Shown here in pieces: positions 1 to 64,000 of a stretch of DNA of 64,000 nucleotides. The DNA is from Bacteroidota bacterium (GTDB taxonomy: Bacteria; Bacteroidota; Ignavibacteria; Kryptoniales; JAKASW01). Under the pieces are notes generated by a model. That model was not told the DNA's origin. It did not search any database and was given only the letters and a program-made list of their open reading frames with translations. Each line of letters begins with the position of its first letter. Position 1 is the first letter of the stretch. The stretch covers positions 1 through 64,000 of the forward strand of contig JAKAMG010000003.1 in assembly GCA_021812985.1 (NCBI GenBank), read 5' to 3'. The position numbers and the translations under genes were made by a program.

Positions 1-1196
1 TTCTCCATCATTCCAAAGTCTCGCTCCCAAACATATGGGTTCCCGCCGATACTCTGTCCCACGAAGAAGGCGCGACCGTAAGGGTCTGTTGAGAAGTAAT
101 TCAGGCCGACCGGCAGGTAAGGCTTGCTGCCTAATCGAAAATAGTCCCTTCCCGCCCCGAGCTTCTTACCCGAATCGAGTAGACCCTCTTCTCTCACCTC
201 GACCCCTGAAGTGTATTGCTCGAACACTGTGTCTCCGCTCGAAAGCATTGCTCTCACAAGATACAGGCCGGGGTTTCGCGGCCGATTCAAGAGAGCGAGC
301 GAAGTGTGAAGCGAGCTGTCACATTTCATTACGCGTTTCTCAAAGGCTCTTGACCCACTGAGGATTTCAACGGAAAGAGTTGCGGGCATACGGCGACGAA
401 CGACATCGACTGTGCCTGTGATCCTGTCCCCGGGATCTATGGTCAGGCTTTGGAGATCAATGTAAATCCGCACGCCTCCGAAAGACGCATATGCAGCAGC
501 CTGACGAATGAGAGATACACCCTCATCGCTCCCCCAGTATTCAGGGCTCCCTTCGAAGCTGAGGAAAACAGCCCTTCGAGGTGGACCGGGCGACATGACA
601 TCTTCTGCCACGACAGGTGACGCCAGCCTTTCACCATTTGCATTCTCGAGATAAGCAAGGGCACGATACCGACCTCCGAAACCGGCATTCACAAAAACAC
701 GCTCGGCATCAATGCTCCTGACACTGAAGTATGGGGCATCAATATCCCACTTTAGCGACCAAGGTCCTCGTTGCGGAGCCTCATAGGAATAGAAGATTCC
801 GAGTTTCCTTGAGTAGGAATTCTGTGGCGCCTGTGGTTTCCAGCCTGAGCTGTCGCGAAACACTGGCACCCAGAGAGGCCTCCCTCCTATCACCAGCAGA
901 TTTCCACTCTTAATGTGATCGCTTATCACATCCCAAGCATCTGCTGGAAATGCGGAGCCGTAAGGAAGGACGAGCAGATCGCTGTTCGATAATGAGGTCC
1001 GAAGCTGATTTAGATTTGTGAAGACAGGATCGAGATGCGCGAAAGCCTTTTCAAGTGCAACCCTTGAGATTCCTCCGCATTCAATTGAAGGGAAAGTCGG
1101 ATCAAAGAAGACAACAGTTTTTGCCGCTACCGGCTGAATGGATATCAACAAACACGCTAAGGAAGTAGCGAACAGACGGAAAGATCTTTTGCCCAT
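1..1196 (-). CDS. Secreted protein with probable C-terminal glycoside-hydrolase domain (partial, 3' end outside window)
   Basis: An uninterrupted reading frame of 398 codons runs off the left edge, so the C-terminus is missing. The ATG at 1196 is followed by a clear signal peptide: basic MGKR, a hydrophobic stretch, and a V-A-A cleavage site near residue 25. Residues about 26-110 look like a Rossmann/glutamine-amidotransferase-like fold (KTVVFFDP, LLVLPYG, GNLLVIGG). Around residues 260-340 there is a beta-rich region. The last visible part (SKPYLPVGLNYFSTDP, then NPYVWERDFGMM) matches the start of a TIM-barrel glycoside hydrolase of the beta-galactosidase/cellulase type. That assignment rests on motif resemblance. 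Catalytic acids would lie outside the window, so substrate and activity cannot be judged. Expected location is the periplasm or outside the cell. Confidence 0.6.
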   Translation of the reverse strand, partial: MGKRSFRLFATSLACLLISIQPVAAKTVVFFDPTFPSIECGGISRVALEKAFAHLDPVFTNLNQLRTSLSNSDLLVLPYGSAFPADAWDVISDHIKSGNLLVIGGRPLWVPVFRDSSGWKPQAPQNSYSRKLGIFYSYEAPQRGPWSLKWDIDAPYFSVRSIDAERVFVNAGFGGRYRALAYLENANGERLASPVVAEDVMSPGPPRRAVFLSFEGSPEYWGSDEGVSLIRQAAAYASFGGVRIYIDLQSLTIDPGDRITGTVDVVRRRMPATLSVEILSGSRAFEKRVMKCDSSLHTSLALLNRPRNPGLYLVRAMLSSGDTVFEQYTSGVEVREEGLLDSGKKLGAGRDYFRLGSKPYLPVGLNYFSTDPYGRAFFVGQSIGGNPYVWERDFGMME

Positions 1197-1341
1197 TTTT
1201 CCTACCCTCGCTCTTTGAGATAGAAATAAGCACGACGACATGTAAAGTTAGGAACGGGCAGGGAGAATTGCGAACCGGGAGGGAGATTATACAGATCCCG
1301 CATCCCCTCCCGATTGCGACACTTGCGTTCAGCTACAGGCT

Positions 1342-2598
1342 CTACTTCACGGTAGTGGCTTCAGAAAGGCCTGCCTTCTGTGAAGCGGCAACCAATCCCG
1401 ACTCACGTAGGCGTGTAGAGAGCAGAAGACCGACGAACAGGAGGCCCGTCATGACCAGCAAGGAAGGTGTCATTGAACCGTTCGGCCCTACTCTGAATGC
1501 GTCCATAGCGAATATGAAAGCTATACCGGATATCTGTCCCATCAGCAGGAGAAGGCCGTTGGAAGTTCCCTCCGGGGTAGGTCTCCCAATTTCCGCACCA
1601 TACTGGAATCCGATGGGTCCTGAGCTCAAGAGAAAGAACCCGAGCGCAAAACAGGCCGTGTACAGCAAAGCGGTCGATGTCGCAAAAGTAATCCCGAGCA
1701 TACCGGGAATTGTACCCGCCAGCCCGATGAAGATGAAAGGCACACGTTTTCTGTACTTGTCTGAAAGTGTCGGAAGAACGACCGCCCCAACAATTCCACC
1801 GACTATCATAAGCCCGCCGGCAGTACCTGCCTGTCCTGCCGTGAAACCGCGGGGACTTATTATGTCCTCTATCCAGGTAGTAACGCTGTTGAAAACGCCG
1901 AGCCCGATGAAGAATATCGACATGAGGAGGAGAAAATTCCTGTTCCTCAGTATCTGCTTCATGCCATCGAACATGAGAGCCCGCTCCTCTAATTCGGCAG
2001 GGCCAGGCGGAGTTGGAGGATGCTCACGGGCAAAGATTATGAACATGAATCCGACGACGAGTGCGCCGATCCCATAGTACAGAAGCATGTTCGCGAAACC
2101 TACGCCACCGGTTAGCGCCGGTGTCAGCGCCAGCCCCGCGAGGATCCCCAGGTACATTGCGAGCGACCCGAGACCCGACGCAGTAGCCCTCTCCTCGATT
2201 GGAAACCAACGAGCGGCTACCTTTGTGAGTGCGTTCAGGATGAACGGCTGACCAACCGCAGTCCCTATCTGCGCTACCATGACGAGCGTAAAATTCGAGG
2301 CGACGAGTCCTCGCATCAACCCGAACACCCCCGTCAGTCCTGCGCCAATTCCGACCGCGATGCGAAATCCGAACGTGTCGATTACCCAGGATGCAGGAAT
2401 TGAAACGACAAGAAACGCTATCATAAAGCTCATGGAAAGAAGGCCGATGTCGAGCTGCGAAACGTGGTAGTACGCTGCCGCCGCATCTGTTATCGGTGCG
2501 AACGTGATCCATATGAGCTGATTAAAGGCAGCCACAAGCATGAAGACGACCAGTATGAGCCACCTGTAGCTGTAGACTCTCGAGGTACCCTGTTCCAC
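1342..2598 (-). CDS. Major facilitator superfamily transporter
   Basis: This 418-residue, strongly hydrophobic protein has the length and about 12 membrane segments expected of an MFS secondary transporter in the inner membrane. The N-terminal stretch RWLILVVFMLVAAFNQLIW and the following ITFAPITDAAAAYY resemble the FLVCR-like/organic-anion branch. A cytoplasmic loop near residues 190-210 (EHPPTPPGP) separates the two six-helix halves. The start is GTG, chosen because a GGAGG Shine-Dalgarno lies just upstream. Substrate cannot be read from sequence. It lies about 340 bp downstream of ruvA on the same strand and appears to be a separate unit with its own leader. Confidence 0.85.
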   Translation of the reverse strand: MEQGTSRVYSYRWLILVVFMLVAAFNQLIWITFAPITDAAAAYYHVSQLDIGLLSMSFMIAFLVVSIPASWVIDTFGFRIAVGIGAGLTGVFGLMRGLVASNFTLVMVAQIGTAVGQPFILNALTKVAARWFPIEERATASGLGSLAMYLGILAGLALTPALTGGVGFANMLLYYGIGALVVGFMFIIFAREHPPTPPGPAELEERALMFDGMKQILRNRNFLLLMSIFFIGLGVFNSVTTWIEDIISPRGFTAGQAGTAGGLMIVGGIVGAVVLPTLSDKYRKRVPFIFIGLAGTIPGMLGITFATSTALLYTACFALGFFLLSSGPIGFQYGAEIGRPTPEGTSNGLLLLMGQISGIAFIFAMDAFRVGPNGSMTPSLLVMTGLLFVGLLLSTRLRESGLVAASQKAGLSEATTVK

Positions 2599-2935
2599 TC
2601 TTTTTCTCCTCCCGCGGCCGCCGCTGATTCAGCGAGCGATCGCATTTTGTGCTTTAACAAACTCCGGGTTTCATAACCCAAACGGCATTGGGACCTGGTG
2701 ACCCCTCTGCTATCCGAAAGGCGAAACCTCTTCAAGCACGGCGCTCAACTCCTGTGATGCCTGAGTCTGCACCTTGCTTTGGCCGGTAATTTATCCGCTT
2801 GATGGGCAAACTGCAAACATCTGAAGAGATAGATGGAATGCGCGGCAATCACTCGTAAATATGAGAGAAAATCAGAAGGGATTAATTGAAAGATGGGGAC
2901 GGCCGTTTATCGGAAACGCCGCCCTGATTCAGTGG
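2599..2935 (-). other. Intergenic leader between ruvA and the MFS gene
   Basis: No convincing gene is present in these 337 bases. Just after the ruvA stop there is a GC-rich hairpin listed separately. Nearer the MFS start, minus-strand RNA can form CCCAA/TTGGG (2677-2681 with 2688-2692) or GGGTT/AACCC (2666-2670 with 2675-2679). Both stems need the same three bases at 2677-2679, so they exclude each other. A 20-codon GTG-started ORF at 2710-2772 has no recognisable initiation signal and is not called. Confidence 0.5.
2896..2924 (-). terminator. Probable terminator hairpin after ruvA
   Basis: On the minus strand GGGCGGCGTTT pairs with AAACGGCCGTCCC across the loop CCGAT, with two single-base bulges. 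It begins about a dozen bases after the ruvA stop. The trailing sequence (CATCTTTC) is only weakly U-rich, so this may be a weak intrinsic terminator or a 3'-end stabilising hairpin. Confidence 0.45.
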
Positions 2936-3532
2936 TTATTTTACTTCCTTGAGAGCGGCCCTGACCAGATCTTCCACTGATTTCGCTGATAAAGGGTCAA
3001 GCTTCAAAGCTTCTCGTATTGCCCTCTCGCACTGCAAGCGGGAGTAGCCGAGCGCGACAAGCGCCTCGACGGCGCCGGACCTTATCTCCTCTTTCCCCTC
3101 GAGCGCCTCGCCAGATACTGACATTTCCACACGCTGAATCTTGTCACGAAGTTCGAGCACCACACGTTCCGCTGTCTTCCTCCCGACGCCGGGCATCGCC
3201 ATGAGTGCCTGTGAGTTTGACGTGGCAATGAATCCGTAAATCTCGCCCACCCCGGCAGATGAAAGCAAACCAAGAGCTGTCTTGGGTCCGATGCCGGATA
3301 CGCTGGTAAGGAGCTTAAAGAGCTTCCGCTCGTCCTCGGTCGCGAACCCGTACAATTGCATGTCGTCTTCCCGGACAATGAGTACCGTGAAGACCCTGAC
3401 ATCTTCCCCGATTTTGCCGATGGCATCAAATGTCGATACGGGTACATTTACCTCGTATGCCATACCGTTGACGTCAACGATGATTGCCGTCGGAGTCTTG
3501 TCGGCCAGCTTTCCCCGCAGGCTGTAAATCAT
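2936..3532 (-). CDS. ruvA: Holliday junction branch migration protein RuvA
   Basis: This 198-residue protein binds four-way junctions as a tetramer and loads the RuvB motor for branch migration during recombinational repair. The N-terminus MIYSLRGKL is the typical OB-fold start. Two helix-hairpin-helix motifs follow (VSGIGPKTALGLL and MPGVGRKTAERVV), then the flexible linker and the C-terminal RuvB-binding domain (ALVALGYS). The ATG at 3532 was chosen over an in-frame upstream start because it begins at the conserved family N-terminus and overlaps the ruvC stop as ATGA, implying translational coupling. Length is normal. ruvB is not in the window. Confidence 0.97.
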   Translation of the reverse strand: MIYSLRGKLADKTPTAIIVDVNGMAYEVNVPVSTFDAIGKIGEDVRVFTVLIVREDDMQLYGFATEDERKLFKLLTSVSGIGPKTALGLLSSAGVGEIYGFIATSNSQALMAMPGVGRKTAERVVLELRDKIQRVEMSVSGEALEGKEEIRSGAVEALVALGYSRLQCERAIREALKLDPLSAKSVEDLVRAALKEVK

Positions 3533-4092
3533 TTCGCGCTCCTGGATCGCGTCTTGTGTACCACCATGTGTCCGTTTCTTTCCACGAATTCTTTCCAATT
3601 CCTGTAACCGCCGCCGCCTTTTCCGCTGTTCTGGGCGTGGCATATCGCAACCGCGCAGGCATCCGCTTCGTCTTCACGGAAATCATGCTTCTCCCCGTCA
3701 GAGAGGAGTTTTCCGACCATGTATTTCACCTGTACTTTGGATGCGTTACCGTTCCCCGTGACGGCCTGCTTGACTTTCCTGGGAGAGTACTCCGTCACAT
3801 CGACATTCCTGAGGGCCGCCGCCAGTACCGCTGCGCTTCGGGCATAGCCGAGCTTATAGGCACTCTGGGCGTTCTTTCCGTAGTAACCGGCCTCCACAGC
3901 CACGGAAGTTATCTTGTACTTGTCAAAAAGCCCGCCGACCCTGTCAAATATCCGGACAAGCTTCAAGGGCATTGATTTTATCTCAGTGAGGAAGATTGTG
4001 CCGAAATCAACCACATCGTAGCGGTTGTTTTCCGAACTGATTACGGCAAATCCCGTCTTCCTTGAACCAGGGTCAATGCCAAGTATGATCAT
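3529..4092 (-). CDS. ruvC: Crossover junction endodeoxyribonuclease RuvC
   Basis: RuvC is a dimeric, magnesium-dependent resolvase that nicks Holliday junctions symmetrically, together with RuvAB. The RNase H-fold acidic residues are visible: D7 in GIDPG, E67 in VAVEAGYYG, and D141/D144 in FREDEADACA. The family length is usually 160-190 residues and this one has 187. The extra C-terminal tail is glycine-rich then basic (GKGGGGYRNW to the end). It lies between yebC and ruvA in one minus-strand unit, the yebC-ruvC-ruvA order being common in bacteria. Confidence 0.97.
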   Translation of the reverse strand: MIILGIDPGSRKTGFAVISSENNRYDVVDFGTIFLTEIKSMPLKLVRIFDRVGGLFDKYKITSVAVEAGYYGKNAQSAYKLGYARSAAVLAAALRNVDVTEYSPRKVKQAVTGNGNASKVQVKYMVGKLLSDGEKHDFREDEADACAVAICHAQNSGKGGGGYRNWKEFVERNGHMVVHKTRSRSAK

Positions 4093-4142
4093 GAGTCAGC
4101 GGCCTACCGCCGCTTCACAGTAAGAGCCTGTTGAAACTGAAC

Positions 4143-4892
4143 TCACTGGTTGATCTGGGCAAGGACGCTGTCGTCGATGTCAAAGTTGGCGTAGACATTC
4201 TGGACATCATCGTGTTCCTCGAGCGCCTCCATCAACTTCAGGACCTGCTCCGCCTCTTTGCCTTCGACGCGAATAGTGTTCTGAGGAAGAAGCTGCAGCG
4301 AGGAGTTGTTGACCTTAAGTCCTTTTTCCTCGACCGCCTTCTTGACGGCTTCGAAAGCCTCGGCGGAAGTCGTAATGTCGTAGTAGTCCTCTTCGGCCTT
4401 CATGTCGTCGGCTCCCGCTTCCAGGATGATGTTCAGAAGATCGTCCTCTCCGATTGCCGATTTCGGGACCTCGATGCTTCCCTTTTTCTGGAACATCCAG
4501 GCGACGGAGCCAGCCTCTGCCAGTTTGCCGTTGTTCCGGTCAAGCAGGTGACGCAGCTCGGCCACAGTCCTGTTCTTATTGTCGGTGACGAGCTCGATCA
4601 TTACCGCAACCCCACCTGGACCGTAACCTTCGTACGTGATCTCTTCGTATGTGACGCCGGGGAGTTCGCCGGTTCCGCGTTGGATGGCGCGTTTGATGTT
4701 GTCCGCCGGCATATTGTTGTCCTTCGCTGTCTGCACGGCGAGCCTGAGACGAGGATTGCCATTTACATCGCCGCCGCCGTTCTTAGCCGCAATAGTAATT
4801 TCCTTGATCAGACGGCTGAACAGTTTCCCGCGTTGCGCATCCGTTCCCGCCTTCTTGTGCTTGATCTTCGCCCATTTATTATGTCCGGACAT
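4143..4892 (-). CDS. yebC: YebC/PmpR family protein
   Basis: The 249-residue protein begins MSGHNKWAKIKHKK, the hallmark of the YebC/PmpR/TACO1 family, and carries the family's NNMPADNIKRAI and YEGYGPGGVA segments. Members have been described both as transcriptional regulators and as ribosome-associated factors that help translate proline-rich or otherwise difficult stretches, so the role here should be stated only as YebC-like. The Shine-Dalgarno AGGAGG is embedded in the last codons of recJ and only 3 bp separate the genes, implying coupled expression. The link to ruvC and ruvA is a conserved gene neighbourhood rather than proof of a repair function. Confidence 0.93.
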   Translation of the reverse strand: MSGHNKWAKIKHKKAGTDAQRGKLFSRLIKEITIAAKNGGGDVNGNPRLRLAVQTAKDNNMPADNIKRAIQRGTGELPGVTYEEITYEGYGPGGVAVMIELVTDNKNRTVAELRHLLDRNNGKLAEAGSVAWMFQKKGSIEVPKSAIGEDDLLNIILEAGADDMKAEEDYYDITTSAEAFEAVKKAVEEKGLKVNNSSLQLLPQNTIRVEGKEAEQVLKLMEALEEHDDVQNVYANFDIDDSVLAQINQ

Positions 4893-4895
4893 GTT

Positions 4896-6617
4896 TCAAC
4901 CTCCTAAGCTTTCTTTTCCGATTTTGTTTTCGGAAGCGTTTCTGAAATCCTTTAATTGCAGTTGATAATATACGTTACCCGCGTAGTGATTTTCATCTAC
5001 CGAATAAATGACATCGAGCCTTGTACCGCCTCTGACCGTGCTGTCACCATTTCTGAACTTGATCGCGTCGAACGTTACGCCGTTCGATTTCAGCTTCATC
5101 TTAAGGTGAGAATTGCCCACGATCCTTGAGTCGGAAAGGTAGACGTTTGATGTTCTGAACACCGGCTTGGCGTTGTGCGGGCCAAACGGCTCAAACATCT
5201 TGAGAGTCTTCATGAAGTCACCATCGACGTCACTTAGATCAAGATCCGAGTCGATGGAAATTACCGGTGTCTTCAACTCTTCCGTGAGGGTGCGCGAGAC
5301 AACCTCCTCGAACTTCTCTCGGAATGCCTGAAGATTCTCCGGCAGCAAGGCCATACCAGCCGCCACTTTGTGTCCTCCGAATTGCAGGAGCAAATCGGAG
5401 CACTCTCTGATGGCGGCAAATATGTCATACCCGACGACGCTTCTCGCGCTTCCGCGTACTACGCCATCTGCGGTAGCGAGCATAATCGTCGGCTTGTAGA
5501 AAGATTCCACGATCCTCGACGCGACTATCCCGATAACCCCGGGATGCCAGGAGTCCCTGTGAAGGACAAACGAGTTGCGGTCGCCGTGCGAGAGCATCTC
5601 GAGCGCCATCTCCTGGGCTTCGCTGAAAGTCTTCTCGTCAAGGATTTTTCTGTGCGCGTTCTCGCTCTCGAGTATCTGGGCGAAATCCTCAGCCAATTCC
5701 GGGCTGTCAGTGATCAGAAGTTCGACGGCCCTCTTCGCGTCACCGAGCCTCCCGACGGCGTTGATTCGCGGGGCTATATTGAAAGAGACCTGCCCCGTGG
5801 TGAGCCTGCCCACGTCAACTCTTGAACTCTCAAGGAGGGCCTTGATCCCGGCCCTCGGATGGCGTCCGATCGCCTCAAAGCCCGCCTGTACCAGTATGCG
5901 GTTTTCGCCAACAAGCGGAACGACGTCTGCCGCAGCGGCTATCGCCACGAGATCCAGGTACTCGTCCGGCAACTCGTTCTTGCCGAGCCTGATCGAAACT
6001 GCCTTCGCGAACTTGTACGCCACCCCGCAACCGGAAAGATACTTGAAAGGATAATCGCATCCAGGCTTGATGGGATCGAGCACGGCAACCGCGTCAGGAC
6101 AGTCCTCGACCTCGTGATGATCGCAGACTATCGTGTCTATTCCCTTCGATGAGGCCAGCGCAATTTCCTTGCTCGCCGCCACTCCGCAGTCGACGCTGAT
6201 GAGGAGCGTAAAACCAGATGAAGCCGCAAACTCAACGCCCGCAGCGCTAATTCCGTACCCTTCTTTGAGTCTGTCCGGGATGTAGAATTCCACGTTCGCG
6301 CCGAGCTTCCTGAAGAACATGTAAAGGAGCGCCGCGCCAGTGGTGCCGTCGACGTCGTAGTCGCCATAAATGAGTATCTTCTCGTACCGCTCCAACGCCG
6401 CCAGCGCCCTGTCGACCGCCTTGGTCATTCCATCCATCAGGAAAGGATCATGCTGGTCGTTCAGGCTCGAATAGAAAAAGGCCTTGGCCTTTTCCGGCGA
6501 GTCGAGCCCGCGCTGAGCGAGAAGCCTGGCAATTACCGGCTTCACGTTTAGAAGCCTGGAGAGTTCGGCGACCGCCGACTGATCGACCTGTTCTGATAAG
6601 CGCCAGTTATACTTCAT
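4896..6617 (-). CDS. recJ: Single-stranded-DNA-specific exonuclease RecJ
   Basis: RecJ degrades single-stranded DNA 5' to 3' in mismatch repair and RecF-type recombination. The DHH phosphoesterase motifs are present: GDYDVDG (D86, D88, D90), SVDCGV near residue 143, and CDHHE (D166-H168). The DHHA1 domain carries QFGGHKVAAG, followed by an OB-fold C-terminal region. Length is 573 residues, normal for the family. The ATG at 6617 gives the standard N-terminus (MKYNWRLSE). A longer in-frame start would extend into the RNase P RNA gene and is not credible. The gene follows rnpB on the same strand and leads into yebC-ruvC-ruvA. Confidence 0.96.
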   Translation of the reverse strand: MKYNWRLSEQVDQSAVAELSRLLNVKPVIARLLAQRGLDSPEKAKAFFYSSLNDQHDPFLMDGMTKAVDRALAALERYEKILIYGDYDVDGTTGAALLYMFFRKLGANVEFYIPDRLKEGYGISAAGVEFAASSGFTLLISVDCGVAASKEIALASSKGIDTIVCDHHEVEDCPDAVAVLDPIKPGCDYPFKYLSGCGVAYKFAKAVSIRLGKNELPDEYLDLVAIAAAADVVPLVGENRILVQAGFEAIGRHPRAGIKALLESSRVDVGRLTTGQVSFNIAPRINAVGRLGDAKRAVELLITDSPELAEDFAQILESENAHRKILDEKTFSEAQEMALEMLSHGDRNSFVLHRDSWHPGVIGIVASRIVESFYKPTIMLATADGVVRGSARSVVGYDIFAAIRECSDLLLQFGGHKVAAGMALLPENLQAFREKFEEVVSRTLTEELKTPVISIDSDLDLSDVDGDFMKTLKMFEPFGPHNAKPVFRTSNVYLSDSRIVGNSHLKMKLKSNGVTFDAIKFRNGDSTVRGGTRLDVIYSVDENHYAGNVYYQLQLKDFRNASENKIGKESLGG

Positions 6618-6648
6618 TGACGCCCATCCAGCGATAGTATAGAAATAA

Positions 6649-7050
6649 TGGAGTGAGCCGATAAGCCGAATTCTGTCTTTTCCCCGCTGACGCGAAGAAG
6701 AGGCAGCCATTTATCTGAGCGACCTACCCGGGAGTCGAGCGAGACTGGCCGCCTCGCTCCCGCACGGACATGGTCCATCCGGGATTTCTCCCTTACTTGG
6801 TCTTGCTCCGCAGGGGGTTTACCATGCATCCCGATGTCACCACCGGGAACGGTGGGCTCTTGCCCCGCCTTTTCACCCTTACCACGCCGAAAGCGTGGCG
6901 GTATATTTTCTGTGGCACTTTCCGTCGGGTCGCCCCGCCTCCGACCACTCCCGACGCGAAGTCGGAAAGGATCGGAGCCCGCTGCCATATGGAGTCCGGA
7001 CTTTCCTCCCCGCTCCCCGCAAAGGGGGACGGAGCGGCTGCCTGGCTCAC
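6649..7050 (-). ncRNA. rnpB: RNase P RNA (bacterial, probably type A)
   Basis: Reading the minus strand, the RNA begins near GTGAGCCAGGCAGCCG, contains the universal GAGGAAAGTCCGGACTCC element close to the 5' end, and ends with AGAATTCGGCTTATCGG and a final CACTC that pairs back with the 5' end. These are conserved regions CR-I and CR-V of bacterial RNase P RNA, and the roughly 400-nt length is right for the catalytic RNA that removes tRNA 5' leaders. Ends are approximate to a few bases. The 5' end overlaps the stop codon of the upstream RNase HI gene. No separate promoter was found, so it may be cut from a longer transcript or use a promoter inside that gene. Confidence 0.93.
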
Positions 7051-7457
7051 TCCTGTACAACAATTTCTGCTCCTTTCTTGGCCAGCCTGTCGGCTTCCCT
7101 GTTCAACTCGCGCGGCACGTGCTTAATGGCAAATTTGAAGTGCGCTTTGGAGAGTTTTTCCTTGACCTGCATGGCGAGCGCCTTCATATCGCCATTCTTT
7201 ATCCTGTAAACGCCGTTCATCTGCGAAACAACCAGCTGACTGTCTGACCTCACTTCAAGTTCGTCACAGCCAAGCTTTTCCGCAAGCTCTATACTCCTAA
7301 TCAGCGCCATGTACTCGGCACGGTTGTTAGTCCCATGCCCGAGGTGCTCGGAATGTTCCGCTAATACTTTTCCTTCGCCATCCCTGATGTATACTCCAAG
7401 TCCGCTTGAGCCGGGATTACCGAACGAGGCACCGTCAATATTCGCGATTAATTTCAT
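7047..7457 (-). CDS. rnhA: Ribonuclease HI family protein
   Basis: This 136-residue protein has the RNase H fold that cleaves RNA in RNA-DNA hybrids. The catalytic carboxylates are recognisable: D9 in NIDGAS, the glutamate in NNRAEYMAL, and the aspartate in VRSDSQLV, with a final acidic position in LNREADRLAKKG. It belongs to the short branch without a hybrid-binding domain. The start at 7457 overlaps the preceding stop as ATGA and begins MKLIANIDG. The stop (7047-7049) falls within the first bases of rnpB, so the end of the mRNA and the start of RNase P RNA share sequence. Confidence 0.92.
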   Translation of the reverse strand: MKLIANIDGASFGNPGSSGLGVYIRDGEGKVLAEHSEHLGHGTNNRAEYMALIRSIELAEKLGCDELEVRSDSQLVVSQMNGVYRIKNGDMKALAMQVKEKLSKAHFKFAIKHVPRELNREADRLAKKGAEIVVQE

Positions 7458-8194
7458 ACATCGCGAGCCGCTTCCTCGACAATCTCGTTCGGCACAAGTA
7501 TCCTGCCGCAATGGTCGCATGTGAAGATCTTTTCCATCTGACGTAGGTCCATGAGCCTCTGGGGAGGAAGAACGTTGTAGCAGCCGCCGCAGGCGTTACG
7601 CCGGACGACGGGAACGACCGCCTTCCCCTTTGTGGCCTTGCGAATCATCTCGTACCTCGCAAGAGTCTGCTTGTCGACTTTCTGCGCATGCTTCTCTCGC
7701 TCTTTCAGGTACCTCTTCTCCTCGTCGTGGGTCAACGAGACCAGTTCGTCCAGCTCCACCTTCTTCGAGGAATATACACCTTCCTCCTCTGTAAAGTCTG
7801 AACGCAGCTTGTCGACTTCCTTCGAAGAAACGACCTCCTTCGACTGGATATTTTCCAGTTCCTTGTGGAGCTCCTGAAGCTTCTCCTTGGAGTTATCGAT
7901 CTGCTTGCTGAGGGCGTCGTATTCCCGGTTGGTCTTGACCTTGATTCGCATCTCCGTGTACTTATCAATCCTTTTTCTTACTTCATCAAGGTCTTTATCG
8001 ATTTCTTTCTTTCGTACCACGGCCTTCTTCAAATACTCGTCGTTCTCCTTGATCTGCGTCTTCAGCGTGGCAATTTTGTTTTCAAGTTCTTCTACTTCTG
8101 CCGGCAGATCTCCGCGTTCCTCAAGCAAACCGTCGAGCTTGAGGTCAACCTGCTGGAGCTGGTAAAGGTTTTTAAGCTTATCCTTCACAACCAC
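7454..8194 (-). CDS. Coiled-coil protein with C-terminal C4 zinc ribbon (COG1579 type)
   Basis: The 246-residue protein has a long, charged coiled coil (about residues 5-185, rich in K/E with leucine heptads) followed by a zinc-ribbon: CGGCYN, then about 20 residues, then CDHCGR. This is the arrangement of the COG1579 family, often annotated as a putative nucleic-acid-binding zinc-ribbon protein and commonly found beside nif3-like genes. Exact function is unknown. The GTG at 8194 was chosen because AGGAG lies 6-7 bases upstream; another GTG two codons later is possible. It is coupled to RNase HI by a 4-bp overlap and lies 18 bp after the nif3-like gene. Confidence 0.88.
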   Translation of the reverse strand: MVVKDKLKNLYQLQQVDLKLDGLLEERGDLPAEVEELENKIATLKTQIKENDEYLKKAVVRKKEIDKDLDEVRKRIDKYTEMRIKVKTNREYDALSKQIDNSKEKLQELHKELENIQSKEVVSSKEVDKLRSDFTEEEGVYSSKKVELDELVSLTHDEEKRYLKEREKHAQKVDKQTLARYEMIRKATKGKAVVPVVRRNACGGCYNVLPPQRLMDLRQMEKIFTCDHCGRILVPNEIVEEAARDV

Positions 8195-8212
8195 CGTAAT
8201 CTCCTGGGTAAG

Positions 8213-9313
8213 TTATACAATGACAGCACCGTCATAATCGTGCTTGCTAAGATTCACAACTATTCTATCTTCAAAAGCCTGTTTCAAAATATCGTGCAGC
8301 AGCTGCCCGGCAAACTTCTCGGTTCCGGCATGCGTAGCGTCGGCGAGCATAGTACGACGCACACTCGCCTCCCTGAAATCGTGGTGCTTCACATCTCCGG
8401 TTATGAAAAGATCCGCTCCCTCACGCACCGCCTGACCGTAGTACGACGCGCCTGACCCGGCGCAGACTGCGACATTCCGTATTTCTCCTCCGGAAAGATG
8501 AGATACCTTAATCGACACCAGGCCGAGAAGTCGCTTCACCATCCCCAGAAATTCGGTGGCAGACACCGGCTCTGCGAGCTCCCCGATCGCGCCGAAACCG
8601 TAGTTCACCGACGCGTTTGACAGGGGATACAAGTCGTAAGCGACCTCTTCGTAAGGATGAGCCTTCAGCATCGAATCGACGACGGCGCCAACGAGTGTCT
8701 TTTCCGCCACCATCTCAAGTCTGCTTTCAAGTGTCAGTTCGCGTTTCCCCTGATTTCCTATATAGGGCGAGCTTCCATCTCCCGGAAGGAACGTTCCCTC
8801 CCCTTCGCTCGAGAAAGAACATTCGGTGTAGTTTCCGATCCGCCCTGCTCCACTGCGTGCCATCGCATCTCTGACTATTCCGAGGTGATCCTGAGGTACG
8901 AAGACGACAATCTTGTAAATGGAGTTCGAAAGCGGAGCGAGCGTTCTGAGCTTAGTCAAGCCAAGCCTACGGGAGAGATCGAAGTTGATTCCATCTCTGA
9001 CGACATCTAGGGCTGTGTGAACAGAGAAGATGTTAAGGCCGGAGCGGACAGCGTGGAACAGTGAATCTGGACGTGTGGTCGATGTAGTAAATGACTTGGC
9101 GGCTCTGTACAATGGAGTATGATAGGTCACGACAAGGTTCGATTTTGCCTGTGTCGCCTCCTCTACCACTCCATCATTGAGCTCGTATGCCACCATCATC
9201 GCATCGCATTCGTCATCGTAATCACCGGCAATCAATCCAACGTTGTCTTGGTCCGACACTAGCTCGATAGGAAGTCTTTCTCTAATACCTTTTACTACGT
9301 CAATCAGCTTCAT
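8213..9313 (-). CDS. Nif3-like dinuclear metal-centre protein
   Basis: The 366-residue protein belongs to the Nif3/DUF34 family, which forms hexamers with a two-metal site. Metal-ligand regions are visible: VVTYHTPLY (the Y-H variant rather than the usual H-H), SVHTALDVV, and DATHAGTEK near the C-terminus. The extra middle domain (about residues 130-230) matches the PII/CutA-like insertion of the longer family members. Proposed roles include GTP cyclohydrolase-like or regulatory activity, but none is certain. The ATG at 9313 is preferred over a GTG at 9349 because the latter would add only residues encoded by the terminator hairpin and its T-run. No Shine-Dalgarno is seen. Confidence 0.9.
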   Translation of the reverse strand: MKLIDVVKGIRERLPIELVSDQDNVGLIAGDYDDECDAMMVAYELNDGVVEEATQAKSNLVVTYHTPLYRAAKSFTTSTTRPDSLFHAVRSGLNIFSVHTALDVVRDGINFDLSRRLGLTKLRTLAPLSNSIYKIVVFVPQDHLGIVRDAMARSGAGRIGNYTECSFSSEGEGTFLPGDGSSPYIGNQGKRELTLESRLEMVAEKTLVGAVVDSMLKAHPYEEVAYDLYPLSNASVNYGFGAIGELAEPVSATEFLGMVKRLLGLVSIKVSHLSGGEIRNVAVCAGSGASYYGQAVREGADLFITGDVKHHDFREASVRRTMLADATHAGTEKFAGQLLHDILKQAFEDRIVVNLSKHDYDGAVIV

Positions 9314-9327
9314 CATCACAAAAAAGC

Positions 9328-9362
9328 AAAAAAAAAGTGTTCCAATCACCTCTGGAACACTT
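9328..9362 (-). terminator. Intrinsic terminator/attenuator in the nif3 leader
   Basis: On the minus strand AAGTGTTCCA (9362-9353) and TGGAACACTT (9344-9335) form a perfect 10-bp stem around an 8-base loop, with nine consecutive T residues at 9336-9328. It is a textbook intrinsic terminator. Its first base is the last base of the stop codon of the small ORF at 9362-9436, and the nif3-like ATG lies only about 15 bases after the T-run, too close for an independent promoter between them. Confidence 0.9.
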
Positions 9363-9436
9363 CACTTATTCTTACCGAACCTTGAACTTCTTGTCAAAAA
9401 CTTCCTGGATCGAATCTCTTCTTGTATGCTTTTCAT
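9362..9436 (-). CDS. Putative 24-residue leader peptide or small protein
   Basis: A 24-codon ORF starts at ATG 9436, begins MKSIQEEIRS and ends RFGKNK, and is strongly basic (four Arg, four Lys). It is too short for usual gene calling, but it lies exactly between a good promoter (9457-9485) and an intrinsic terminator (9328-9362), and its TGA overlaps the first base of the terminator stem. No Shine-Dalgarno is present; the start is preceded by AGAAAA. I do not recognise the peptide. The layout fits a leader peptide whose translation could control readthrough into the nif3 cluster, or a free-standing small protein or RNA gene. Confidence 0.5.
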   Translation of the reverse strand: MKSIQEEIRSRKFLTRSSRFGKNK

Positions 9437-9456
9437 TTTTCTAAATTTCGTTAAAA

Positions 9457-9485
9457 AATATACCGAAGGCCCCGAATAAATGCAA
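9457..9485 (-). promoter_or_regulatory. Sigma70-like promoter for the small ORF and nif3 cluster
   Basis: On the minus strand TTGCAT is separated by exactly 17 bp from TATATT. Predicted initiation near 9450 leaves a leader of roughly 14 bases before the small ORF. It is the only strong promoter seen upstream of the nif3-to-ruvA gene run. Confidence 0.6.
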
Positions 9486-9585
9486 GGACGTGGCACGATT
9501 TATGGACCACTAAAAGTTTGGTCTCCAGCCCCCGTTGCCCCGGCTAACTCAATAGCCGCGCGTTCTATAAGACCTTTGCTCAATC

Positions 9586-9614
9586 TTGGAATTCGGCCCA
9601 TCCCGAGCTATAAT
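9586..9614 (+). promoter_or_regulatory. Sigma70-like promoter for the SDR gene
   Basis: TTGGAA and TATAAT are separated by exactly 17 bp. The -10 box ends 12 bases before the SDR ATG, so transcription should start about 5 bases before the start codon and give a leaderless or nearly leaderless mRNA. It diverges from the promoter at 9457-9485. Confidence 0.6.
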
Positions 9615-9626
9615 TGAGATACCACC

Positions 9627-10418
9627 ATGAAAACACAATATGCGGTAATAACCGGGGCCTCTTCCGGGATAGGATTCGAGTTTGCTCGTGAATTCGCGCG
9701 AAGGGGCATCCCATCTGTACTGGTCGCCCGTTCTCAAACGATCCTGGAACAGCTCGCATCGAGCCTGAGCTCGGAATTTTCTGTGAAGTCTGTTCCCTTC
9801 CCGGCTGATCTCACGCACGCTGACGACAGGAACAGGCTCGTCGATTTTTGCGCGGCAGAAGGGTTCACGATAGAGTATCTGGTTAACTCCGCCGGCTACG
9901 GCTCAAACGGACTTTTCCCGGAGCTCGATATCGAGAAAGAGATCCGAATGACGGAGCTGAATTGCATCGCCCTCCAGGAGCTTAGCTATCGCTTCACCGA
10001 GATTTTCATCCGGAACCATGGTGGGACGATAATCAACGTGGCCAGCACAGCTTCTTTTCAGCCTGTTCCCTTCATGGCCAGCTACGCCGCCACGAAGTCG
10101 TTCGTCCTGAGTCTGAGTCTGGCTCTCAGGATTGAGCTTGCCGGCTCAGGAGTAACGGTGTTCGCTCTCTGCCCCGGCCCTGTCGACACGAACTTTTTCA
10201 GGAATGCGAGAATGAAAAAGCCCCGCCGCTTCCTCAGAGTCCATCCGCCGGAATTCGTGGTAAGGAAGGCCTTCAAAGGACTCGACTCGGGGAGGGCTTT
10301 CCTAATCGTAGGCATTCTCAACAAGGTTCTCTACTACACCGGAAGTCTTCTCCCGTTGACCTTCAGAGCTCGTGTTGCGGGAAAGATGTTTGAACGGAAA
10401 GCGCGTCGACGGCCGTAG
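9627..10418 (+). CDS. Short-chain dehydrogenase/reductase (DltE/COG0300-like)
   Basis: A 263-residue classical SDR. The NAD(P)-binding motif is TGASSGIG at residues 9-16, the NSAG motif follows near residue 92, and the catalytic Ser-Tyr-Lys appear in NVASTASF and SYAATKSF. The C-terminal extension, basic and partly hydrophobic (LTFRARVAGKMF), is typical of the COG0300 group, whose members often act on lipids or unknown carbonyl substrates. Substrate cannot be inferred. The ATG is close to the predicted transcription start, and no Shine-Dalgarno is visible. The gene is followed after 23 bp by aat. Confidence 0.9.
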   Translation: MKTQYAVITGASSGIGFEFAREFARRGIPSVLVARSQTILEQLASSLSSEFSVKSVPFPADLTHADDRNRLVDFCAAEGFTIEYLVNSAGYGSNGLFPELDIEKEIRMTELNCIALQELSYRFTEIFIRNHGGTIINVASTASFQPVPFMASYAATKSFVLSLSLALRIELAGSGVTVFALCPGPVDTNFFRNARMKKPRRFLRVHPPEFVVRKAFKGLDSGRAFLIVGILNKVLYYTGSLLPLTFRARVAGKMFERKARRRP

Positions 10419-10441
10419 GTGGTCGAGAAGGGTCCGACGGA

Positions 10442-11011
10442 TTGATATCACCCAACATACTTCTTGGCGCTTACTCGATTGGCTATTTTCCCATGGCGGA
10501 GGGAGACAGCAACATATCATGGTACTCTCCCGACCCTCGCACTATCATCCCCCTTGACAGCTACAACATACCGCGTTCAACCAAACAACTAATTCGCAAG
10601 AGATCCTTCCGCATCGAGCTTGACACGACTTACGAAGAAGTGATGCGAGGATGCGCGTCACGTGAGGAGACTTGGATCAACGAAGAGATCATCGCGAGTT
10701 ACGTGGAACTCCACAGACTCGGGTACGCCCACAGCGTGGAGGCCTACGACGCAGAAGGGCTTGCCGGCGGCCTGTACGGAGTTGCCATAGGCGCCGCATT
10801 CTTCGGCGAATCCATGTTCAGCTTCAGAAGCGGAGCATCAAAGGTGGCTCTAGCGTTCCTCCTCGAGCACCTCAGTTCGCACGGATTCAGACTGCTCGAC
10901 ACCCAATACATGACGCCTCACCTGAAGATGTTCGGCGCAACAGAAATACCGAGGAACACATATATTGAGATGCTAAGGGCCGCGCTCGACTCGCCTCCAA
11001 GATTCGTATGA
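10442..11011 (+). CDS. aat: Leucyl/phenylalanyl-tRNA--protein transferase
   Basis: Aat transfers Leu or Phe from aminoacyl-tRNA to N-terminal Arg or Lys of proteins, creating N-degrons for ClpS/ClpAP. The 189-residue protein has the family signature GAYSIGYFPMAE with WYSPDPRTIIP, then ESMFSFRSGASKVAL and the C-terminal LLDTQYMTPHLKMFGA. The start is TTG at 10442, with AGAAGGG about 9 bases upstream. Length is slightly short compared with Proteobacterial forms but normal for the compact branch. Its stop abuts the stop of the convergent pyrC with no spacer. Confidence 0.93.
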   Translation: MISPNILLGAYSIGYFPMAEGDSNISWYSPDPRTIIPLDSYNIPRSTKQLIRKRSFRIELDTTYEEVMRGCASREETWINEEIIASYVELHRLGYAHSVEAYDAEGLAGGLYGVAIGAAFFGESMFSFRSGASKVALAFLLEHLSSHGFRLLDTQYMTPHLKMFGATEIPRNTYIEMLRAALDSPPRFV

Positions 11012-12298
11012 CTATTTCAGCCTGTCGGAGAAGAAGAACTTTTCCCCTCGAATGATTCCCACCGCACTCCCTTTGAATCTCATTCCTTTGAATCCCGTGT
11101 TTTTGCTCTTCGACTTGAACTTCTCCGGCTCAACAACCCATTCATAGTCCGGGTCAATTATAGTCAGATCCGCCTTCGCTCCGAGGTTGAACTCCGGCAC
11201 CGCGAGCCCGAGAATCCTCCTGGGGTTCAGCGAGAGAAGCCTGACGATTGCCTGTATGTCGAGGACTTCCTTATGATACAATTCGGTCATGACTGCGCCA
11301 ACGGTAGTCTCGAGGCCTATCATGCCGAAAGGAGCGGCGTCAAATTCCACCTCTTTCTCGTGAAGCGCGTGCGGCGCGTGATCGCTCGCTATCGCATCAA
11401 TTATACCGTTCTTCAATCCCTCGACGAGAGCTTCCCTGTCCTCCTTCGTCCTGAGCGGTGGATTGACCTTATAGTCGGAATCGTAATTGCCCAAAAGGTT
11501 ATCATCAAGGAAAAGATGATGGGGGGTCACATCGCAGGTGATTGGCAGCTTTTCTTCTTTTGCCCTCTTCACGAGGTTCACCGATTCAGCAGTGGAGATA
11601 TGCGTCGCGTGGTACTTGCCGCCGAACGCCTTCAGCATCATTATGTCACGGCTAAGTATCAGCTCCTCTGCAAGACGATGCTGTGTCTTAAGACCGTAGC
11701 GGATCGTCTCGGCGCTTTCGTTCGCGCTTCCAGACTTCGTTAGCGAGTGATCTTCACAGTGCTGGATGATCGGCCTCCCCAGCATAGAGGAATACTGAAG
11801 CGCGAGCCGCATGACGTGAGAGTCAGACACAGCGGAACCGTCATCGCTGAAGGCAACCGCTCCGGCCTCGGACAGGTCCTTCATCTCAGACAAGCGTTCC
11901 CCTTTTCTCCCTTCCGTTACGGCTGCAATCTGGTATACGTCTACCAGTCCCGACTGCTTCGCCCGGTCTATCACATACTTCACAACATCTGCTGAATCGA
12001 CGACGGGATCCGTGTTGGGCATCGCAGCGATTCCGGTGAAGCCACCGTTTGCCGCGGCTGCAATACCGGAGGCAATGTCTTCCTTGTACTCCTGCCCTGG
12101 CTCCCGCAGATGCGTGTGCATGTCAAACAATCCCGGCACGACGAGCTTCCCGCGAAGGTTGATTTCATAATTCACCGGGTTGCCGCCGAGCGGCGAACTG
12201 ATCTCCTGAATGGCCCCGTCGACTATCATTAAGTCGAAGAGCCCGTCGTATTTTCCGGATGGATCAACGACCCTGGCATTTCTCAAATAGATTTTCAT
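11012..12298 (-). CDS. pyrC: Dihydroorotase
   Basis: Dihydroorotase closes carbamoyl-aspartate to dihydroorotate in de novo pyrimidine synthesis. The 428-residue amidohydrolase shows the zinc-binding start motif [10 protein letters not shown] near residue 60, AMPNTDP, a conserved QHCEDH, and the late ASDHAPH motif. This is the longer class I type. It overlaps pyrB by 4 bp (ATGA) and forms a pyrR-pyrB-pyrC unit. All catalytic motifs appear intact. Confidence 0.95.
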
Positions 12299-13218
12299 GA
12301 AGGCTTCGCTCCTGTCAGATATAATACCGCCATCCTCACAGCGACTCCGTTGGTCACCTGATCGAGTATGACGGATGTTTCCCCGTCCGCGATATCGGCG
12401 TCCAGCTCCACGCCGCGGTTGATTGGGCCGGGATGCATTATCACTATGGACTTGCTAGACTTTTCAAGGCGTTCCCGGTTGATTCCCCAGTAAAGGCGAT
12501 ACTCCCTTATCGTCGGAAAATCTCCTCCCGCCTCCCGCTCCAGCTGGATCCTCAGGACGTTCAGGACGTCCGCCCACTGGATCGCGTCATCGATGTTAAC
12601 GAATACTTTCACGCCGAACTGTTCGAGGTAGTCCGGGATGAGAGTCTTCGGACCGCAGACCGCGACATTTGCCCCGAGCTTGGTGAGTCCGAAGATATTT
12701 GAACGCGCGACCCTGCTGTGTGCTATATCTCCGACGATGCAGACGTTGAGCCCCTTCAGTTCGCCGAGCTTCTCCCTCATCGTAAACATATCCAGGAGCC
12801 CTTGCGTGGGGTGTTCATTTATTCCGTCCCCCGCGTTTATCACCGGCGACTTAAGGAGCCTCGAAAGAAAGTGAGGGGCGCCGGTGGATGAGTGCCTTAT
12901 TACAACGATGTCCGTCTTCATCGCTTCAATGTTTCTTGCCGTGTCCTTGAGAGTCTCTCCCTTGGACACGCTGCTCCCGCTGGCGGCAAAGTTTACGACG
13001 TCCGCGCTAAGCCGTCGCTCTGCGAGCTCAAATGATATCCGCGTGCGTGTCGAGCTCTCGAAGAACAGGTTTACCACCGTTGTTCCCTGAAGTGTCGGCA
13101 CCTTCTTGATCGGCCGCTCAAGAACTTCCCTGAAACTCCGGGCCGTGTCGAGGATTTCGACTATGCCATCAGGCTCCATGTCACGAAGCCCGAGCAGATT
13201 CCTGATTCCCTGTGCCAT
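12295..13218 (-). CDS. pyrB: Aspartate carbamoyltransferase catalytic chain
   Basis: PyrB condenses carbamoyl phosphate with aspartate, the committed step of pyrimidine synthesis. At 307 residues it has the expected length. The carbamoyl-phosphate loop [12 protein letters not shown] is intact, with [12 protein letters not shown] following and [11 protein letters not shown] for aspartate-domain binding. No pyrI regulatory chain is adjacent, so this is the unregulated class controlled at the transcript level by the neighbouring pyrR. It lies 45 bp after pyrR and overlaps pyrC. Confidence 0.96.
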
Positions 13219-13263
13219 CAGTCTGTCGTCCTTTCTAAATTCCTTTAGGCGAAACTTTAAATT

Positions 13264-13815
13264 TCAATTCGGGTTGCCGTCTTCTTCGACGAGGAGTATC
13301 TCATCTGTCCCGTCAACTTCCGTGAGATGCACAACTACCGACTCTTGGATTGCCGTCGGCTGGTTCTTTCCGACATAATCTGCGCTTATTGGGAGTTCCC
13401 TGTGTCCCCGATCCACCATAACCGCGAGCTGAATCGTCGTCGGGCGGCCGATGTCTATGAGCGCGTCCATCGCCGACCGGATCGTCCTGCCGGTGAAGAG
13501 CACATCATCGACCAGTATCACGTGCCTGTCGGTTATATCAAACGGCACCTCAGTGCGCTTCAGCTCAGGCAGCTTCAACTTTTGCCTGACGTCATCCCGA
13601 TATAGAGTGATGTCAAGCGTACCGAGCGGTACTTTAATCTTTTCGATCTCTGATATTTTGTCGGCTATCCTCTTCGCCAGAAAGTCTCCGCGTGTCCGGA
13701 TTCCAATGACGCACAGCTTTTCTCCCCCTTTGTTGTGCTCGATAATCTCATGCGCCAGTCGTGTTATCGACCTCGCCATCTGCTGCGCGTCGGCGATTTT
13801 CGTCTTTACTCTCAT
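13264..13815 (-). CDS. pyrR: PyrR regulator / uracil phosphoribosyltransferase
   Basis: The 183-residue protein is a PRPP-binding phosphoribosyltransferase-fold protein. The PRPP loop VILVDDVLFTGRTIRSAMDA and the early segment IGIRTRGDFLAKRI are characteristic of PyrR, which binds pyr mRNA and promotes attenuation when UMP is high. ATG 13815 is preferred because AAGGAG lies 5 bases upstream; a GTG two codons earlier would overlap that ribosome site. As first gene of pyrR-pyrB-pyrC, it probably regulates its own operon through the leader at 13816-14182. Confidence 0.93.
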   Translation of the reverse strand: MRVKTKIADAQQMARSITRLAHEIIEHNKGGEKLCVIGIRTRGDFLAKRIADKISEIEKIKVPLGTLDITLYRDDVRQKLKLPELKRTEVPFDITDRHVILVDDVLFTGRTIRSAMDALIDIGRPTTIQLAVMVDRGHRELPISADYVGKNQPTAIQESVVVHLTEVDGTDEILLVEEDGNPN

Positions 13816-13966
13816 ATCCACTCCTTGTTAAGTCTTACACGTTCCGTCCTATCGGCGTCCCCCGCCGGGTCTCCTGGCCGTCGCCGGGGACAGGAAGGGC
13901 GTCACCTCGTGTTCCATTATGCAACGCAGTCACGCGTCGCCGGTACACGGGCCTGATAGCTTCACT

Positions 13967-14008
13967 TGTGAGGTGGTACACCACTGAGAGGACCTTATCC
14001 ACCTCACA
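13967..14008. repeat. 10-bp perfect inverted repeat in pyrR leader
   Basis: TGTGAGGTGG (13967-13976) and CCACCTCACA (13999-14008) are exact reverse complements across 22 bases. Part of the left arm (GTGG, 13973-13976) can alternatively pair with CCAC at 13981-13984 over a TACA loop. The two folds exclude each other, which is the kind of switching seen in attenuators. It may act as RNA in the pyr transcript or as a DNA operator. Confidence 0.6.
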
Positions 14009-14117
14009 GGATGGAATTAAAGGCGACATAAAGTTAGCGGACGCGGCTCTCGAAAGCAAACCGCTCCGCAAGCCTCTGAAAGACTTTGACTTAGCAGGGC
14101 GGCAGGGCACCGTTTCC

Positions 14118-14146
14118 TTGATTTTACCTCACATTGCGTTTATATT
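14118..14146 (+). promoter_or_regulatory. Sigma70-like promoter for the nucleotidyltransferase operon
   Basis: TTGATT and TATATT are exactly 17 bp apart. The predicted transcript starts about 30 bases before the ATG at 14183, with AAAGGAG at about 14163-14169 as ribosome site. Confidence 0.6.
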
Positions 14147-14182
14147 TTACCGCATTTTTAACAAAGGAGCGCTTCAATCAGC

Positions 14183-16723
14183 ATGTTGAAAGCCGTGATC
14201 ATGGCAGGCGGGTTCGGAACCAGGCTCCGTCCATTGACAAGCAGGATACCTAAGCCGATGGTGCCCATCATGAACAAGCCCATGATCGAACACATCGTTC
14301 GGCTCCTTGTCAAGCACGGCATAAAGGACATAGTCGTCCTGGTCTTCTACCATCCGAATGTAATAAAGAATTTCCTTCTTGATGGAAGCCAGTTCGGGGC
14401 ATCGATACAGTACGTGAAGGCCGATTCAGATTATGGAACGGCGGGAAGCGTGCGCAACGCGTATGACCTCTTGAAGGGCTCAAGAGTACTTGTCATCAGC
14501 GGTGACGTTCTGACAGATTTCAATCTCGACGAGGCGGTGAAATTCCACGAAGCCAAGAAATCGAAGGCGACCCTGGTACTCACACATGTCGCCGACCCAC
14601 TGCAGTTCGGCGTGGTTATCACAGAGACCGACGGGAAAATAGTCAGGTTTCTTGAAAAGCCGTCTTGGGGAGAGGTCTTCAGTGACACGGTGAACACGGG
14701 CATCTACGTAGTCGAACCGGACATCATCGAGATGATCCCTTATCGGGAGGAGTATGACTTCAGCAAGGAGCTCTTTCCTCTCATGCTGAAGCAAGGGATG
14801 CCGCTCTACGGGTTCACTGCGAACGGTTACTGGAGAGATGTCGGCAACCTGAACGAGTATATCGAGGCCCAACTCGATTGTCTTGAGAAGAAGGTCACGG
14901 TCTCCGTTGAAGGCGAGCAGCGCTCAGTTAATGGTTCAAATATTATAGCACCGGTCGATTTCGAAGTCCCCTCTACCCTTCGCGCGAAAGGGACGATAAT
15001 AATCGGAAACAATGTTCATATCGGAGAAGGCGTAGAGCTGGTGGATTCAATAATCGGCGACAACGCGTCGATTGAATCAGAGTCCAGTGTGCACCGGAGC
15101 ATCCTTTGGGACAACATTTCGATCGGCGCTCACGCGAAAGTAATCGGCGATGTTATCGGCAGCAACACAATCATCGGTGAGCGTGCAGAAATAGAAGAGA
15201 ACGTTTTTATCAGTGAAGATTGCATTATCGGAAGCGGCGCCCATATCAGACCTAACGTCAAGCTATGGCCTAAAAAAGTTGTGGACAGCGGAGCGACGCT
15301 TTCAAGGAGTCTTGTCTGGGAAGACAAGTGGCTCTCCGCGATATTCACAGATGCCCGCGTCACGGGCACATCCAATGTCGAGATGAATCCGGAATTTGCC
15401 GCCAAGTTAGGCGCGGCCTATGGCTCACTTCTTGGGCCTGGGAAGTACGTGGTCTGCAGCAGAGATTCGGACACCGTAAGCAGGATGATAAACAGGTCCT
15501 TGATAGTCGGCTTCATGTCTGCCGGGGTGAACGTCTACGACCTCCGGAGCGAGCCGATACCTATAGTCCGTCACGAGTTAAGGAGCGGAAAAGCCGAAGG
15601 AGGAGTCCACGTACGCAAGAGCCCGATGGATCCCGAACTGACAGATATCATCTTCTTTGATTCAGACGGCCGGGACCTCGCCCAGGGCAAGGTCAGGTCG
15701 GTTGAAAGACTCTTCTTCGGAGAAGAGTTCGCCCGTGCTACTCATGACCAGGTCGGCGACATATATTTTCCCGAGCGCACCAACGAGAGCTATCGCGAGG
15801 ACTTTATCGGATCGCTTGACATAGACGCGATAAGGGAGAGAAAATTCAACATAGTGATCGACTATTCCAACGGGGTCGCGTCGACGCTATTCCCCACGAT
15901 AGTGGGCTCGCTTAACGCAAGAGTGGTGGCGCTTAATGCTTACCTCGATCCGAAAAGGCTCACTCGCACGCAGAAACAACTTCAGACTGACCTGCAGCAG
16001 TTAAAAGATATAGTGAGGTCGTTGAATTATGACTTCGGATTTATGTTCGACGCGGGCGCGGAAAAAATCTTCGTAGTAAACAGAGACGGTAAGTTCGTAG
16101 AGGAAGACAGATTGCTTTCTCTCATAACAAAGCTTTACTCGGTTTCTCATCCGGGAGCAAAAAGGATCGCCGTTCCGTTTTCTGCTTCGCGAGAAGTGGA
16201 CCTTATTGCCGCCGAACACGGCATCCAGGTGCATCGCACGAAGGCGTCTCATCAGGCTCTTATGAACGCCGCGTACGAGGGGACATTTGACTTCGTCGGA
16301 GGAACGAAGGGAGGATTCATATTCCCTTCCTTCCTCTTCGCGAGCGACGCGATGTTCTCTGTGGCAAAGATACTCGAGATGACAGCGAAATCGGGACTGG
16401 CACTTACCGAGATTGATGACATTGTTCCAAAGTTCAGAATGGTAAAGAAGAACCTCGACTGCCCCTGGAGTGCCAAAGGAATCATCATGAGGCGGTTGAT
16501 CGAATTGACAAAGGACGATAATCGCGAGACCGTCGACGGGGTCAAGATACATTACGACGACGGCAGCTGGATACACCTTCTCCCGGACAAGGAGCGCGCC
16601 CTCTTCCACATCAACGCCGAATCGGCAAGCGAAGAGGATGCCCGCTCGAAAGTAGATAGGTTTGAATCCAAGATAAAATTCTGGTTAGCCGAATGGGCTC
16701 AGGGCGACAAATCGGGGAACTGA
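14183..16723 (+). CDS. Sugar-1-phosphate nucleotidyltransferase fused to a phosphomannomutase-like domain
   Basis: The 846-residue protein joins three modules. Residues 1-235 form a nucleotidyltransferase with the signature AGGFGTRLRPLTS and IPKPMVP, transferring NMP to a sugar 1-phosphate. Residues about 250-375 are left-handed beta-helix hexapeptide repeats. Residues about 400-840 resemble a phosphomannomutase/phosphoglucomutase. In the mutase part, the usual phosphoserine loop is replaced by GGVHVRKSP (473-481) and the metal loop DPDADR by DAGAEK (623-628), so mutase activity is doubtful. Similar degenerate fusions are annotated as mannose-1-phosphate guanylyltransferase, but the nucleotide and sugar here are unproven. 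It probably supplies activated sugars for cell-surface polysaccharide. Confidence 0.88.
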   Translation: MLKAVIMAGGFGTRLRPLTSRIPKPMVPIMNKPMIEHIVRLLVKHGIKDIVVLVFYHPNVIKNFLLDGSQFGASIQYVKADSDYGTAGSVRNAYDLLKGSRVLVISGDVLTDFNLDEAVKFHEAKKSKATLVLTHVADPLQFGVVITETDGKIVRFLEKPSWGEVFSDTVNTGIYVVEPDIIEMIPYREEYDFSKELFPLMLKQGMPLYGFTANGYWRDVGNLNEYIEAQLDCLEKKVTVSVEGEQRSVNGSNIIAPVDFEVPSTLRAKGTIIIGNNVHIGEGVELVDSIIGDNASIESESSVHRSILWDNISIGAHAKVIGDVIGSNTIIGERAEIEENVFISEDCIIGSGAHIRPNVKLWPKKVVDSGATLSRSLVWEDKWLSAIFTDARVTGTSNVEMNPEFAAKLGAAYGSLLGPGKYVVCSRDSDTVSRMINRSLIVGFMSAGVNVYDLRSEPIPIVRHELRSGKAEGGVHVRKSPMDPELTDIIFFDSDGRDLAQGKVRSVERLFFGEEFARATHDQVGDIYFPERTNESYREDFIGSLDIDAIRERKFNIVIDYSNGVASTLFPTIVGSLNARVVALNAYLDPKRLTRTQKQLQTDLQQLKDIVRSLNYDFGFMFDAGAEKIFVVNRDGKFVEEDRLLSLITKLYSVSHPGAKRIAVPFSASREVDLIAAEHGIQVHRTKASHQALMNAAYEGTFDFVGGTKGGFIFPSFLFASDAMFSVAKILEMTAKSGLALTEIDDIVPKFRMVKKNLDCPWSAKGIIMRRLIELTKDDNRETVDGVKIHYDDGSWIHLLPDKERALFHINAESASEEDARSKVDRFESKIKFWLAEWAQGDKSGN

Positions 16724-16816
16724 CCATGTCATTCCGCAGAGCCGGCGCGCCACACATTTGACTTTTCACGAGCTTCCCAACCAGAGGCGTCAAAACGAAA
16801 GGAAGAAACTTAAAAA

Positions 16817-17287
16817 ATGAAAATTAGCGATATACTTCAGGATGAATTTGTATCGACGAAATTACAGGGTAAGACTAAGGAAGAAGTACTTAACTCAGTG
16901 ATTGATTTGCTGAAAGGTTCGAAAAAGATTAAGGACCTGGACAAAGTAAGAGAAGCAATTTTTGAGAGAGAGAAGATCATGTCCACTGGCGTCGGCAAGG
17001 GATTCGCGATACCACACGGCAAGACGGACGCCGTGAGCGATATAGTTGCCGCCTTTGCGGTGACAAGCGAGCCTGTCGATTTTCAGTCTCTCGACGGTGA
17101 GCCAGTCAGGCTCTTGTTCCTCCTTGTCGGCCGTGACAACATGGTTGGCCCGCACATAAAGCTCCTCAGCCGCATTTCGAGACTCATGAACAAAGATGAA
17201 TTCAGAAAGAAGCTACTCACCGCAAAGAGCTCTTCAGAGATAGTGCAGTTCTTCAAGGATGAAGAGATCAGCTATTTCGACATTTGA
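16817..17287 (+). CDS. PTS fructose/nitrogen-type EIIA domain protein
   Basis: The 156-residue protein is a single EIIA domain of the fructose/mannitol family. The phosphorylatable histidine is H67 in GFAIPHGKTDAV, and the late LLSRISRLMNKDEF helix fits the family. No EIIB or EIIC partner is nearby, so a regulatory role as in PtsN is more likely than sugar uptake. That is inference. An AAGGAAG ribosome site precedes the ATG. It starts a tightly packed plus-strand group with the unknown 145-residue protein and lgt. Confidence 0.9.
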   Translation: MKISDILQDEFVSTKLQGKTKEEVLNSVIDLLKGSKKIKDLDKVREAIFEREKIMSTGVGKGFAIPHGKTDAVSDIVAAFAVTSEPVDFQSLDGEPVRLLFLLVGRDNMVGPHIKLLSRISRLMNKDEFRKKLLTAKSSSEIVQFFKDEEISYFDI

Positions 17288-17293
17288 CGCCTG

Positions 17294-17731
17294 ATGGCCA
17301 AAAAGAAACCACCAAAGCTCCACAAAAGCCAGTCGGCCGCAGAATTCAAGCTTCTCGTCGAGCAGTTTTCCGAAGAAATATCTAAGAGATCCGGAACGGC
17401 ATTTTTGTTCCGAACTTCTGAACATTTCCAGAATTTTGTCTACGAGCTGGTTGTCGAGTGGGAGCGCAAAGATCGGAAGATATTCTTCAAGATTCTGGGC
17501 CTGAAGACCCCAATGAAGGACTTTCCACGCCCCGGTCCTGCCTTCTGTAAATGCGAAATAGAAAGTCTCGAACAGGGCGATTATACACTTGTCATCGACA
17601 GGCGAGGAAAGCAGGTCAACGAGTTTAAAGTATCCTTAAGAAACGGCGTAAAACTCCTGCAGTCTCAGAAGCAGGACAGATTCATAGATGTTACCACCGA
17701 CCCGAATGAATGGTCGTACGAAGCTGATTGA
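17294..17731 (+). CDS. Conserved-looking hypothetical protein, 145 residues
   Basis: I do not recognise this family. The protein is soluble, mixed alpha/beta and has no signal peptide or membrane segment. It opens with a basic tail (MAKKKPPKLHKS), then an amphipathic helix, then strands such as AFLFRTSEHF, YELVVEWERKDRKIFFKILG and YTLVIDRRGKQ. A single CKC occurs near residue 85. It sits 6 bp after the EIIA gene and touches lgt, so it is probably cotranscribed. Codon use and reading-frame integrity support a real gene. Confidence 0.75.
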   Translation: MAKKKPPKLHKSQSAAEFKLLVEQFSEEISKRSGTAFLFRTSEHFQNFVYELVVEWERKDRKIFFKILGLKTPMKDFPRPGPAFCKCEIESLEQGDYTLVIDRRGKQVNEFKVSLRNGVKLLQSQKQDRFIDVTTDPNEWSYEAD

Positions 17732-17739
17732 GTGGACAC

Positions 17740-18588
17740 ATGTTAAGTGACTTCCTGAGTAAAACCGTAATGCCCGTCCTATTCAGGATCGGGCCATTGA
17801 ACGTTTACAGCTACGGCCTGATGATGGGTATCGGTTTCCTTGTAGCGAACTATGCGGCAATCAAGGAGTTTGAAAGGAAAGGCCTCGGAGCGAATTTCGC
17901 GAACGAAGTAACGATCCTTGCCGTCGTATTCGGGATTGCAGGTTCCAAGATATTATCGCTGATAGAGAACTGGGGCGACTTCCTCAGAGATCCTATCGGA
18001 ATGGCCTTCTCACCCGGAGGGTTAACATGGTACGGCGGTTTCGTCCTTGCGGCTATTATGATCCTCTGGGCCGCCCGAAGGAAGCATTTCAAGATGCTGA
18101 GCGTCGCGGACGCCCTCGCTCCCGCCCTTATGCTCGGTTACGCCGTCGCTAGACTTGGATGCCATTTCTCCGGAGATGGTGACTACGGCTTGCCGACGAA
18201 CCTTCCCTGGGGAGTAAACTATTCAAATGGCATAGTCCCCCCTTCCATAGCCTTCAGAGGCTTTCCTCAAATAGAGTCTCATTACCCCGGCGGCATCGTG
18301 CCGAACAATACGCTCCTTCACCCTACCCCCATCTATGAATTCTTCGCCGGCGTGGCAATCTTCTTTCTTCTCTGGAGACTCCGTAAGAACCTTAAGCCGG
18401 ATGGAATGTTGTTCATGGTTTACCTCGTGATGGCCGGACTAGAACGACTCCTTGTCGAGTTCATACGGCTAAACCCGAGGCTGCTCTTCGGACTCAGCGA
18501 AGCTCAGCTGGTTTCAGTTGTGCTGATTGCAATCGGGGTTATGGGATTGATTTTCCTCCCGAGGAAAACGGAGTCCGCTAGTCGATGA
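17740..18588 (+). CDS. lgt: Prolipoprotein diacylglyceryl transferase
   Basis: Lgt attaches diacylglycerol from phosphatidylglycerol to the lipobox cysteine of prolipoproteins in the inner membrane. The 282-residue protein has about seven membrane segments, the periplasmic GGLTWYGGF region, the conserved ARLGCHFSGDGDYG segment carrying the essential Arg, and HPTPIYEF. The ATG at 17740 is used; an in-frame TTG at 17728 overlapping the previous stop is an alternative. At least two lipoproteins that would need it (TPR and DUF4292) lie later in this window. Its stop overlaps the next gene by 4 bp. Confidence 0.95.
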   Translation: MLSDFLSKTVMPVLFRIGPLNVYSYGLMMGIGFLVANYAAIKEFERKGLGANFANEVTILAVVFGIAGSKILSLIENWGDFLRDPIGMAFSPGGLTWYGGFVLAAIMILWAARRKHFKMLSVADALAPALMLGYAVARLGCHFSGDGDYGLPTNLPWGVNYSNGIVPPSIAFRGFPQIESHYPGGIVPNNTLLHPTPIYEFFAGVAIFFLLWRLRKNLKPDGMLFMVYLVMAGLERLLVEFIRLNPRLLFGLSEAQLVSVVLIAIGVMGLIFLPRKTESASR

Positions 18589-18827
18589 CGAAGGTTCTCC
18601 TTTACAAGAAAGAAGGATGCCGTCTTTGCGATGAAGCCGAAGGTATTCTCGAGCGGCTGAGGAAGGAGAAAAAGTTCTTCCTCGAAAGGATGACACTTGA
18701 GGAGAACACGGATATATTCGAAAGGTTCGGCAACAAAGTGCCCGTGATCTTCATAAATGGCCGTATCGTTTGCGAATTCAAGCTCGACGAGCAGTTGTTC
18801 CTCAATAAACTCGCCGAGGCCGATTAA
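18585..18827 (+). CDS. Glutaredoxin-like small thiol protein
   Basis: An 80-residue thioredoxin-fold protein with the redox motif CRLC at residues 12-15 (KKEGCRLCDEAEGIL) and the cis-proline region KVPVIFING. It matches the glutaredoxin-like DUF836 family rather than classical CPYC glutaredoxins. A role in cytoplasmic thiol-disulfide exchange is likely, with unknown partner. The ATG overlaps the lgt stop (ATGA), showing coupling. Confidence 0.85.
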   Translation: MTKVLLYKKEGCRLCDEAEGILERLRKEKKFFLERMTLEENTDIFERFGNKVPVIFINGRIVCEFKLDEQLFLNKLAEAD

Positions 18828-18898
18828 CTCGTAGCGGATTTATCCTCACTTCTGGTTAAATTTTCAAATGACGTTTTCAAAGATGAACTGGAGTTTAC

Positions 18899-19681
18899 TT
18901 GTCCGAAGATAAGATTGTTGGTAGAAATGCAGTAGCCGAAGCGCTCAAGAGCGGCGCGAACATATCGAAAATCTATGTCCTGTATTCAGCCCACGGCGGG
19001 AGCCTCAACGAAATCTATTCGCTCGCAAAGAATCAGGGGGTCCCGGTTAGCCGAGTGGATTCTGGACAGTTCGGCGAGCTCACCTCTGGTCTCCGACCTG
19101 GAGAATCTGCGCAAGGAATTGTCGCTGTCGTCAGCAAGATAAAATTCGAAACAATTGAAAGCCTCGCCGAATCTGCGTCAAAGAAGAAGTACCCTTTTAT
19201 ACTGATACTCGACCGTATACAGGACCCGCAGAATTTTGGGGCGATATTGCGCAGCGCCTCTTTCTTCAAAGCAGACGGCGTGGTGATTGCCAAGGAGGAG
19301 CAGGCGCCCTTGAGCGAGACTGTAATTAAGGCATCAGCTGGAGGGGCCTTCCACGTCAAGATCGCGCGCGAGACGAATCTCCAACAGACCATCAGATACC
19401 TGAAAGAAAAGGGGTACTGGATTGCGACAAGCGCCGGAAACGCCCCGCTCCAGATAACAGAATTGGATTTCAAGATGCCCGTTGCCGTCATAATCGGGAA
19501 TGAAGGGAGCGGCGTCAAAAGAATACTACGTGAGAAATCAGATATGACCTTCTCAATCCCGCGCGTCGGCAAGATCGATTCTTTAAACGTTTCCGTCGCG
19601 ACCGGTATAATCTGCTACGAAATTTCCCGCCAGCATTCGCTGGAGTCACCACAAATAGAATCTCAAGGAACAGTGGAATGA
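18899..19681 (+). CDS. rlmB: TrmH-family 23S rRNA 2'-O-methyltransferase (RlmB-like)
   Basis: The 260-residue SPOUT methyltransferase has an N-terminal substrate-binding domain ([11 protein letters not shown]) and the C-terminal knotted SAM domain with motifs [27 protein letters not shown] and [16 protein letters not shown]. Family members methylate G2251 of 23S rRNA (RlmB) or related positions; the RlmB assignment is by similarity. The start is TTG at 18899 with GGAG 7 bases upstream. It overlaps pdxJ by 4 bp. Confidence 0.88.
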
Positions 19682-20400
19682 AACGGCTATCCGTAAATAT
19701 TGATCACGTCGCAACGCTTCGCCAGGCGAGAGGCGAGAACGAACCGGACCCTGTGACAGCGGCTCTCATCGCGGAGCTCGCCGGAGCCGTCGGCATCGTC
19801 AGTCATCTTAGAGAAGACAGAAGGCATATCCAGGATGGTGACGTGTATCTCCTGCGCAAGGTGTTGAAAACGAAGCTTGATCTCGAGATGGCCGCGACGG
19901 ACGAGATAGTGGAGATAGCGCTCGACGTAGTGCCGGACCTCGTGACGCTTGTCCCCGAGCGGCGCGAAGAGCTGACGACAGAGGGCGGACTCGACGTGGT
20001 TTCTCAATTCAAGAGAATGAAAACTGTTACCGAGAAGTTTCACAGTAAGGGCATTCTCGTGAGCCTGTTTATCGCACCGGAAAAGGAACAGATCGCGGCC
20101 GCTAAGAATGCCGGCGCTGATTTCGTCGAGCTCCACACCGGCGAATATGCCAACGCAAAGGGATCCGCCGTCGAGCACCAGCTGGACAGACTAAAGAGGG
20201 CCGCCAGAGATGCGCGCGCTCTCGGCCTCGGGATCAACGCCGGACACGGTTTGAATTACCGCAACCTGAAGCCCGTTGCGAAGATTGAAGAGATAGAGGA
20301 ATTCAGCATCGGTCAGTCCATAATAGCGCATGCCGTCTTCGTAGGCCTGGAACGAGCTGTTAAAGAGATGATAGATATTCTCAGGGAGGCCGGAAATTGA
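19678..20400 (+). CDS. pdxJ: Pyridoxine 5'-phosphate synthase
   Basis: PdxJ condenses 3-amino-2-oxopropyl phosphate with deoxyxylulose 5-phosphate to give pyridoxine 5'-phosphate in the DXP-dependent vitamin B6 pathway. The 240-residue TIM barrel begins [17 protein letters not shown], with the typical [24 protein letters not shown] and [11 protein letters not shown] segments. Length is normal. It overlaps rlmB at its start and the next PLP enzyme at its end (TTGA), so cofactor synthesis and a PLP-dependent enzyme are coexpressed. Confidence 0.97.
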
Positions 20401-21557
20401 AGTCAAATAAATCAACCGCGGCCATACACGGTAGGAAAGACAAGGCTTACCGCGGGGCCAACTATCCAATTTTCACCAGCACCACTTTCGCGGTGGATAA
20501 GAGCGACGACTACGACAAGTTCATCAGCGACCAGGAAGAGTTTTACATTTATTCCCGCTACTCGAACCCGACAGTAAGAAATGTCGAGGAGAAGATAGCG
20601 GCGCTTGAAAATGCGGAAGACGCGGTTCTCTTCTCGAGCGGCATGGCCGCCATAACCTCCGCCATCCTCGCCTTCGCAAAGAAAGGAGATACCATCGTTG
20701 CCCTCCGGCGCCTCTACGGAATGGCCTACCGATTCCTCCGCGATATCGTCCCTAACTTCGGAATCGACGTCCGCTTCGTGGATGAGGCTGAACTGTATGA
20801 AGCACACAAGTCCTCCCCTCATGCGAGGCTCTACTACTTTGAGACCCCGATTAATCCAACAACAGATTGCATCTCAATCGAAAGGACTGTCAAGTCCGGG
20901 CGGAAGGCGGGTGCCCTAACGATCATGGACAACACTTTCGCCTCGCCCATCAATCAAAATCCCATCGACTTCGGTGTCGACGTTGTCGTCCACAGCGCCA
21001 CAAAGTATATCGGCGGGCACAGTGACATCATGGCCGGCGCGGTGGCTTCATCGAAAGAACTTGTCAGGTCGGTACGCGAGAGCCTCAAGGCATTCGGCGG
21101 ATGCATCAATCCGATTGACGCGTACATGCTTGACCGGAGCCTCAAGACGCTCAAGGTGCGCGTAGATCAGCAGAACAGAAGCGCTCAGAGGCTGGCGGAA
21201 TTTTTCATGCGCCAGAAAAAGGTTTCGCGAGTTTACTATCCGGGGATTCCGTCCCAACGAAGCTACAAGGTGGCAAAGAGACAGATGACTGGCTTCGGCG
21301 GCATGCTGTGCGTTGAGCTTTCAGATCTCAATGCCGCAAAAGTATTCTGCGACAACCTCGAGGTGGGACTCAATGCTACTAGTCTGGGTGGAGTTGAAAC
21401 GCTCGTGAGTATACCCGTGCTCACCAGTCACATCAAGATGAGTCCCGAGGAATTGAAATCCGCGCACGTTTCGGAGGGGATGGTGAGGATCTCCGTCGGG
21501 CTGGAGGATACCGACGATTTAATACACGATTTCAGGAACGCTCTGACTAAAATCTAG
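20397..21557 (+). CDS. Cys/Met metabolism PLP-dependent enzyme (cystathionine synthase/lyase type)
   Basis: The 386-residue fold-type I PLP enzyme has the active-site lysine K203 in [12 protein letters not shown], the PLP-stacking region FSSGMAAI, and YSRYSNPTV near residue 53. These are characteristic of the trans-sulfuration family, which includes cystathionine gamma-synthase, cystathionine gamma-lyase and methionine gamma-lyase. Which reaction it performs cannot be decided from motifs. Start is TTG at 20397 overlapping the pdxJ stop. It ends the plus-strand run and converges on the DUF255 gene. Confidence 0.9.
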
Positions 21558-21586
21558 ACCGTCCTCCCCGGCGATTTCAGACAAGG

Positions 21587-23428
21587 CTACTTTAATTTCT
21601 CGCGAAGAGCAAGGTGGTACCTCAATGCTCTTCCATAACTTGCCACAAATATCCCTAATTTGGGGACAGCGCCAGCAAAGGCTCGCAAAGTTTTTTCGCC
21701 CGCCTCGAAGTACTCCACGTTCTCAGTGATGGAATAGAGCCTGTCCAGAAACAATGCTGCTCCTGAATTGCCTGACGGCGTAGGAGTGTCGTCGATAGGC
21801 TTTTTCCTGCTTGCCAGCAGTCCCGCCCCTTCCGAATGTGTTGGCCTGTCGAAGAAACCGCCGCGCTGCTTATCCTCGTACTCACTCATCAGAACCTCGG
21901 CGATCTTCTCGGCGGCATCGAGATACGAATCACTCCGTAGCACGTCAAAAAGGTCAAGGAGCGCGATGCCGAAAAACACCTGATCGTCCAGCAGACCTTC
22001 ATATGTGACAGAGCCTCCGCCAAACGCATGAGCCAGCTTGCCCCGAGCGTCCACGAGATTTTCAAGTATGAAGTCAGCAGCCTTTTCAGCGGCTTCAAGA
22101 TACTCCCTACGCTTCAATACAATTGACGCTTCAACCAGCGCGCTGATGGCCAGCCCATTTCTGTCAGTGAGGAGCGTCGTGTCGACAAATGGAGAATTCC
22201 GCCGGTTGCGGGCAATAAGCAACTTTCCCTTCGAGGACTCTATTAGGTCTTCAACCTGCGAGGCGCTCTTCCCGAGTTGATCCGCGATCGCATCCGTTCC
22301 GACCGCAATCCGCAACACGTTCCTGTCAGGAATCTCACGCGTGTCGTTTGGCGTCTCTCTTACATCAAAGTATATAGAAGCCGCTGCGAACTCCTCATCG
22401 TTCAACACCTCCCTAAACTCAGCCTCCGTCCATGTCCAGTAGCTTCCATCGTCGTGCGGACCTACGTCCGCATCCTGGTGGGCGTAAAATGGACCTTGCG
22501 GTGAACGCAGGACGGTCATTATCCAGTCCGCGGCGGCTATAGCCACCGAGCGGTACTTCGAATCTCTGGTCAGCTCGTATCCCTTCAGGTATGCGGAGAG
22601 CATGAGCGAGTTGTCATATAGCATCTTCTCGAAGTGCGGGACGTGCCAGTACCTGTCTACTGAATATCTGTGAAAGCCCCCTCCAACCTGGTCACAGACG
22701 CCTCCTTCTGCAATCCTGTCGAGTGTCATTTTCAGGATTTGCCCGAGCTCATCTGAACCAGATCTCAGCGCTTCATCCGCGACCAAAAGAAGCGCAGTCG
22801 CATTGAAGAACTTGGGAGCCGATCCGAATCCGCCGAACTCGCGATCAGTTTTTTCAACCGCCGCCTTCGTGATCCCACCTATGATTTTCTCTTCAAGTTC
22901 ACCAGGCAGGCTAGTTCTAGATTCAAATTCGTTCAAGTAAGCCACTATCTGATCCGCACTCTTCAGCACGTCTCCCCTGCGATTCACATACGCTTCATGA
23001 ATTTGCGGTAGGAGTGAAAGGAATCCCGGTCGCCCCGCCATGTCATTCTTCGGGAAGTAAGTTCCACCGTAGAAGGCCCTCCCGTCAGGCGTGAGGAACC
23101 CCGTAAGTGGCCATCCTCCCGCGCCGGTGATGGCACCGATCGCCGCCTGATATCTCACGTCGACGTCAGGCATCTGGTCCCGATCCACCTTCACGGGAAC
23201 GAAGCGACTGTTTATCAGCTCCGCCACTGCGGGATCTGAATAGGACTCATTATCCATGACGTGGCACCAATGGCACCAAACCGCGCCTATGTCCAATAGT
23301 ATAGGGCGGTCGAGTTCTTCAGCAAGCTTGAGAACATCTTCGGAAAAGATTTGCCAGTGGACTGGCTGGTGGGCCGCCTCACGAAGATACGGGCTCTCGC
23401 TCCGGGATAAATTGTTCTTCAGTTCCAT
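21587..23428 (-). CDS. Thioredoxin-domain DUF255 protein (YyaL/SPATA20-like)
   Basis: The 613-residue protein combines an N-terminal thioredoxin-like domain, with redox motif WCHWCH at residues 51-56, and a C-terminal alpha/alpha-toroid resembling glycosidases or epimerases. Characteristic segments include GGWPLTGFLTPDG, GTYFPKND, GGFGSAPKF and HVPHFEKMLYDN. The family function is unknown. It is somewhat shorter than typical 650-700-residue members, but motifs run from end to end without a frameshift. It follows the APC permease by 50 bp on the minus strand. Confidence 0.9.
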   Translation of the reverse strand: MELKNNLSRSESPYLREAAHQPVHWQIFSEDVLKLAEELDRPILLDIGAVWCHWCHVMDNESYSDPAVAELINSRFVPVKVDRDQMPDVDVRYQAAIGAITGAGGWPLTGFLTPDGRAFYGGTYFPKNDMAGRPGFLSLLPQIHEAYVNRRGDVLKSADQIVAYLNEFESRTSLPGELEEKIIGGITKAAVEKTDREFGGFGSAPKFFNATALLLVADEALRSGSDELGQILKMTLDRIAEGGVCDQVGGGFHRYSVDRYWHVPHFEKMLYDNSLMLSAYLKGYELTRDSKYRSVAIAAADWIMTVLRSPQGPFYAHQDADVGPHDDGSYWTWTEAEFREVLNDEEFAAASIYFDVRETPNDTREIPDRNVLRIAVGTDAIADQLGKSASQVEDLIESSKGKLLIARNRRNSPFVDTTLLTDRNGLAISALVEASIVLKRREYLEAAEKAADFILENLVDARGKLAHAFGGGSVTYEGLLDDQVFFGIALLDLFDVLRSDSYLDAAEKIAEVLMSEYEDKQRGGFFDRPTHSEGAGLLASRKKPIDDTPTPSGNSGAALFLDRLYSITENVEYFEAGEKTLRAFAGAVPKLGIFVASYGRALRYHLALREKLK

Positions 23429-23478
23429 TTACCATCCATAACAAAAGTCTTAATTATAAAATCCCGGGTAAAGAGCGT

Positions 23479-24864
23479 TCAAGGTGTCGCCGGAGTCCGC
23501 GCCTGCTTTCGCCTGTAATTCCAGAATATCAACATTCCGACAGCCACGAAGCCAAATGCCCCGCCGAGAGCCTTGGCTATGAAGAGGAGCGGGTTCCCTC
23601 CCGCTTCTGGCGGAAACAAAGTGAGGAGAATCGCCGCCACTGTTGTGATGCCCCCGAGTACGCTCGCGCCTATCCTGAAAACTCTTCCGCGGCCATCAGC
23701 AGGTTCCCGCTTGAAAATCCTGAAGGCGGCAAGAAAAATATAGACATAGGGAATAAAGTACACGATTATGGTCGCGTCCACGAGAACAAGATAGGCCTCT
23801 TCTGTACTTGCCCCTATGAAGCTCATCAGAAGAAACACGGTCGCGATCAGTCCCTGAAAAATCAGCGCGATATGCGGTGTCTTCCATTTCGGATGAACCT
23901 TCCCGAACGATTTTGGCAGAAAATTGTCGATCCCGGTGACGAAGAGAATTCTGGCGCTTCCCGCGAGCCAGGCGCCGGCCCCGCCAATCCCGGAAAGTGT
24001 TATGAGAAAGGCACTCAGGTTTGATAAATACGCAAGTCCCGTCTTCGCCTGAAGCGATTGTATCGATTGTACAAGCCCGGTCACCAGATCAACGTTCTTA
24101 GGTGCCAGGCCAATCAGCAGAGAAACCGTTCCGACGAGATAAACTGCGACGATGGCAATGCCTGAGATGTACGTCGCCTTGCGAATCGTGCGCCCGCTGT
24201 CCACGATCTCACCAGACATCACCGCTGCGAGTTCGAGTCCCGCGAGAGCGAAGCACATGCTGGACCAGAAGGAAATGGTACCGTAGTCAAATTTTGTCGG
24301 GAGGATGTTCGTCAGAGTGAAGTGTGTTTCAGATTTGCCGAGGTGGGCGATGATTGCGGCAAGGACTGCTATCACCACTATCGGTCCGAAAGTACCGATG
24401 GCGCCCACGTTTTGAACCCACTTGCCAATCTTCACCCCCACCACGTTGAAGCCAATCGCTATCCATAGTATGACGAGGCTGACAATGGCTATGAAACTCT
24501 TATCTGACGCAAAGCCGGAGGTACCGGGAATAACGAAGGCGGCGATCGCCGCTACTGAAATTAAAAGCGAGGGATAATAGACGAGATTGTTCGCCCAGTA
24601 GCACCACCCCGCCACAAAGCCGTGGAACTCTCCGAACTCTATCTTCGCCCACTCATAAACGCCCCCCTCTACCGGATATTTCTTGTTGAGGTATATGACC
24701 GCAACGGCCTGAGGGAGAAAGAAGAGGACCAGCGCGAGTATCCACAATGATATCGAGCTGGGTCCCGTCGACGCAGCAAGCGAGAGCCATCTGATTCCTA
24801 CGATGGCGACCACATTGAAGAGCACGATATCACGCACCCTTAATTCACGAAGTAGCTCTGTCAT
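23479..24864 (-). CDS. APC-superfamily amino acid permease
   Basis: The 461-residue membrane protein has about 12 transmembrane helices and the start of an APC transporter (RVRDIVLFNVVAIVGIRWL), with a VEGGVYEWAKIEFGEFHGF loop that matches the helix 2-3 region of amino acid permeases. It probably imports or exchanges an amino acid or amine across the inner membrane; substrate is not evident. It lies 57 bp after the ABC exporter on the same strand. No binding-protein or enzyme partner suggests a pathway. Confidence 0.87.
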   Translation of the reverse strand: MTELLRELRVRDIVLFNVVAIVGIRWLSLAASTGPSSISLWILALVLFFLPQAVAVIYLNKKYPVEGGVYEWAKIEFGEFHGFVAGWCYWANNLVYYPSLLISVAAIAAFVIPGTSGFASDKSFIAIVSLVILWIAIGFNVVGVKIGKWVQNVGAIGTFGPIVVIAVLAAIIAHLGKSETHFTLTNILPTKFDYGTISFWSSMCFALAGLELAAVMSGEIVDSGRTIRKATYISGIAIVAVYLVGTVSLLIGLAPKNVDLVTGLVQSIQSLQAKTGLAYLSNLSAFLITLSGIGGAGAWLAGSARILFVTGIDNFLPKSFGKVHPKWKTPHIALIFQGLIATVFLLMSFIGASTEEAYLVLVDATIIVYFIPYVYIFLAAFRIFKREPADGRGRVFRIGASVLGGITTVAAILLTLFPPEAGGNPLLFIAKALGGAFGFVAVGMLIFWNYRRKQARTPATP

Positions 24865-24921
24865 CAGGATTTCATCCCATGTTTTGTGGTAAGTGGGGTC
24901 GCTTAATCGGCGCGACGCCCC

Positions 24922-26802
24922 TTAATCGCTGAACTGCATCTCGTAGAGTCGCTTGTAAATTCCGCCGCGCTGGCGCAGAAGCTCCTGGTGTTTCCCTCGC
25001 TGCACCACCTCGCCGCCGCTCACGACGAGTATACGATCGGCGTTCTTTATTGTCGACAGCCTGTGCGCGATCACTATAGAAGTTCTGTTCTGCATCAGCC
25101 TCTCGATGGCCTCCTGTACCAGCATCTCTGATTCCGAGTCGAGTGCGGAAGTCGCTTCGTCGAATATCATGATGGGCGGATTTTTCAGGAGGGCGCGCGC
25201 TATGGAGATTCTCTGCCGCTGACCGCCTGAAAGCTTTGTCCCGCGCTCGCCGATCACGGTATCGTAGCCGTTCGGCAGCTTCTCGATGAAGTCGTGGGCG
25301 TTTCCTGCCTTGGCCGCCTCGATGACCTTCTCGAGCGGGTAATCAGAAAGCCCGTACGCGATGTTGCTCCTGACGCTGTCGTTGAAAAGTATCGTCTCCT
25401 GAGACACAATGCCTATCAAAGAGCGAAGGGTCCTGGTGCGTGCATGCCTGAGGTCCACCCCGTCGAGGTAAACCGCTCCCTGAGTCGGATCGTAGAATCT
25501 CGGGATCAGGTCGATCAACGTCGATTTACCCCCGCCCGAAGGGCCGACGATCGCCAGTATCTCTCCCTTCCTTACGGAGAAATTAATGTCCTTAAGAACA
25601 TAACCGCCGTCGCTTCCGCCGGACTCGCCGATTCTCGATTGAGGATAACTGAACCACACATTTCGGAACTCTATTACGTCATCGAAGCCCTTCAGCTCGA
25701 CCGCGTTCTCTGGTTCAGGAAGCTTCCCCTCCTCATCGAGCACGTCGAAAATTCTTTTGCCGGCGGCTGCGGATTCCTGTATCCTGTTACTTACTGTAGT
25801 TAGTTCTTTTGCTGGGGGCATTATCTGGAAAATGGCAAAGAGAAACCCCATGAAGGCGCTCGCAGTAAGAGCTCCAGATTGAAGGACCTGCATGCCGCCA
25901 TAGTAGATAATTATTCCGCCTGCGAGGACTGACAGAAACTCGGTGATCGGCGAGGCAAGGTTGCGAATCTGAGTGATCTTGAGAAGTGACCTAAAATAAC
26001 TCTTGGTGTGTTCCTCGAACCGACCTATCTCGAAATCTTCCATGCCAAACGCGCGGACGATCTTCATCCCGCTGATTGTCTCCTGAAGTACGGATGTTAT
26101 GTCCGCCATCTTCCTCTGGGAAATGTCGCTCTCCTTATACAGTCTGATTCCTATGCGGCTGATAATTAATATCGCGAATGGGGTGACGAGGAAGGCAATG
26201 AGTGTCAGCTTCCAGCTGATCGCCACCGCTATTCCGAGGAAGACGATAATCATAAGAGGATCGCGAACCATCGTGACGAAGCTCGCCGAGATGCCGCTGT
26301 TTATCACCGTAACGTCGTTTGTGATTCTAGATATGAGCGTGCCGGTTCTTTCGTTCGTGAAATAGCCTATCGACAGTTCCTGTAGTTTCCGATACAGGTC
26401 GTTCCTGATGTCGCGCATTAGCCCCTGCTCGACGAACGCCATCAGGTACGCCTGAAGGTAGCCGAACACATTTTTCAAGAAGAACGATCCTACGATTATG
26501 GCACAGATTCTGAAGAGTGCCTCGGATTTGGTTCCGCTGAAAACGAAGCTGTTGAACACGTTTGCGGCATTGGCCTTAAGCTGGTCAAAGAATCCGCTTG
26601 ACGGCGTCACCGCGATCGGCTGCGGGATCCCCTGGTTAAAAAGAGTGTCGAGAAGAGGGATCGTTAGGTAGATTGATGCGCCCGAGAAAAGGGAGAAGAA
26701 GATTGTCGAAATTATTGAGCCGGTCAGAAAACGTTTGTAAGGTCTGACGTACCGGAGGAGCCTCAGATATATCCTGAAAGAACTATTTCTTTGATCGGAC
26801 AT
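24922..26802 (-). CDS. MsbA-like ABC exporter (membrane and ATPase domains fused)
   Basis: The 626-residue half-transporter has six membrane helices (residues about 20-345) followed by an ATPase domain. Walker A is GPSGGGKST, the signature is LSGGQRQRISIARA, and Walker B is IMIFDEATSALD, followed by an IAHRLSTI switch histidine. The family exports lipids, including the lipid A core, or drugs. The adjacent WaaE-like glycosyltransferase favours a lipid/LPS role, which is inference. The start overlaps that glycosyltransferase by 20 bp. Confidence 0.92.
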   Translation of the reverse strand: MSDQRNSSFRIYLRLLRYVRPYKRFLTGSIISTIFFSLFSGASIYLTIPLLDTLFNQGIPQPIAVTPSSGFFDQLKANAANVFNSFVFSGTKSEALFRICAIIVGSFFLKNVFGYLQAYLMAFVEQGLMRDIRNDLYRKLQELSIGYFTNERTGTLISRITNDVTVINSGISASFVTMVRDPLMIIVFLGIAVAISWKLTLIAFLVTPFAILIISRIGIRLYKESDISQRKMADITSVLQETISGMKIVRAFGMEDFEIGRFEEHTKSYFRSLLKITQIRNLASPITEFLSVLAGGIIIYYGGMQVLQSGALTASAFMGFLFAIFQIMPPAKELTTVSNRIQESAAAGKRIFDVLDEEGKLPEPENAVELKGFDDVIEFRNVWFSYPQSRIGESGGSDGGYVLKDINFSVRKGEILAIVGPSGGGKSTLIDLIPRFYDPTQGAVYLDGVDLRHARTRTLRSLIGIVSQETILFNDSVRSNIAYGLSDYPLEKVIEAAKAGNAHDFIEKLPNGYDTVIGERGTKLSGGQRQRISIARALLKNPPIMIFDEATSALDSESEMLVQEAIERLMQNRTSIVIAHRLSTIKNADRILVVSGGEVVQRGKHQELLRQRGGIYKRLYEMQFSD

Positions 26803-27532
26803 TCTGCATCTCCCAGATTTTCATATATACCTGCGTCTTGGTCATCGCGTGAATCAGGGACACCATTAGGCCATGGACGCCGTCAGTGAACCCTCTCCTC
26901 ATTATGAAATGTTGAAAGAATGCCCAGACCGGTTTGAAAAAGAGTTTCGGACCCGTGACCCGAATACGCTGAGACTTTTCGGCCGCTTCCAAACTCGAAT
27001 ATTCGTTTATCTTAGCCAGCGTCCCCGCGATTGTGGTATGGGTGAAGTGAATCAGTTCGCCCTTAAGATAGTCGCGCTTGCCGACGACGCTGAAGCCCTC
27101 GTGTACCTGCCTCGAGGTCAGTGTGGTCTTCGACTTCCTGAAGAGTCTCAACTGGTAATCCGGCGACCATCCGCAGCTGCGAATCACCTTTCCGAGAAAA
27201 TAATTCCGTCGCGGGACATAGAAGCCGTCAGCTTTAGAGAAATCGAGCGCCGAGAGTTCCTGCAGGAGTTCAGGCGAGACCCGCTCGTCCGCATCGACGC
27301 TCAGGACCCATTCGTTGCTCGCCTTTTGGAGTGAATAGTTCTTCTGGCTGGCATAGCCTTCCCACTTCCGCACGTAGACCTTGTCCGTGTACTCACGCGC
27401 TATCGCGACTGTCCGGTCTGAGCTCTCAGAATCCACCACGATTATCTCGTCGGCCCACTTCAGGCTCCCGAGGCAGTCCGCGATGTTCCTCTCCTCATTC
27501 CCAGCGATGACGATAGCGGATATTTTTTCCAC
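26783..27532 (-). CDS. Family 2 glycosyltransferase (WaaE/KdtX-like)
   Basis: The 249-residue GT-A enzyme starts KISAIVIAGNEERNI and has the nucleotide-binding DXD-type motif VDADE near residue 80 with EIIVVDSESSDRT before it. Its C-terminal region (RRGFTDGVHGLMVS) is typical of WaaE/KdtX proteins, which add glucose to the inner LPS core. A C-terminal hydrophobic patch suggests membrane association. Start is GTG at 27532, sharing one base with the leuS stop (TAGTG). LPS core glycosylation is the likely role, given the downstream MsbA-like exporter and waaA elsewhere in the window. Confidence 0.88.
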   Translation of the reverse strand: MEKISAIVIAGNEERNIADCLGSLKWADEIIVVDSESSDRTVAIAREYTDKVYVRKWEGYASQKNYSLQKASNEWVLSVDADERVSPELLQELSALDFSKADGFYVPRRNYFLGKVIRSCGWSPDYQLRLFRKSKTTLTSRQVHEGFSVVGKRDYLKGELIHFTHTTIAGTLAKINEYSSLEAAEKSQRIRVTGPKLFFKPVWAFFQHFIMRRGFTDGVHGLMVSLIHAMTKTQVYMKIWEMQNVRSKK

Positions 27533-30003
27533 TATTTTACCACGAAGTTAACTATGCGGTTTTGTACCACTATGGCCTTTACGATTTGCTTCCCCTCGAG
27601 ATGTCGCTTCACGTTCTCGTCTGCGAGAGCGATGGCCTTAACCGTATCCTCGGTTGAGTTTACGGGAACATTGAGTTTAGAACGGACCTTGCCGTTTATC
27701 TGCACCACCATTGTCACGCTCTCTTCAGAAATGGCTTCGGGGTCATACGTTACCCACTTTGAAGACGAAAAGATGGAGGACTTCCCTCCGCGCATCTCAT
27801 TCAGTTCCTCCGCGAGGTGAGGGGCGAAAGGCGCGAGTATCACGTTGAACTGCCGCATGACGAAATCCTGGAGGTCGGCACTGACGCTGGCGCCGCTCTC
27901 GGCCAACGTCTGGCTGTACAGGTTGACAAATTCCATCTGCGCTGCGATGGCCGTGTTGAACTTAAACTGCTCAAGGTCATCGGAGACCTTCTTAATGAGC
28001 TGGTTAAGTTTCCTGTAGACGTGCCGCTCCGCTTCATTAAGATCGTCTCCCTTGAACTCCGTCTTCTTTCCGGGGGGGATAGACTTACCCGACTCGAAGA
28101 GATCCACCACCTTATTTAGGAATCTGAAAACGCCGGTGATTCCGCGGTCGCTCCAGTCACCGCCGTCCTCGTAGGGTCCCATGAACATCAGGAACATCCT
28201 GAATGTGTCCGTGCCGTAGGAATTGAGGAATTTGTCAGTGCTGACGACGTTCCCCCGCGACTTGGACATCTTCGCGCCCATATTCGTGATGGTCCCCTGA
28301 TGGACGAGACTTTGGAATGGCTCATCGAAGTTCAGCCATCCCGCGTCCTTCAGGGCCTTGATGATGAACCGCGCATAGAGAAGGTGCATCGTCGCGTGCT
28401 CTGCCCCGCCTACATACTTGTCGACAGGAAGCCACTTCGACACCATGTCCTTATCGAAAGCCGCGCCGTCGAGATGCGGCGTCAGGTATCGAAGGAAATA
28501 CCATGACGAATCGACGAACGTGTCCATCGTGTCGACGTCCCGCTTTGCAGGCCTGCCGCATTTCGGACAGACCGTGTTGACAAACTTGTCGTTCCTGGCG
28601 AGGGGGGATTCACCGGTTGGCTTGAACTCCACATCGTACGGGAGCAGGACAGGAAGGTTTTTCTCCGGCACGGGGACCTCGCCGCAAGAGTCGCAGTAGA
28701 CGATGGGAATCGGGGCTCCCCAATAACGCTGGCGGGAAAGGAGCCAGTCTCGGATCCGGTAGTTGACCTTTCTCGATCCCGCCCCTTTCTTCTGGAGTTC
28801 GTCTGCTATGCCATCCCATACCCTAGAGCTTTCCATTCCGGTGAACGGCCCGCTGTTAACGCCTATCCCTTCTTCTATGAAAGCCGCATTGAGTGGTTCA
28901 TGGACGCTTCCATCCTTCGGCTGTACCACCACCTTGATCGGAAGCTTGTACTTCACGGCAAACTCGAAGTCTCTCTCATCATGCGCAGGAACAGCCATCA
29001 CCGCGCCGGTCCCGTAGGTCGAAAGGACGTAGTCGGCAATCCAAACAGGTATCTTTTCGCCGTTGATCGGGTTAATCGCAAACGCACCGGTGGGAACGCC
29101 GGTCTTCTCCTTGGATGTGGACGTGCGCTCGATCTCGTTTTCGTGCGCGACAAATTCCACATACTCGTCGACTTTCTTTCTGAATTCCTCCGTCGTAATC
29201 GTGCCGACGAGAGGGTGCTCGGGGGCAAGTACCACATACGTCGCGCCGAAAAGGGTGTCAGGTCGGGTCGTGAAGACGGTTATCCGCCCATCTGAACCGG
29301 CGATCTTAAACTCTATCTCCACCCCCTCGCTTCTGCCGATCCAGTTCCGCTGCATGAGCTTCGTGCGTTCGGGCCAGTCAATCCGGTCGAGTCCTTCAAG
29401 GAGTCTGTCCGCGTAAGAAGTTATCTTGAAGAACCACTGCGTCATGTCCTTGCGGATAACGGCGGTCCCGCATCGCTCACAGACCCCGTCCACAACCTGC
29501 TCGTTGGCAAGGACTGTCTGATCCTGGGGGCACCAGTTAACGGGTGCGTTCTTTCTGTAAGCCAGTCCCATCCTGTACAGCTGCAGGAACACCCATTGGG
29601 TCCACTTATAATACTCAGGTTTGGAGGTGTCTACCTCATAATCGAAGTCGTACATCGCGCCCATACTCTTGAGCTGCTCGCGAATGACATCCACGTTCTT
29701 CTGCGTGCTGTCCTTCGGATGAACGCCGGTCTTGATTGCGTAGTTCTCGGCCGGGAGCCCGAACGCGTCATAGCCGATGGGTTCGAAGACATTAAACCCG
29801 TTCATCCGCTTGAACCTGGCCCAGGTATCAGTTGGCGCAAAATTGTACCAGTGACCGATATGTAATTTGTCCGCGCTCGGGTAAAGAAACATGACGAGGC
29901 AATAAAGTTTACGCTGTGCCTCACTGAAGTCAACAGCGTAGGTCTTGTTGTCTTCCCAATATTTCTGCCACTTCTTTTCGATTGAAGCGAAATCGTATTT
30001 CAT
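27532..30003 (-). CDS. leuS: Leucyl-tRNA synthetase
   Basis: The 823-residue class Ia synthetase charges tRNA-Leu. The HIGH motif is KLHIGHW, the CP1 editing domain shows TRPDTLFGATYVV and GTGAVMAVPAHDERDFE, and the KMSKS loop is GAKMSKSRGN. A zinc-knuckle pair (CDSCGEVP and CPKCGRPA) is present. Length fits the bacterial type. The ATG at 30003 begins the usual N-terminus MKYDFASIEKKWQ; longer in-frame extensions overlap the upstream gene and are rejected. It overlaps the tyrosine-recombinase-fold gene by 4 bp (ATGA), so its translation is likely coupled to that gene. Confidence 0.97.
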   Translation of the reverse strand: MKYDFASIEKKWQKYWEDNKTYAVDFSEAQRKLYCLVMFLYPSADKLHIGHWYNFAPTDTWARFKRMNGFNVFEPIGYDAFGLPAENYAIKTGVHPKDSTQKNVDVIREQLKSMGAMYDFDYEVDTSKPEYYKWTQWVFLQLYRMGLAYRKNAPVNWCPQDQTVLANEQVVDGVCERCGTAVIRKDMTQWFFKITSYADRLLEGLDRIDWPERTKLMQRNWIGRSEGVEIEFKIAGSDGRITVFTTRPDTLFGATYVVLAPEHPLVGTITTEEFRKKVDEYVEFVAHENEIERTSTSKEKTGVPTGAFAINPINGEKIPVWIADYVLSTYGTGAVMAVPAHDERDFEFAVKYKLPIKVVVQPKDGSVHEPLNAAFIEEGIGVNSGPFTGMESSRVWDGIADELQKKGAGSRKVNYRIRDWLLSRQRYWGAPIPIVYCDSCGEVPVPEKNLPVLLPYDVEFKPTGESPLARNDKFVNTVCPKCGRPAKRDVDTMDTFVDSSWYFLRYLTPHLDGAAFDKDMVSKWLPVDKYVGGAEHATMHLLYARFIIKALKDAGWLNFDEPFQSLVHQGTITNMGAKMSKSRGNVVSTDKFLNSYGTDTFRMFLMFMGPYEDGGDWSDRGITGVFRFLNKVVDLFESGKSIPPGKKTEFKGDDLNEAERHVYRKLNQLIKKVSDDLEQFKFNTAIAAQMEFVNLYSQTLAESGASVSADLQDFVMRQFNVILAPFAPHLAEELNEMRGGKSSIFSSSKWVTYDPEAISEESVTMVVQINGKVRSKLNVPVNSTEDTVKAIALADENVKRHLEGKQIVKAIVVQNRIVNFVVK

Positions 30004-30899
30004 CTTTTCTCTGCTATAGCTTTGGTGTTTGCCATTATTTTTCTGAAAGGCATATTGCTCTTGAAGCGCATAAAGGCCTTGATTTCGTCCGAGGTCCGTC
30101 CTTCCTTCATAAGACGCACGGCGCAATAGGTGCGGAGGGAGTCGAGCCTGAGCGCGCGTCTTTGATCAATTCGGAGTCTGGAGCGCATGGCAGCGCGGAC
30201 TCCCCGAAACGACAATCTTTTTTTGGTTGCCTTCCCTGCCCGTATCGTGGTGAAGAGTGGGTGGTCCGCGGCCACGTCGCCGCGCGCATCGATGTACTCG
30301 AAGAGGGCAACCCGTGCTCTGCCGGCGACGCGTATTACTTCGTACTTCCCGCGGGTTCCTTTGGGTTTAACCCAAAGATCAACGATCTCGCCCCGCCGCC
30401 TGAGGTCTCCGACGTCAGCCCCGATAAGCTCAGAGATCGTCGCCCCACATTCATAGATGAGCATTATAAATGCGAAGTCGCGCTTTCCAAGGACCGTCCG
30501 ACGATCGATGTGGCCGATTGCACCCGCCACCTCCGTCAGCGAGACGCCGGTGATCTTGAAATTCTGAGCCGAACCATGCACTCCCCATGCGGGATTCTTG
30601 CGGAGGACGCCGAGCTCCACGAGAAATTCGCAGAACCTCCTGGAGGCAGTCATGTATGTGTTCACTGTGTTGTTCGAAAGTCTCCGCTCATTAAGGAGCC
30701 AGAGCCTAAACTCGCTGAAATCTTCCGGTACAAACTTGAAGGTGTTCCCCTTAGCGAATTCGAGAAGTTGGTCGAGCGCCTTCCGGTACACGTGCCGCGT
30801 CGTGCCGCTCGCAAATCCCATCGAGCCTTCAAACTGCTGTACTAGAATCTGAAACTGGCTTTGCGGGAGTTTTGTTGTGGGGAACCTGTCTGATAACAT
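30000..30899 (-). CDS. Tyrosine-recombinase-fold protein lacking catalytic residues
   Basis: The 299-residue protein has the two-domain layout of XerC/XerD: a SAM-like core-binding domain (residues about 15-105) and a catalytic-type domain. By alignment from memory with XerD, the box I Arg is T154 (CGATISELIG), the box II His is D253 with Arg R256 kept (RLDSLRTYC), the third-position His is F279, and the nucleophilic Tyr position is I288. A lysine in WVKPKG may correspond to the beta-hairpin Lys. The frame is intact, so this looks like a maintained non-catalytic DNA-binding protein, not a decaying pseudogene. It overlaps leuS by 4 bp. Confidence 0.8.
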   Translation of the reverse strand: MLSDRFPTTKLPQSQFQILVQQFEGSMGFASGTTRHVYRKALDQLLEFAKGNTFKFVPEDFSEFRLWLLNERRLSNNTVNTYMTASRRFCEFLVELGVLRKNPAWGVHGSAQNFKITGVSLTEVAGAIGHIDRRTVLGKRDFAFIMLIYECGATISELIGADVGDLRRRGEIVDLWVKPKGTRGKYEVIRVAGRARVALFEYIDARGDVAADHPLFTTIRAGKATKKRLSFRGVRAAMRSRLRIDQRRALRLDSLRTYCAVRLMKEGRTSDEIKAFMRFKSNMPFRKIMANTKAIAEKR

Positions 30900-30996
30900 T
30901 TTTCAATGAATTTAACGGAGTTTTGAGTGATATCCAATGGAATTCACCGGGTGTGGTATCGGTTCCCGGCTCAACATCTAAACTCAAACAGCCCAA

Positions 30997-31040
30997 TTAT
31001 TGAAACAATAACAAGCCTTGTGTATTTTCAATTAGAAAAT
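30997..31040 (+). promoter_or_regulatory. Promoter with two overlapping palindromes before the SDR-ADH pair
   Basis: TTGAAA (31000-31005) and TATTTT (31023-31028) are exactly 17 bp apart. A perfect palindrome TTATTG-AAA-CAATAA (30997-31011) covers the -35 box, and ATTTTC-AATTA-GAAAAT (31024-31040) covers most of the -10 box and the predicted start. This is the geometry of repressor operators. The palindromes differ in sequence, so one protein need not bind both. Confidence 0.5.
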
Positions 31041-31061
31041 TTAAAAAAATTGGAAAAGGAA

Positions 31062-31820
31062 ATGATAGATTTAACCAACAAGGTCGCATTGATAACCGGA
31101 GGATCTCGAGGAATAGGTGCATCCTCGGCGGTATTGTTCGCTAAAGCCGGGGCCGACGTCGCAATTACTTATCAGGGGAGCGATTCCAAGGCTAAGGAAG
31201 TCGTCAACGAAATCAAAGGAATCGGGAAAAAGGGAGCTGCGTACAAGGGCGATAACAGCAAGGCCGAAGTTGTTAAGAACATCGTTCGCGATGTGCATAA
31301 GGAATTCGGTCGCATAGATATACTTGTGAATAACGCAGGGATTTGGACTTACGGTGAAGTCGATACCATGTCTGAAAGTGTCTGGGACCGTACGATTGAG
31401 CTTAATCTCAAGGGGACATTCCTCTTCTGCCATTACGTCGTCCCCGTCATGAGGAAGCAAGGGGGCGGATCAATTATAAATCTGTCGTCCACCGCTGGTC
31501 AGCGCGGCGAATCGCTCCACTCTCATTACGCGGCATCAAAAGGCGGCGTGATATCCTTCACAAAGAGTCTTGCAACGGAACTCGGCAAGTATAATATCAG
31601 AGTAAACAGCGTCGCCCCAGGATGGGTCGATACTGACATGAGCGCCGAAGCGCTCAACGACCCAAAGTACCGTGAGGAAGTAATCCGCTCGATACCCATC
31701 GGAAGGATTCCTACAGGCGACGATATTGCCGGACCCATCCTGTTTCTGGCTTCGGAACTTTCCAGGCATGTGACCGGTGAGATACTGAACGTAAACGGCG
31801 GCTCAGTTCTGGTAGGATAA
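31062..31820 (+). CDS. FabG-like short-chain dehydrogenase/reductase
   Basis: The 252-residue classical SDR has the NAD(P) motif TGGSRGIG, NNAG near residue 88, and catalytic residues in NLSSTAG and HYAASKGG, with the PGWVDTDM segment after them. It closely resembles FabG 3-oxoacyl-ACP reductases, but FabG-like proteins catalyse many ketone reductions and there are no fab genes nearby. ATG 31062 has AAAAGGA just upstream and begins just before the first Rossmann strand; a longer in-frame reading lacks such support. One base separates it from the next gene's TTG start. Confidence 0.9.
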   Translation: MIDLTNKVALITGGSRGIGASSAVLFAKAGADVAITYQGSDSKAKEVVNEIKGIGKKGAAYKGDNSKAEVVKNIVRDVHKEFGRIDILVNNAGIWTYGEVDTMSESVWDRTIELNLKGTFLFCHYVVPVMRKQGGGSIINLSSTAGQRGESLHSHYAASKGGVISFTKSLATELGKYNIRVNSVAPGWVDTDMSAEALNDPKYREEVIRSIPIGRIPTGDDIAGPILFLASELSRHVTGEILNVNGGSVLVG

Positions 31821-31821
31821 C

Positions 31822-32850
31822 TTGAAGGCCATAAGAATCCGCGAGCACGGCGGCCCCGATAAGCTCCTCATTGACGAAATAGACGCTCCTTCGCCAAAAT
31901 CCGATGAAGTAACCGTAAAGATTGCGGCCACGTCCGTCAACCACCTCGACATCTGGGTCCGCAATGGGATGAGGAATCTGAGGTTGCCGCTTCCGATGAT
32001 ACTCGGTTCGGATGGCGCCGGCACTGTCGCGGACACCGGCTCTGAGATCACCGATATGAAACCGGGAGACAGAGTCCTCGTCTCTCCCGGCAGATCTTGC
32101 GGCAAGTGTGAGGAATGCCTTAGCGGCCGTGATAATTTCTGTCGCGAGTACCGAATTCTGGGCGAACACTGCGACGGAACTGACGCGGAATTCGTCGTCG
32201 CCAGGCGCGACAACATCATCCCTCTTCCACCAAGCATTCCATTTGAAGACGCGGCGGCTTCCTCGCTGGTGTTCATGACAGCCTATCAGATGCTGGTAGA
32301 CAGGGCCGGCATCCGGCCCCTCGAGGAGGTGCTTATACTCGGCGCGAGCAGCGGTATTGGAACAGCTGCCATACAAATCGCGAAGCTTTACGGCGCGAGA
32401 GTGATTGCTGTTGCGGGTTCGGACGAAAAACTCGAAAAGGCCAGGATGCTCGGCGCGGACGAGACAATTAACTACACGTCCGAGGACATATCGGATAAAG
32501 TTAGAAAGATCACTGACAAACGCGGCGTCGACATCGTTTTTGAGCACACCGGACAGTCCACATGGGGCCACAGCATACTGTCCGCAAGAAGAGGCGGCAG
32601 GATCGTGACGTGCGGCGCCACAACGGGGTTCGAGGCCGTGACCGACCTTCGATACGTCTTCTCAAAACAGCTTTCCATATTCGGGAGCACAATGGCGGGA
32701 AGAAGTAAACTCTTCACCATGATCGAACTCATGGAGAAGAAGAAATTCAAAGCCGTGATCCACTCGACCTTGCCATACTCCGAAGTAAGACTTGCCCATA
32801 GCATCGTGGAGAACAGAGAACACTTCGGGAAGATAGTCCTGACCTTTTAG
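31822..32850 (+). CDS. Zinc-type alcohol dehydrogenase-like (MDR) oxidoreductase
   Basis: The 342-residue medium-chain dehydrogenase has the structural-zinc cysteines C93, C96, C99 and C107 (RSCGKCEECL) and the NAD(P) motif LGASSGIGTAAIQIAK. The catalytic zinc site looks changed: the usual Cys near residue 38 is in SVNHLD and the usual GHE is GSDGAG. It is therefore probably a quinone-oxidoreductase-like reductase rather than a classical alcohol dehydrogenase. Start is TTG at 31822. It is cotranscribed with the preceding SDR, and the pair probably handles a common carbonyl or alcohol substrate. Confidence 0.88.
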   Translation: MKAIRIREHGGPDKLLIDEIDAPSPKSDEVTVKIAATSVNHLDIWVRNGMRNLRLPLPMILGSDGAGTVADTGSEITDMKPGDRVLVSPGRSCGKCEECLSGRDNFCREYRILGEHCDGTDAEFVVARRDNIIPLPPSIPFEDAAASSLVFMTAYQMLVDRAGIRPLEEVLILGASSGIGTAAIQIAKLYGARVIAVAGSDEKLEKARMLGADETINYTSEDISDKVRKITDKRGVDIVFEHTGQSTWGHSILSARRGGRIVTCGATTGFEAVTDLRYVFSKQLSIFGSTMAGRSKLFTMIELMEKKKFKAVIHSTLPYSEVRLAHSIVENREHFGKIVLTF

Positions 32851-32932
32851 AAGTTCTCGGGACCCACACCGGCCGCATTCGAACAATTAATCCCAAATTC
32901 GCTTATCTTTAATGAAAGCCTGAAATAGAAAA

Positions 32933-33985
32933 ATGAAACACTCCGGAGTAATATCAAGGTACTGGGAGTACCTTCCCTTCCCTAAGGACACGAAAGCGGT
33001 CACGCTACTCGAGGGAGCTACTCCTCTCATCGAAGCCGACAATTTGCAGAAGGCGCTCGGCGCTCCGTGCAAAATATTTCTGAAGTTTGAGGGAGCGAAC
33101 CCAACGGGTTCCTTCAAGGACCGTGGAATGACCGTAGCCATAACAAAAGCCATGCTTGACGGTGCCAGGGCCGTGATCTGTGCGTCGACCGGCAACACCT
33201 CGGCTTCGGCCGCGGCGTACGCCGCGAAGGCGGGACTGAAATCATTCGTGGTTCTCCCGAAGGGAAAGATAGCAATAGGCAAGCTTGCCCAGGCGCTCAT
33301 TTATGGCGCAAAGGTGATTGAGATAGACGGCAATTTCGATGAGGCACTGCAAATAGTTCGTGAAGTGGGAGAGAAGACAAACGTTGTCATCGTCAATTCG
33401 ATTAACCCTTTCAGGATAGAAGGACAAAAGACAGCTTCTTTCGAGATAGTGGAGGCGCTTGGTGAATCGCCGACCCACCATGCTCTCCCTGTCGGCAATG
33501 CGGGCAACATAACTGCATACTGGAAGGGTTACGTGGAGTGGGGTGCGCGTCACGGCACGAGCCTTCCAAAGATGCTCGGCTTCCAGGCCGCCGGTGCCGC
33601 GCCAATTGTCACAGGAAAGATCGTGGAACACCCTGAGACCGTCGCTACTGCGATCAGGATCGGCAACCCTGCGAGCTGGAAACAGGCCGTCCAGGCGCTC
33701 GAAGAATCGGGCGGACAGATTGATTCCGTCTCGGATGCGGAAATACTCGAGGCTCAGAGACTAATAGCTTCGACGGAAGGCATCTTCTGTGAACCCGCCT
33801 CAGCATCGTCAGTCGCGGGAATCAGAAAGCTTATCGCCAGGAAATACTTCACCGACAAAGACAGCGTAGTCTGCACTCTCACCGGAAACGGGCTGAAGGA
33901 TCCCGATACGGCGTCCAAGGATGTACCCCCGCCAATATCGGTGAAACCTCGGCTAGAAGATGTTCTTGATATAATTCTAAACTGA
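32933..33985 (+). CDS. thrC: Threonine synthase
   Basis: ThrC converts O-phosphohomoserine to threonine with PLP. The 350-residue protein has PLP lysine K62 in TGSFKDRGM, the substrate loop [15 protein letters not shown] and the phosphate-binding glycine region LPVGNAGNI. It belongs to the short class of bacterial threonine synthases. It is the first of a thrC-lysC-argC-argB run, in which aspartate kinase feeds the threonine branch. 82 bp separate it from the upstream dehydrogenase, where a -10-like TTATCT is seen without a convincing -35. Confidence 0.95.
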
Positions 33986-34006
33986 ACAACAGAGAATTAA
34001 TAAAGC

Positions 34007-35239
34007 ATGCTAATCGTCCAGAAATTCGGCGGAACATCCGTCGGCACAATTGAAAGAATCAGAAATGTGGCGGAGCGGGTTTCGAGAGCCAAGAGGATGG
34101 GGCACGACGTCGTAGTCGTGGTGAGTGCCATGGCAGGTGAGACGAACCGTCTCATCGATCTTGCGAAGTCGGCGGTGCCCAAACCTGATCCGCGTGAGAT
34201 GGACGTCCTCGTCTCCACCGGAGAGCAGGTCTCCACCGCCCTGCTTTCCATGACGTTGATCTCAATGGGCTTCAAGGCCCGGTCGCTTCAGAACCACCAG
34301 GTGAGGCTTGTCACTGATTCTGCATACACCAAAGCCCATATAAAGCGAATCGATGCGCAGAAGCTGACGAGCGTTCTCAAGGAAGGGGCGATAGCCATAG
34401 TTGCCGGTTTCCAGGGGATTGACGAGCAGGGCGACATCACGACGCTTGGTCGCGGCGGTTCGGACACGACAGCGGTTGCTATCGCCGCAGCTCTGAAACC
34501 TCACGCCAGAAATGGACTTGTCTGTGAAATTTACACAGATGTCGACGGGGTTTACACAACTGATCCGAACATCGTACCACAGGCCAGGAAGCTGAAACAG
34601 ATTAGCTTCGAGGAGATGTTTGAACTCGCCAGTTCGGGCGCCAAGGTCTTGCAGACAAGATCAGTCCTCTTTGGTATGAAGTTCGATATACCGATTCACG
34701 TTAGAAGCAGTTTTAATGACAGCGAGGGTACAATGGTTGTTAATGAAACGTTGGATATGGAAAGCGTCGTAGTGACAGGCATATCATACGACAAGAACGA
34801 GGCAAAGATCACCGTCCTGCACGTGTCCGACAAGCCGGGTATTGCGCACAGCGTCTTCGCGCCTCTCGCGGAAGCCGAGATAGTCGTGGATATGATTATT
34901 CAAAGCGCAAGCAGTGACGGCTACACGGACATGAGCTTCACCGTCCCGCGCGGCGACTACGAGAAGGCGATGGCGATCTTGCAGGAGCTCGTGAAGCAAA
35001 AGAAGGCGACATACGTAGTCGGCGACGATAAAGTCTCCAAGGTCTCGCTCGTCGGCGTCGGTATGCGAACTCACTCCGGTGTTGCCGCCAAGATGTTTAA
35101 ATACCTGTCGGATGCCGGCATCAACATCCAGCTGATCTCAACGAGCGAAATCAAAATCTCCGTAGTAATAAACGAGAAGGACATGAAGAAAGCTGTGGCT
35201 GTTCTGCACAAAGGATTTGGTCTTGAAGATGCAAAGTAA
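34007..35239 (+). CDS. lysC: Aspartate kinase (monofunctional)
   Basis: LysC phosphorylates aspartate, the entry step to lysine, threonine, methionine and diaminopimelate. The 410-residue protein has the kinase start [24 protein letters not shown], and two C-terminal ACT domains (about 265-405) that normally mediate feedback inhibition, with [10 protein letters not shown] and [12 protein letters not shown]. No homoserine dehydrogenase is fused. Its 3' end overlaps argC by 11 bp. Confidence 0.95.
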
Positions 35240-36260
35240 GTTAAGTGTTGCGATATACGGCGCTTCGGGTTACGCCGGCTACGAACTCTACCGACTACTG
35301 AAGCGGCATAGGGACGTTGAGATAAAGCATATCACGGCTGAGACATCGGCCGGAAAGAGGCTGAGCGAGTTATTCCCAACGACAGATGATGTTAAAGTGG
35401 TAAAGAATGAGGAGGTCAATACCGCCGGTTTGGACGCGGCGTTTCTCTCTCTACCGCATGGCGCCGCAAAAAGTGTCGTCGAAAGCATAGCCGGCACTTC
35501 AAAAGACATGAAGATAATCGATCTTAGCGCGGACTACAGATTCGACGACGCGGAGGAATATGAAAGGTGGTACGGTCGAAAGCACACCAGCCCCGACTTC
35601 CTCGATAATTTTGTCTACGGCCTTACTGAGGTAAACCGCGAGGCGATTTCAAGGGCGAGATTCGTCGCCAATCCGGGATGCTATCCGACGGCCACGATCC
35701 TCGGGGTTCATCCTCTGCTGAAAGGAAAAATCGCCGACCTGTCAGAGCCAATCATCATAGACGCGAAGTCCGGAGTTACCGGCGCCGGCCGCAAGCCTGA
35801 AGTTCGCCTCCTTTTCGCGGAGGTCAACGAAAACGTCTCTCCTTACAACATCGGATATGTCCACAGGCACACCGGAGAAATTGAGCAGGAACTAAAGAAA
35901 GTCGCAAAGTCAGACCTCAGGATTATTTTCTCTCCGCACCTTATGCCAATTACAAGGGGGATGCTCAACACGATTTACGTGAAGCTGAAGGGCGACATCG
36001 CCACCCCCGAACTTACGGCGCTATTTACGGAGACATACAGCAACGAACCTTTCGTGAAAGTCCTCGGCGGCGACTCGATCGCATCATTTCATCATACAAT
36101 GAACACAAACCTCTCGGTTATTTCGGTCAAGCGCGTGGAGAACTCACCCTACGCGATCGTAGTCTCATCGATAGATAATCTTGGCAAGGGCGCGGCAGGA
36201 CAGGCAGTGCAGAATTTCAACGTCATGTTCGGAATTGAAGAAACCGAGGGACTGCTGTGA
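35229..36260 (+). CDS. argC: N-acetyl-gamma-glutamyl-phosphate reductase
   Basis: ArgC reduces N-acetylglutamyl phosphate to the semialdehyde in arginine synthesis. The 343-residue enzyme has the NADP motif [11 protein letters not shown], the catalytic cysteine in [13 protein letters not shown], and late HTGEIEQEL and [10 protein letters not shown] segments. ATG 35229 begins [14 protein letters not shown]; an upstream TTG would add four residues inside lysC. It overlaps lysC by 11 bp and argB by 4 bp (GTGA). Confidence 0.96.
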
Positions 36261-37024
36261 GAATAGTGCTGAAGATCGGCGGTAATGAGATAGACGCCCC
36301 GGCTTTCCTCGACAAGGTGGCATCGCTTGTGTCCCGGCTCCGCGAGGAAAGGCACAGCGTAGTGCTCGTACATGGCGGTGGAAAGGAGATCACCGCCCTA
36401 CTGGACAGGATCGGCATCCAGACAAGGTTTGTAGACGGGATGAGATACACTGACGCAGAAACCCTCGCGGCAGTCGAAATGATGCTTTCAGGTTCAATCA
36501 ACAAGAGGCTTGTGCGCACGCTGCAGCAGTCCGGCATCAGCGCGATTGGACTGAGCGGCGTAGACGCCGGGATACTCTCGGCAAGAAAGATTACACGGGA
36601 CGGCAAAGACATAGGAGAGGTTGGAGAAGTATCCAAAGTCAACATCGATGCCGTCGAGCGACTCGCGGAATCATACGTACTCGTCCTCTCCCCGATCAGC
36701 GCCGAGGAAAAAACCGGACATCCTCTCAATGTTAACGCTGACTATGCCGCGGCTGCTGTAGCCTCTTTTATGTCCTCGGAACTGATCATCTTCCTTTCAA
36801 ACGTGCCGGGAGTGGTAAACGCTGGAGAAGTTGTCTCGAGAATGAATGAAGAGGAATTTCTGAACTTGAAGAGCACGGGTGTCATTTCCGGAGGGATGGT
36901 TCCGAAAATCGAGGCGGCGCTAAAAGCGGTCAGGAACGGCGCGAAGCTGGCTTACATAACGGATGCAGAGGGTGCGGCCGTTCTCGCCTCCGGCCGGGAA
37001 GCCGGGACACAGGTGCAGGCGTGA
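36257..37024 (+). CDS. argB: Acetylglutamate kinase
   Basis: ArgB phosphorylates N-acetylglutamate ahead of ArgC. The 255-residue amino-acid kinase shows VLKIGGNEI, VLVHGGGKEI, a conserved GLSGVDAG, NVNADYAAAAVA and the ATP-site region FLSNVPGV. It is the short type without an extended arginine-sensing N-terminal helix, so feedback inhibition by arginine is less likely. Start is GTG at 36257, coupled to argC; its stop overlaps the DUF2085 gene start. Confidence 0.95.
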   Translation: MRIVLKIGGNEIDAPAFLDKVASLVSRLREERHSVVLVHGGGKEITALLDRIGIQTRFVDGMRYTDAETLAAVEMMLSGSINKRLVRTLQQSGISAIGLSGVDAGILSARKITRDGKDIGEVGEVSKVNIDAVERLAESYVLVLSPISAEEKTGHPLNVNADYAAAAVASFMSSELIIFLSNVPGVVNAGEVVSRMNEEEFLNLKSTGVISGGMVPKIEAALKAVRNGAKLAYITDAEGAAVLASGREAGTQVQA

Positions 37025-37503
37025 AGGAGGAAACAAAATATTTCCTGATATTTCTATCGCTCATCCTCGTTTACGACTTGCTTTTCACGCTCCCTCCCGT
37101 TCTTTTGCATTTCGGACTCAGCGCGGATCTTATCTACCGTTTCTTCCAGCCGGTCTGCGACCAGCTCGATTCGCGAAGTTTCCATATCTTTGGATACAAA
37201 CTTGCAGTTTGCTCACGCTGCGCGTCGATTTACTACGGCGCCGCGCTCGGCACGATCATCTACCCTCTTTTCAGACCGCTCAGGGACACACGACTGCCAA
37301 ACCCCCTCCTGGCGGGAGTTCCGCTGGCGGCGATGATCGCTGATTTCAGTATCAATTACATCGGCATTGGGCACAACACGTTCCTTTCCCGCTCCATTAC
37401 GGGTGGCGTGTTCGGCCTTTCGCTGGCATTCTTCATTGTGCCGGTCTGGATAGCATTCATCAAAGAAATGAAAACGAAGAGGCGCTTACAGCATGAGGAA
37501 TAG
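37021..37503 (+). CDS. DUF2085 integral membrane protein
   Basis: The 160-residue protein has about four membrane segments and the DUF2085 signature: CDQLDSRSFHIFGYKLAVCSR, with two paired-cysteine spots (PVCDQ and CSRCA). The family is widespread and uncharacterised; conserved cysteines suggest a metal site or disulfides. It begins GTG at 37021, overlapping the argB stop by 4 bp (GTGA), so it is probably translated from the amino-acid operon mRNA, although no biosynthetic role is evident. Confidence 0.85.
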   Translation: MKEETKYFLIFLSLILVYDLLFTLPPVLLHFGLSADLIYRFFQPVCDQLDSRSFHIFGYKLAVCSRCASIYYGAALGTIIYPLFRPLRDTRLPNPLLAGVPLAAMIADFSINYIGIGHNTFLSRSITGGVFGLSLAFFIVPVWIAFIKEMKTKRRLQHEE

Positions 37504-37999
37504 CTCACTTTACTTCCGCCCCGCGATGTACGCGGGACTCATACTGGCTATAATAAACTTTGCCCCCGGGCTCGATCTTTTAAACTGTTTCTGCTGTGCC
37601 GGTCTGTTCATCGGCGGTGTTCTCGCCGTACTTTTCTACCGCACAGACCTCCCGCCCGATCAGCCGATCATGAATATTGACGGGTTCTATCTTGGCCTCT
37701 GGTCCGGAATATTCGGCGCGGGGTTCGAGACAATCCTCAATATCACGATTGGACCTTACATCGCCGACATAAAATTCCACATGCTGGAGAATATCATCAA
37801 GAGGATGCTCTCGGGCACTCAAATCCCGTCTAATATTATGGATCAGTTGAGCCAGGCAATCGCAGCGGCTAAGAGACCCGGCCTCATCGACACGCTACTA
37901 AGTTTCTTCATGATAGTTGTCGTCTATTCGATCTTCACGATCTTTGGAGCGCTACTGACAGCCGCGTTCATACAGAAGCGAAACGTCAAGCAGGGATAG
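37493..37999 (+). CDS. Integral membrane protein of unknown function
   Basis: The 168-residue protein has three to four hydrophobic segments: about residues 12-30, 35-55, 70-90 and a C-terminal 135-160. A CFCCAGLFIGG motif occurs near residue 34, and the middle loop is amphipathic. I do not recognise the family. It overlaps the DUF2085 gene by 11 bp and is likely its partner. It is the last gene of the plus-strand run. Confidence 0.75.
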   Translation: MRNSSLYFRPAMYAGLILAIINFAPGLDLLNCFCCAGLFIGGVLAVLFYRTDLPPDQPIMNIDGFYLGLWSGIFGAGFETILNITIGPYIADIKFHMLENIIKRMLSGTQIPSNIMDQLSQAIAAAKRPGLIDTLLSFFMIVVVYSIFTIFGALLTAAFIQKRNVKQG

Positions 38000-38108
38000 C
38001 CTGGTTTGACGAAGGACCAGTCCTGGCCAGCCGTCAGGAAAGGTCCGTACCCCTGAGCGGATTTCAGCTAAAAAGTAGGTATGCCTGCTGACGGCCTATG
38101 TCGGGTCT

Positions 38109-38444
38109 TCAGCGTGTTTCAAAATCGTCCGGAACCTCGATCTCCATGCGCAATATCGCGGTGCTCATCGTCTTTCCCTGCGCGTCGTTTCTAAGTGACA
38201 CGGTACCCCCTCCTCCAAGGGCCTCATGCAAAAGGAAATTCAGCGCACCCAGGTTGGGGAGCTCGAAGCGCTCAACCTTCCCTCTGCATATCCCCTCGAA
38301 GTGTTTCCTCACAGCCTCGGGAGTAAGTTTCTCCCTGAGCAGCGAAAAATATTCCGGCTTCCGAGCGATAACACCAATGTTTGATGCGTCCCCTTTGTCA
38401 CCACTTCTGGCGTGAGCGAGCTTCAACAGCAGTATCTTCTTCAT
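38109..38444 (-). CDS. AtuA-associated small protein (C-terminal AtuA-type domain)
   Basis: The 111-residue protein carries the motif HARSGDKGDASNIGVIAR, found in the C-terminal domain of Acyclic terpene utilization protein AtuA (DUF1446 family) in Proteobacteria. Here it is a stand-alone protein encoded 110 bp after the AtuA gene. It ends with strands typical of the domain. Function is unknown; it presumably complexes with the larger AtuA protein. Confidence 0.82.
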   Translation of the reverse strand: MKKILLLKLAHARSGDKGDASNIGVIARKPEYFSLLREKLTPEAVRKHFEGICRGKVERFELPNLGALNFLLHEALGGGGTVSLRNDAQGKTMSTAILRMEIEVPDDFETR

Positions 38445-38554
38445 TCAATTCTCCCTGGGATGGGATTGCGTGTAATGCAATTTAGCTTTCACAAAAGATA
38501 ATTCGCGGCAACCCTTGCCGGTCGTGAAGCGTAGTCGTGTCTTCCTCTTACGAT

Positions 38555-39922
38555 TCACAATTCTGCCACCTCGATTTCGGGCTTAACAAGCGACTTGGGT
38601 AAAAGCGCTGGCCAGTAAGCCACGACTTCCTGCGGCTTCGGACGCCCGCCGCCAAAACCTGTTACAGTCGGAGGGCCGGTAAGTACAAGCGGGACAAGCT
38701 GCCTTCCGAACGCTTCGATCGATTCTTTGTCATGCCCCCTCACCGCGACGCGCAGAACGACCTCATTGATCTCTGCCGGCTGCGGGCTCAATGGACCATG
38801 GCACGAATTGTAGCCCAGAAACTCCGTATGAAACTCGTCGAATTTATGCCCCAGATCCTGCAAACGCTGTCGCATTATCCTGTCCGCGGCCTGAGCTTTT
38901 TCAAGTGCATCTGGCCAGCCGTACGTAAGAGTCCCGATCGCGTAGTAGCCGTCTGAATAGGCCATGGATACCTTGAAGAAATCAGTCGGCGCCCTCCCCT
39001 TGACACCGAATACCTTCACCCTGTTTTCGCCCGCCTGCTCAAGTTGAATACTCGTAAAGTCAGCAACAACTTCTGGCGTGATGTATTCCCTTGGATTTCC
39101 AATCTCGTAGAGAAGTTGCTCCTTAATTGTATCCACTGACACCAACCCGCCTGTCCCATCGTGTTTGGTAATGTAGACGGTCCCGTCCGCGTGAGCTTCT
39201 GCTATCGGAAAACCGATGTTCGCGAGGTCCGGGACGCTCCTCCAATCCTTCAGATAGTTACCTCCGGAGGATTGCCCGCCGCACTCAAGTATGTGCCCCG
39301 CGACGATGCCGGCGGCAAGATTGTCAAATTCATCCTTTCCCCACCCGAACTCATGTATCATCGGCGCGAGTGTCAGACCGGTATCAGTAGCCCTTCCTGT
39401 CAGGACAATCTGCGCCCCCTGCTCCAGCGCTTTCGCGATCGGAAAGGCCCCAAAGTAAACGTTGGCGCTCAGAAGTCTGTCACGGACTTTCCTAACGCTC
39501 TCACCTGTATCCATGTTTATCAGATCGTTTCCGGAACCTAACAGTTGGTCGATGCGGCCGTAGATGTCGTCACCGTACACAACACCGATCTTCAGTCCCT
39601 TCACTCCCAACCTTTTCGCGATATCGAATATGGCATCACGGCAAGCCTGTGGATTTACACCGCCGCCGTTGGTGATAACCTTTATCCCATTTGCCGACAC
39701 GATGGGGAGGATCTGTTCCATCACCTGCAGAAGGTCCTTCGCATACCCGAGCCGCGGATCTCTCGACTTCTGCTTCTGGAGAATCGACATCGTCACTTCG
39801 GCAAGGTAGTCCATTACCAGGTAGTCTGTCGGCCCCTTGCTGACCTGCCAATACGGCGCCTGCGGGAGGTCACCCCAATATCCCTGGCCGGAAGCAATCC
39901 TGATGGAATCTCTTTTCTTCAA
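38555..39922 (-). CDS. AtuA (DUF1446) family protein
   Basis: The 455-residue protein has the AtuA/DUF1446 signature near the start (IASGQGYWGD), VLTGRATDTGLTLAPM in the middle, ECGGQSSGGNY, and GYNSCHGPL. AtuA is required for growth on acyclic terpenes in Pseudomonas, but the biochemical activity is unclear and many family members occur in organisms without that pathway. Start is TTG at 39922 with AGGAG upstream. It follows the GlmU-like gene by 39 bp and precedes the small AtuA-type gene. No other terpene or acyl-CoA genes are nearby, so a terpene role should not be assumed. Confidence 0.87.
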   Translation of the reverse strand: MKKRDSIRIASGQGYWGDLPQAPYWQVSKGPTDYLVMDYLAEVTMSILQKQKSRDPRLGYAKDLLQVMEQILPIVSANGIKVITNGGGVNPQACRDAIFDIAKRLGVKGLKIGVVYGDDIYGRIDQLLGSGNDLINMDTGESVRKVRDRLLSANVYFGAFPIAKALEQGAQIVLTGRATDTGLTLAPMIHEFGWGKDEFDNLAAGIVAGHILECGGQSSGGNYLKDWRSVPDLANIGFPIAEAHADGTVYITKHDGTGGLVSVDTIKEQLLYEIGNPREYITPEVVADFTSIQLEQAGENRVKVFGVKGRAPTDFFKVSMAYSDGYYAIGTLTYGWPDALEKAQAADRIMRQRLQDLGHKFDEFHTEFLGYNSCHGPLSPQPAEINEVVLRVAVRGHDKESIEAFGRQLVPLVLTGPPTVTGFGGGRPKPQEVVAYWPALLPKSLVKPEIEVAEL

Positions 39923-39961
39923 AGTATCTCCTCTTCAGCTTACTTTAGTGGTAAGAAACTC

Positions 39962-41230
39962 TCAACCGTGTATGCCGGCCGCGTCGCGCTCCTGCACCGT
40001 GAGTTCAAACACTCTCTTCAGGAGTTCTTCCTCAGCCCTGCTGAGTCCAATGTTCCTGCGCTCCATCACCCTGCGCGCAACCTCAACGGCCTTTTCAATT
40101 CGGTAAGTCACATATCCGGACTGCGGCTCTCCCCACGAAAAAGCCGGAAGATACTTCGGGGGTGTTCCGCTGCCGTATACGTTGCAACACGCGCTGATAA
40201 CCGTGCCGGTATTGAACATCGAATTGATGCCGCACTTTGAATGATCGCCCATTGTGAGTCCGACGAACTGCAGTCCGGTGTCGACCATCAGGCCATCGTT
40301 GTAAATCCTGACGCTTCCGTAATCATTCTTCAGATCGCTCGTGTTGGAGTCGGCGCCCATATTGACCCATTCTCCTATGTACGAGTGGCCGAGAAAACCC
40401 TCGTGCTGTTTGTTTGAATACGCCTGGATTATTGAACTCTCGATTTCGCCGCCCACCTTGCACATTTCCCCGATAGAGGTGTTCTCATAGATCTTGGCCC
40501 CCATCTTGATTATGCTTCCGCGTCCGATGAAGGCGGGCCCTCGCACGACAGCATTCGGCATGACCTCCACCTCCCGCGCAATGTATATGGGTCCCTTCTC
40601 CGCGTCGAGGACGACGCCCGGCTTGACCTTCGTGGATTTTCCTATATGTATCTGGGAAGGATTCAAGAGATGTGCGCCATCATAGACCTTCCCATGATTT
40701 TCTCCCTTTCCACCGGTGCTGATTTTAAAATCAGAAACCAGCTCCGACGGATTATTCCGAACAAGATCCCAGGGATATGCAATTAGTTCAGCATCGCCGA
40801 CTTCGACCCTGGCAACCGCATCAAAATCTTCCGATGAAAGAAGCCTATTCCTTACAAGTTCCCTGAATTTGTCCAACCTCACGCCTGATATCCACCCTCC
40901 GAGAAGGACATCTCCGGTATGGTACAGTGCATCCGATCCTCTGTCCTCGAATTTCCTGGCCACTTCAGAGTTGAAGAGAAGCCTGCCGTTCACGAGGAGT
41001 ATTCGCCGCGCATCCCCTGGGACCTCATTCACATACGAACCTGGGTGCCTTTCCTTCACTACATCCCGCATGTAGTCGCGCGTGTGGAGTATGAAGACAT
41101 CATCCGGAAAGACTCTCGCAATCTTTTCCCTGAGCGTCATCTGCCCGCAACGGAGATCGAAGACCGGTCGAAGATGGGTGAGAGGAAGAAGCCGTCGGTA
41201 TGACTCGTCTTCAAATATGCAGATATACAT
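39962..41230 (-). CDS. Putative GlmU-like sugar-phosphate nucleotidyltransferase/acetyltransferase
   Basis: The 422-residue protein belongs to the alternative GlmU-like family found mainly in Bacteroidota: N-terminal nucleotidyltransferase-like half, where the classical GGxGTRL motif is replaced by IFEDESYRRLLPLTHLRP, and a left-handed beta-helix from about residue 205 (IHIGKSTKVKPG, IGRGSIIKMGAK, TSIGEMCKVGGE). The family is proposed to replace GlmU in making UDP-GlcNAc, required for peptidoglycan and lipid A. Exact activity is unproven. It sits upstream of the AtuA genes and diverges from the aldo-keto reductase. Confidence 0.88.
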   Translation of the reverse strand: MYICIFEDESYRRLLPLTHLRPVFDLRCGQMTLREKIARVFPDDVFILHTRDYMRDVVKERHPGSYVNEVPGDARRILLVNGRLLFNSEVARKFEDRGSDALYHTGDVLLGGWISGVRLDKFRELVRNRLLSSEDFDAVARVEVGDAELIAYPWDLVRNNPSELVSDFKISTGGKGENHGKVYDGAHLLNPSQIHIGKSTKVKPGVVLDAEKGPIYIAREVEVMPNAVVRGPAFIGRGSIIKMGAKIYENTSIGEMCKVGGEIESSIIQAYSNKQHEGFLGHSYIGEWVNMGADSNTSDLKNDYGSVRIYNDGLMVDTGLQFVGLTMGDHSKCGINSMFNTGTVISACCNVYGSGTPPKYLPAFSWGEPQSGYVTYRIEKAVEVARRVMERRNIGLSRAEEELLKRVFELTVQERDAAGIHG

Positions 41231-41480
41231 GTACGCCTTAGCCCGTTGTTAAGGATAAATGCATTGCAGAAACAGATCTCGCAGGAACATAATAAACCAT
41301 TTTCCCCTAACATTCACGCTTGAAAAGTTACTTCCCCTCTTCCGCCCCGGACAACCCCCATGCCAGGGCCTCCCGGAAAACGTTCTCTCTCCCCGTCCAT
41401 TGTGCAATCATCTTACTTTAACAATATTAAGACTGTTTCAATACATAATTTTCAATCCGATTCATTCAGGAAAGCACAAA

Positions 41481-42428
41481 ATGGAAAAGAGACAATTAGG
41501 AAGATCATCTCTGAAATTTGCTCCGCTGGCATTCGGCGGAAATGTATTCGGTTGGACTGTGGACGAACGGACCGCCTTCACATTACTCGACGCCTTCACA
41601 GCTGCCGGCTTCACTTTCATCGACACGGCAAATTCCTACTCGAGGTGGGTCCCCGGCAATAAGGGAGGAGAATCTGAGACCATAATTGGCAACTGGATGA
41701 ACGCGCGCGGAAACAGAGCGAACGTAATCGTGGCGACTAAGGTCGGTTCAGACATCGGACAGGGTCATAGAGATATCTCCAGGTCACACATAATTGGAGC
41801 TGTGGAAGACTCCCTTCGCAGGCTCAGGACAGATTACATAGACTTGTACCAGACTCACTGGGACGTCGAGTCGACGCCAGTCGAGGAAACTCTCGAGGCA
41901 CACGCGAGACTGGTTGACGAAGGGAAGGTAAGGTGGATAGGGGCCTCTAACTTTTCATCCCAAAGATTGCGGGCCTCCCTTGATGCAAGCGCGAGACTGG
42001 GGTACCACAGGTACGAATCTGTGCAGCCTGTTTATAACCTCTACGACAGGGAGGAATTTGAGAACTCGCTGGAGCCGCTTTGCGCCAACGAACATCTTGG
42101 CGTCATCTGCTATTACTCTCTCGCGAGCGGCTTTCTGACCGGTAAATACAGGAAAGAGTCAGACCTTGGCGGAAGTGCTAGAGCCAACGGCGTAAAGAAG
42201 TATATGAACGATCGCGGGTTCAGGATCCTTTCGGCACTGGACGAAGTCTCGAAAGAATGTAGCTCATCGCAGGCAAGCGTTGCTCTCGCATGGCTTTTAG
42301 CTAAACCAGCTGTCACCGCCCCGATAGTCAGCGCAACGAGCCTGGCACAGCTCAAGGACATTATCGGAGCCACAGAGCTCCGGCTAACTCGTGATTCGAT
42401 GGCGCGCCTCGACGAAGCTGGGAAATGA
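41481..42428 (+). CDS. Aldo-keto reductase
   Basis: The 315-residue TIM-barrel oxidoreductase uses NADPH to reduce aldehydes or ketones. The AKR catalytic residues are apparent: D and Y in FIDTANSYSRW, K in VATKVG and H in YQTHWD. MEKRQLGRSSLKFAPLAFGG is the typical N-terminus, so ATG 41481 is used rather than an earlier in-frame start. It most resembles the YajO/YghZ-like AKR groups. Substrate is unknown. The 250 bp upstream show only a weak promoter (TTGTGC-17 bp-AATATT). Confidence 0.9.
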   Translation: MEKRQLGRSSLKFAPLAFGGNVFGWTVDERTAFTLLDAFTAAGFTFIDTANSYSRWVPGNKGGESETIIGNWMNARGNRANVIVATKVGSDIGQGHRDISRSHIIGAVEDSLRRLRTDYIDLYQTHWDVESTPVEETLEAHARLVDEGKVRWIGASNFSSQRLRASLDASARLGYHRYESVQPVYNLYDREEFENSLEPLCANEHLGVICYYSLASGFLTGKYRKESDLGGSARANGVKKYMNDRGFRILSALDEVSKECSSSQASVALAWLLAKPAVTAPIVSATSLAQLKDIIGATELRLTRDSMARLDEAGK

Positions 42429-42959
42429 ATTGCCAACCGACCGGAATGACTTGTCCCAACATCGACTGTCATCCGTGGGAAAAGGGGTTCAAACCCGTCT
42501 CCCCTGAATCGGAAAATTCCAAACCTCCCTCAGGTAAGATTTTCCTCCCCGATTCCCTCCTTCCATGGAAACACTCTCGAAACCGGCGGAATTTCAAGAT
42601 CGACGACACCCGAGCGTCCGGCACGAGTGTTGAACCAATATAGACAGGGCACTTCGTCTGCGACCGTCGCGCCGCTGCCTCATGATTAATCACCGAGGCG
42701 GTTGGCGAAAGCACTCGCCTGACGCAAGGAGCCAAACGAATTGCACTGACGCGGCCTGTGCCGCGCAGCTCTCGCCTATTTGACAAGTACCAGCCAGAAA
42801 CCAGAAGGATGTCACGCGGCCGGCAGCAGCCGGTCCCGAGGGATAGGCTGACATTCCATGTTTACAGCACCAAATACGTAACCTGGCACAGCGAGAGGAT
42901 TAGTAGAACGGTCGAATAACGATTCTCAAGTCGGAACCGAAGCTGGAGCGCACAAGTAT
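42429..42959. other. 531-bp gene-free region with hairpins
   Basis: No protein gene is supported. AGGGG and CCCCT at about 42484-42505 may end the aldo-keto reductase transcript. Around 42670-42780 the plus strand holds a run of stems: GCCTC/GAGGC enclosing the palindrome TGATTAATCA, a longer imperfect stem (AGGCGGTTGGC/GCACTCGCCT) capped by GAAA, then GACGCAAGGAGCC, then CGCGGC-CTGT-GCCGCG. The GAAA tetraloop plus GACGCAA is reminiscent of the first half of cyclic-di-GMP class I riboswitches, but the second half is not recognisable. A 105-codon antisense ORF here looks like a by-product. Confidence 0.45.
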
Positions 42960-44873
42960 ATGATACGCAGCAGGTCGAGCATAACTAGCCAGAAAGAATC
43001 GAGGACAGAAGATTTCTTTCGGCTCATAGTTGAAACTTCCATACCGGGGGCATTTGTCGTACATGACAACCTCTTCAGATATGTTAATCCCACATTTGCT
43101 GAACTCTTTGGGTACGAAACTGTTGAGCTTGTCAACAAGCTCGGTCCGGTTGAACTAACTCATCCAGAAGACAGACGGATGCTCATGGAGCAAACCCGCG
43201 CTTTTGTCCGCGAAAAGAGCTGCGAACGAGCATTCCGCATCAGGGGTATCAGAAAGGACGGCCGGACGGTTTATCTGTCGGTGAATGTATCGTGGAGCAC
43301 TTACGCAAACGAGCCCGCCATAGTAGGTACTGCCTTGGACATCACTTCGCAAACTGAACTCGAGTCACGGTTCCAGCGTTTATCCGAGGAAGATCTCACG
43401 GCGGTATACGAAATCGATTCCCTTGGGAGAATTATCCGCTGCAACGATTCATTTGTGAGTCTCTTCGGATTCGAATCGACGGATGAGGCCGTAGGATCGA
43501 ACCTAAGAGCACTTTTCCCAATGCCGGGGCAAATGGACAACTTCTTAGGTCTTATTGAAGACAGGAAGCTAATCGAAAGACACCAGTCGGAATACGTGGG
43601 TTGTGACGGAAAACGGGTTTATGTCGTCGAGCGTGCAATCGGTGAATTTGACCAGGCTGGAAATCTCACAGGCATACGCGGGTACATAGTGAACGACACT
43701 GACAAGAGGGAGCTTGAGGGGCAGCTCTATCAATCCCAGCGGCTCGAAAACCTCGGGACACTCGTTGGCGGAATAGCCCATGACTTCAACAACCTTCTTG
43801 CAATCATATCCGGTCACACCAGCGTGCTCAGGAGGGCGCTAGACGACCGCAACAAATTCGACGCTAGCATCGAAGCCGTGAGGAAGGCCGTTTCGAGAGG
43901 AGCCCAGATGGTAAAACAGCTCCTCACTTTCGCGAGGAAGGTCGACCTTGTCACACAATCTGTGAAAGTGCAGGATGTAGTGGAGGAGATAGTCAACCTC
44001 TGCAAGGATACGTTCAGCGAGAAGATCTCCTTCGTCGTGAAAAACGACGAGGCCCTTCCCTCCATCAATGCAGATCCGAACCAGATACACCAGGTGCTGC
44101 TCAATCTCTGCGTCAACGCGAGAGACGCTATGGTCCATGGTGGCACGATCACCATAAGTACGCGCAGGGTTGATTCCAATGGAGTGTCAAAACAGTTCTC
44201 CGATGTCGAATCGGAGGAATATGCACTCCTTGAGGTAACCGACACCGGCGTCGGCATGGACGAGCAAACGATTTCTCATATATTCGAGCCATTCTTCACG
44301 ACAAAGAAAAACGGACATGGAACAGGATTGGGACTCTCGGTGGTCTACGGCATCATAAAATCGCACCATGGCTTCGTGGATGTCAGCAGTTCACTGGACA
44401 ACGGCTCGACGTTTTCGGTCTATCTCCCTATTCCTCCGCGCCCGGTCCATGACACGCCGGAGACATCAGAATCAACGGAGTGCCCCGCGGGTTCCGGAGA
44501 GACCATACTCGTCGTCGAGGACGAGGAACCCTTGCGGGATTTCGTAGAGACTACTCTCAGCGATTATGGATACAATGTCATCGCTGCCTCCGACGGTGTT
44601 GAAGGAGCGCGGGCTTACGCGAGAAATCAGGAAAAGATATCACTCGTCCTCATGGACATGGGACTTCCAGGGCTGAGCGGGAGCGAGCTACTCACCGCTC
44701 TGAAAGGATTCGATCCGCAGGTGAAGATAATCGCCGCAAGCGGCTATCTGGAGCGTGAACTCAAGACGGACATATTCCAGGCAGGGGCGCTGGACTTCCT
44801 GCCGAAACCGTACTCCGCACAGGACCTCCTAGTGAAGATTCACGACGCGATTGCTCCACTGACAGCTAGTTAG
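42960..44873 (+). CDS. PAS-PAS hybrid sensor histidine kinase with receiver domain
   Basis: The 637-residue protein is soluble, with no membrane segment. PAS domains occupy about residues 15-130 and 140-250. The phosphorylation site is H274 in GGIAHDFNNLL, the ATPase domain shows NLCVNARDAM, VTDTGVGMD and GTGLGLSVVYG, and the receiver at about 510-630 has acidic residues VVEDEE, phosphoacceptor D566 (LMDMGLPG) and K616. This HDFNN type is common in cytosolic PAS kinases. A transcription factor or dedicated response regulator is not adjacent, so output is unknown. Start ATG 42960 has GGAG 11 bases upstream. Confidence 0.92.
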   Translation: MIRSRSSITSQKESRTEDFFRLIVETSIPGAFVVHDNLFRYVNPTFAELFGYETVELVNKLGPVELTHPEDRRMLMEQTRAFVREKSCERAFRIRGIRKDGRTVYLSVNVSWSTYANEPAIVGTALDITSQTELESRFQRLSEEDLTAVYEIDSLGRIIRCNDSFVSLFGFESTDEAVGSNLRALFPMPGQMDNFLGLIEDRKLIERHQSEYVGCDGKRVYVVERAIGEFDQAGNLTGIRGYIVNDTDKRELEGQLYQSQRLENLGTLVGGIAHDFNNLLAIISGHTSVLRRALDDRNKFDASIEAVRKAVSRGAQMVKQLLTFARKVDLVTQSVKVQDVVEEIVNLCKDTFSEKISFVVKNDEALPSINADPNQIHQVLLNLCVNARDAMVHGGTITISTRRVDSNGVSKQFSDVESEEYALLEVTDTGVGMDEQTISHIFEPFFTTKKNGHGTGLGLSVVYGIIKSHHGFVDVSSSLDNGSTFSVYLPIPPRPVHDTPETSESTECPAGSGETILVVEDEEPLRDFVETTLSDYGYNVIAASDGVEGARAYARNQEKISLVLMDMGLPGLSGSELLTALKGFDPQVKIIAASGYLERELKTDIFQAGALDFLPKPYSAQDLLVKIHDAIAPLTAS

Positions 44874-45174
44874 GCCGGTACCCAATCACTAGCGTGCCGG
44901 AGAGCCGATGGCCGCTGACCGTCTGTTCTTCGCCTGTGCGAGAAAATGCCAGCCTTTCACCGTGAGACTGCAAAACAAGGGCTTTGCTCAGCCCGCGGCG
45001 GTTCATGACCAGTCGAGCGTCGTAAACCATCGAATCCAAGGGGCACCGCCGCAAAATATACCTGCCATACCATTTCAGGCACAACAACAATATGTGGCCA
45101 ACTCGGAAATTGATAAACGAAGCCGATTTCCATATATTGATTTACAAAACAGATGAATTGAACTAACCCAAATA
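44874..45174 (+). other. Intergenic region before lepA
   Basis: These 301 bases contain no credible gene. The only clear feature is the lepA promoter at 45110-45138. An 82-codon ORF at 44908-45156 reads through that promoter and ends just before lepA, and its composition is unconvincing. No terminator for the kinase gene is obvious. Confidence 0.5.
45110..45138 (+). promoter_or_regulatory. Sigma70-like promoter for lepA
   Basis: TTGATA and TATATT are separated by exactly 17 bp. A start near 45145 leaves about 30 bases of leader before the lepA ATG at 45175. Confidence 0.6.
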
Positions 45175-46986
45175 ATGAGTCTCTCTCCCCAGTTTATTCG
45201 AAATTTCTGCATAATCGCGCATATCGATCACGGTAAATCCACGCTCGCCGACCGCCTCCTTGAAAGGACCGGCACGATTACTGAGCGCGAGATGGTGGAT
45301 CAGATATTGGACGACATGCCTCTCGAAAGAGAACGCGGCATAACCATAAAGAGCCACGCGATTCAGATGAAATACAAGGCGCGGGACAAGAACGACTACG
45401 TCCTCAACCTCATCGACACTCCCGGTCACGTCGACTTCTCGTACGAAGTATCCCGATCTCTCGCGGCCTGCGAGGGGGCAATCCTTGTTGTGGATGCGAC
45501 ACAGGGCGTCGAAGCTCAGACAATCAGCAACGTGTACCTCGCGATCGACGCAGGACTTGAGATAATTCCCGTCATAAACAAGATCGATCTTCAGAGCGCC
45601 ATGATAGACGAGGTAAAGCAGCAACTTGTAGACCTCATCGGTTGTCAGGAGAGTGAAATACTCCTGGCGAGCGCCAAGGCAAAACTTGGAATCGAAGAGA
45701 TACTTGAGGCTGTTGTCGAGAAGGTCCCTCCGCCGAAAGGGACCTCGGAATCTCCGTTGCGCGCTCTAATCTTCGACGCAAAGTACGATTCATACCGCGG
45801 GGTTGTAACCTACATCAGGATCGTGGATGGAACCCTCCGCACGAACGACAAGGTCCTCTTCCATAAGACCGGTAAGGTCTTCCTCGCCGAAGAGATCGGC
45901 GTCCTTGAAATGAACCGCACGCCTACGGGCGAGCTTGAGGCCGGAAACGTAGGCTATCTCATAGCGGGTGTCAAGGAATTGACCGAGACGCGAGTTGGCG
46001 ACACGATAATGAACGGCGAGATCCCTGCGGCTTCCCCCCTCCCCGGCTACAGGGAGGTGAAGCCTATGGTCTTCAGCGGACTCTATCCGGCGCAGAGCGA
46101 ACACTTTGAAGAGCTCAGGGACGCCCTTGCCAAGTTCAAACTCAACGACGCCGCCCTTCTTTACGAGCCTGAAACATCAACCGCGCTTGGCTTTGGATTC
46201 AGATGCGGCTTCCTCGGTTTGCTCCACATGGAAATTGTTCAGGAGAGACTCGAGCGCGAATTTAACCAGACGATCATCACAACCGTACCGAACGTCGAGT
46301 ACAAGGTCGTCAAGACATCAGGCGAGATTTTACTCATAGACAACCCGGCGGCGATGCCATCCCCTGCCTCGATAGACCACATCGAGGAGCCTTATGTAAC
46401 GGCACAGATCATCTGCCCCTCCGAGTTCATCGGAAACGTGATGAAGCTTTGCATGGATCGACGCGGAGTTTACAAGAACACGACTTACATCGATCCCAAG
46501 CGGGCAGACATCCGTTTCGAGCTCCCGCTCGCCGAAATCGTATTCGATTTCTTTGACAAGCTGAAATCGCTCACCAGAGGCTACGCTTCTTTTGATTACG
46601 AGTACCTCGACTACAGGGAATCAGAACTTGTCAAACTCGACATTCTCCTAAACGGGGATGTGGTGGACGCACTTTCATCTGTTGTTCACAGGGAAAAGTC
46701 TTATGATTGGGGGAGAAAACTGAGCGCGCGACTCAGGAAGTTGATCCCGAAGCAGCTTTTCGAAGTCGTAATACAGGCAGCGATTGGGAGTAAGATAATA
46801 GCCAGGGAGAGCATCTCGCCGATTAGGAAAAACGTGATCGCGAAATGCTATGGCGGAGACATAAGCAGGAAAAGGAAACTCCTTGAGAAACAAAAGGAAG
46901 GCAAGAAGCGCATGAAGCAAATCGGGAGAGTCGAGGTCCCGCAGGAAGCCTTCCTGGCCGTCCTTTCATTAAACGACGAAGAGTGA
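45175..46986 (+). CDS. lepA: Elongation factor 4 (LepA)
   Basis: The 603-residue translational GTPase acts on stalled or mistranslocated ribosomes and in 30S biogenesis. G-box motifs are [12 protein letters not shown] (P-loop), DTPGHVDF and NKID; domains II-V follow, and the LepA-specific C-terminal domain ends [15 protein letters not shown]. Length is typical. No Shine-Dalgarno is evident before the ATG (AACCCAAATA), but the conserved N-terminus [16 protein letters not shown] supports the start. lepB follows after 22 bp, the classical lep order. Confidence 0.98.
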
Positions 46987-47008
46987 TACCGACGATAGAG
47001 AGGGAAAA

Positions 47009-47923
47009 TTGAATCAGACTACATCTCCCCGCCCGGCGGGACAGAAGACACAGAACAAAGAGCAGAAACCAAAGAAGAGATTCCGCGATTCCGTAGAGGG
47101 GCTAGTCTTCGCGATTATTGCGGCGCTGCTTCTCAAGACTTTCGTTGTCGAGGCTTACAGGATACCGACTGGCTCGATGGAGAACACGCTCCTCGTAGGC
47201 GATTTCCTCCTCGTCAATAAATTCATATACGGATCTAAGAGCCCCCAGTATCTTCCGTTCACTGACGTCTCACTCCCTTATTTCCAGCTCCCTGCCTTGA
47301 AGCACCCGCAGCGCGGAGATGTCGTCGTGTTCGAATGGCCTGGCGACAGGGACGAGGTTAAGCCGCCCGAACCGGTGAACTACATAAAGAGATGCATCGG
47401 CACACCTGGTGACACGATTCAGGTAATCAACAGGGTCGTTTATGTGAACGGCAAGCTCGTACCATTTCCTCCCGGCGTTAAGTTCGACACGTATGCCACG
47501 ATGCCAAAGGGGTATCCCAATCCCCAGATTTATCCTGAGGGATCCGACTTCAACGAGGATTTCTACGGCCCCATCGTCGTACCGTGGAAAGGAGAAGTCA
47601 TTCATCTTTCCAGAAGCAATTTTCTTAAATGGCACATTTTCATAGAACGCGAGGGCCACGCCTGCGACATCAACGACACAACAGTCCTGGTAGACAACAA
47701 ACCCGCAAAAGCATACACCGTGCAGAACAACTACTACTTCATGATGGGCGACAATCGCGAGAATAGCCTTGACAGCAGATTCTGGGGCTTCGTGCCGTTT
47801 AAAAATGTCGTCGGCGAAGCTATGGTTGTTTACTGGTCCTGGAATCCGGAGATCCCCTTCTACGACATATTCTCGAAGATCGGAAGCGTTAGATGGGGAA
47901 GAATGGGAATGCTCATTCACTGA
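47009..47923 (+). CDS. lepB: Signal peptidase I
   Basis: LepB cleaves signal peptides of exported proteins. The 304-residue inner-membrane serine protease has one N-terminal membrane helix (about residues 31-48), catalytic S56 in RIPTGSMENTLL and K127 in YIKRCIGTPGD, and the MGDNRENSLDSRFWG box. Insertions between the boxes (about 150-235) make it longer than minimal forms, as usual in Gram-negative and FCB bacteria. Start is TTG at 47009 with AGAGGG upstream. Cotranscribed with lepA. Confidence 0.96.
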   Translation: MNQTTSPRPAGQKTQNKEQKPKKRFRDSVEGLVFAIIAALLLKTFVVEAYRIPTGSMENTLLVGDFLLVNKFIYGSKSPQYLPFTDVSLPYFQLPALKHPQRGDVVVFEWPGDRDEVKPPEPVNYIKRCIGTPGDTIQVINRVVYVNGKLVPFPPGVKFDTYATMPKGYPNPQIYPEGSDFNEDFYGPIVVPWKGEVIHLSRSNFLKWHIFIEREGHACDINDTTVLVDNKPAKAYTVQNNYYFMMGDNRENSLDSRFWGFVPFKNVVGEAMVVYWSWNPEIPFYDIFSKIGSVRWGRMGMLIH

Positions 47924-48030
47924 GGAATGAGACTGGCCAGCATTAACACTGTCCGTCAGCACTCTTTTGCAGCCGGCGTTGATTTCGTGTGATCGGCTGA
48001 CTTACACCCGCAGAGTTTCACAGAAAAAGT

Positions 48031-49182
48031 ATGGCAAGAGAACACTCACGCGTCGGTATATACATTCACATACCGTTCTGCGAGAAGAAATGCTTCTATT
48101 GTGACTTCTACTCCATAGAGAACCATTCCCTCCGTGGAGAATTCATCGAGGCATTGGTCCTTGAGATTAAGGGCTTCGGCAAATCACATTCGCGGCTAGA
48201 AGCGGACACGCTGTTCTTCGGCGGCGGGACCCCGTCTCTCCTTACCCCGCGAGAGATGGAAAGAATTTTGGAAGCCGTACATCACACCTTTCAACTTTCA
48301 CACGATTCCGAATTCACTGTCGAGTGCAACCCCGGCGCCACCGACACAGCCTATCTTCGTGAATATAAAGTCCTCGGCGCAAACAGACTTAGCTTCGGGG
48401 TACAGTCTTTTTTCGAAGACGAACTGAAATTTCTATCCAGAATACACTCGGCTTCACAGGCAGAGGCCGCCGTGCACATAGCGAGAGAAGCAGGCTATAG
48501 TAATATTAACGTGGATCTGATTTATGCCCTCCCCCACCAGACTGAAGATAGGCTCTCCGAGAATCTGAGAAGGGTTGTCTCCCTTGCCCCCGACCATATC
48601 TCAGCCTACAATCTGATCGTGGAGCAAGGCACTCCCCTCTCATCTGCAGTAGCGAACGGCAGCGTCATCCCCGCACAGGAAGAAACTGAAGTTGCGATGT
48701 ACGAGCAGGTAATGGAATACCTCGAAGTGAAGGGCTACTCTCACTACGAGATTTCGAACTATGCAAGACCGGGTTTCGAATGCCGTCACAATCTGAAATA
48801 CTGGAACGCGGAAGAATACATCGGCTTCGGTCCGAGTGCACACTCCTACCTGGAAGGAGAGCGGTGGTGGAACGTCTCGAGTCTCTCCAATTACGTCTCT
48901 GACATGAATTCAGGCAGAGATTCAGCGTCAGCGCGGGAGAAGCTCACCCCCACTCAAAAGTTTGACGAATACGTTCTGCTTAACCTTCGGCAAGGAAGGC
49001 TCGACCCGCAGGCACTGCGAAGAAAATTCGGAGTGAACCTCAGCGACGAGTTCCTCTCCGGTGTAATTTCTCAAGGGTATTTTTCTGATAACGGAGATCT
49101 GCTCCGGATGACTCGCAAGGGATTTGCCGTGTGCGACGAGATTACGGAGACACTCCTGGCGAGGCACTCTCTTCCGCAATAA
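48031..49182 (+). CDS. hemW: HemW-type radical SAM protein
   Basis: HemW is a radical SAM family haem chaperone, frequently misnamed coproporphyrinogen III oxidase. The 383-residue protein has the iron-sulfur motif with C17, C21 and C24 (PFCEKKCFYCDFYS), FFGGGTPSLL, and RLSFGVQSFFEDEL. The C-terminal HemN-type domain follows. The lack of the fourth cysteine and the IHIPFCEKKC start support HemW rather than HemN. The gene is 107 bp after lepB and may share its transcript. Confidence 0.9.
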   Translation: MAREHSRVGIYIHIPFCEKKCFYCDFYSIENHSLRGEFIEALVLEIKGFGKSHSRLEADTLFFGGGTPSLLTPREMERILEAVHHTFQLSHDSEFTVECNPGATDTAYLREYKVLGANRLSFGVQSFFEDELKFLSRIHSASQAEAAVHIAREAGYSNINVDLIYALPHQTEDRLSENLRRVVSLAPDHISAYNLIVEQGTPLSSAVANGSVIPAQEETEVAMYEQVMEYLEVKGYSHYEISNYARPGFECRHNLKYWNAEEYIGFGPSAHSYLEGERWWNVSSLSNYVSDMNSGRDSASAREKLTPTQKFDEYVLLNLRQGRLDPQALRRKFGVNLSDEFLSGVISQGYFSDNGDLLRMTRKGFAVCDEITETLLARHSLPQ

Positions 49183-49234
49183 TCGCCCACTTCCCCCTGA
49201 GTTGCCCGTGTTACCATTAGGAGAAGGCTGCCGA

Positions 49235-49666
49235 TCAGTCCCGGAGGCCGCCGTCCCGCTCGACGAGGAGAAAATCCTTAACTCTGATAAAGTCGTTCAG
49301 TAAACCCTTCAGGTTTCTGTATGATCCGGGTGTTGGGAGAATCAGATTGATTCCCAACTCATCTTTGCGATCGTCCGGAAGGGCGGACAATATATTCTCC
49401 GCTAGCGAGGCAAATGCAGTCACACACGCCTCGAGCTCATCGCTCACCTTGGCCCGTGTCTCTTCGTTGAGTTTATCCGTTGATAATAGCTTTGCGATTT
49501 TCTGGAAACTCTTCGCGTACATGGCGAGCTCATTGAACGCGGAAGTCTTCCTTTCGCGTTCGCAGACATCCCACATTTCAGCGACGAGCCCAGCGTTGTC
49601 TAGTTCCTGGCCTAGCGTCCCTGCAAGGAGCTTCGCGAACTCGGCACCACTACGGCTCCTGTTCAA
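49235..49666 (-). CDS. Hypothetical helical protein, 143 residues
   Basis: I do not recognise this protein. It is predicted to be almost entirely helical, without signal peptide, membrane segments or cysteine motifs. Four amphipathic helices are suggested, including ELAMYAKSFQKIAKLLSTD and ACVTAFASLAENILSALPD. It begins TTG at 49666 and overlaps the pncB stop by 17 bp, so it is probably cotranslated with nicotinate phosphoribosyltransferase. The start is uncertain because no Shine-Dalgarno is visible. Confidence 0.65.
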   Translation of the reverse strand: MNRSRSGAEFAKLLAGTLGQELDNAGLVAEMWDVCERERKTSAFNELAMYAKSFQKIAKLLSTDKLNEETRAKVSDELEACVTAFASLAENILSALPDDRKDELGINLILPTPGSYRNLKGLLNDFIRVKDFLLVERDGGLRD

Positions 49667-50819
49667 TTTTCAGCCCGTATTGTTTGATCTGGGTCAACAC
49701 ATATTTCCTGACTTCTTTGTGATTTCCACTTCGGTAGAACGCTCTTCCCTTATCCAGGACGGTATCAAGCAAAGGTTTGAATCCCGATCTCGGTTTCGAG
49801 CCTGCCGGGGCGACGTATCTTCTCGTATCCCTTTTGCTCATGAACACCTGCTTCTCCCCGGCCAGCTTACCACGCTTGGAGACTGGCTTCCCCTCCACTT
49901 CAACAATGTCCATGGCAAAATCAAGGACGGGCGCACTGCTTATCGAAGTACCGACTCCGTACGAGTCAACGATCTCATTGAGTCTCTGAATTGAGAATTC
50001 ATCGACACCGCCGCTGACGAGTATCTTCACATTGCCGAATCCTCGCAGATCCAGCTCCCATCGGACTTCCTTGCAGATCGCCAGGAAATCTCCCCGACGT
50101 GATCCGGGCGTATCAAGCCTTACACCGTAGAGCTTCCTTCCGAGCGCTTCTGCCACAGCGATAGACTCAAACTTCTCATCGCGGAATGTGTCGATCAGTA
50201 TGGTCCTCCTGACCAACGGATCTATGACCTCATCAAACGCGCGCGCGGCTTCTATCGTGTCACCAAACAATAATATCATAGAGTGCGGCATCGTTCCTGA
50301 TGGATTGATTCCGAGAGTCTCTGCTCCGGCTAATGTGGCAACGCCGTCACATCCTCCTATGTAGGCATTCCTGTCGATCATGGGGGTGATGGCGGGGTGC
50401 ATGCGCCGCGCGCCGAAATGTATAACGGGCTTATCACCGGCAGCCACCCTTACACGCGCCGCTTTCGTTGCAATTCCTGATGCCTGACAGAGAAATCCGA
50501 GAATAGCCGTTTCATGTATCGCGAAATCCTGATACATCCCTTCGATAGACATAACAGGCTCACCCGGATAGAAGATTGAACCTTCCGACATGGACTTAAC
50601 CTTGACGGGAAGATTACTGAGAAGAGCAAGTGCCTCGTCAAGCCCGGCGAGGACTGCCCACGGATATTTTCGAGGAAATTTCTTTACGGCGAATTCGGCC
50701 TTCACCTTACGGCGTATGTCTTTCGAATCCAGTATTTCTACCGCTCTCTGGAAATAGACATCTGTCACTCTTCCATCGAGAATTTCTTTAGCTGTTGCGA
50801 TATGAAATGGTTTATCCAT
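49650..50819 (-). CDS. pncB: Nicotinate phosphoribosyltransferase
   Basis: PncB converts nicotinate and PRPP to nicotinate mononucleotide in NAD salvage. The 389-residue enzyme has the family core: LGFLCQASGIATKAARVR, FGARRMHPA (with the catalytic His in the RRMHP segment), GINPSGTMPHSM and an FGNVKILVSGGVDE phosphate-binding loop. It is the shorter archaeal/FCB-like form rather than the E. coli type. ATG 50819 is preferred, with AAGGG five bases upstream; another ATG four codons earlier lacks a ribosome site. Confidence 0.92.
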   Translation of the reverse strand: MDKPFHIATAKEILDGRVTDVYFQRAVEILDSKDIRRKVKAEFAVKKFPRKYPWAVLAGLDEALALLSNLPVKVKSMSEGSIFYPGEPVMSIEGMYQDFAIHETAILGFLCQASGIATKAARVRVAAGDKPVIHFGARRMHPAITPMIDRNAYIGGCDGVATLAGAETLGINPSGTMPHSMILLFGDTIEAARAFDEVIDPLVRRTILIDTFRDEKFESIAVAEALGRKLYGVRLDTPGSRRGDFLAICKEVRWELDLRGFGNVKILVSGGVDEFSIQRLNEIVDSYGVGTSISSAPVLDFAMDIVEVEGKPVSKRGKLAGEKQVFMSKRDTRRYVAPAGSKPRSGFKPLLDTVLDKGRAFYRSGNHKEVRKYVLTQIKQYGLKIEQEP

Positions 50820-51015
50820 AATTCCCTTCATCTGCGGAGGATATGATTTAATTTGATGGTGAACAGCTCTTTTTAGTATCGGGAAACAATTGCCATGCTG
50901 GTTTCGTTGGATGGCTCAGACGCAACAGCGCCGCCATACCTTCCCCGCCCGCAAATCGTAATCCCGCATTCCAGAAGTCGGGCCTTGCTCCTTTTAGATG
51001 TAACGCGAGTTCTCT

Positions 51016-53643
51016 TCAAAGCCACTGCTTTCTGAGTAGAAAATTCTTGACTATCTGCGTCAGCACCACGTAACAAAGGAGCGTCAGAACAATGAGAGGC
51101 CAGTAAAGTGCTGGCAGCCCCACGAACCCAAGCGCCGCGGCAAAAGGAGAGTGCGGCAGCCAGATTCCTATTGCCATCACGGCTAGACTGGTCAGCATGA
51201 GAGGAAGGCTTGCCCTGCTCTGAAGAAACGGAATCTTGTTTGTCCTGATGACATGAATGATCAGCGTCTGAGTCAGCAGCGACTCAACGAACCAGCCGGT
51301 CTGGAACAACGATGCCCTCGCAGGATTCCAGCAGTTGAATAAATAGAGCATCATAAAATACGTCGAGTAGTCGAAAATGGAGCTGACAGGGCCTATGAAG
51401 AGTATAAACCGAGAGAGCTCCCCTATCGACCAGGGACGAGGCTTTGCTATCTGTTCAGGGTCTACGTCATCCGTAGGAATCGACGTCTGTGATATGTCGT
51501 AGAGGAGATTATTTGTCAGAATTTGCACAGGCATCATCGGAAGGAACGGGAGGAAAATGCTCGCGCCGAGTACACTGAACATGTTTCCGAAATTTGAGCT
51601 CGCCCCCATCCTGATATACTTGAGTATGTTGGCAAAGACCTTTCTTCCTTCGAGCACCCCCTCTTCGAGGACAAGGAGGCTCTTTTCGAGGAGGATGGCG
51701 TCCGCAGATTCTTTGGCGATGTCGACGGCCGAATCTACCGATATGCCGACGTCCGCAGCGCGGAGTGCCGGGGCATCGTTGATGCCGTCTCCCATAAATC
51801 CAACGCTGTGTCCCTTGGACTGGAGAGCCTTGACAATGCGCTGCTTGTCGGCCGGCGAAAGCCTCGCAAATACCGATGCTTTCTCGGCCGACTCAGCTAG
51901 TTCATCGTCCGACATCTTTGATACGTCGCTTCCAAGCACGACATGATCCACGACCAGTCCGACTTCTGTGCAAATCTTTTTTGTCACCAGCTCGTTGTCC
52001 CCTGTCAGTACCTTCACAGCGATGCCGTGGGTCTGCAACGCCTGGATTGCCGGCGATGCTGTTTCTTTGGGCGGATCCAGGAAAGCAAGATACCCCTTCA
52101 GAATCATTCCGGTCTCGTCGTCCTTCGTATAGGCCTGCTTTCGTTCGAGGTCCTTGTAAGCCAGCGCGAGCACGCGGAAACCATCGCTGCTCAGCCTCTC
52201 ATATTCCTCTTTAAGGTCGGCAATCAGTACCGGGTCAATCGGATGGACCTCCCCGTCGAGCTCGAAGTCCGTGCATCTCTTGAAAATCTCCTCGGGGGCT
52301 CCCTTTGTAAGCATTCTCGTCTTGGAATCAGGAAGCTCAACCACAACGGACATAACCTTTCGTACAAAATCGAACGGGATCTCATCCACCTTCTTGTGTT
52401 CCGGAATATGCAACCGCTCGTGCATTTCCTTCCGCGCGAGAATTGCCCTGTCAAGTATATTCCTCAATCCCGTCTGGAAGTGGCTGTTTAGGTAAGCCAT
52501 CATGAGAACCTCGTCGTCCTCGTTCTGGACGACATCGCAGTGCTGTTCCAGTATGACGTGGTCCACCGTAAGTGTACCCGTTTTGTCCGTGCAGAGTACA
52601 TCCATAGCCCCGAGGTTCTGAATGGAATTCAGGCGCTTGATGATGACTTTCTTCCTGGACATCGATATTGCGCCCTTGGAGAGGCACACGGTCACAATCA
52701 TCGGAAGCATCTCAGGTGTCAAACCGACAGCCACCGCCAGCGCGAAGAAGAATGCTTCCTGCCAATTCCCCTTTGTAAACCCGTTTATAAGGAAGACGAA
52801 GGGAACCATGACGAACATAAAGCGAAGCATCAGCCAGGTGAAACGTTTAATTCCCTTGTCGAAGCTGGTCTCGGCGGTCTGCGTTGTGATGAGGCCGGCC
52901 ATGCCACCGAGATAGGTGTTGAATCCGGTGTTGACGACGATTGCCGTGCCGCTGCCACTTTCAACGCTGGTTCCAAGGAAGCAGAGGTTCTGTGCTTCCA
53001 GTGGACTACGGGCTGAGCCATCCTGAGGTGCATCGAATTTCTCTACGGGCAGAGATTCTCCCGTCAAACTGCTCTGTATCACGAAGAGATCTTTTGATGC
53101 AACCAGCCTAACATCGGCCGGTATCATGTCACCTGCGGCAAGCCTTACTATATCTCCCGGAACGATCTGTGCGAGCGGAATTTCCTTTGCCTCGCCGTCG
53201 CGCATAACCGTCGCGGTGACGTGTATCATCGCCTTCAGTTTGGCTGCTGCGGTGTCCGCGCGATACTCCTGGACAAACCTGAGGACTATTCCGAGGAGGA
53301 CCATCGAACCTATAATTACTGCAGTCTCTATATCCTGGGTCAGCAGTGAGATCGCCGCCAGCACGGAGAGAAGAATGACGAGAGGATTTACTATTGCGGT
53401 AATGAGAAGCTTAAGCCAACCGTTCCTCTGTTCCCTGACCACGACGTTGGCGCCATGTTCTTCGAGTCTCCGTTCGGCCTCATCTGTGGAAAGCCCCTCC
53501 GGAGATGTGCCATGTTCCTTGTAGAGATCTGCGGGCATGCTCGTGGAAGCCTGGAGGAGGCGCGGCGAGAATTCAAGTTTCCCTCCGCCCGGTCGGGCGA
53601 CCGGAAACATTTTCGGCAGGATGTTTGGCAGGGACAGTTTCAT
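51016..53643 (-). CDS. mgtA: P-type magnesium-transporting ATPase MgtA
   Basis: The 875-residue P-type ATPase moves magnesium across the inner membrane. Key elements are the TGES dephosphorylation loop, phosphorylation Asp in CTDKTGTLT, KGAPEEI for nucleotide binding, TGDNELVTKKI and GDGINDAPAL, with ten predicted membrane helices. AVGLTPEMLPMIVT is the MgtA/MgtB-specific membrane motif. The 122-bp leader upstream shows no recognisable magnesium-sensing structure. waaA lies upstream on the same strand but separate transcription is likely. Confidence 0.95.
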   Translation of the reverse strand: MKLSLPNILPKMFPVARPGGGKLEFSPRLLQASTSMPADLYKEHGTSPEGLSTDEAERRLEEHGANVVVREQRNGWLKLLITAIVNPLVILLSVLAAISLLTQDIETAVIIGSMVLLGIVLRFVQEYRADTAAAKLKAMIHVTATVMRDGEAKEIPLAQIVPGDIVRLAAGDMIPADVRLVASKDLFVIQSSLTGESLPVEKFDAPQDGSARSPLEAQNLCFLGTSVESGSGTAIVVNTGFNTYLGGMAGLITTQTAETSFDKGIKRFTWLMLRFMFVMVPFVFLINGFTKGNWQEAFFFALAVAVGLTPEMLPMIVTVCLSKGAISMSRKKVIIKRLNSIQNLGAMDVLCTDKTGTLTVDHVILEQHCDVVQNEDDEVLMMAYLNSHFQTGLRNILDRAILARKEMHERLHIPEHKKVDEIPFDFVRKVMSVVVELPDSKTRMLTKGAPEEIFKRCTDFELDGEVHPIDPVLIADLKEEYERLSSDGFRVLALAYKDLERKQAYTKDDETGMILKGYLAFLDPPKETASPAIQALQTHGIAVKVLTGDNELVTKKICTEVGLVVDHVVLGSDVSKMSDDELAESAEKASVFARLSPADKQRIVKALQSKGHSVGFMGDGINDAPALRAADVGISVDSAVDIAKESADAILLEKSLLVLEEGVLEGRKVFANILKYIRMGASSNFGNMFSVLGASIFLPFLPMMPVQILTNNLLYDISQTSIPTDDVDPEQIAKPRPWSIGELSRFILFIGPVSSIFDYSTYFMMLYLFNCWNPARASLFQTGWFVESLLTQTLIIHVIRTNKIPFLQSRASLPLMLTSLAVMAIGIWLPHSPFAAALGFVGLPALYWPLIVLTLLCYVVLTQIVKNFLLRKQWL

Positions 53644-53765
53644 AGTTTTGAGATCGTTTTAGGCTTTGCGCGAAACGTGACTTGTGCTACGACTCCAGAC
53701 TTGTTTCCTCTGCGCTCTCGATAATACTCAGACAATTTATGCACGATTACACGAACATGCCAAAT

Positions 53766-55067
53766 TCATTTTGTACCGCTAAACTCGATTACTTTTGTCG
53801 CCACAACCTGAGCAGCGCCGAGATGGCGATCCACAAATTCCCTTGCGACCTGCCCGGCCTTGTTACGGGCGGCGTCATCTTCCATCATCCTCAACATCGA
53901 CCTGTAGGCCCCGGCGGCATCCTTCACATAAAAAAGGGCACCGTTCTGCATGAGCTGAATGGCCTCATCGGACCTTTCGATCCGCGGCCCGGTCATTATT
54001 GGAATACCGTACACGGCCGGTTCGAGGACGCTGTGCACGCCGGCTCCAAATCCCCCTCCAACGTATGCCATGTCTGCCACTACGTAGAGCTGGGTTAGAA
54101 GACCAATCCTGTCGATTATCAACACCGGCGGTCGTTCTCCCGACCCCCGCTCCATCTCCGAGAGCGTCATTGACTCCGGAAACTCACGTGCGAGTCTCTT
54201 CACCTCATCAACCGTGGGCTCGTGCGGCACGACAATCACGGCAACCGACGGGAACCTGGCCATGATCCTCTTCAATCCCGGCACCAACACCTCCATATCC
54301 TGAGGCCACGTGCTCCCCAGCACCAGCACGGTCCGACCATCTTTCTCCAATTCCACCGGAAGCTTCTGTCTGACGGTATTCGAGACGCTCTTGCTGTAGA
54401 CCCTGTCGAACCTCGTGTCTCCCGCAACTTCAGTACTTTCCGTGCCGAGGAAGAAATCAAACATCTTCTTGTGTTCGGCCGTCGTTGCAAGAATTAGATG
54501 TGGGAGCGAGTAGAGCCGTCGGTAGAAGTCTCTCAGGAATCCCGTACGATGGAACAGTTTTACCGGAAACGTTGCGTCGGCCAGTATGATCTTTGTACCG
54601 TAACTCTTTGCCTCGCTGATATGGTTGAACCAAAGGTCATACCTCATGACGACTGCGACGGATGGCTTGATGAGCCTGACGAACCTCCGGGCGTTTCTCC
54701 GACTGTCGATCGGGATGTAAGTTACCACGTCTGCATCAGGATAATTCCTGGAGTATTCGTACCCTGAGGGAGAGAAAAACGATGCGATGATTGTGAATCC
54801 CGACTTTTTCAGGATTTCAATTATAGGCTTGGCCTGCTCGAACTCCCCGAAGGATGATGCATGGAACCACACCCGCTTTCCCTCTGGAGTTCCGGAGAGA
54901 TCCCGCTCGAGAGAGGAGAAAAGGGCTCGCCTTCCCCGGAGTCCTCTCCTCGCTTTCTTGTCAAATAGTGAAAAGACAAAGTAGAGAAGTTGAAACAGAC
55001 GTATAAAAACGTACGAATAAACAAAGTCGGCGATGGGAGAATGTCTTCTTATTTCCTGCTTAACCAT
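53766..55067 (-). CDS. waaA: 3-deoxy-D-manno-octulosonic acid transferase
   Basis: WaaA (KdtA) adds Kdo to lipid A, a defining step of LPS inner core synthesis. The 433-residue GT-B protein has an N-terminal membrane anchor (about residues 8-40), WFHASSFGEFEQAKPI with the catalytic Glu, VVMRYDLWFNHI, GSTWPQDMEVL and the late GGGFGAGVHSVLEPAVYG donor site. ATG 55067 was preferred; an in-frame TTG at 55100 would lengthen the overlap with the upstream gene to 52 bp. With ATG the overlap is 19 bp. Its presence indicates a Gram-negative envelope. Confidence 0.92.
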   Translation of the reverse strand: MVKQEIRRHSPIADFVYSYVFIRLFQLLYFVFSLFDKKARRGLRGRRALFSSLERDLSGTPEGKRVWFHASSFGEFEQAKPIIEILKKSGFTIIASFFSPSGYEYSRNYPDADVVTYIPIDSRRNARRFVRLIKPSVAVVMRYDLWFNHISEAKSYGTKIILADATFPVKLFHRTGFLRDFYRRLYSLPHLILATTAEHKKMFDFFLGTESTEVAGDTRFDRVYSKSVSNTVRQKLPVELEKDGRTVLVLGSTWPQDMEVLVPGLKRIMARFPSVAVIVVPHEPTVDEVKRLAREFPESMTLSEMERGSGERPPVLIIDRIGLLTQLYVVADMAYVGGGFGAGVHSVLEPAVYGIPIMTGPRIERSDEAIQLMQNGALFYVKDAAGAYRSMLRMMEDDAARNKAGQVAREFVDRHLGAAQVVATKVIEFSGTK

Positions 55068-56269
55068 GTTTCCGGATCCTGCTTGTTCGTGTTCAACCAA
55101 ACTTCAAAGTGCAAAATGGATCCGCCAAGAGACTCTCCAACCGTCCCTATCGGCTCGAGCGCCTTAACCTTGTCTCCCTCCTTTACAAAAATATCCGAGA
55201 GATGGGAATATACAGTTCTCAATCCATTGTAGTTGTCAACTATTACCAGATTACCATAAGATGGCAGCCAGAAAATCCGCGAGACCTCGCCATCCGCGAC
55301 GCTTCTTACTTCAGAGTTTTCGGGAACGGATATGTCTATTCCGTAATTGAGCGTGACAGTCTTCAACACCGGGTTTTCATGTTCGCCATATTTTGCGACG
55401 ACCCGTCCCCTGCTCACCGGCCAGGGAAGATGCCCCCTCACGCCGCTAAGGCTTTCCGCCATAAGTGAAGGAGGCCTGCTGTCGTAAGATTTGAAAGTGC
55501 TCTTGGGAGTAGACTTTTTTCGGGAGGCTTCTTCCGCGATAAGCCGCTGGATCAGCCTTTCGAGTTCAGTCGCCGCACCCTGCGAACGCTTCAACTGCTG
55601 AGCGTAAACTCTTTTGTTCCGGCGTAATTCTCCTATCAGCCTTCTGTGTTCCACTATACGGGAAGTAAGGCTCTTCTCCTCCTGACTCTTCTTTGCGAGG
55701 AAGCTCCGTTGTTCCACGAGGCGGGCGTCCAGCTGACTCCTTAAATCCGTTAAGTTCTCCTTTTCCCTGGCAATTGACCCCATATCCCGTTTTGTCTGGT
55801 CGGAAAACTTCCGGAGATACTCATATCTCACAAGCATCTCGTTAACGGAAGACGAAGTGAGTATCAGCTCGAGGTCATGCATTCTCCCCCGTTCGTAGAA
55901 GCTCCTGGCGAATTGGGCGTATTGATCCGTCAAATATCCCAGCCGGTTGGAGGCAGCAGATATTTTTTCTTCAACTGCCGCAATGCTCGCCGAGTTCGCA
56001 GACATCTGACTTGAGAGCTTCTTTATCATCTGGCGGGTTTTGAGGTTCTGCTTCTCGAGGTTATCCATCCTCGCGAGAGATACCGATTCCTTCTTGTTGC
56101 TTTCTGCAAGCTTCTTCTCGTAGAGCTTTATGTTCCCCTTGATGCGAGACAGCTCTTCCTTCTTAGAGCTCAGCTTCGGCTTGCTTTGCCCGTTTGCGCT
56201 AAGGGGCGAAATGAAGGCGAAGCAGAGCACGAGGACGATCGCGTCAGTTAAGAATGACTTCCTTCGCAT
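55049..56269 (-). CDS. EnvC-like coiled-coil protein with degenerate LytM (M23) domain
   Basis: The 406-residue exported protein has a signal peptide (residues 1-25), a long coiled coil (about 30-250) and a C-terminal LytM/M23 domain (about 275-406). The active-site residues are partly lost: the first zinc His of HxxxD is N308 (NYGIDIS), and the first His of the usual HxH is I385 (ILHFEV). D312, H356 and H387 remain. As in E. coli EnvC, the domain probably activates peptidoglycan amidases rather than cutting. It acts in the periplasm. It overlaps the DUF4292 gene by 26 bp. Confidence 0.88.
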   Translation of the reverse strand: MRRKSFLTDAIVLVLCFAFISPLSANGQSKPKLSSKKEELSRIKGNIKLYEKKLAESNKKESVSLARMDNLEKQNLKTRQMIKKLSSQMSANSASIAAVEEKISAASNRLGYLTDQYAQFARSFYERGRMHDLELILTSSSVNEMLVRYEYLRKFSDQTKRDMGSIAREKENLTDLRSQLDARLVEQRSFLAKKSQEEKSLTSRIVEHRRLIGELRRNKRVYAQQLKRSQGAATELERLIQRLIAEEASRKKSTPKSTFKSYDSRPPSLMAESLSGVRGHLPWPVSRGRVVAKYGEHENPVLKTVTLNYGIDISVPENSEVRSVADGEVSRIFWLPSYGNLVIVDNYNGLRTVYSHLSDIFVKEGDKVKALEPIGTVGESLGGSILHFEVWLNTNKQDPETWLSRK

Positions 56270-57005
56270 CAGAGGGAATACTAAATTCGGCGTTCTCTTT
56301 TTCGTTCAGTACGGCATCCTTGTAGTACAGCTTCGCAGACACCCCATGCTTGTGATCTTCGAACCACAAGCTTCTCGGGATACTGACGTCGCCGAGCGAC
56401 TCGAAGTCTCCGTATTTTATCCTTACGATGGTCTCCCCATCTACGGTCTTCTCGTATCTCAAAGTCCGCAGCAACTCACCATCGACAACATATTTCTCAA
56501 CCGTATCTTCACTGACGTAAGTGAAGCTTATATTGCTGCCTTCTGAATGCTTCGTGGCCTTCGCGTTCCCCAGGTTTCCCGTCGGGACGAGGAGATCAAG
56601 GAGAAGATCGGTGAATGAGTCACCATCGGAGGCGATCATCAGGAGCCTTCGTATATTTGAAGCGGTAGGTTTACCGACGAAAACGGTGTTCCGCATGGAA
56701 TTGTAAACCAAAAGAGTGTCTTGCGTGAGCCGGACCTGCGCAACCTTGATTCCGAACGGACCGTAAAGACTGACTATGGCTGATGACGGTCGTTCAATCG
56801 AAATATCGAAGCTCGCGCTATAACTCCCTTGATTTGTCTCGAAGCTTCCGTATCCGCTCGACGAGAAAGAACGGATCGAACTCGACTGGAGACGCACCTG
56901 GTCCGCCACCTTCTGAGGAGTCACCTCCGATAGGTCGAGTTGTCTTGAGGCGGCGCACCCGGCTAGAAATCCGGCGAAGAGGAGCGGGAGGAGATACTTG
57001 GTCAA
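56244..57005 (-). CDS. DUF4292 lipoprotein (LolB-like fold)
   Basis: The 253-residue protein has a lipobox LAGC with C16, preceded by a hydrophobic segment, so it should be lipidated by the Lgt encoded in this window. The mature part is beta-rich (SFSSSGYGSFET, SASFDISIERPSSAIVSLYGP) like the LolB/LolA fold assigned to DUF4292, found mostly in Bacteroidota. A role in lipoprotein transport or outer-membrane biogenesis is plausible, unproven. It overlaps the TPR gene by 4 bp and the EnvC-like gene by 26 bp. Confidence 0.85.
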   Translation of the reverse strand: MTKYLLPLLFAGFLAGCAASRQLDLSEVTPQKVADQVRLQSSSIRSFSSSGYGSFETNQGSYSASFDISIERPSSAIVSLYGPFGIKVAQVRLTQDTLLVYNSMRNTVFVGKPTASNIRRLLMIASDGDSFTDLLLDLLVPTGNLGNAKATKHSEGSNISFTYVSEDTVEKYVVDGELLRTLRYEKTVDGETIVRIKYGDFESLGDVSIPRSLWFEDHKHGVSAKLYYKDAVLNEKENAEFSIPSDAKEVILN

Positions 57006-58735
57006 CTTTTCGCTTTCTCGATCTTTTCCTTCAGCGTGGCATTGTCAGGCTTCTCGTGAAGGGCTTTCTCCCACTGTTCAATTGCCTTCTTGCTATCTCC
57101 CATCTTTTCATAGATGTCGCCGAGGTGCTCTTCGAGCGTTGCGGGTGAGCCGTCGGAATTCTGGCGGACCGACAAAGCTTTCTCAACGTAAGTTGCAGCT
57201 TCGTTGTACTCGCCGAGCCTGTATAAGACCCATCCCATCGTGTCTAGGAAGGCACTGTTGTTCGGATCCAGTTTCACCGCCATCCTTGCCATCTTCAGTG
57301 CTTTGCCCAGCTCTACGCCGCGTTCAGAAAGACTATACGCATAGTTGTTAAGAATAAGCGAATTCTTTGGATCGACCTTCAGCGCAGTCTCATAAATGCG
57401 GTACGCGTCGTCGTACCTCTGCAGCGATTCGTAAACAAGCCCGAGCGTGCTAAGGGCATCCATATCGTTAGGCTTAAGCGAGACCGCCTTCTCGAGGGGT
57501 TTCACGGCCTCCGCATTCTTCCCTCCCTGGTTCAGAGCGAGGCCAAGGAATAAGTTAATTCGATAATCTTCGGGGAAGATGTTGGCAGCTCTGGTCATTA
57601 ACGCCGCCATTTTGCTGAAGTCCTTGTTCTGGTAATACAGGACGGCAAGCGCCTGCCACGCGCCTGTATTCGTCGAATCGAGCGAAATGGATCTCTTCAG
57701 ATAGAATTCTGCGGTGGAGTCCTCGTTGGCGTAGGAGGCACCGAGCCCTGCCATCCAGTAAGCGCGCGCGTCATGAGGATAAAGCGTGAGAAGCCTGGCA
57801 AATATCTGCTGAGCGAAGGGGACTATCGACGAATCGTGCTGCATCTCGTCGAGATAAAACTGACCAATCGCATACTTCGCGTCTGCGCGCGTTGAGTCGG
57901 ATGTGAATATCGCATCGAGAAGACTATCAGCGCCGGCAAAGTTCTTCATCCTCAGGTAGGCCGTCGCGGCTCTCGCCTTCAAATCGTAGTCGCCCGGCTT
58001 CTCTACCATCAGCTCTCTTAGGATATTCAGCGCGTCGTCGTTCCTGCCGACCTGCAGGTACAAGTCTGCCAGCATTTCCTTCAAAGGGGTGTTTGAAGGA
58101 TCTACCACCAGCATTCTGCTTACCATCGCAATCGACTTCTCAAACTGGTTGGTAGTGTTGTAGATGCGGACCAGCTGCATCATCGTCGGGAGGTCCGGAC
58201 CGACAATATCAAGCGCTTTTTCGTAGAGCGACGCGGCCTTGTCTGGTTTGTCTCTTTCGTACAATTGCGCGAGCATGACGATATCTTCGGCATGCGTGCT
58301 GTCGATGGAGAGTATCTTCTGGTACTGGGCGCGGGCGCTGTCGACGCTGAACTCGGCAAGGAACGCCTGCGCGAGTGTTCTGCGATAGACAATTTTATCA
58401 GGCGCAAGATTCACTGCAAGCCTCGACTGCTCGACCGCAAGATCCGGCTTGTTCAGCCTGATGTAGTCCTGGGCCATCGCATCGTAGATCGCGGGGTCCT
58501 GGTACGATCTGACGGCATCCTGATAGTCCAAGATTGCCTGCGCGTATTCCCCCTTAACGTCGTTTATGTTCCCCGATATGAAATGCCTCATGGCTAGCCT
58601 GTAGTTGGGATTTGTAGCTGTGAGGTCGGGTGACTCGACTTGTTGAGCAGGCGCTCGGGACAATTGATTTCCGGACGAACACCCCATTATACCGACAGTG
58701 AATGCACAAATGGCAAACAGCGAAAACTTAACCAA
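57002..58735 (-). CDS. TPR-repeat lipoprotein
   Basis: The 577-residue protein has a lipobox GIMGC (C19) after a short hydrophobic leader, then about 13 tetratricopeptide repeats (residues about 45-575), with recurrent NPNYRLAMRHF-, A-Y-A-type repeats. It is probably an outer-membrane-anchored periplasmic scaffold; partners are unknown. Start is TTG at 58735 with GAGGAG upstream. It begins a cluster of four envelope genes with overlaps (TPR, DUF4292, EnvC-like, WaaA), separated from atpC by a terminator. Confidence 0.87.
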   Translation of the reverse strand: MVKFSLFAICAFTVGIMGCSSGNQLSRAPAQQVESPDLTATNPNYRLAMRHFISGNINDVKGEYAQAILDYQDAVRSYQDPAIYDAMAQDYIRLNKPDLAVEQSRLAVNLAPDKIVYRRTLAQAFLAEFSVDSARAQYQKILSIDSTHAEDIVMLAQLYERDKPDKAASLYEKALDIVGPDLPTMMQLVRIYNTTNQFEKSIAMVSRMLVVDPSNTPLKEMLADLYLQVGRNDDALNILRELMVEKPGDYDLKARAATAYLRMKNFAGADSLLDAIFTSDSTRADAKYAIGQFYLDEMQHDSSIVPFAQQIFARLLTLYPHDARAYWMAGLGASYANEDSTAEFYLKRSISLDSTNTGAWQALAVLYYQNKDFSKMAALMTRAANIFPEDYRINLFLGLALNQGGKNAEAVKPLEKAVSLKPNDMDALSTLGLVYESLQRYDDAYRIYETALKVDPKNSLILNNYAYSLSERGVELGKALKMARMAVKLDPNNSAFLDTMGWVLYRLGEYNEAATYVEKALSVRQNSDGSPATLEEHLGDIYEKMGDSKKAIEQWEKALHEKPDNATLKEKIEKAKS

Positions 58736-58791
58736 TTTTTCTCCTCGTCGGTAAATTTAAACTCGCGTGGTGTCCTAAACAAGAAAGGAAT

Positions 58792-58818
58792 CCGGACACG
58801 GCGGCTCCCTGTGTCCGG
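58792..58818 (-). terminator. Intrinsic terminator after atpC
   Basis: CCGGACAC (58792-58799) and GTGTCCGG (58811-58818) form an 8-bp perfect stem with an 11-base loop, located 10 bp after the atpC stop. On the minus strand it is followed by ATTCCTTTCTTGTTT, moderately U-rich. It separates atpD-atpC from the TPR gene. Confidence 0.75.
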
Positions 58819-58827
58819 GCCGGGCTC

Positions 58828-59255
58828 TTATTTGCCCGACACTCTCAGCCGGTTCAAGGCACGGGCTAGGGCGGCGTGAGCTCTTGCGAAGTCTGTTCCA
58901 GGCTCCCGCTTTTCCAATCTGCTTTGAGCGCGCTCCTTGGAAGCGTTCGCCCTCTTGACGTCGATCTCTTCCTTCTTCTCAAGGGTCTCGGCCAGGAAGG
59001 TGACGCGGTTCCTGCTTACCTCGACAAAACCGCCGCTCGTGGCGTAGACGCTCTCGTTGCCGAACTGATCTACCACCTTCACCTCGCCGACGTCGATCGT
59101 CGAAAGAAACGGCGCATGGTTGTGAAGAATCTGAAACGAGCCCTCTGTGCCGGGAGCGGTGAAGGACTCGACATCCGCCGAAAGAGCGGCCTTCTGTGGT
59201 GTGTCTATCTCAAGCCTGAAGAGCTTGCCGACAGCGACATCGTTTGGACTCGCCA

Positions 59256-59256
<1 letters not shown>
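58828..59256 (-). CDS. atpC: F1 ATP synthase epsilon subunit
   Basis: The 142-residue epsilon subunit has the beta-sandwich N-terminal domain (FRLEIDTPQKAALSADVESFTAPGTEGSFQIL is represented across residues 13-45; key LHNHAPFLSTI at 44-54) and a C-terminal helical hairpin (about residues 95-140, rich in Lys, Glu and Ala). It couples the rotor to F1 and can inhibit ATP hydrolysis. Its ATG shares one base with the atpD stop (TAATG). Other ATP synthase subunits are not in the window. Confidence 0.94.
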
Positions 59257-60719
<1,463 letters not shown>

Positions 60720-60754
60720 TCGATAATTTGGTACTTCCAGCCCCGCTCCCCCCT

Positions 60755-60808
60755 GCCGTGAAAATCTTTTCATTTCCTTTTAATTGCCGTTTCACGGCTT
60801 GCCGGCAA
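60755..60808 (+). repeat. Inverted repeats upstream of the DegP-type gene
   Basis: GCCGTGAAA (60755-60763) and TTTCACGGC (60790-60798) are exact inverted repeats 26 bases apart, and the adjacent TTGCCGGCAA (60799-60808) is a 10-bp perfect palindrome. They end just before the ribosome site AAGGAG of the protease gene. This could be an operator or a leader hairpin controlling a stress-responsive gene. It is not the CIRCE element. Confidence 0.5.
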
Positions 60809-60836
60809 TATTATTCCCGCAAAAAGGAGAAAAGAA

Positions 60837-62375
60837 ATGACAGACTTAATCAAAAGAAAGCTTTTTTACGGCGCGGGAGCTCTAGGGCTTGTCGCGGCGA
60901 TATTTGTTTTAACGATGGGACTCACTTATGGCAAGATCGGCGGGTCCAAAAAGAATGTGAAGCTCGGAGCGGCGGCACCTCCAATAACTCATATATCCAA
61001 TTCTGTTCAGGACCTGAGCAACGCCTTCATAGCGGTTGCCAAAGCAGTCACTCCCGCCGTCGTTCAAATTCAAGTGACTTCAACGCCAAAGGCGGTCAAC
61101 GTTCCAAACGGCGGGAATTCACCGAACGACATGTTCAAATTTTTCTTCGGTCCCGATTTCCCTTTTCATAATTTCCAGATGCCCCAATCGAGACCCGAAC
61201 CGGAACAGGCTCTTGGATCTGGAGTAATTGTCAGCCCGGATGGATACATCATTACCAACAACCACGTGGTACAGGGAGCTGACAAGGATGGGATCAAGGT
61301 CACTCTGCTCGACAAGAGGACGTTCCATGCGAAGCTTATTGGACGCGATCCGACCACGGACGTAGCCGTCATTAAAATCGACGGAAGCGATCTACCGTAC
61401 GTAGCGTTGGGTAACTCAGACAGCGTCCATGTCGGAGAATGGGTGGTAGCCATTGGAAACCCGTTCGGGCTTGACTACACGGTGACCCAGGGTATAATCA
61501 GCGCACTTGGCCGCAATATAAACATCATACGAAATAAATACGGGATCGAAGACTTCATCCAGACCGATGCCGTAATCAATCCAGGCAACAGCGGCGGACC
61601 GCTTGTCGACTTAACAGGCCAGGTCGTCGGAATCAATACCGCGATAGCGACGAACACTGGAAGCTACGAAGGATACGGATTCGCGATACCGATTAACATA
61701 GCGAAGCATGTCGCGATGGACCTCATCGAGCACGGTAAGGTACTGAGACCTTATATCGGAGTGTCAATTACAGAGATTGACCAGACAACGGCCAAGGCGC
61801 TTGGCATGAAAGAGGCCAATGGCGTACTCGTCCAGTCGATCGAAAGCAATTCCCCGGCAGAGAAGGCAGGAATCAAGCCGGGTGATGTGATCCTCAAGTT
61901 TGACGGGCAAAGCATTTCGCACGCCAATCAGCTTCAGGCGCTTGTGGCCTCCAAGGCTCCCGGCGACAAAGCTGAAGTTGAAATACTCCGCGATGGGAAA
62001 AAGGAGGAGAAAACCGTCACGCTTGAAGCGAGAAACGGAGAATCGTTCGCGTCAGTATCAGGAAATGAAGAAGGAGGCTCGGCAAAGCTAAGTTCACTCG
62101 GCCTCTCGATTCAGGACGCCGACAAGGCGACACTTGCGAAGTATGACGCTAAGAACGGCGCTCTAGTCACAGGTGTTGCACCTGCGAGCGAAGCTTATGA
62201 CCGCGGTATTCAGACGGGAGACCTCATCACGAGCGTTGACAACAAGCCCGTGAAGTCTGCCGACGAAATCGAAAAGCTCGTAGACGCTCACAAAGCCGGA
62301 GACGCGCTCCTCTTCAGAGTAAAGACGAAAGACAAGGTGAGCGAATATCTCGCTCTCGAAATTCCCCAGAAATAG
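60837..62375 (+). CDS. degP: DegP/HtrA-family periplasmic serine protease
   Basis: The 512-residue trypsin-like protease has one N-terminal hydrophobic segment (about residues 12-30) that anchors or exports it. The catalytic triad is H143 (NNHVVQ), D175 (TDVAVIK) and S252 (NPGNSGGPL). Two PDZ domains follow: about 285-390 (GVLVQSIESNSPAEKAG) and 415-505 (GALVTGVAPASEAYDRG). It degrades or refolds damaged envelope proteins. A strong AAGGAG precedes the ATG, and the transcript ends at a hairpin 62402-62434. Confidence 0.94.
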   Translation: MTDLIKRKLFYGAGALGLVAAIFVLTMGLTYGKIGGSKKNVKLGAAAPPITHISNSVQDLSNAFIAVAKAVTPAVVQIQVTSTPKAVNVPNGGNSPNDMFKFFFGPDFPFHNFQMPQSRPEPEQALGSGVIVSPDGYIITNNHVVQGADKDGIKVTLLDKRTFHAKLIGRDPTTDVAVIKIDGSDLPYVALGNSDSVHVGEWVVAIGNPFGLDYTVTQGIISALGRNINIIRNKYGIEDFIQTDAVINPGNSGGPLVDLTGQVVGINTAIATNTGSYEGYGFAIPINIAKHVAMDLIEHGKVLRPYIGVSITEIDQTTAKALGMKEANGVLVQSIESNSPAEKAGIKPGDVILKFDGQSISHANQLQALVASKAPGDKAEVEILRDGKKEEKTVTLEARNGESFASVSGNEEGGSAKLSSLGLSIQDADKATLAKYDAKNGALVTGVAPASEAYDRGIQTGDLITSVDNKPVKSADEIEKLVDAHKAGDALLFRVKTKDKVSEYLALEIPQK

Positions 62376-62401
62376 TTTGCTCCACTCCCCCAAATAAGTA
62401 G

Positions 62402-62434
62402 AGGGCGGTACGGCGAAAAGCCTGCCGCCCTTTA
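62402..62434 (+). terminator. Terminator after the DegP-type gene
   Basis: AGGGCGG (62402-62408) pairs with CCGCCCT (62425-62431), extended inward by GGC/GCC around a GAAAA loop with one bulge. The U-run is short (TTT), so termination may be moderately efficient. Confidence 0.7.
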
Positions 62435-62511
62435 CATTAACGCAATTATTTGAGCCCAACTTTCCGCTTCCCCGTCAGAAGAGTTCAGCCAAACTCGGGT
62501 TGGGTTAAGGC

Positions 62512-62853
62512 TTACCTCTCCGATTTGTCAACTCCTGAGGTGCTACCGACGGATTCTTCGCAAATCTTTCTAAGATGATCAAACGCGTAAATACCCGTGC
62601 TGTGACCATCGACCCAGGTAAGCGCAATTGCGTAACCACCCACTACCTCGGCGTCCTTCAGGTTGTATTTCCCTGGCATGAGTATCTGAAGCGGTGACGG
62701 CTTATACTCATGCCACAGCACTGTTTCGCCGGCGCACGATGCGCACGGACACTTGTCCCGCAAGAGCTTCATTGTTACGACGAACTCTCTTCCGTCGTCC
62801 CATTTGATGTAAATTTCTTCTTCGTTTGACTTCTTGAATTGAGTGGGTTGCAT
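62512..62853 (-). CDS. DUF971 domain protein
   Basis: The 113-residue protein matches the DUF971/gamma-butyrobetaine hydroxylase-like N-terminal domain: IKWDDGREFVV, LRDKCPCASCAGE with the metal-binding cysteines, VVGGYAIALTWVDGHSTGIY and the final FDHLRKICEE. In bacteria DUF971 proteins often stand alone and have been linked to iron-sulfur cluster proteins or carnitine-type enzymes, but function is unproven. It lies on the minus strand, convergent with the DegP-type gene. Confidence 0.88.
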   Translation of the reverse strand: MQPTQFKKSNEEEIYIKWDDGREFVVTMKLLRDKCPCASCAGETVLWHEYKPSPLQILMPGKYNLKDAEVVGGYAIALTWVDGHSTGIYAFDHLRKICEESVGSTSGVDKSER

Positions 62854-62921
62854 ACATTCTCCGAAAAATGAACCGGCGGAGTCACGATATCGTAATTGAC
62901 TCCGCCAGAAATCTGCCCCTG

Positions 62922-63452
62922 TCAGTCCTTGTTCCCTTTTAGTGCCTTGAGCTCGGCAATCACCTGTTCCGAATGAACTTTCGGATCGACATTGGGGTAT
63001 ATCTTGACAATCTTTCCGTGCGGATCGATGATGAAAGTAACTCTATTCGCCATCTCCCACTTCGCGTTGTAAACTCCATACAGCTTCACGACCTTCTTGT
63101 GAGGATCGGCGAGAAGAAGGAAATTCAGGCCGTATTTCTTCGTGAATTCCCTATGAGACTTCACGTCCTGAACGCTAACCCCGACCACCTTCGCGCCTTC
63201 ACTGGTGATCGTGGAAATGTCGTCTCTGAAACTGCAAGCTTCGGTTGTGCAACCTGGCGTTTCGTCTTTCGGATAGAAGTACAGGACGACGTATTCGCCC
63301 CGGAAGTTGCTGAGCTTGTGCATCTTTCCATCGTTTCCCTGGAGCGTGAAGTCGGGAGCCTTCTCCCCTTCTTTCAAAGTAATTTTCGCATTGGCTGCGC
63401 CCGCCAACGCGAGCATGGCCACAAGAAGTGGCGCCGCGAATTTCCTGACCAT
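62922..63452 (-). CDS. bcp: Exported BCP/PrxQ-type peroxiredoxin
   Basis: The 176-residue thiol peroxidase has the peroxidatic Cys C68 and resolving Cys C73 ([11 protein letters not shown]), the atypical two-cysteine pattern of BCP/PrxQ, and [17 protein letters not shown]. Unlike E. coli BCP, it carries an N-terminal signal peptide (residues 1-22, ending ANA), suggesting periplasmic peroxide defence. AGGAGG precedes the ATG. It lies 68 bp before the DUF971 gene on the same strand. Confidence 0.92.
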
Positions 63453-63468
63453 CTCTTCCTCCTCTTTT

Positions 63469-64000
63469 TTATTTAAAAAACAGATGACAGAGCTTTCGGT
63501 TCAGGTCGAATCCGAAGAAGTCATCTCCGTTGAAATCGAAACTGGCATTGCTTTCGTATCCGAGCCAGTTCCAGTCTTCGAGGACTTTCGCCCTTTCGAA
63601 TGGTTCAAGCTCGTTAAACTCACTAACACGATTTGTGAACTCGGGGTGCCCGTCGTACTTGTCCGGATTGACGACAGAAAAGACCCTCCTTGAACGTTTC
63701 AGCTCGTCGAAGAGTGATCTTTGCATGTCCGCGCCTCTAACAGTCACATCACCGTTCGAAATCTCGATGAAATGGCTCTTAACGAAGCTCCCCTCGTCGT
63801 GCACCAATATGGAGGCGGTCCGCACAATTTTCGATACTTTCAGGAGGAAATCGAGTACCAGGAAAGCATTAAACTCATTGTCCGCGACCCGTGTGAAACC
63901 GCTGGCGACCATTCCGTCCTCGTACCCGCCGCGCTTCACGACCACGAGTCCCCTTGATTCAAGGTCGGTGACTATTTCCTCCTCGGAGTAACCCGCCTTG
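63469..64000 (-). CDS. Unknown protein, N-terminus outside window (partial)
   Basis: The reading frame stays open through the right edge, giving at least 176 codons, ending TAA at 63469. The visible part starts [17 protein letters not shown], is mixed alpha/beta, contains [19 protein letters not shown] and ends RKLCHLFFK. No membrane segment or known motif is recognised. Internal GTG codons could be read as starts, but the open upstream frame with the same composition argues that the gene begins outside the window. It is 16 bp upstream of the peroxiredoxin gene and may share its transcript. Confidence 0.6.

Follow-up and report, generated by a model that had tools for sequence, protein, structure and literature searches.

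A conserved short open reading frame abutting an intrinsic terminator is a candidate translation-dependent attenuator ahead of nif3 operons

In a genome that clusters with genomes recorded as Candidatus Kryptoniota or "Bacteroidetes bacterium," the nif3 gene is preceded by a compact leader in which a promoter, a short basic open reading frame (ORF), and an intrinsic terminator follow one another so closely that the stop codon of the ORF runs into the terminator stem. This layout is real, is conserved among relatives, and occurs well above chance. With a probability of roughly 65%, we propose that the leader is a translation-dependent transcription attenuator that would operate by direct ribosome occlusion of the terminator, a reading that draws on comparative sequence data and on analogy to Escherichia coli systems. 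Within the window, meaning the entire 64,000-nucleotide stretch of DNA that was analyzed, the leader and the operon that follows it comprise the following features.

9457 to 9485, minus strand: promoter, read directly, with TTGCAT (9485-9480), a 17-bp spacer, and TATATT (9462-9457)
9328 to 9450, minus strand: predicted terminated leader RNA of about 122 nt, its transcription start deduced from the promoter position and its end from the T-run
9362 to 9436, minus strand: leader ORF of 24 codons, from ATG (9436) to TGA (9362), with the product MKSIQEEIRSRKFLTRSSRFGKNK
9328 to 9362, minus strand: intrinsic terminator, with AAGTGTTCCAG, a 6-nt loop, and TTGGAACACTT followed by nine T residues
8213 to 9313, minus strand: nif3 (DUF34/NIF3), first gene of the operon (Pfam PF01784, E = 2.9e-57)
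7454 to 8194, minus strand: gene for a C4 zinc-ribbon/coiled-coil protein (Zn_ribbon_9, Pfam PF02591; COG1579-like)
7047 to 7457, minus strand: RNase HI gene, start taken at an internal ATG (Pfam RVT_3/RNase_H)
6646 to 7053, minus strand: rnpB, class A RNase P RNA (Rfam RF00010, 246 bits)
4896 to 6617, minus strand: recJ, start taken at an internal ATG (Pfam DHH/DHHA1/RecJ_OB)
4143 to 4892, minus strand: yebC/TACO1 (Pfam PF01709)
2936 to 4092, minus strand: ruvC and ruvA (Pfam RuvC, RuvA_N, RuvA_C)

The original prediction had described TTGCAT-17-TATATT, a 24-codon basic ORF, a 10-bp stem, and nine T residues, and direct reading finds all of these to be correct to the base. The ORF product carries a net charge of +6, and the hairpin (9362-9335) forms 10 Watson–Crick pairs plus an 11th G-U pair around its 6-nt loop. 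The A of the TGA stop codon, at 9362, is indeed also the first base of the stem, and two of the nine T residues (9336-9328) pair with the AA of the stem. The nif3 start had been placed about 15 bases beyond the T-run; its ATG (9313, or 9316) lies 11-14 nt past the last T. It had further been argued that there is no room for another promoter, which holds for these 11-14 nt but not for the ORF itself, wherein a consensus-like TTGACA-18-AAGAAT is present. We rejected this internal promoter because the match occurs in the window only and is not conserved in relatives.

The minus-strand promoter at 9457-9485 is also compatible with the Bacteroidota-like pattern TTG-N20-TAnnTTTn. Members of the genus keep TATATTTT and the TTGC(A/T)-TTT part of the promoter, and similarly spaced, TA-rich -10-like hexamers are present in most of the class. 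The 64-kb window yielded just two strong intrinsic terminators, and that of the leader is the sole promoter-proximal one, lying between a promoter and a gene start. Its stem sequence is single-copy in the 3.5-Mb genome.

Searches of the leader against Rfam at gathering and relaxed thresholds yielded no credible family, with weak matches at chance level, and no covariance model for a riboswitch, T-box, or ribosomal protein leader matched at its gathering score. These results bear on the possibility that the transcript is a small regulatory RNA of about 120 nt that acts in trans, with an ORF that is either incidental or part of a dual-function RNA. The predicted transcript is short, defined, and terminated, and it carries a conserved hairpin, as might be expected of such an RNA. 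However, the lack of an Rfam family at the gathering threshold, the retention of the ORF frame without indels, and the attachment of the terminator to one operon across the class (both described below) render this explanation highly improbable.

All 12 other genomes of the genus carry the same promoter, a 21–24-codon ORF, the hairpin, and T9 ahead of nif3, at Nif3 identities of 52-67%. In 13 of 13 genomes the ORF begins with ATG, and its stop codon either shares the first stem base or sits a few nucleotides away, with stop-to-stem gaps of -2 to +8. The ORF spans 24 codons in 11 of the 13 and 21 codons in two species, where an earlier TAG removes three residues, a loss that is tolerated, and places the stop codon 7-8 nt before the stem. 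A 12-sequence alignment shows an ORF free of indels; length variation falls in the 5′ UTR, the stop-stem junction, the loop, and the spacer before nif3. Hence the ORF, its stop position, and the hairpin, on whose conservation in relatives the original prediction depended, are all kept in the genus.

Constraint on the encoded peptide is modest. The genus ORFs give a pN/pS of 0.64 (bootstrap 0.43-0.91), and values as low were obtained in 81 of 1,000 codon-column shuffles, which makes coding constraint suggestive only; we do not claim strong protein-level selection. The amino acids of an RKFL core are nearly fixed in the genus with their third positions free, and this suggests some constraint at the peptide level. 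The genus ORFs contain no run of codons for one end-product amino acid. As a separate observation on codon usage, Arg is encoded by AGA or AGG in 29 of 34 cases and Leu by TTA in 11 of 31, and TTA accounts for 4% of Leu codons in the genes of the window. Rare-codon stalling was considered but not favored: AGA/AGG and TTA are over-used relative to window genes, yet the A-richness of the leaders may explain this.

Conservation beyond the genus was assessed in a class sample of 111 genomes with a nif3 locus. A strong terminator is located within 150 nt upstream of nif3 in 92 of these genomes, or in 98 if shorter stems are allowed; it is entirely absent from family f11, in which another coding sequence precedes nif3. 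Qualifying ORFs, defined by an ATG start, at least 15 codons, and a stop codon -4 to +15 nt from the stem, are present in 74 of the 98 terminator-bearing leaders. Their median length is 24 codons, and 73 of the 74 products are net positive. Reverse-complemented leaders, used as a control, contain such an ORF in 7 of 98 cases. Outside the genus, 61 of 85 leaders carry a qualifying ORF versus 7.4 expected from dinucleotide shuffles, and stop codons at +16 to +35 nt from the stem are depleted (1 versus 6.7 expected). The class genomes are kin, so these sample counts overstate independence; a per-family test, which corrects for this in part, finds a qualifying ORF in 9.4 of 13 families versus 1.3 expected when one genome is taken from each. 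The system may have decayed, or other start codons may be in use, in the 24 of 98 leaders that have a terminator and no qualifying ATG ORF.

In most families, it is the arrangement that is kept far above the level of shuffled sequences, and not the peptide. Peptides can be matched inside families but are unalignable by eye between families, and the type of stop codon varies among leaders. Because the peptides differ while their position is kept, and given the pN/pS value noted above, the position of translation appears to be selected more than its product.

The main rival explanation is that the ORF is a stand-alone small gene for a microprotein of about 24 residues. The terminator would merely end this gene, and nif3 would be expressed through leaky, translation-independent readthrough as transcription outruns ribosomes. 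Conservation of the start codon and frame is in keeping with such a gene, as is the retention of the RKFL core despite third-position changes. Moreover, the motif [KR][KR][FYL][LI] is present in 15 of 61 peptides of other families versus 3.1 expected, an excess that is inflated by kinship. However, the lack of alignable peptides between families, the absence of any matching NCBIfam or Pfam model for the leader peptides, the modest pN/pS, and the tolerated loss of three residues all weigh against a gene maintained for its product.

The distance between the stop codon and the stem also bears on this rival. In 722 kb sampled from the same class as a control, comprising 640 genes, we found 31 ordinary genes with a terminator after them; the median gap is 21 nt and none overlaps the stem. 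Three distant ordinary genes were left out of the leader comparison and 28 were kept. Leader gaps are shorter than ordinary ones (Mann–Whitney p = 5e-8; family medians, p = 1e-4), although the 74 leader gaps were preselected in the -4 to +15 range and the unselected contrast is that of 61 stops inside this range versus 1 at +16 to +35. The stop codon overlaps the stem in 24 of 74 leaders versus 0 of 28 ordinary genes. Gaps of 15 nt or less also occur in 12 of the 28 ordinary genes, as the small-gene explanation would allow, so that leaders and ordinary genes differ in how their gaps are distributed and not in kind; a short gap is no proof by itself. Judged from these comparisons, the stop-to-stem distance is under selection. 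The shorter gaps argue against a stand-alone gene, as does the position of the ORF ahead of nif3 or the zinc-ribbon gene, kept in almost every family although nothing would oblige a free-standing gene to remain there. We consider this explanation unlikely. The phyla described as having "runaway transcription" do not include Bacteroidota (PMC13323073).

The genes claimed to lie downstream, for a zinc-ribbon protein, RNase HI, RNase P RNA, RecJ, and RuvCA, were confirmed by Pfam and Rfam searches. Most families have the order nif3-zn-(rnh)-rnpB-recJ-yebC-ruvC-ruvA, where zn is the zinc-ribbon gene. Although the named genes do follow the leader, the name nif3/zinc-ribbon operon fits the regulated unit better. 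In the representatives examined from three families (f10, f12, f26), the leader is kept with only nif3-zn downstream, and rnpB-recJ-ruvCA is absent there. Family f2 has lost nif3 (protein and Pfam searches both came up empty); there, the zinc-ribbon gene is immediately preceded by a promoter-like site, a leader, and a terminator, with no evident ORF. What stays constant downstream is thus the zinc-ribbon gene, usually together with nif3. That COG1579 is the partner found most often with DUF34/NIF3 was already known (PMC8469502).

Several other arrangements were observed around these loci. In the 150 nt before the zinc-ribbon gene of family f2 (L134-L139), a conserved purine-rich element (about TTTGGAGGYTGAGSCGGAAAA) replaces the ATG ORF. 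In L131, from family f3, a tRNA gene (Rfam match in the overlapping L212) and then a 21-codon ORF lie directly before nif3; the TAA of this ORF overlaps the terminator stem, which is the same logic in a distant family. In Desulfuromonadales-like genomes (L046, L054, L055, L060, L061, L063, L065, L067, L072, L074, L075, L086, L094), a tRNA-like gene whose anticodon sequence is CAT precedes nif3, as does a conserved terminator, usually AAGAGTGCACCGG..CCGGTGCACTCTT. These terminators resemble the stems of the class, and short ORFs end at the stem in L074 (MSRKLILIYPKF) and L067. The Desulfuromonadales-like arrangement may be a related or a convergent leader. On the minus strand of the window itself, a pyrC-pyrB-pyrR-like cluster (11012-13821) is present just past SDR and acyltransferase-like genes oriented away from nif3, and we found no link between this cluster and the leader.

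Folding of the 12 genus sequences with RNAalifold, whose reach does not extend to protein-assisted folds, gave the terminator hairpin as the sole predicted structure, with no alternative antiterminator fold. The genus stem AAGTGTTCC/GGAACACTT is almost invariant and carries no compensatory changes. Furthermore, A[AG]TG[CT][ACT]C is present in the stem of 73 of 92 leaders versus 0 of 29 ordinary terminators from the same genomes. The stem sequence, both at 9335-9362 in the window and in class leaders, is kept far beyond the needs of pairing, and this conservation exceeds what occlusion explains, given that any stem would serve. It could stem from a hairpin-binding factor or from slow divergence of an inherited stem.

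One possibility is that a trans-acting factor, for example the zinc-ribbon protein of the operon, recognizes the hairpin and that the ORF is secondary. The near-invariant genus stem and the class-wide motif would be consistent with such recognition, as would the fact that loss of nif3 has not separated the terminator from the zinc-ribbon gene. However, an inherited stem that drifts slowly would look similar at the class level, and a factor of this kind leaves the conserved stop position unexplained; we regard it as very unlikely. A more inclusive proposal would have a class-wide (Kryptoniota/Ignavibacteria-like) attenuator sense translation capacity by occlusion and set expression of an RNase P RNA/YebC/DNA-repair operon, with its hairpin also bound by a trans-acting factor, possibly the zinc-ribbon protein. 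Taken as a whole, this is quite doubtful.

We favor attenuation by ribosome occlusion. RNA polymerase would start near 9450 and transcribe the leader with its small ORF, and then the terminator. A ribosome that promptly translates the ORF and reaches or occupies the stop codon as the hairpin emerges would cover the base of the 5′ arm and keep the hairpin from closing, so that transcription would read through into nif3-zn-rnh-rnpB-recJ-yebC-ruvCA. If translation is absent or late, the hairpin would form and a leader of about 120 nt would be released. Translation would thereby promote operon expression, and the input would presumably be general translation capacity, not one amino acid; the variation in stop codon type and peptide makes general translation status the most economical guess.

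When a stop codon in E. coli was shifted from 28 to 5 nt ahead of an intrinsic terminator, termination fell from about 90% to under 10%, and uncoupling translation abolished this effect of stop proximity (PMC4824070). Since the leader gaps fall within the range that represses termination in E. coli, we infer that direct occlusion is the favored mechanism. The translation-dependent readthrough put forward in the original prediction is supported by this precedent, by the short gaps, and by conservation of the ORF, stop position, and hairpin in the genus and of their arrangement in most families of the class, with occlusion itself a probable reading here. The stop codon is in the stem or within about 15 nt of it in 13 of 13 genus members and in 61 of 85 leaders from other families, the distribution of gaps differs from that of ordinary genes, and RNAalifold predicts no antiterminator fold. 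Occlusion is also supported by the 11-14 nt spacing between T-run and nif3 in the window and by retention of the arrangement with differing downstream genes. The sister family f2, which keeps the terminator without a clear ORF, counts against it, as do the quarter or so of terminator-bearing class leaders in which no ORF qualifies, the excess conservation of the stem, and the hint of peptide-level constraint in the RKFL core.

A leader gene might alternatively boost nif3 translation through ribosome reinitiation. Leader genes near structural genes are common, but the reported ones to which reinitiation is ascribed peak about 10-14 nt from the next start (PMC4833913). In the nif3 leader, the ORF and the nif3 start are separated by about 48 nt and a terminator hairpin, and we rejected reinitiation on this distance as scarcely credible.

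The best-known cases of leader-peptide attenuation come from Proteobacteria, Actinobacteria, and Firmicutes. In the open-access literature, where absence is no proof, we found no description of a nif3 leader attenuator and no case of leader-peptide attenuation in this lineage, and a search for literature on a nif3/rnpB operon found none. If our reading is true, a leader that many families conserve in position, but not in sequence, would provide a natural case of a ribosome at a stop codon blocking a terminator, an effect for which measurements have so far come mainly from engineered E. coli constructs and from pyrBI. It would also imply transcription-translation coupling at least at the nif3 locus, which bears on the spread of coupling in the tree. 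In addition, it would provide a regulatory input for the widespread, poorly understood nif3/COG1579 pair and, in many families, for RNase P RNA.

The leader shares features with several known systems. Like the conserved premature terminators surveyed by Naville and Gautheret, it joins fast-evolving leader sequence to a terminator kept in synteny before orthologous genes; the main text of that survey does not mention nif3, Bacteroidetes, or RNase P (PMC2965389). As in antibiotic-sensing uORF attenuators of the vmlR, hflXr, and topAI types, the translation state of an upstream ORF would set premature termination. Those systems typically rely on stalling that switches between terminator and antiterminator folds, or on Rho (PMC12218461), and the genes after the nif3 leader are not resistance genes. 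Attenuators of the trp/his type likewise place a leader peptide and a terminator ahead of an operon, and in amino-acid leader attenuators the terminator lies >20 nt from the leader stop codon (PMC4824070). However, the trp/his type uses competing hairpins, whereas in the nif3 leader the gap is about -2 to +12 and folding revealed no competing hairpin; the leader has neither a run of end-product codons nor a terminator >20 nt from the stop codon.

The E. coli pyrBI leader, to which rph-pyrE is a similar case, has a short ORF at an intrinsic terminator and no alternative antiterminator, and close translation prevents formation of the hairpin. Attenuation at pyrBI has been discussed in terms of a ribosome that blocks the terminator (PMC4824070). 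In contrast to pyrBI, the leader described here precedes a nif3 operon and not pyrimidine genes, has no evident UTP-sensing pause run, and belongs to a different phylum. The nif3 leader is thus not the pyrBI system but, without any claim of peptide or RNA homology, would work in the manner of pyrBI-type attenuation.
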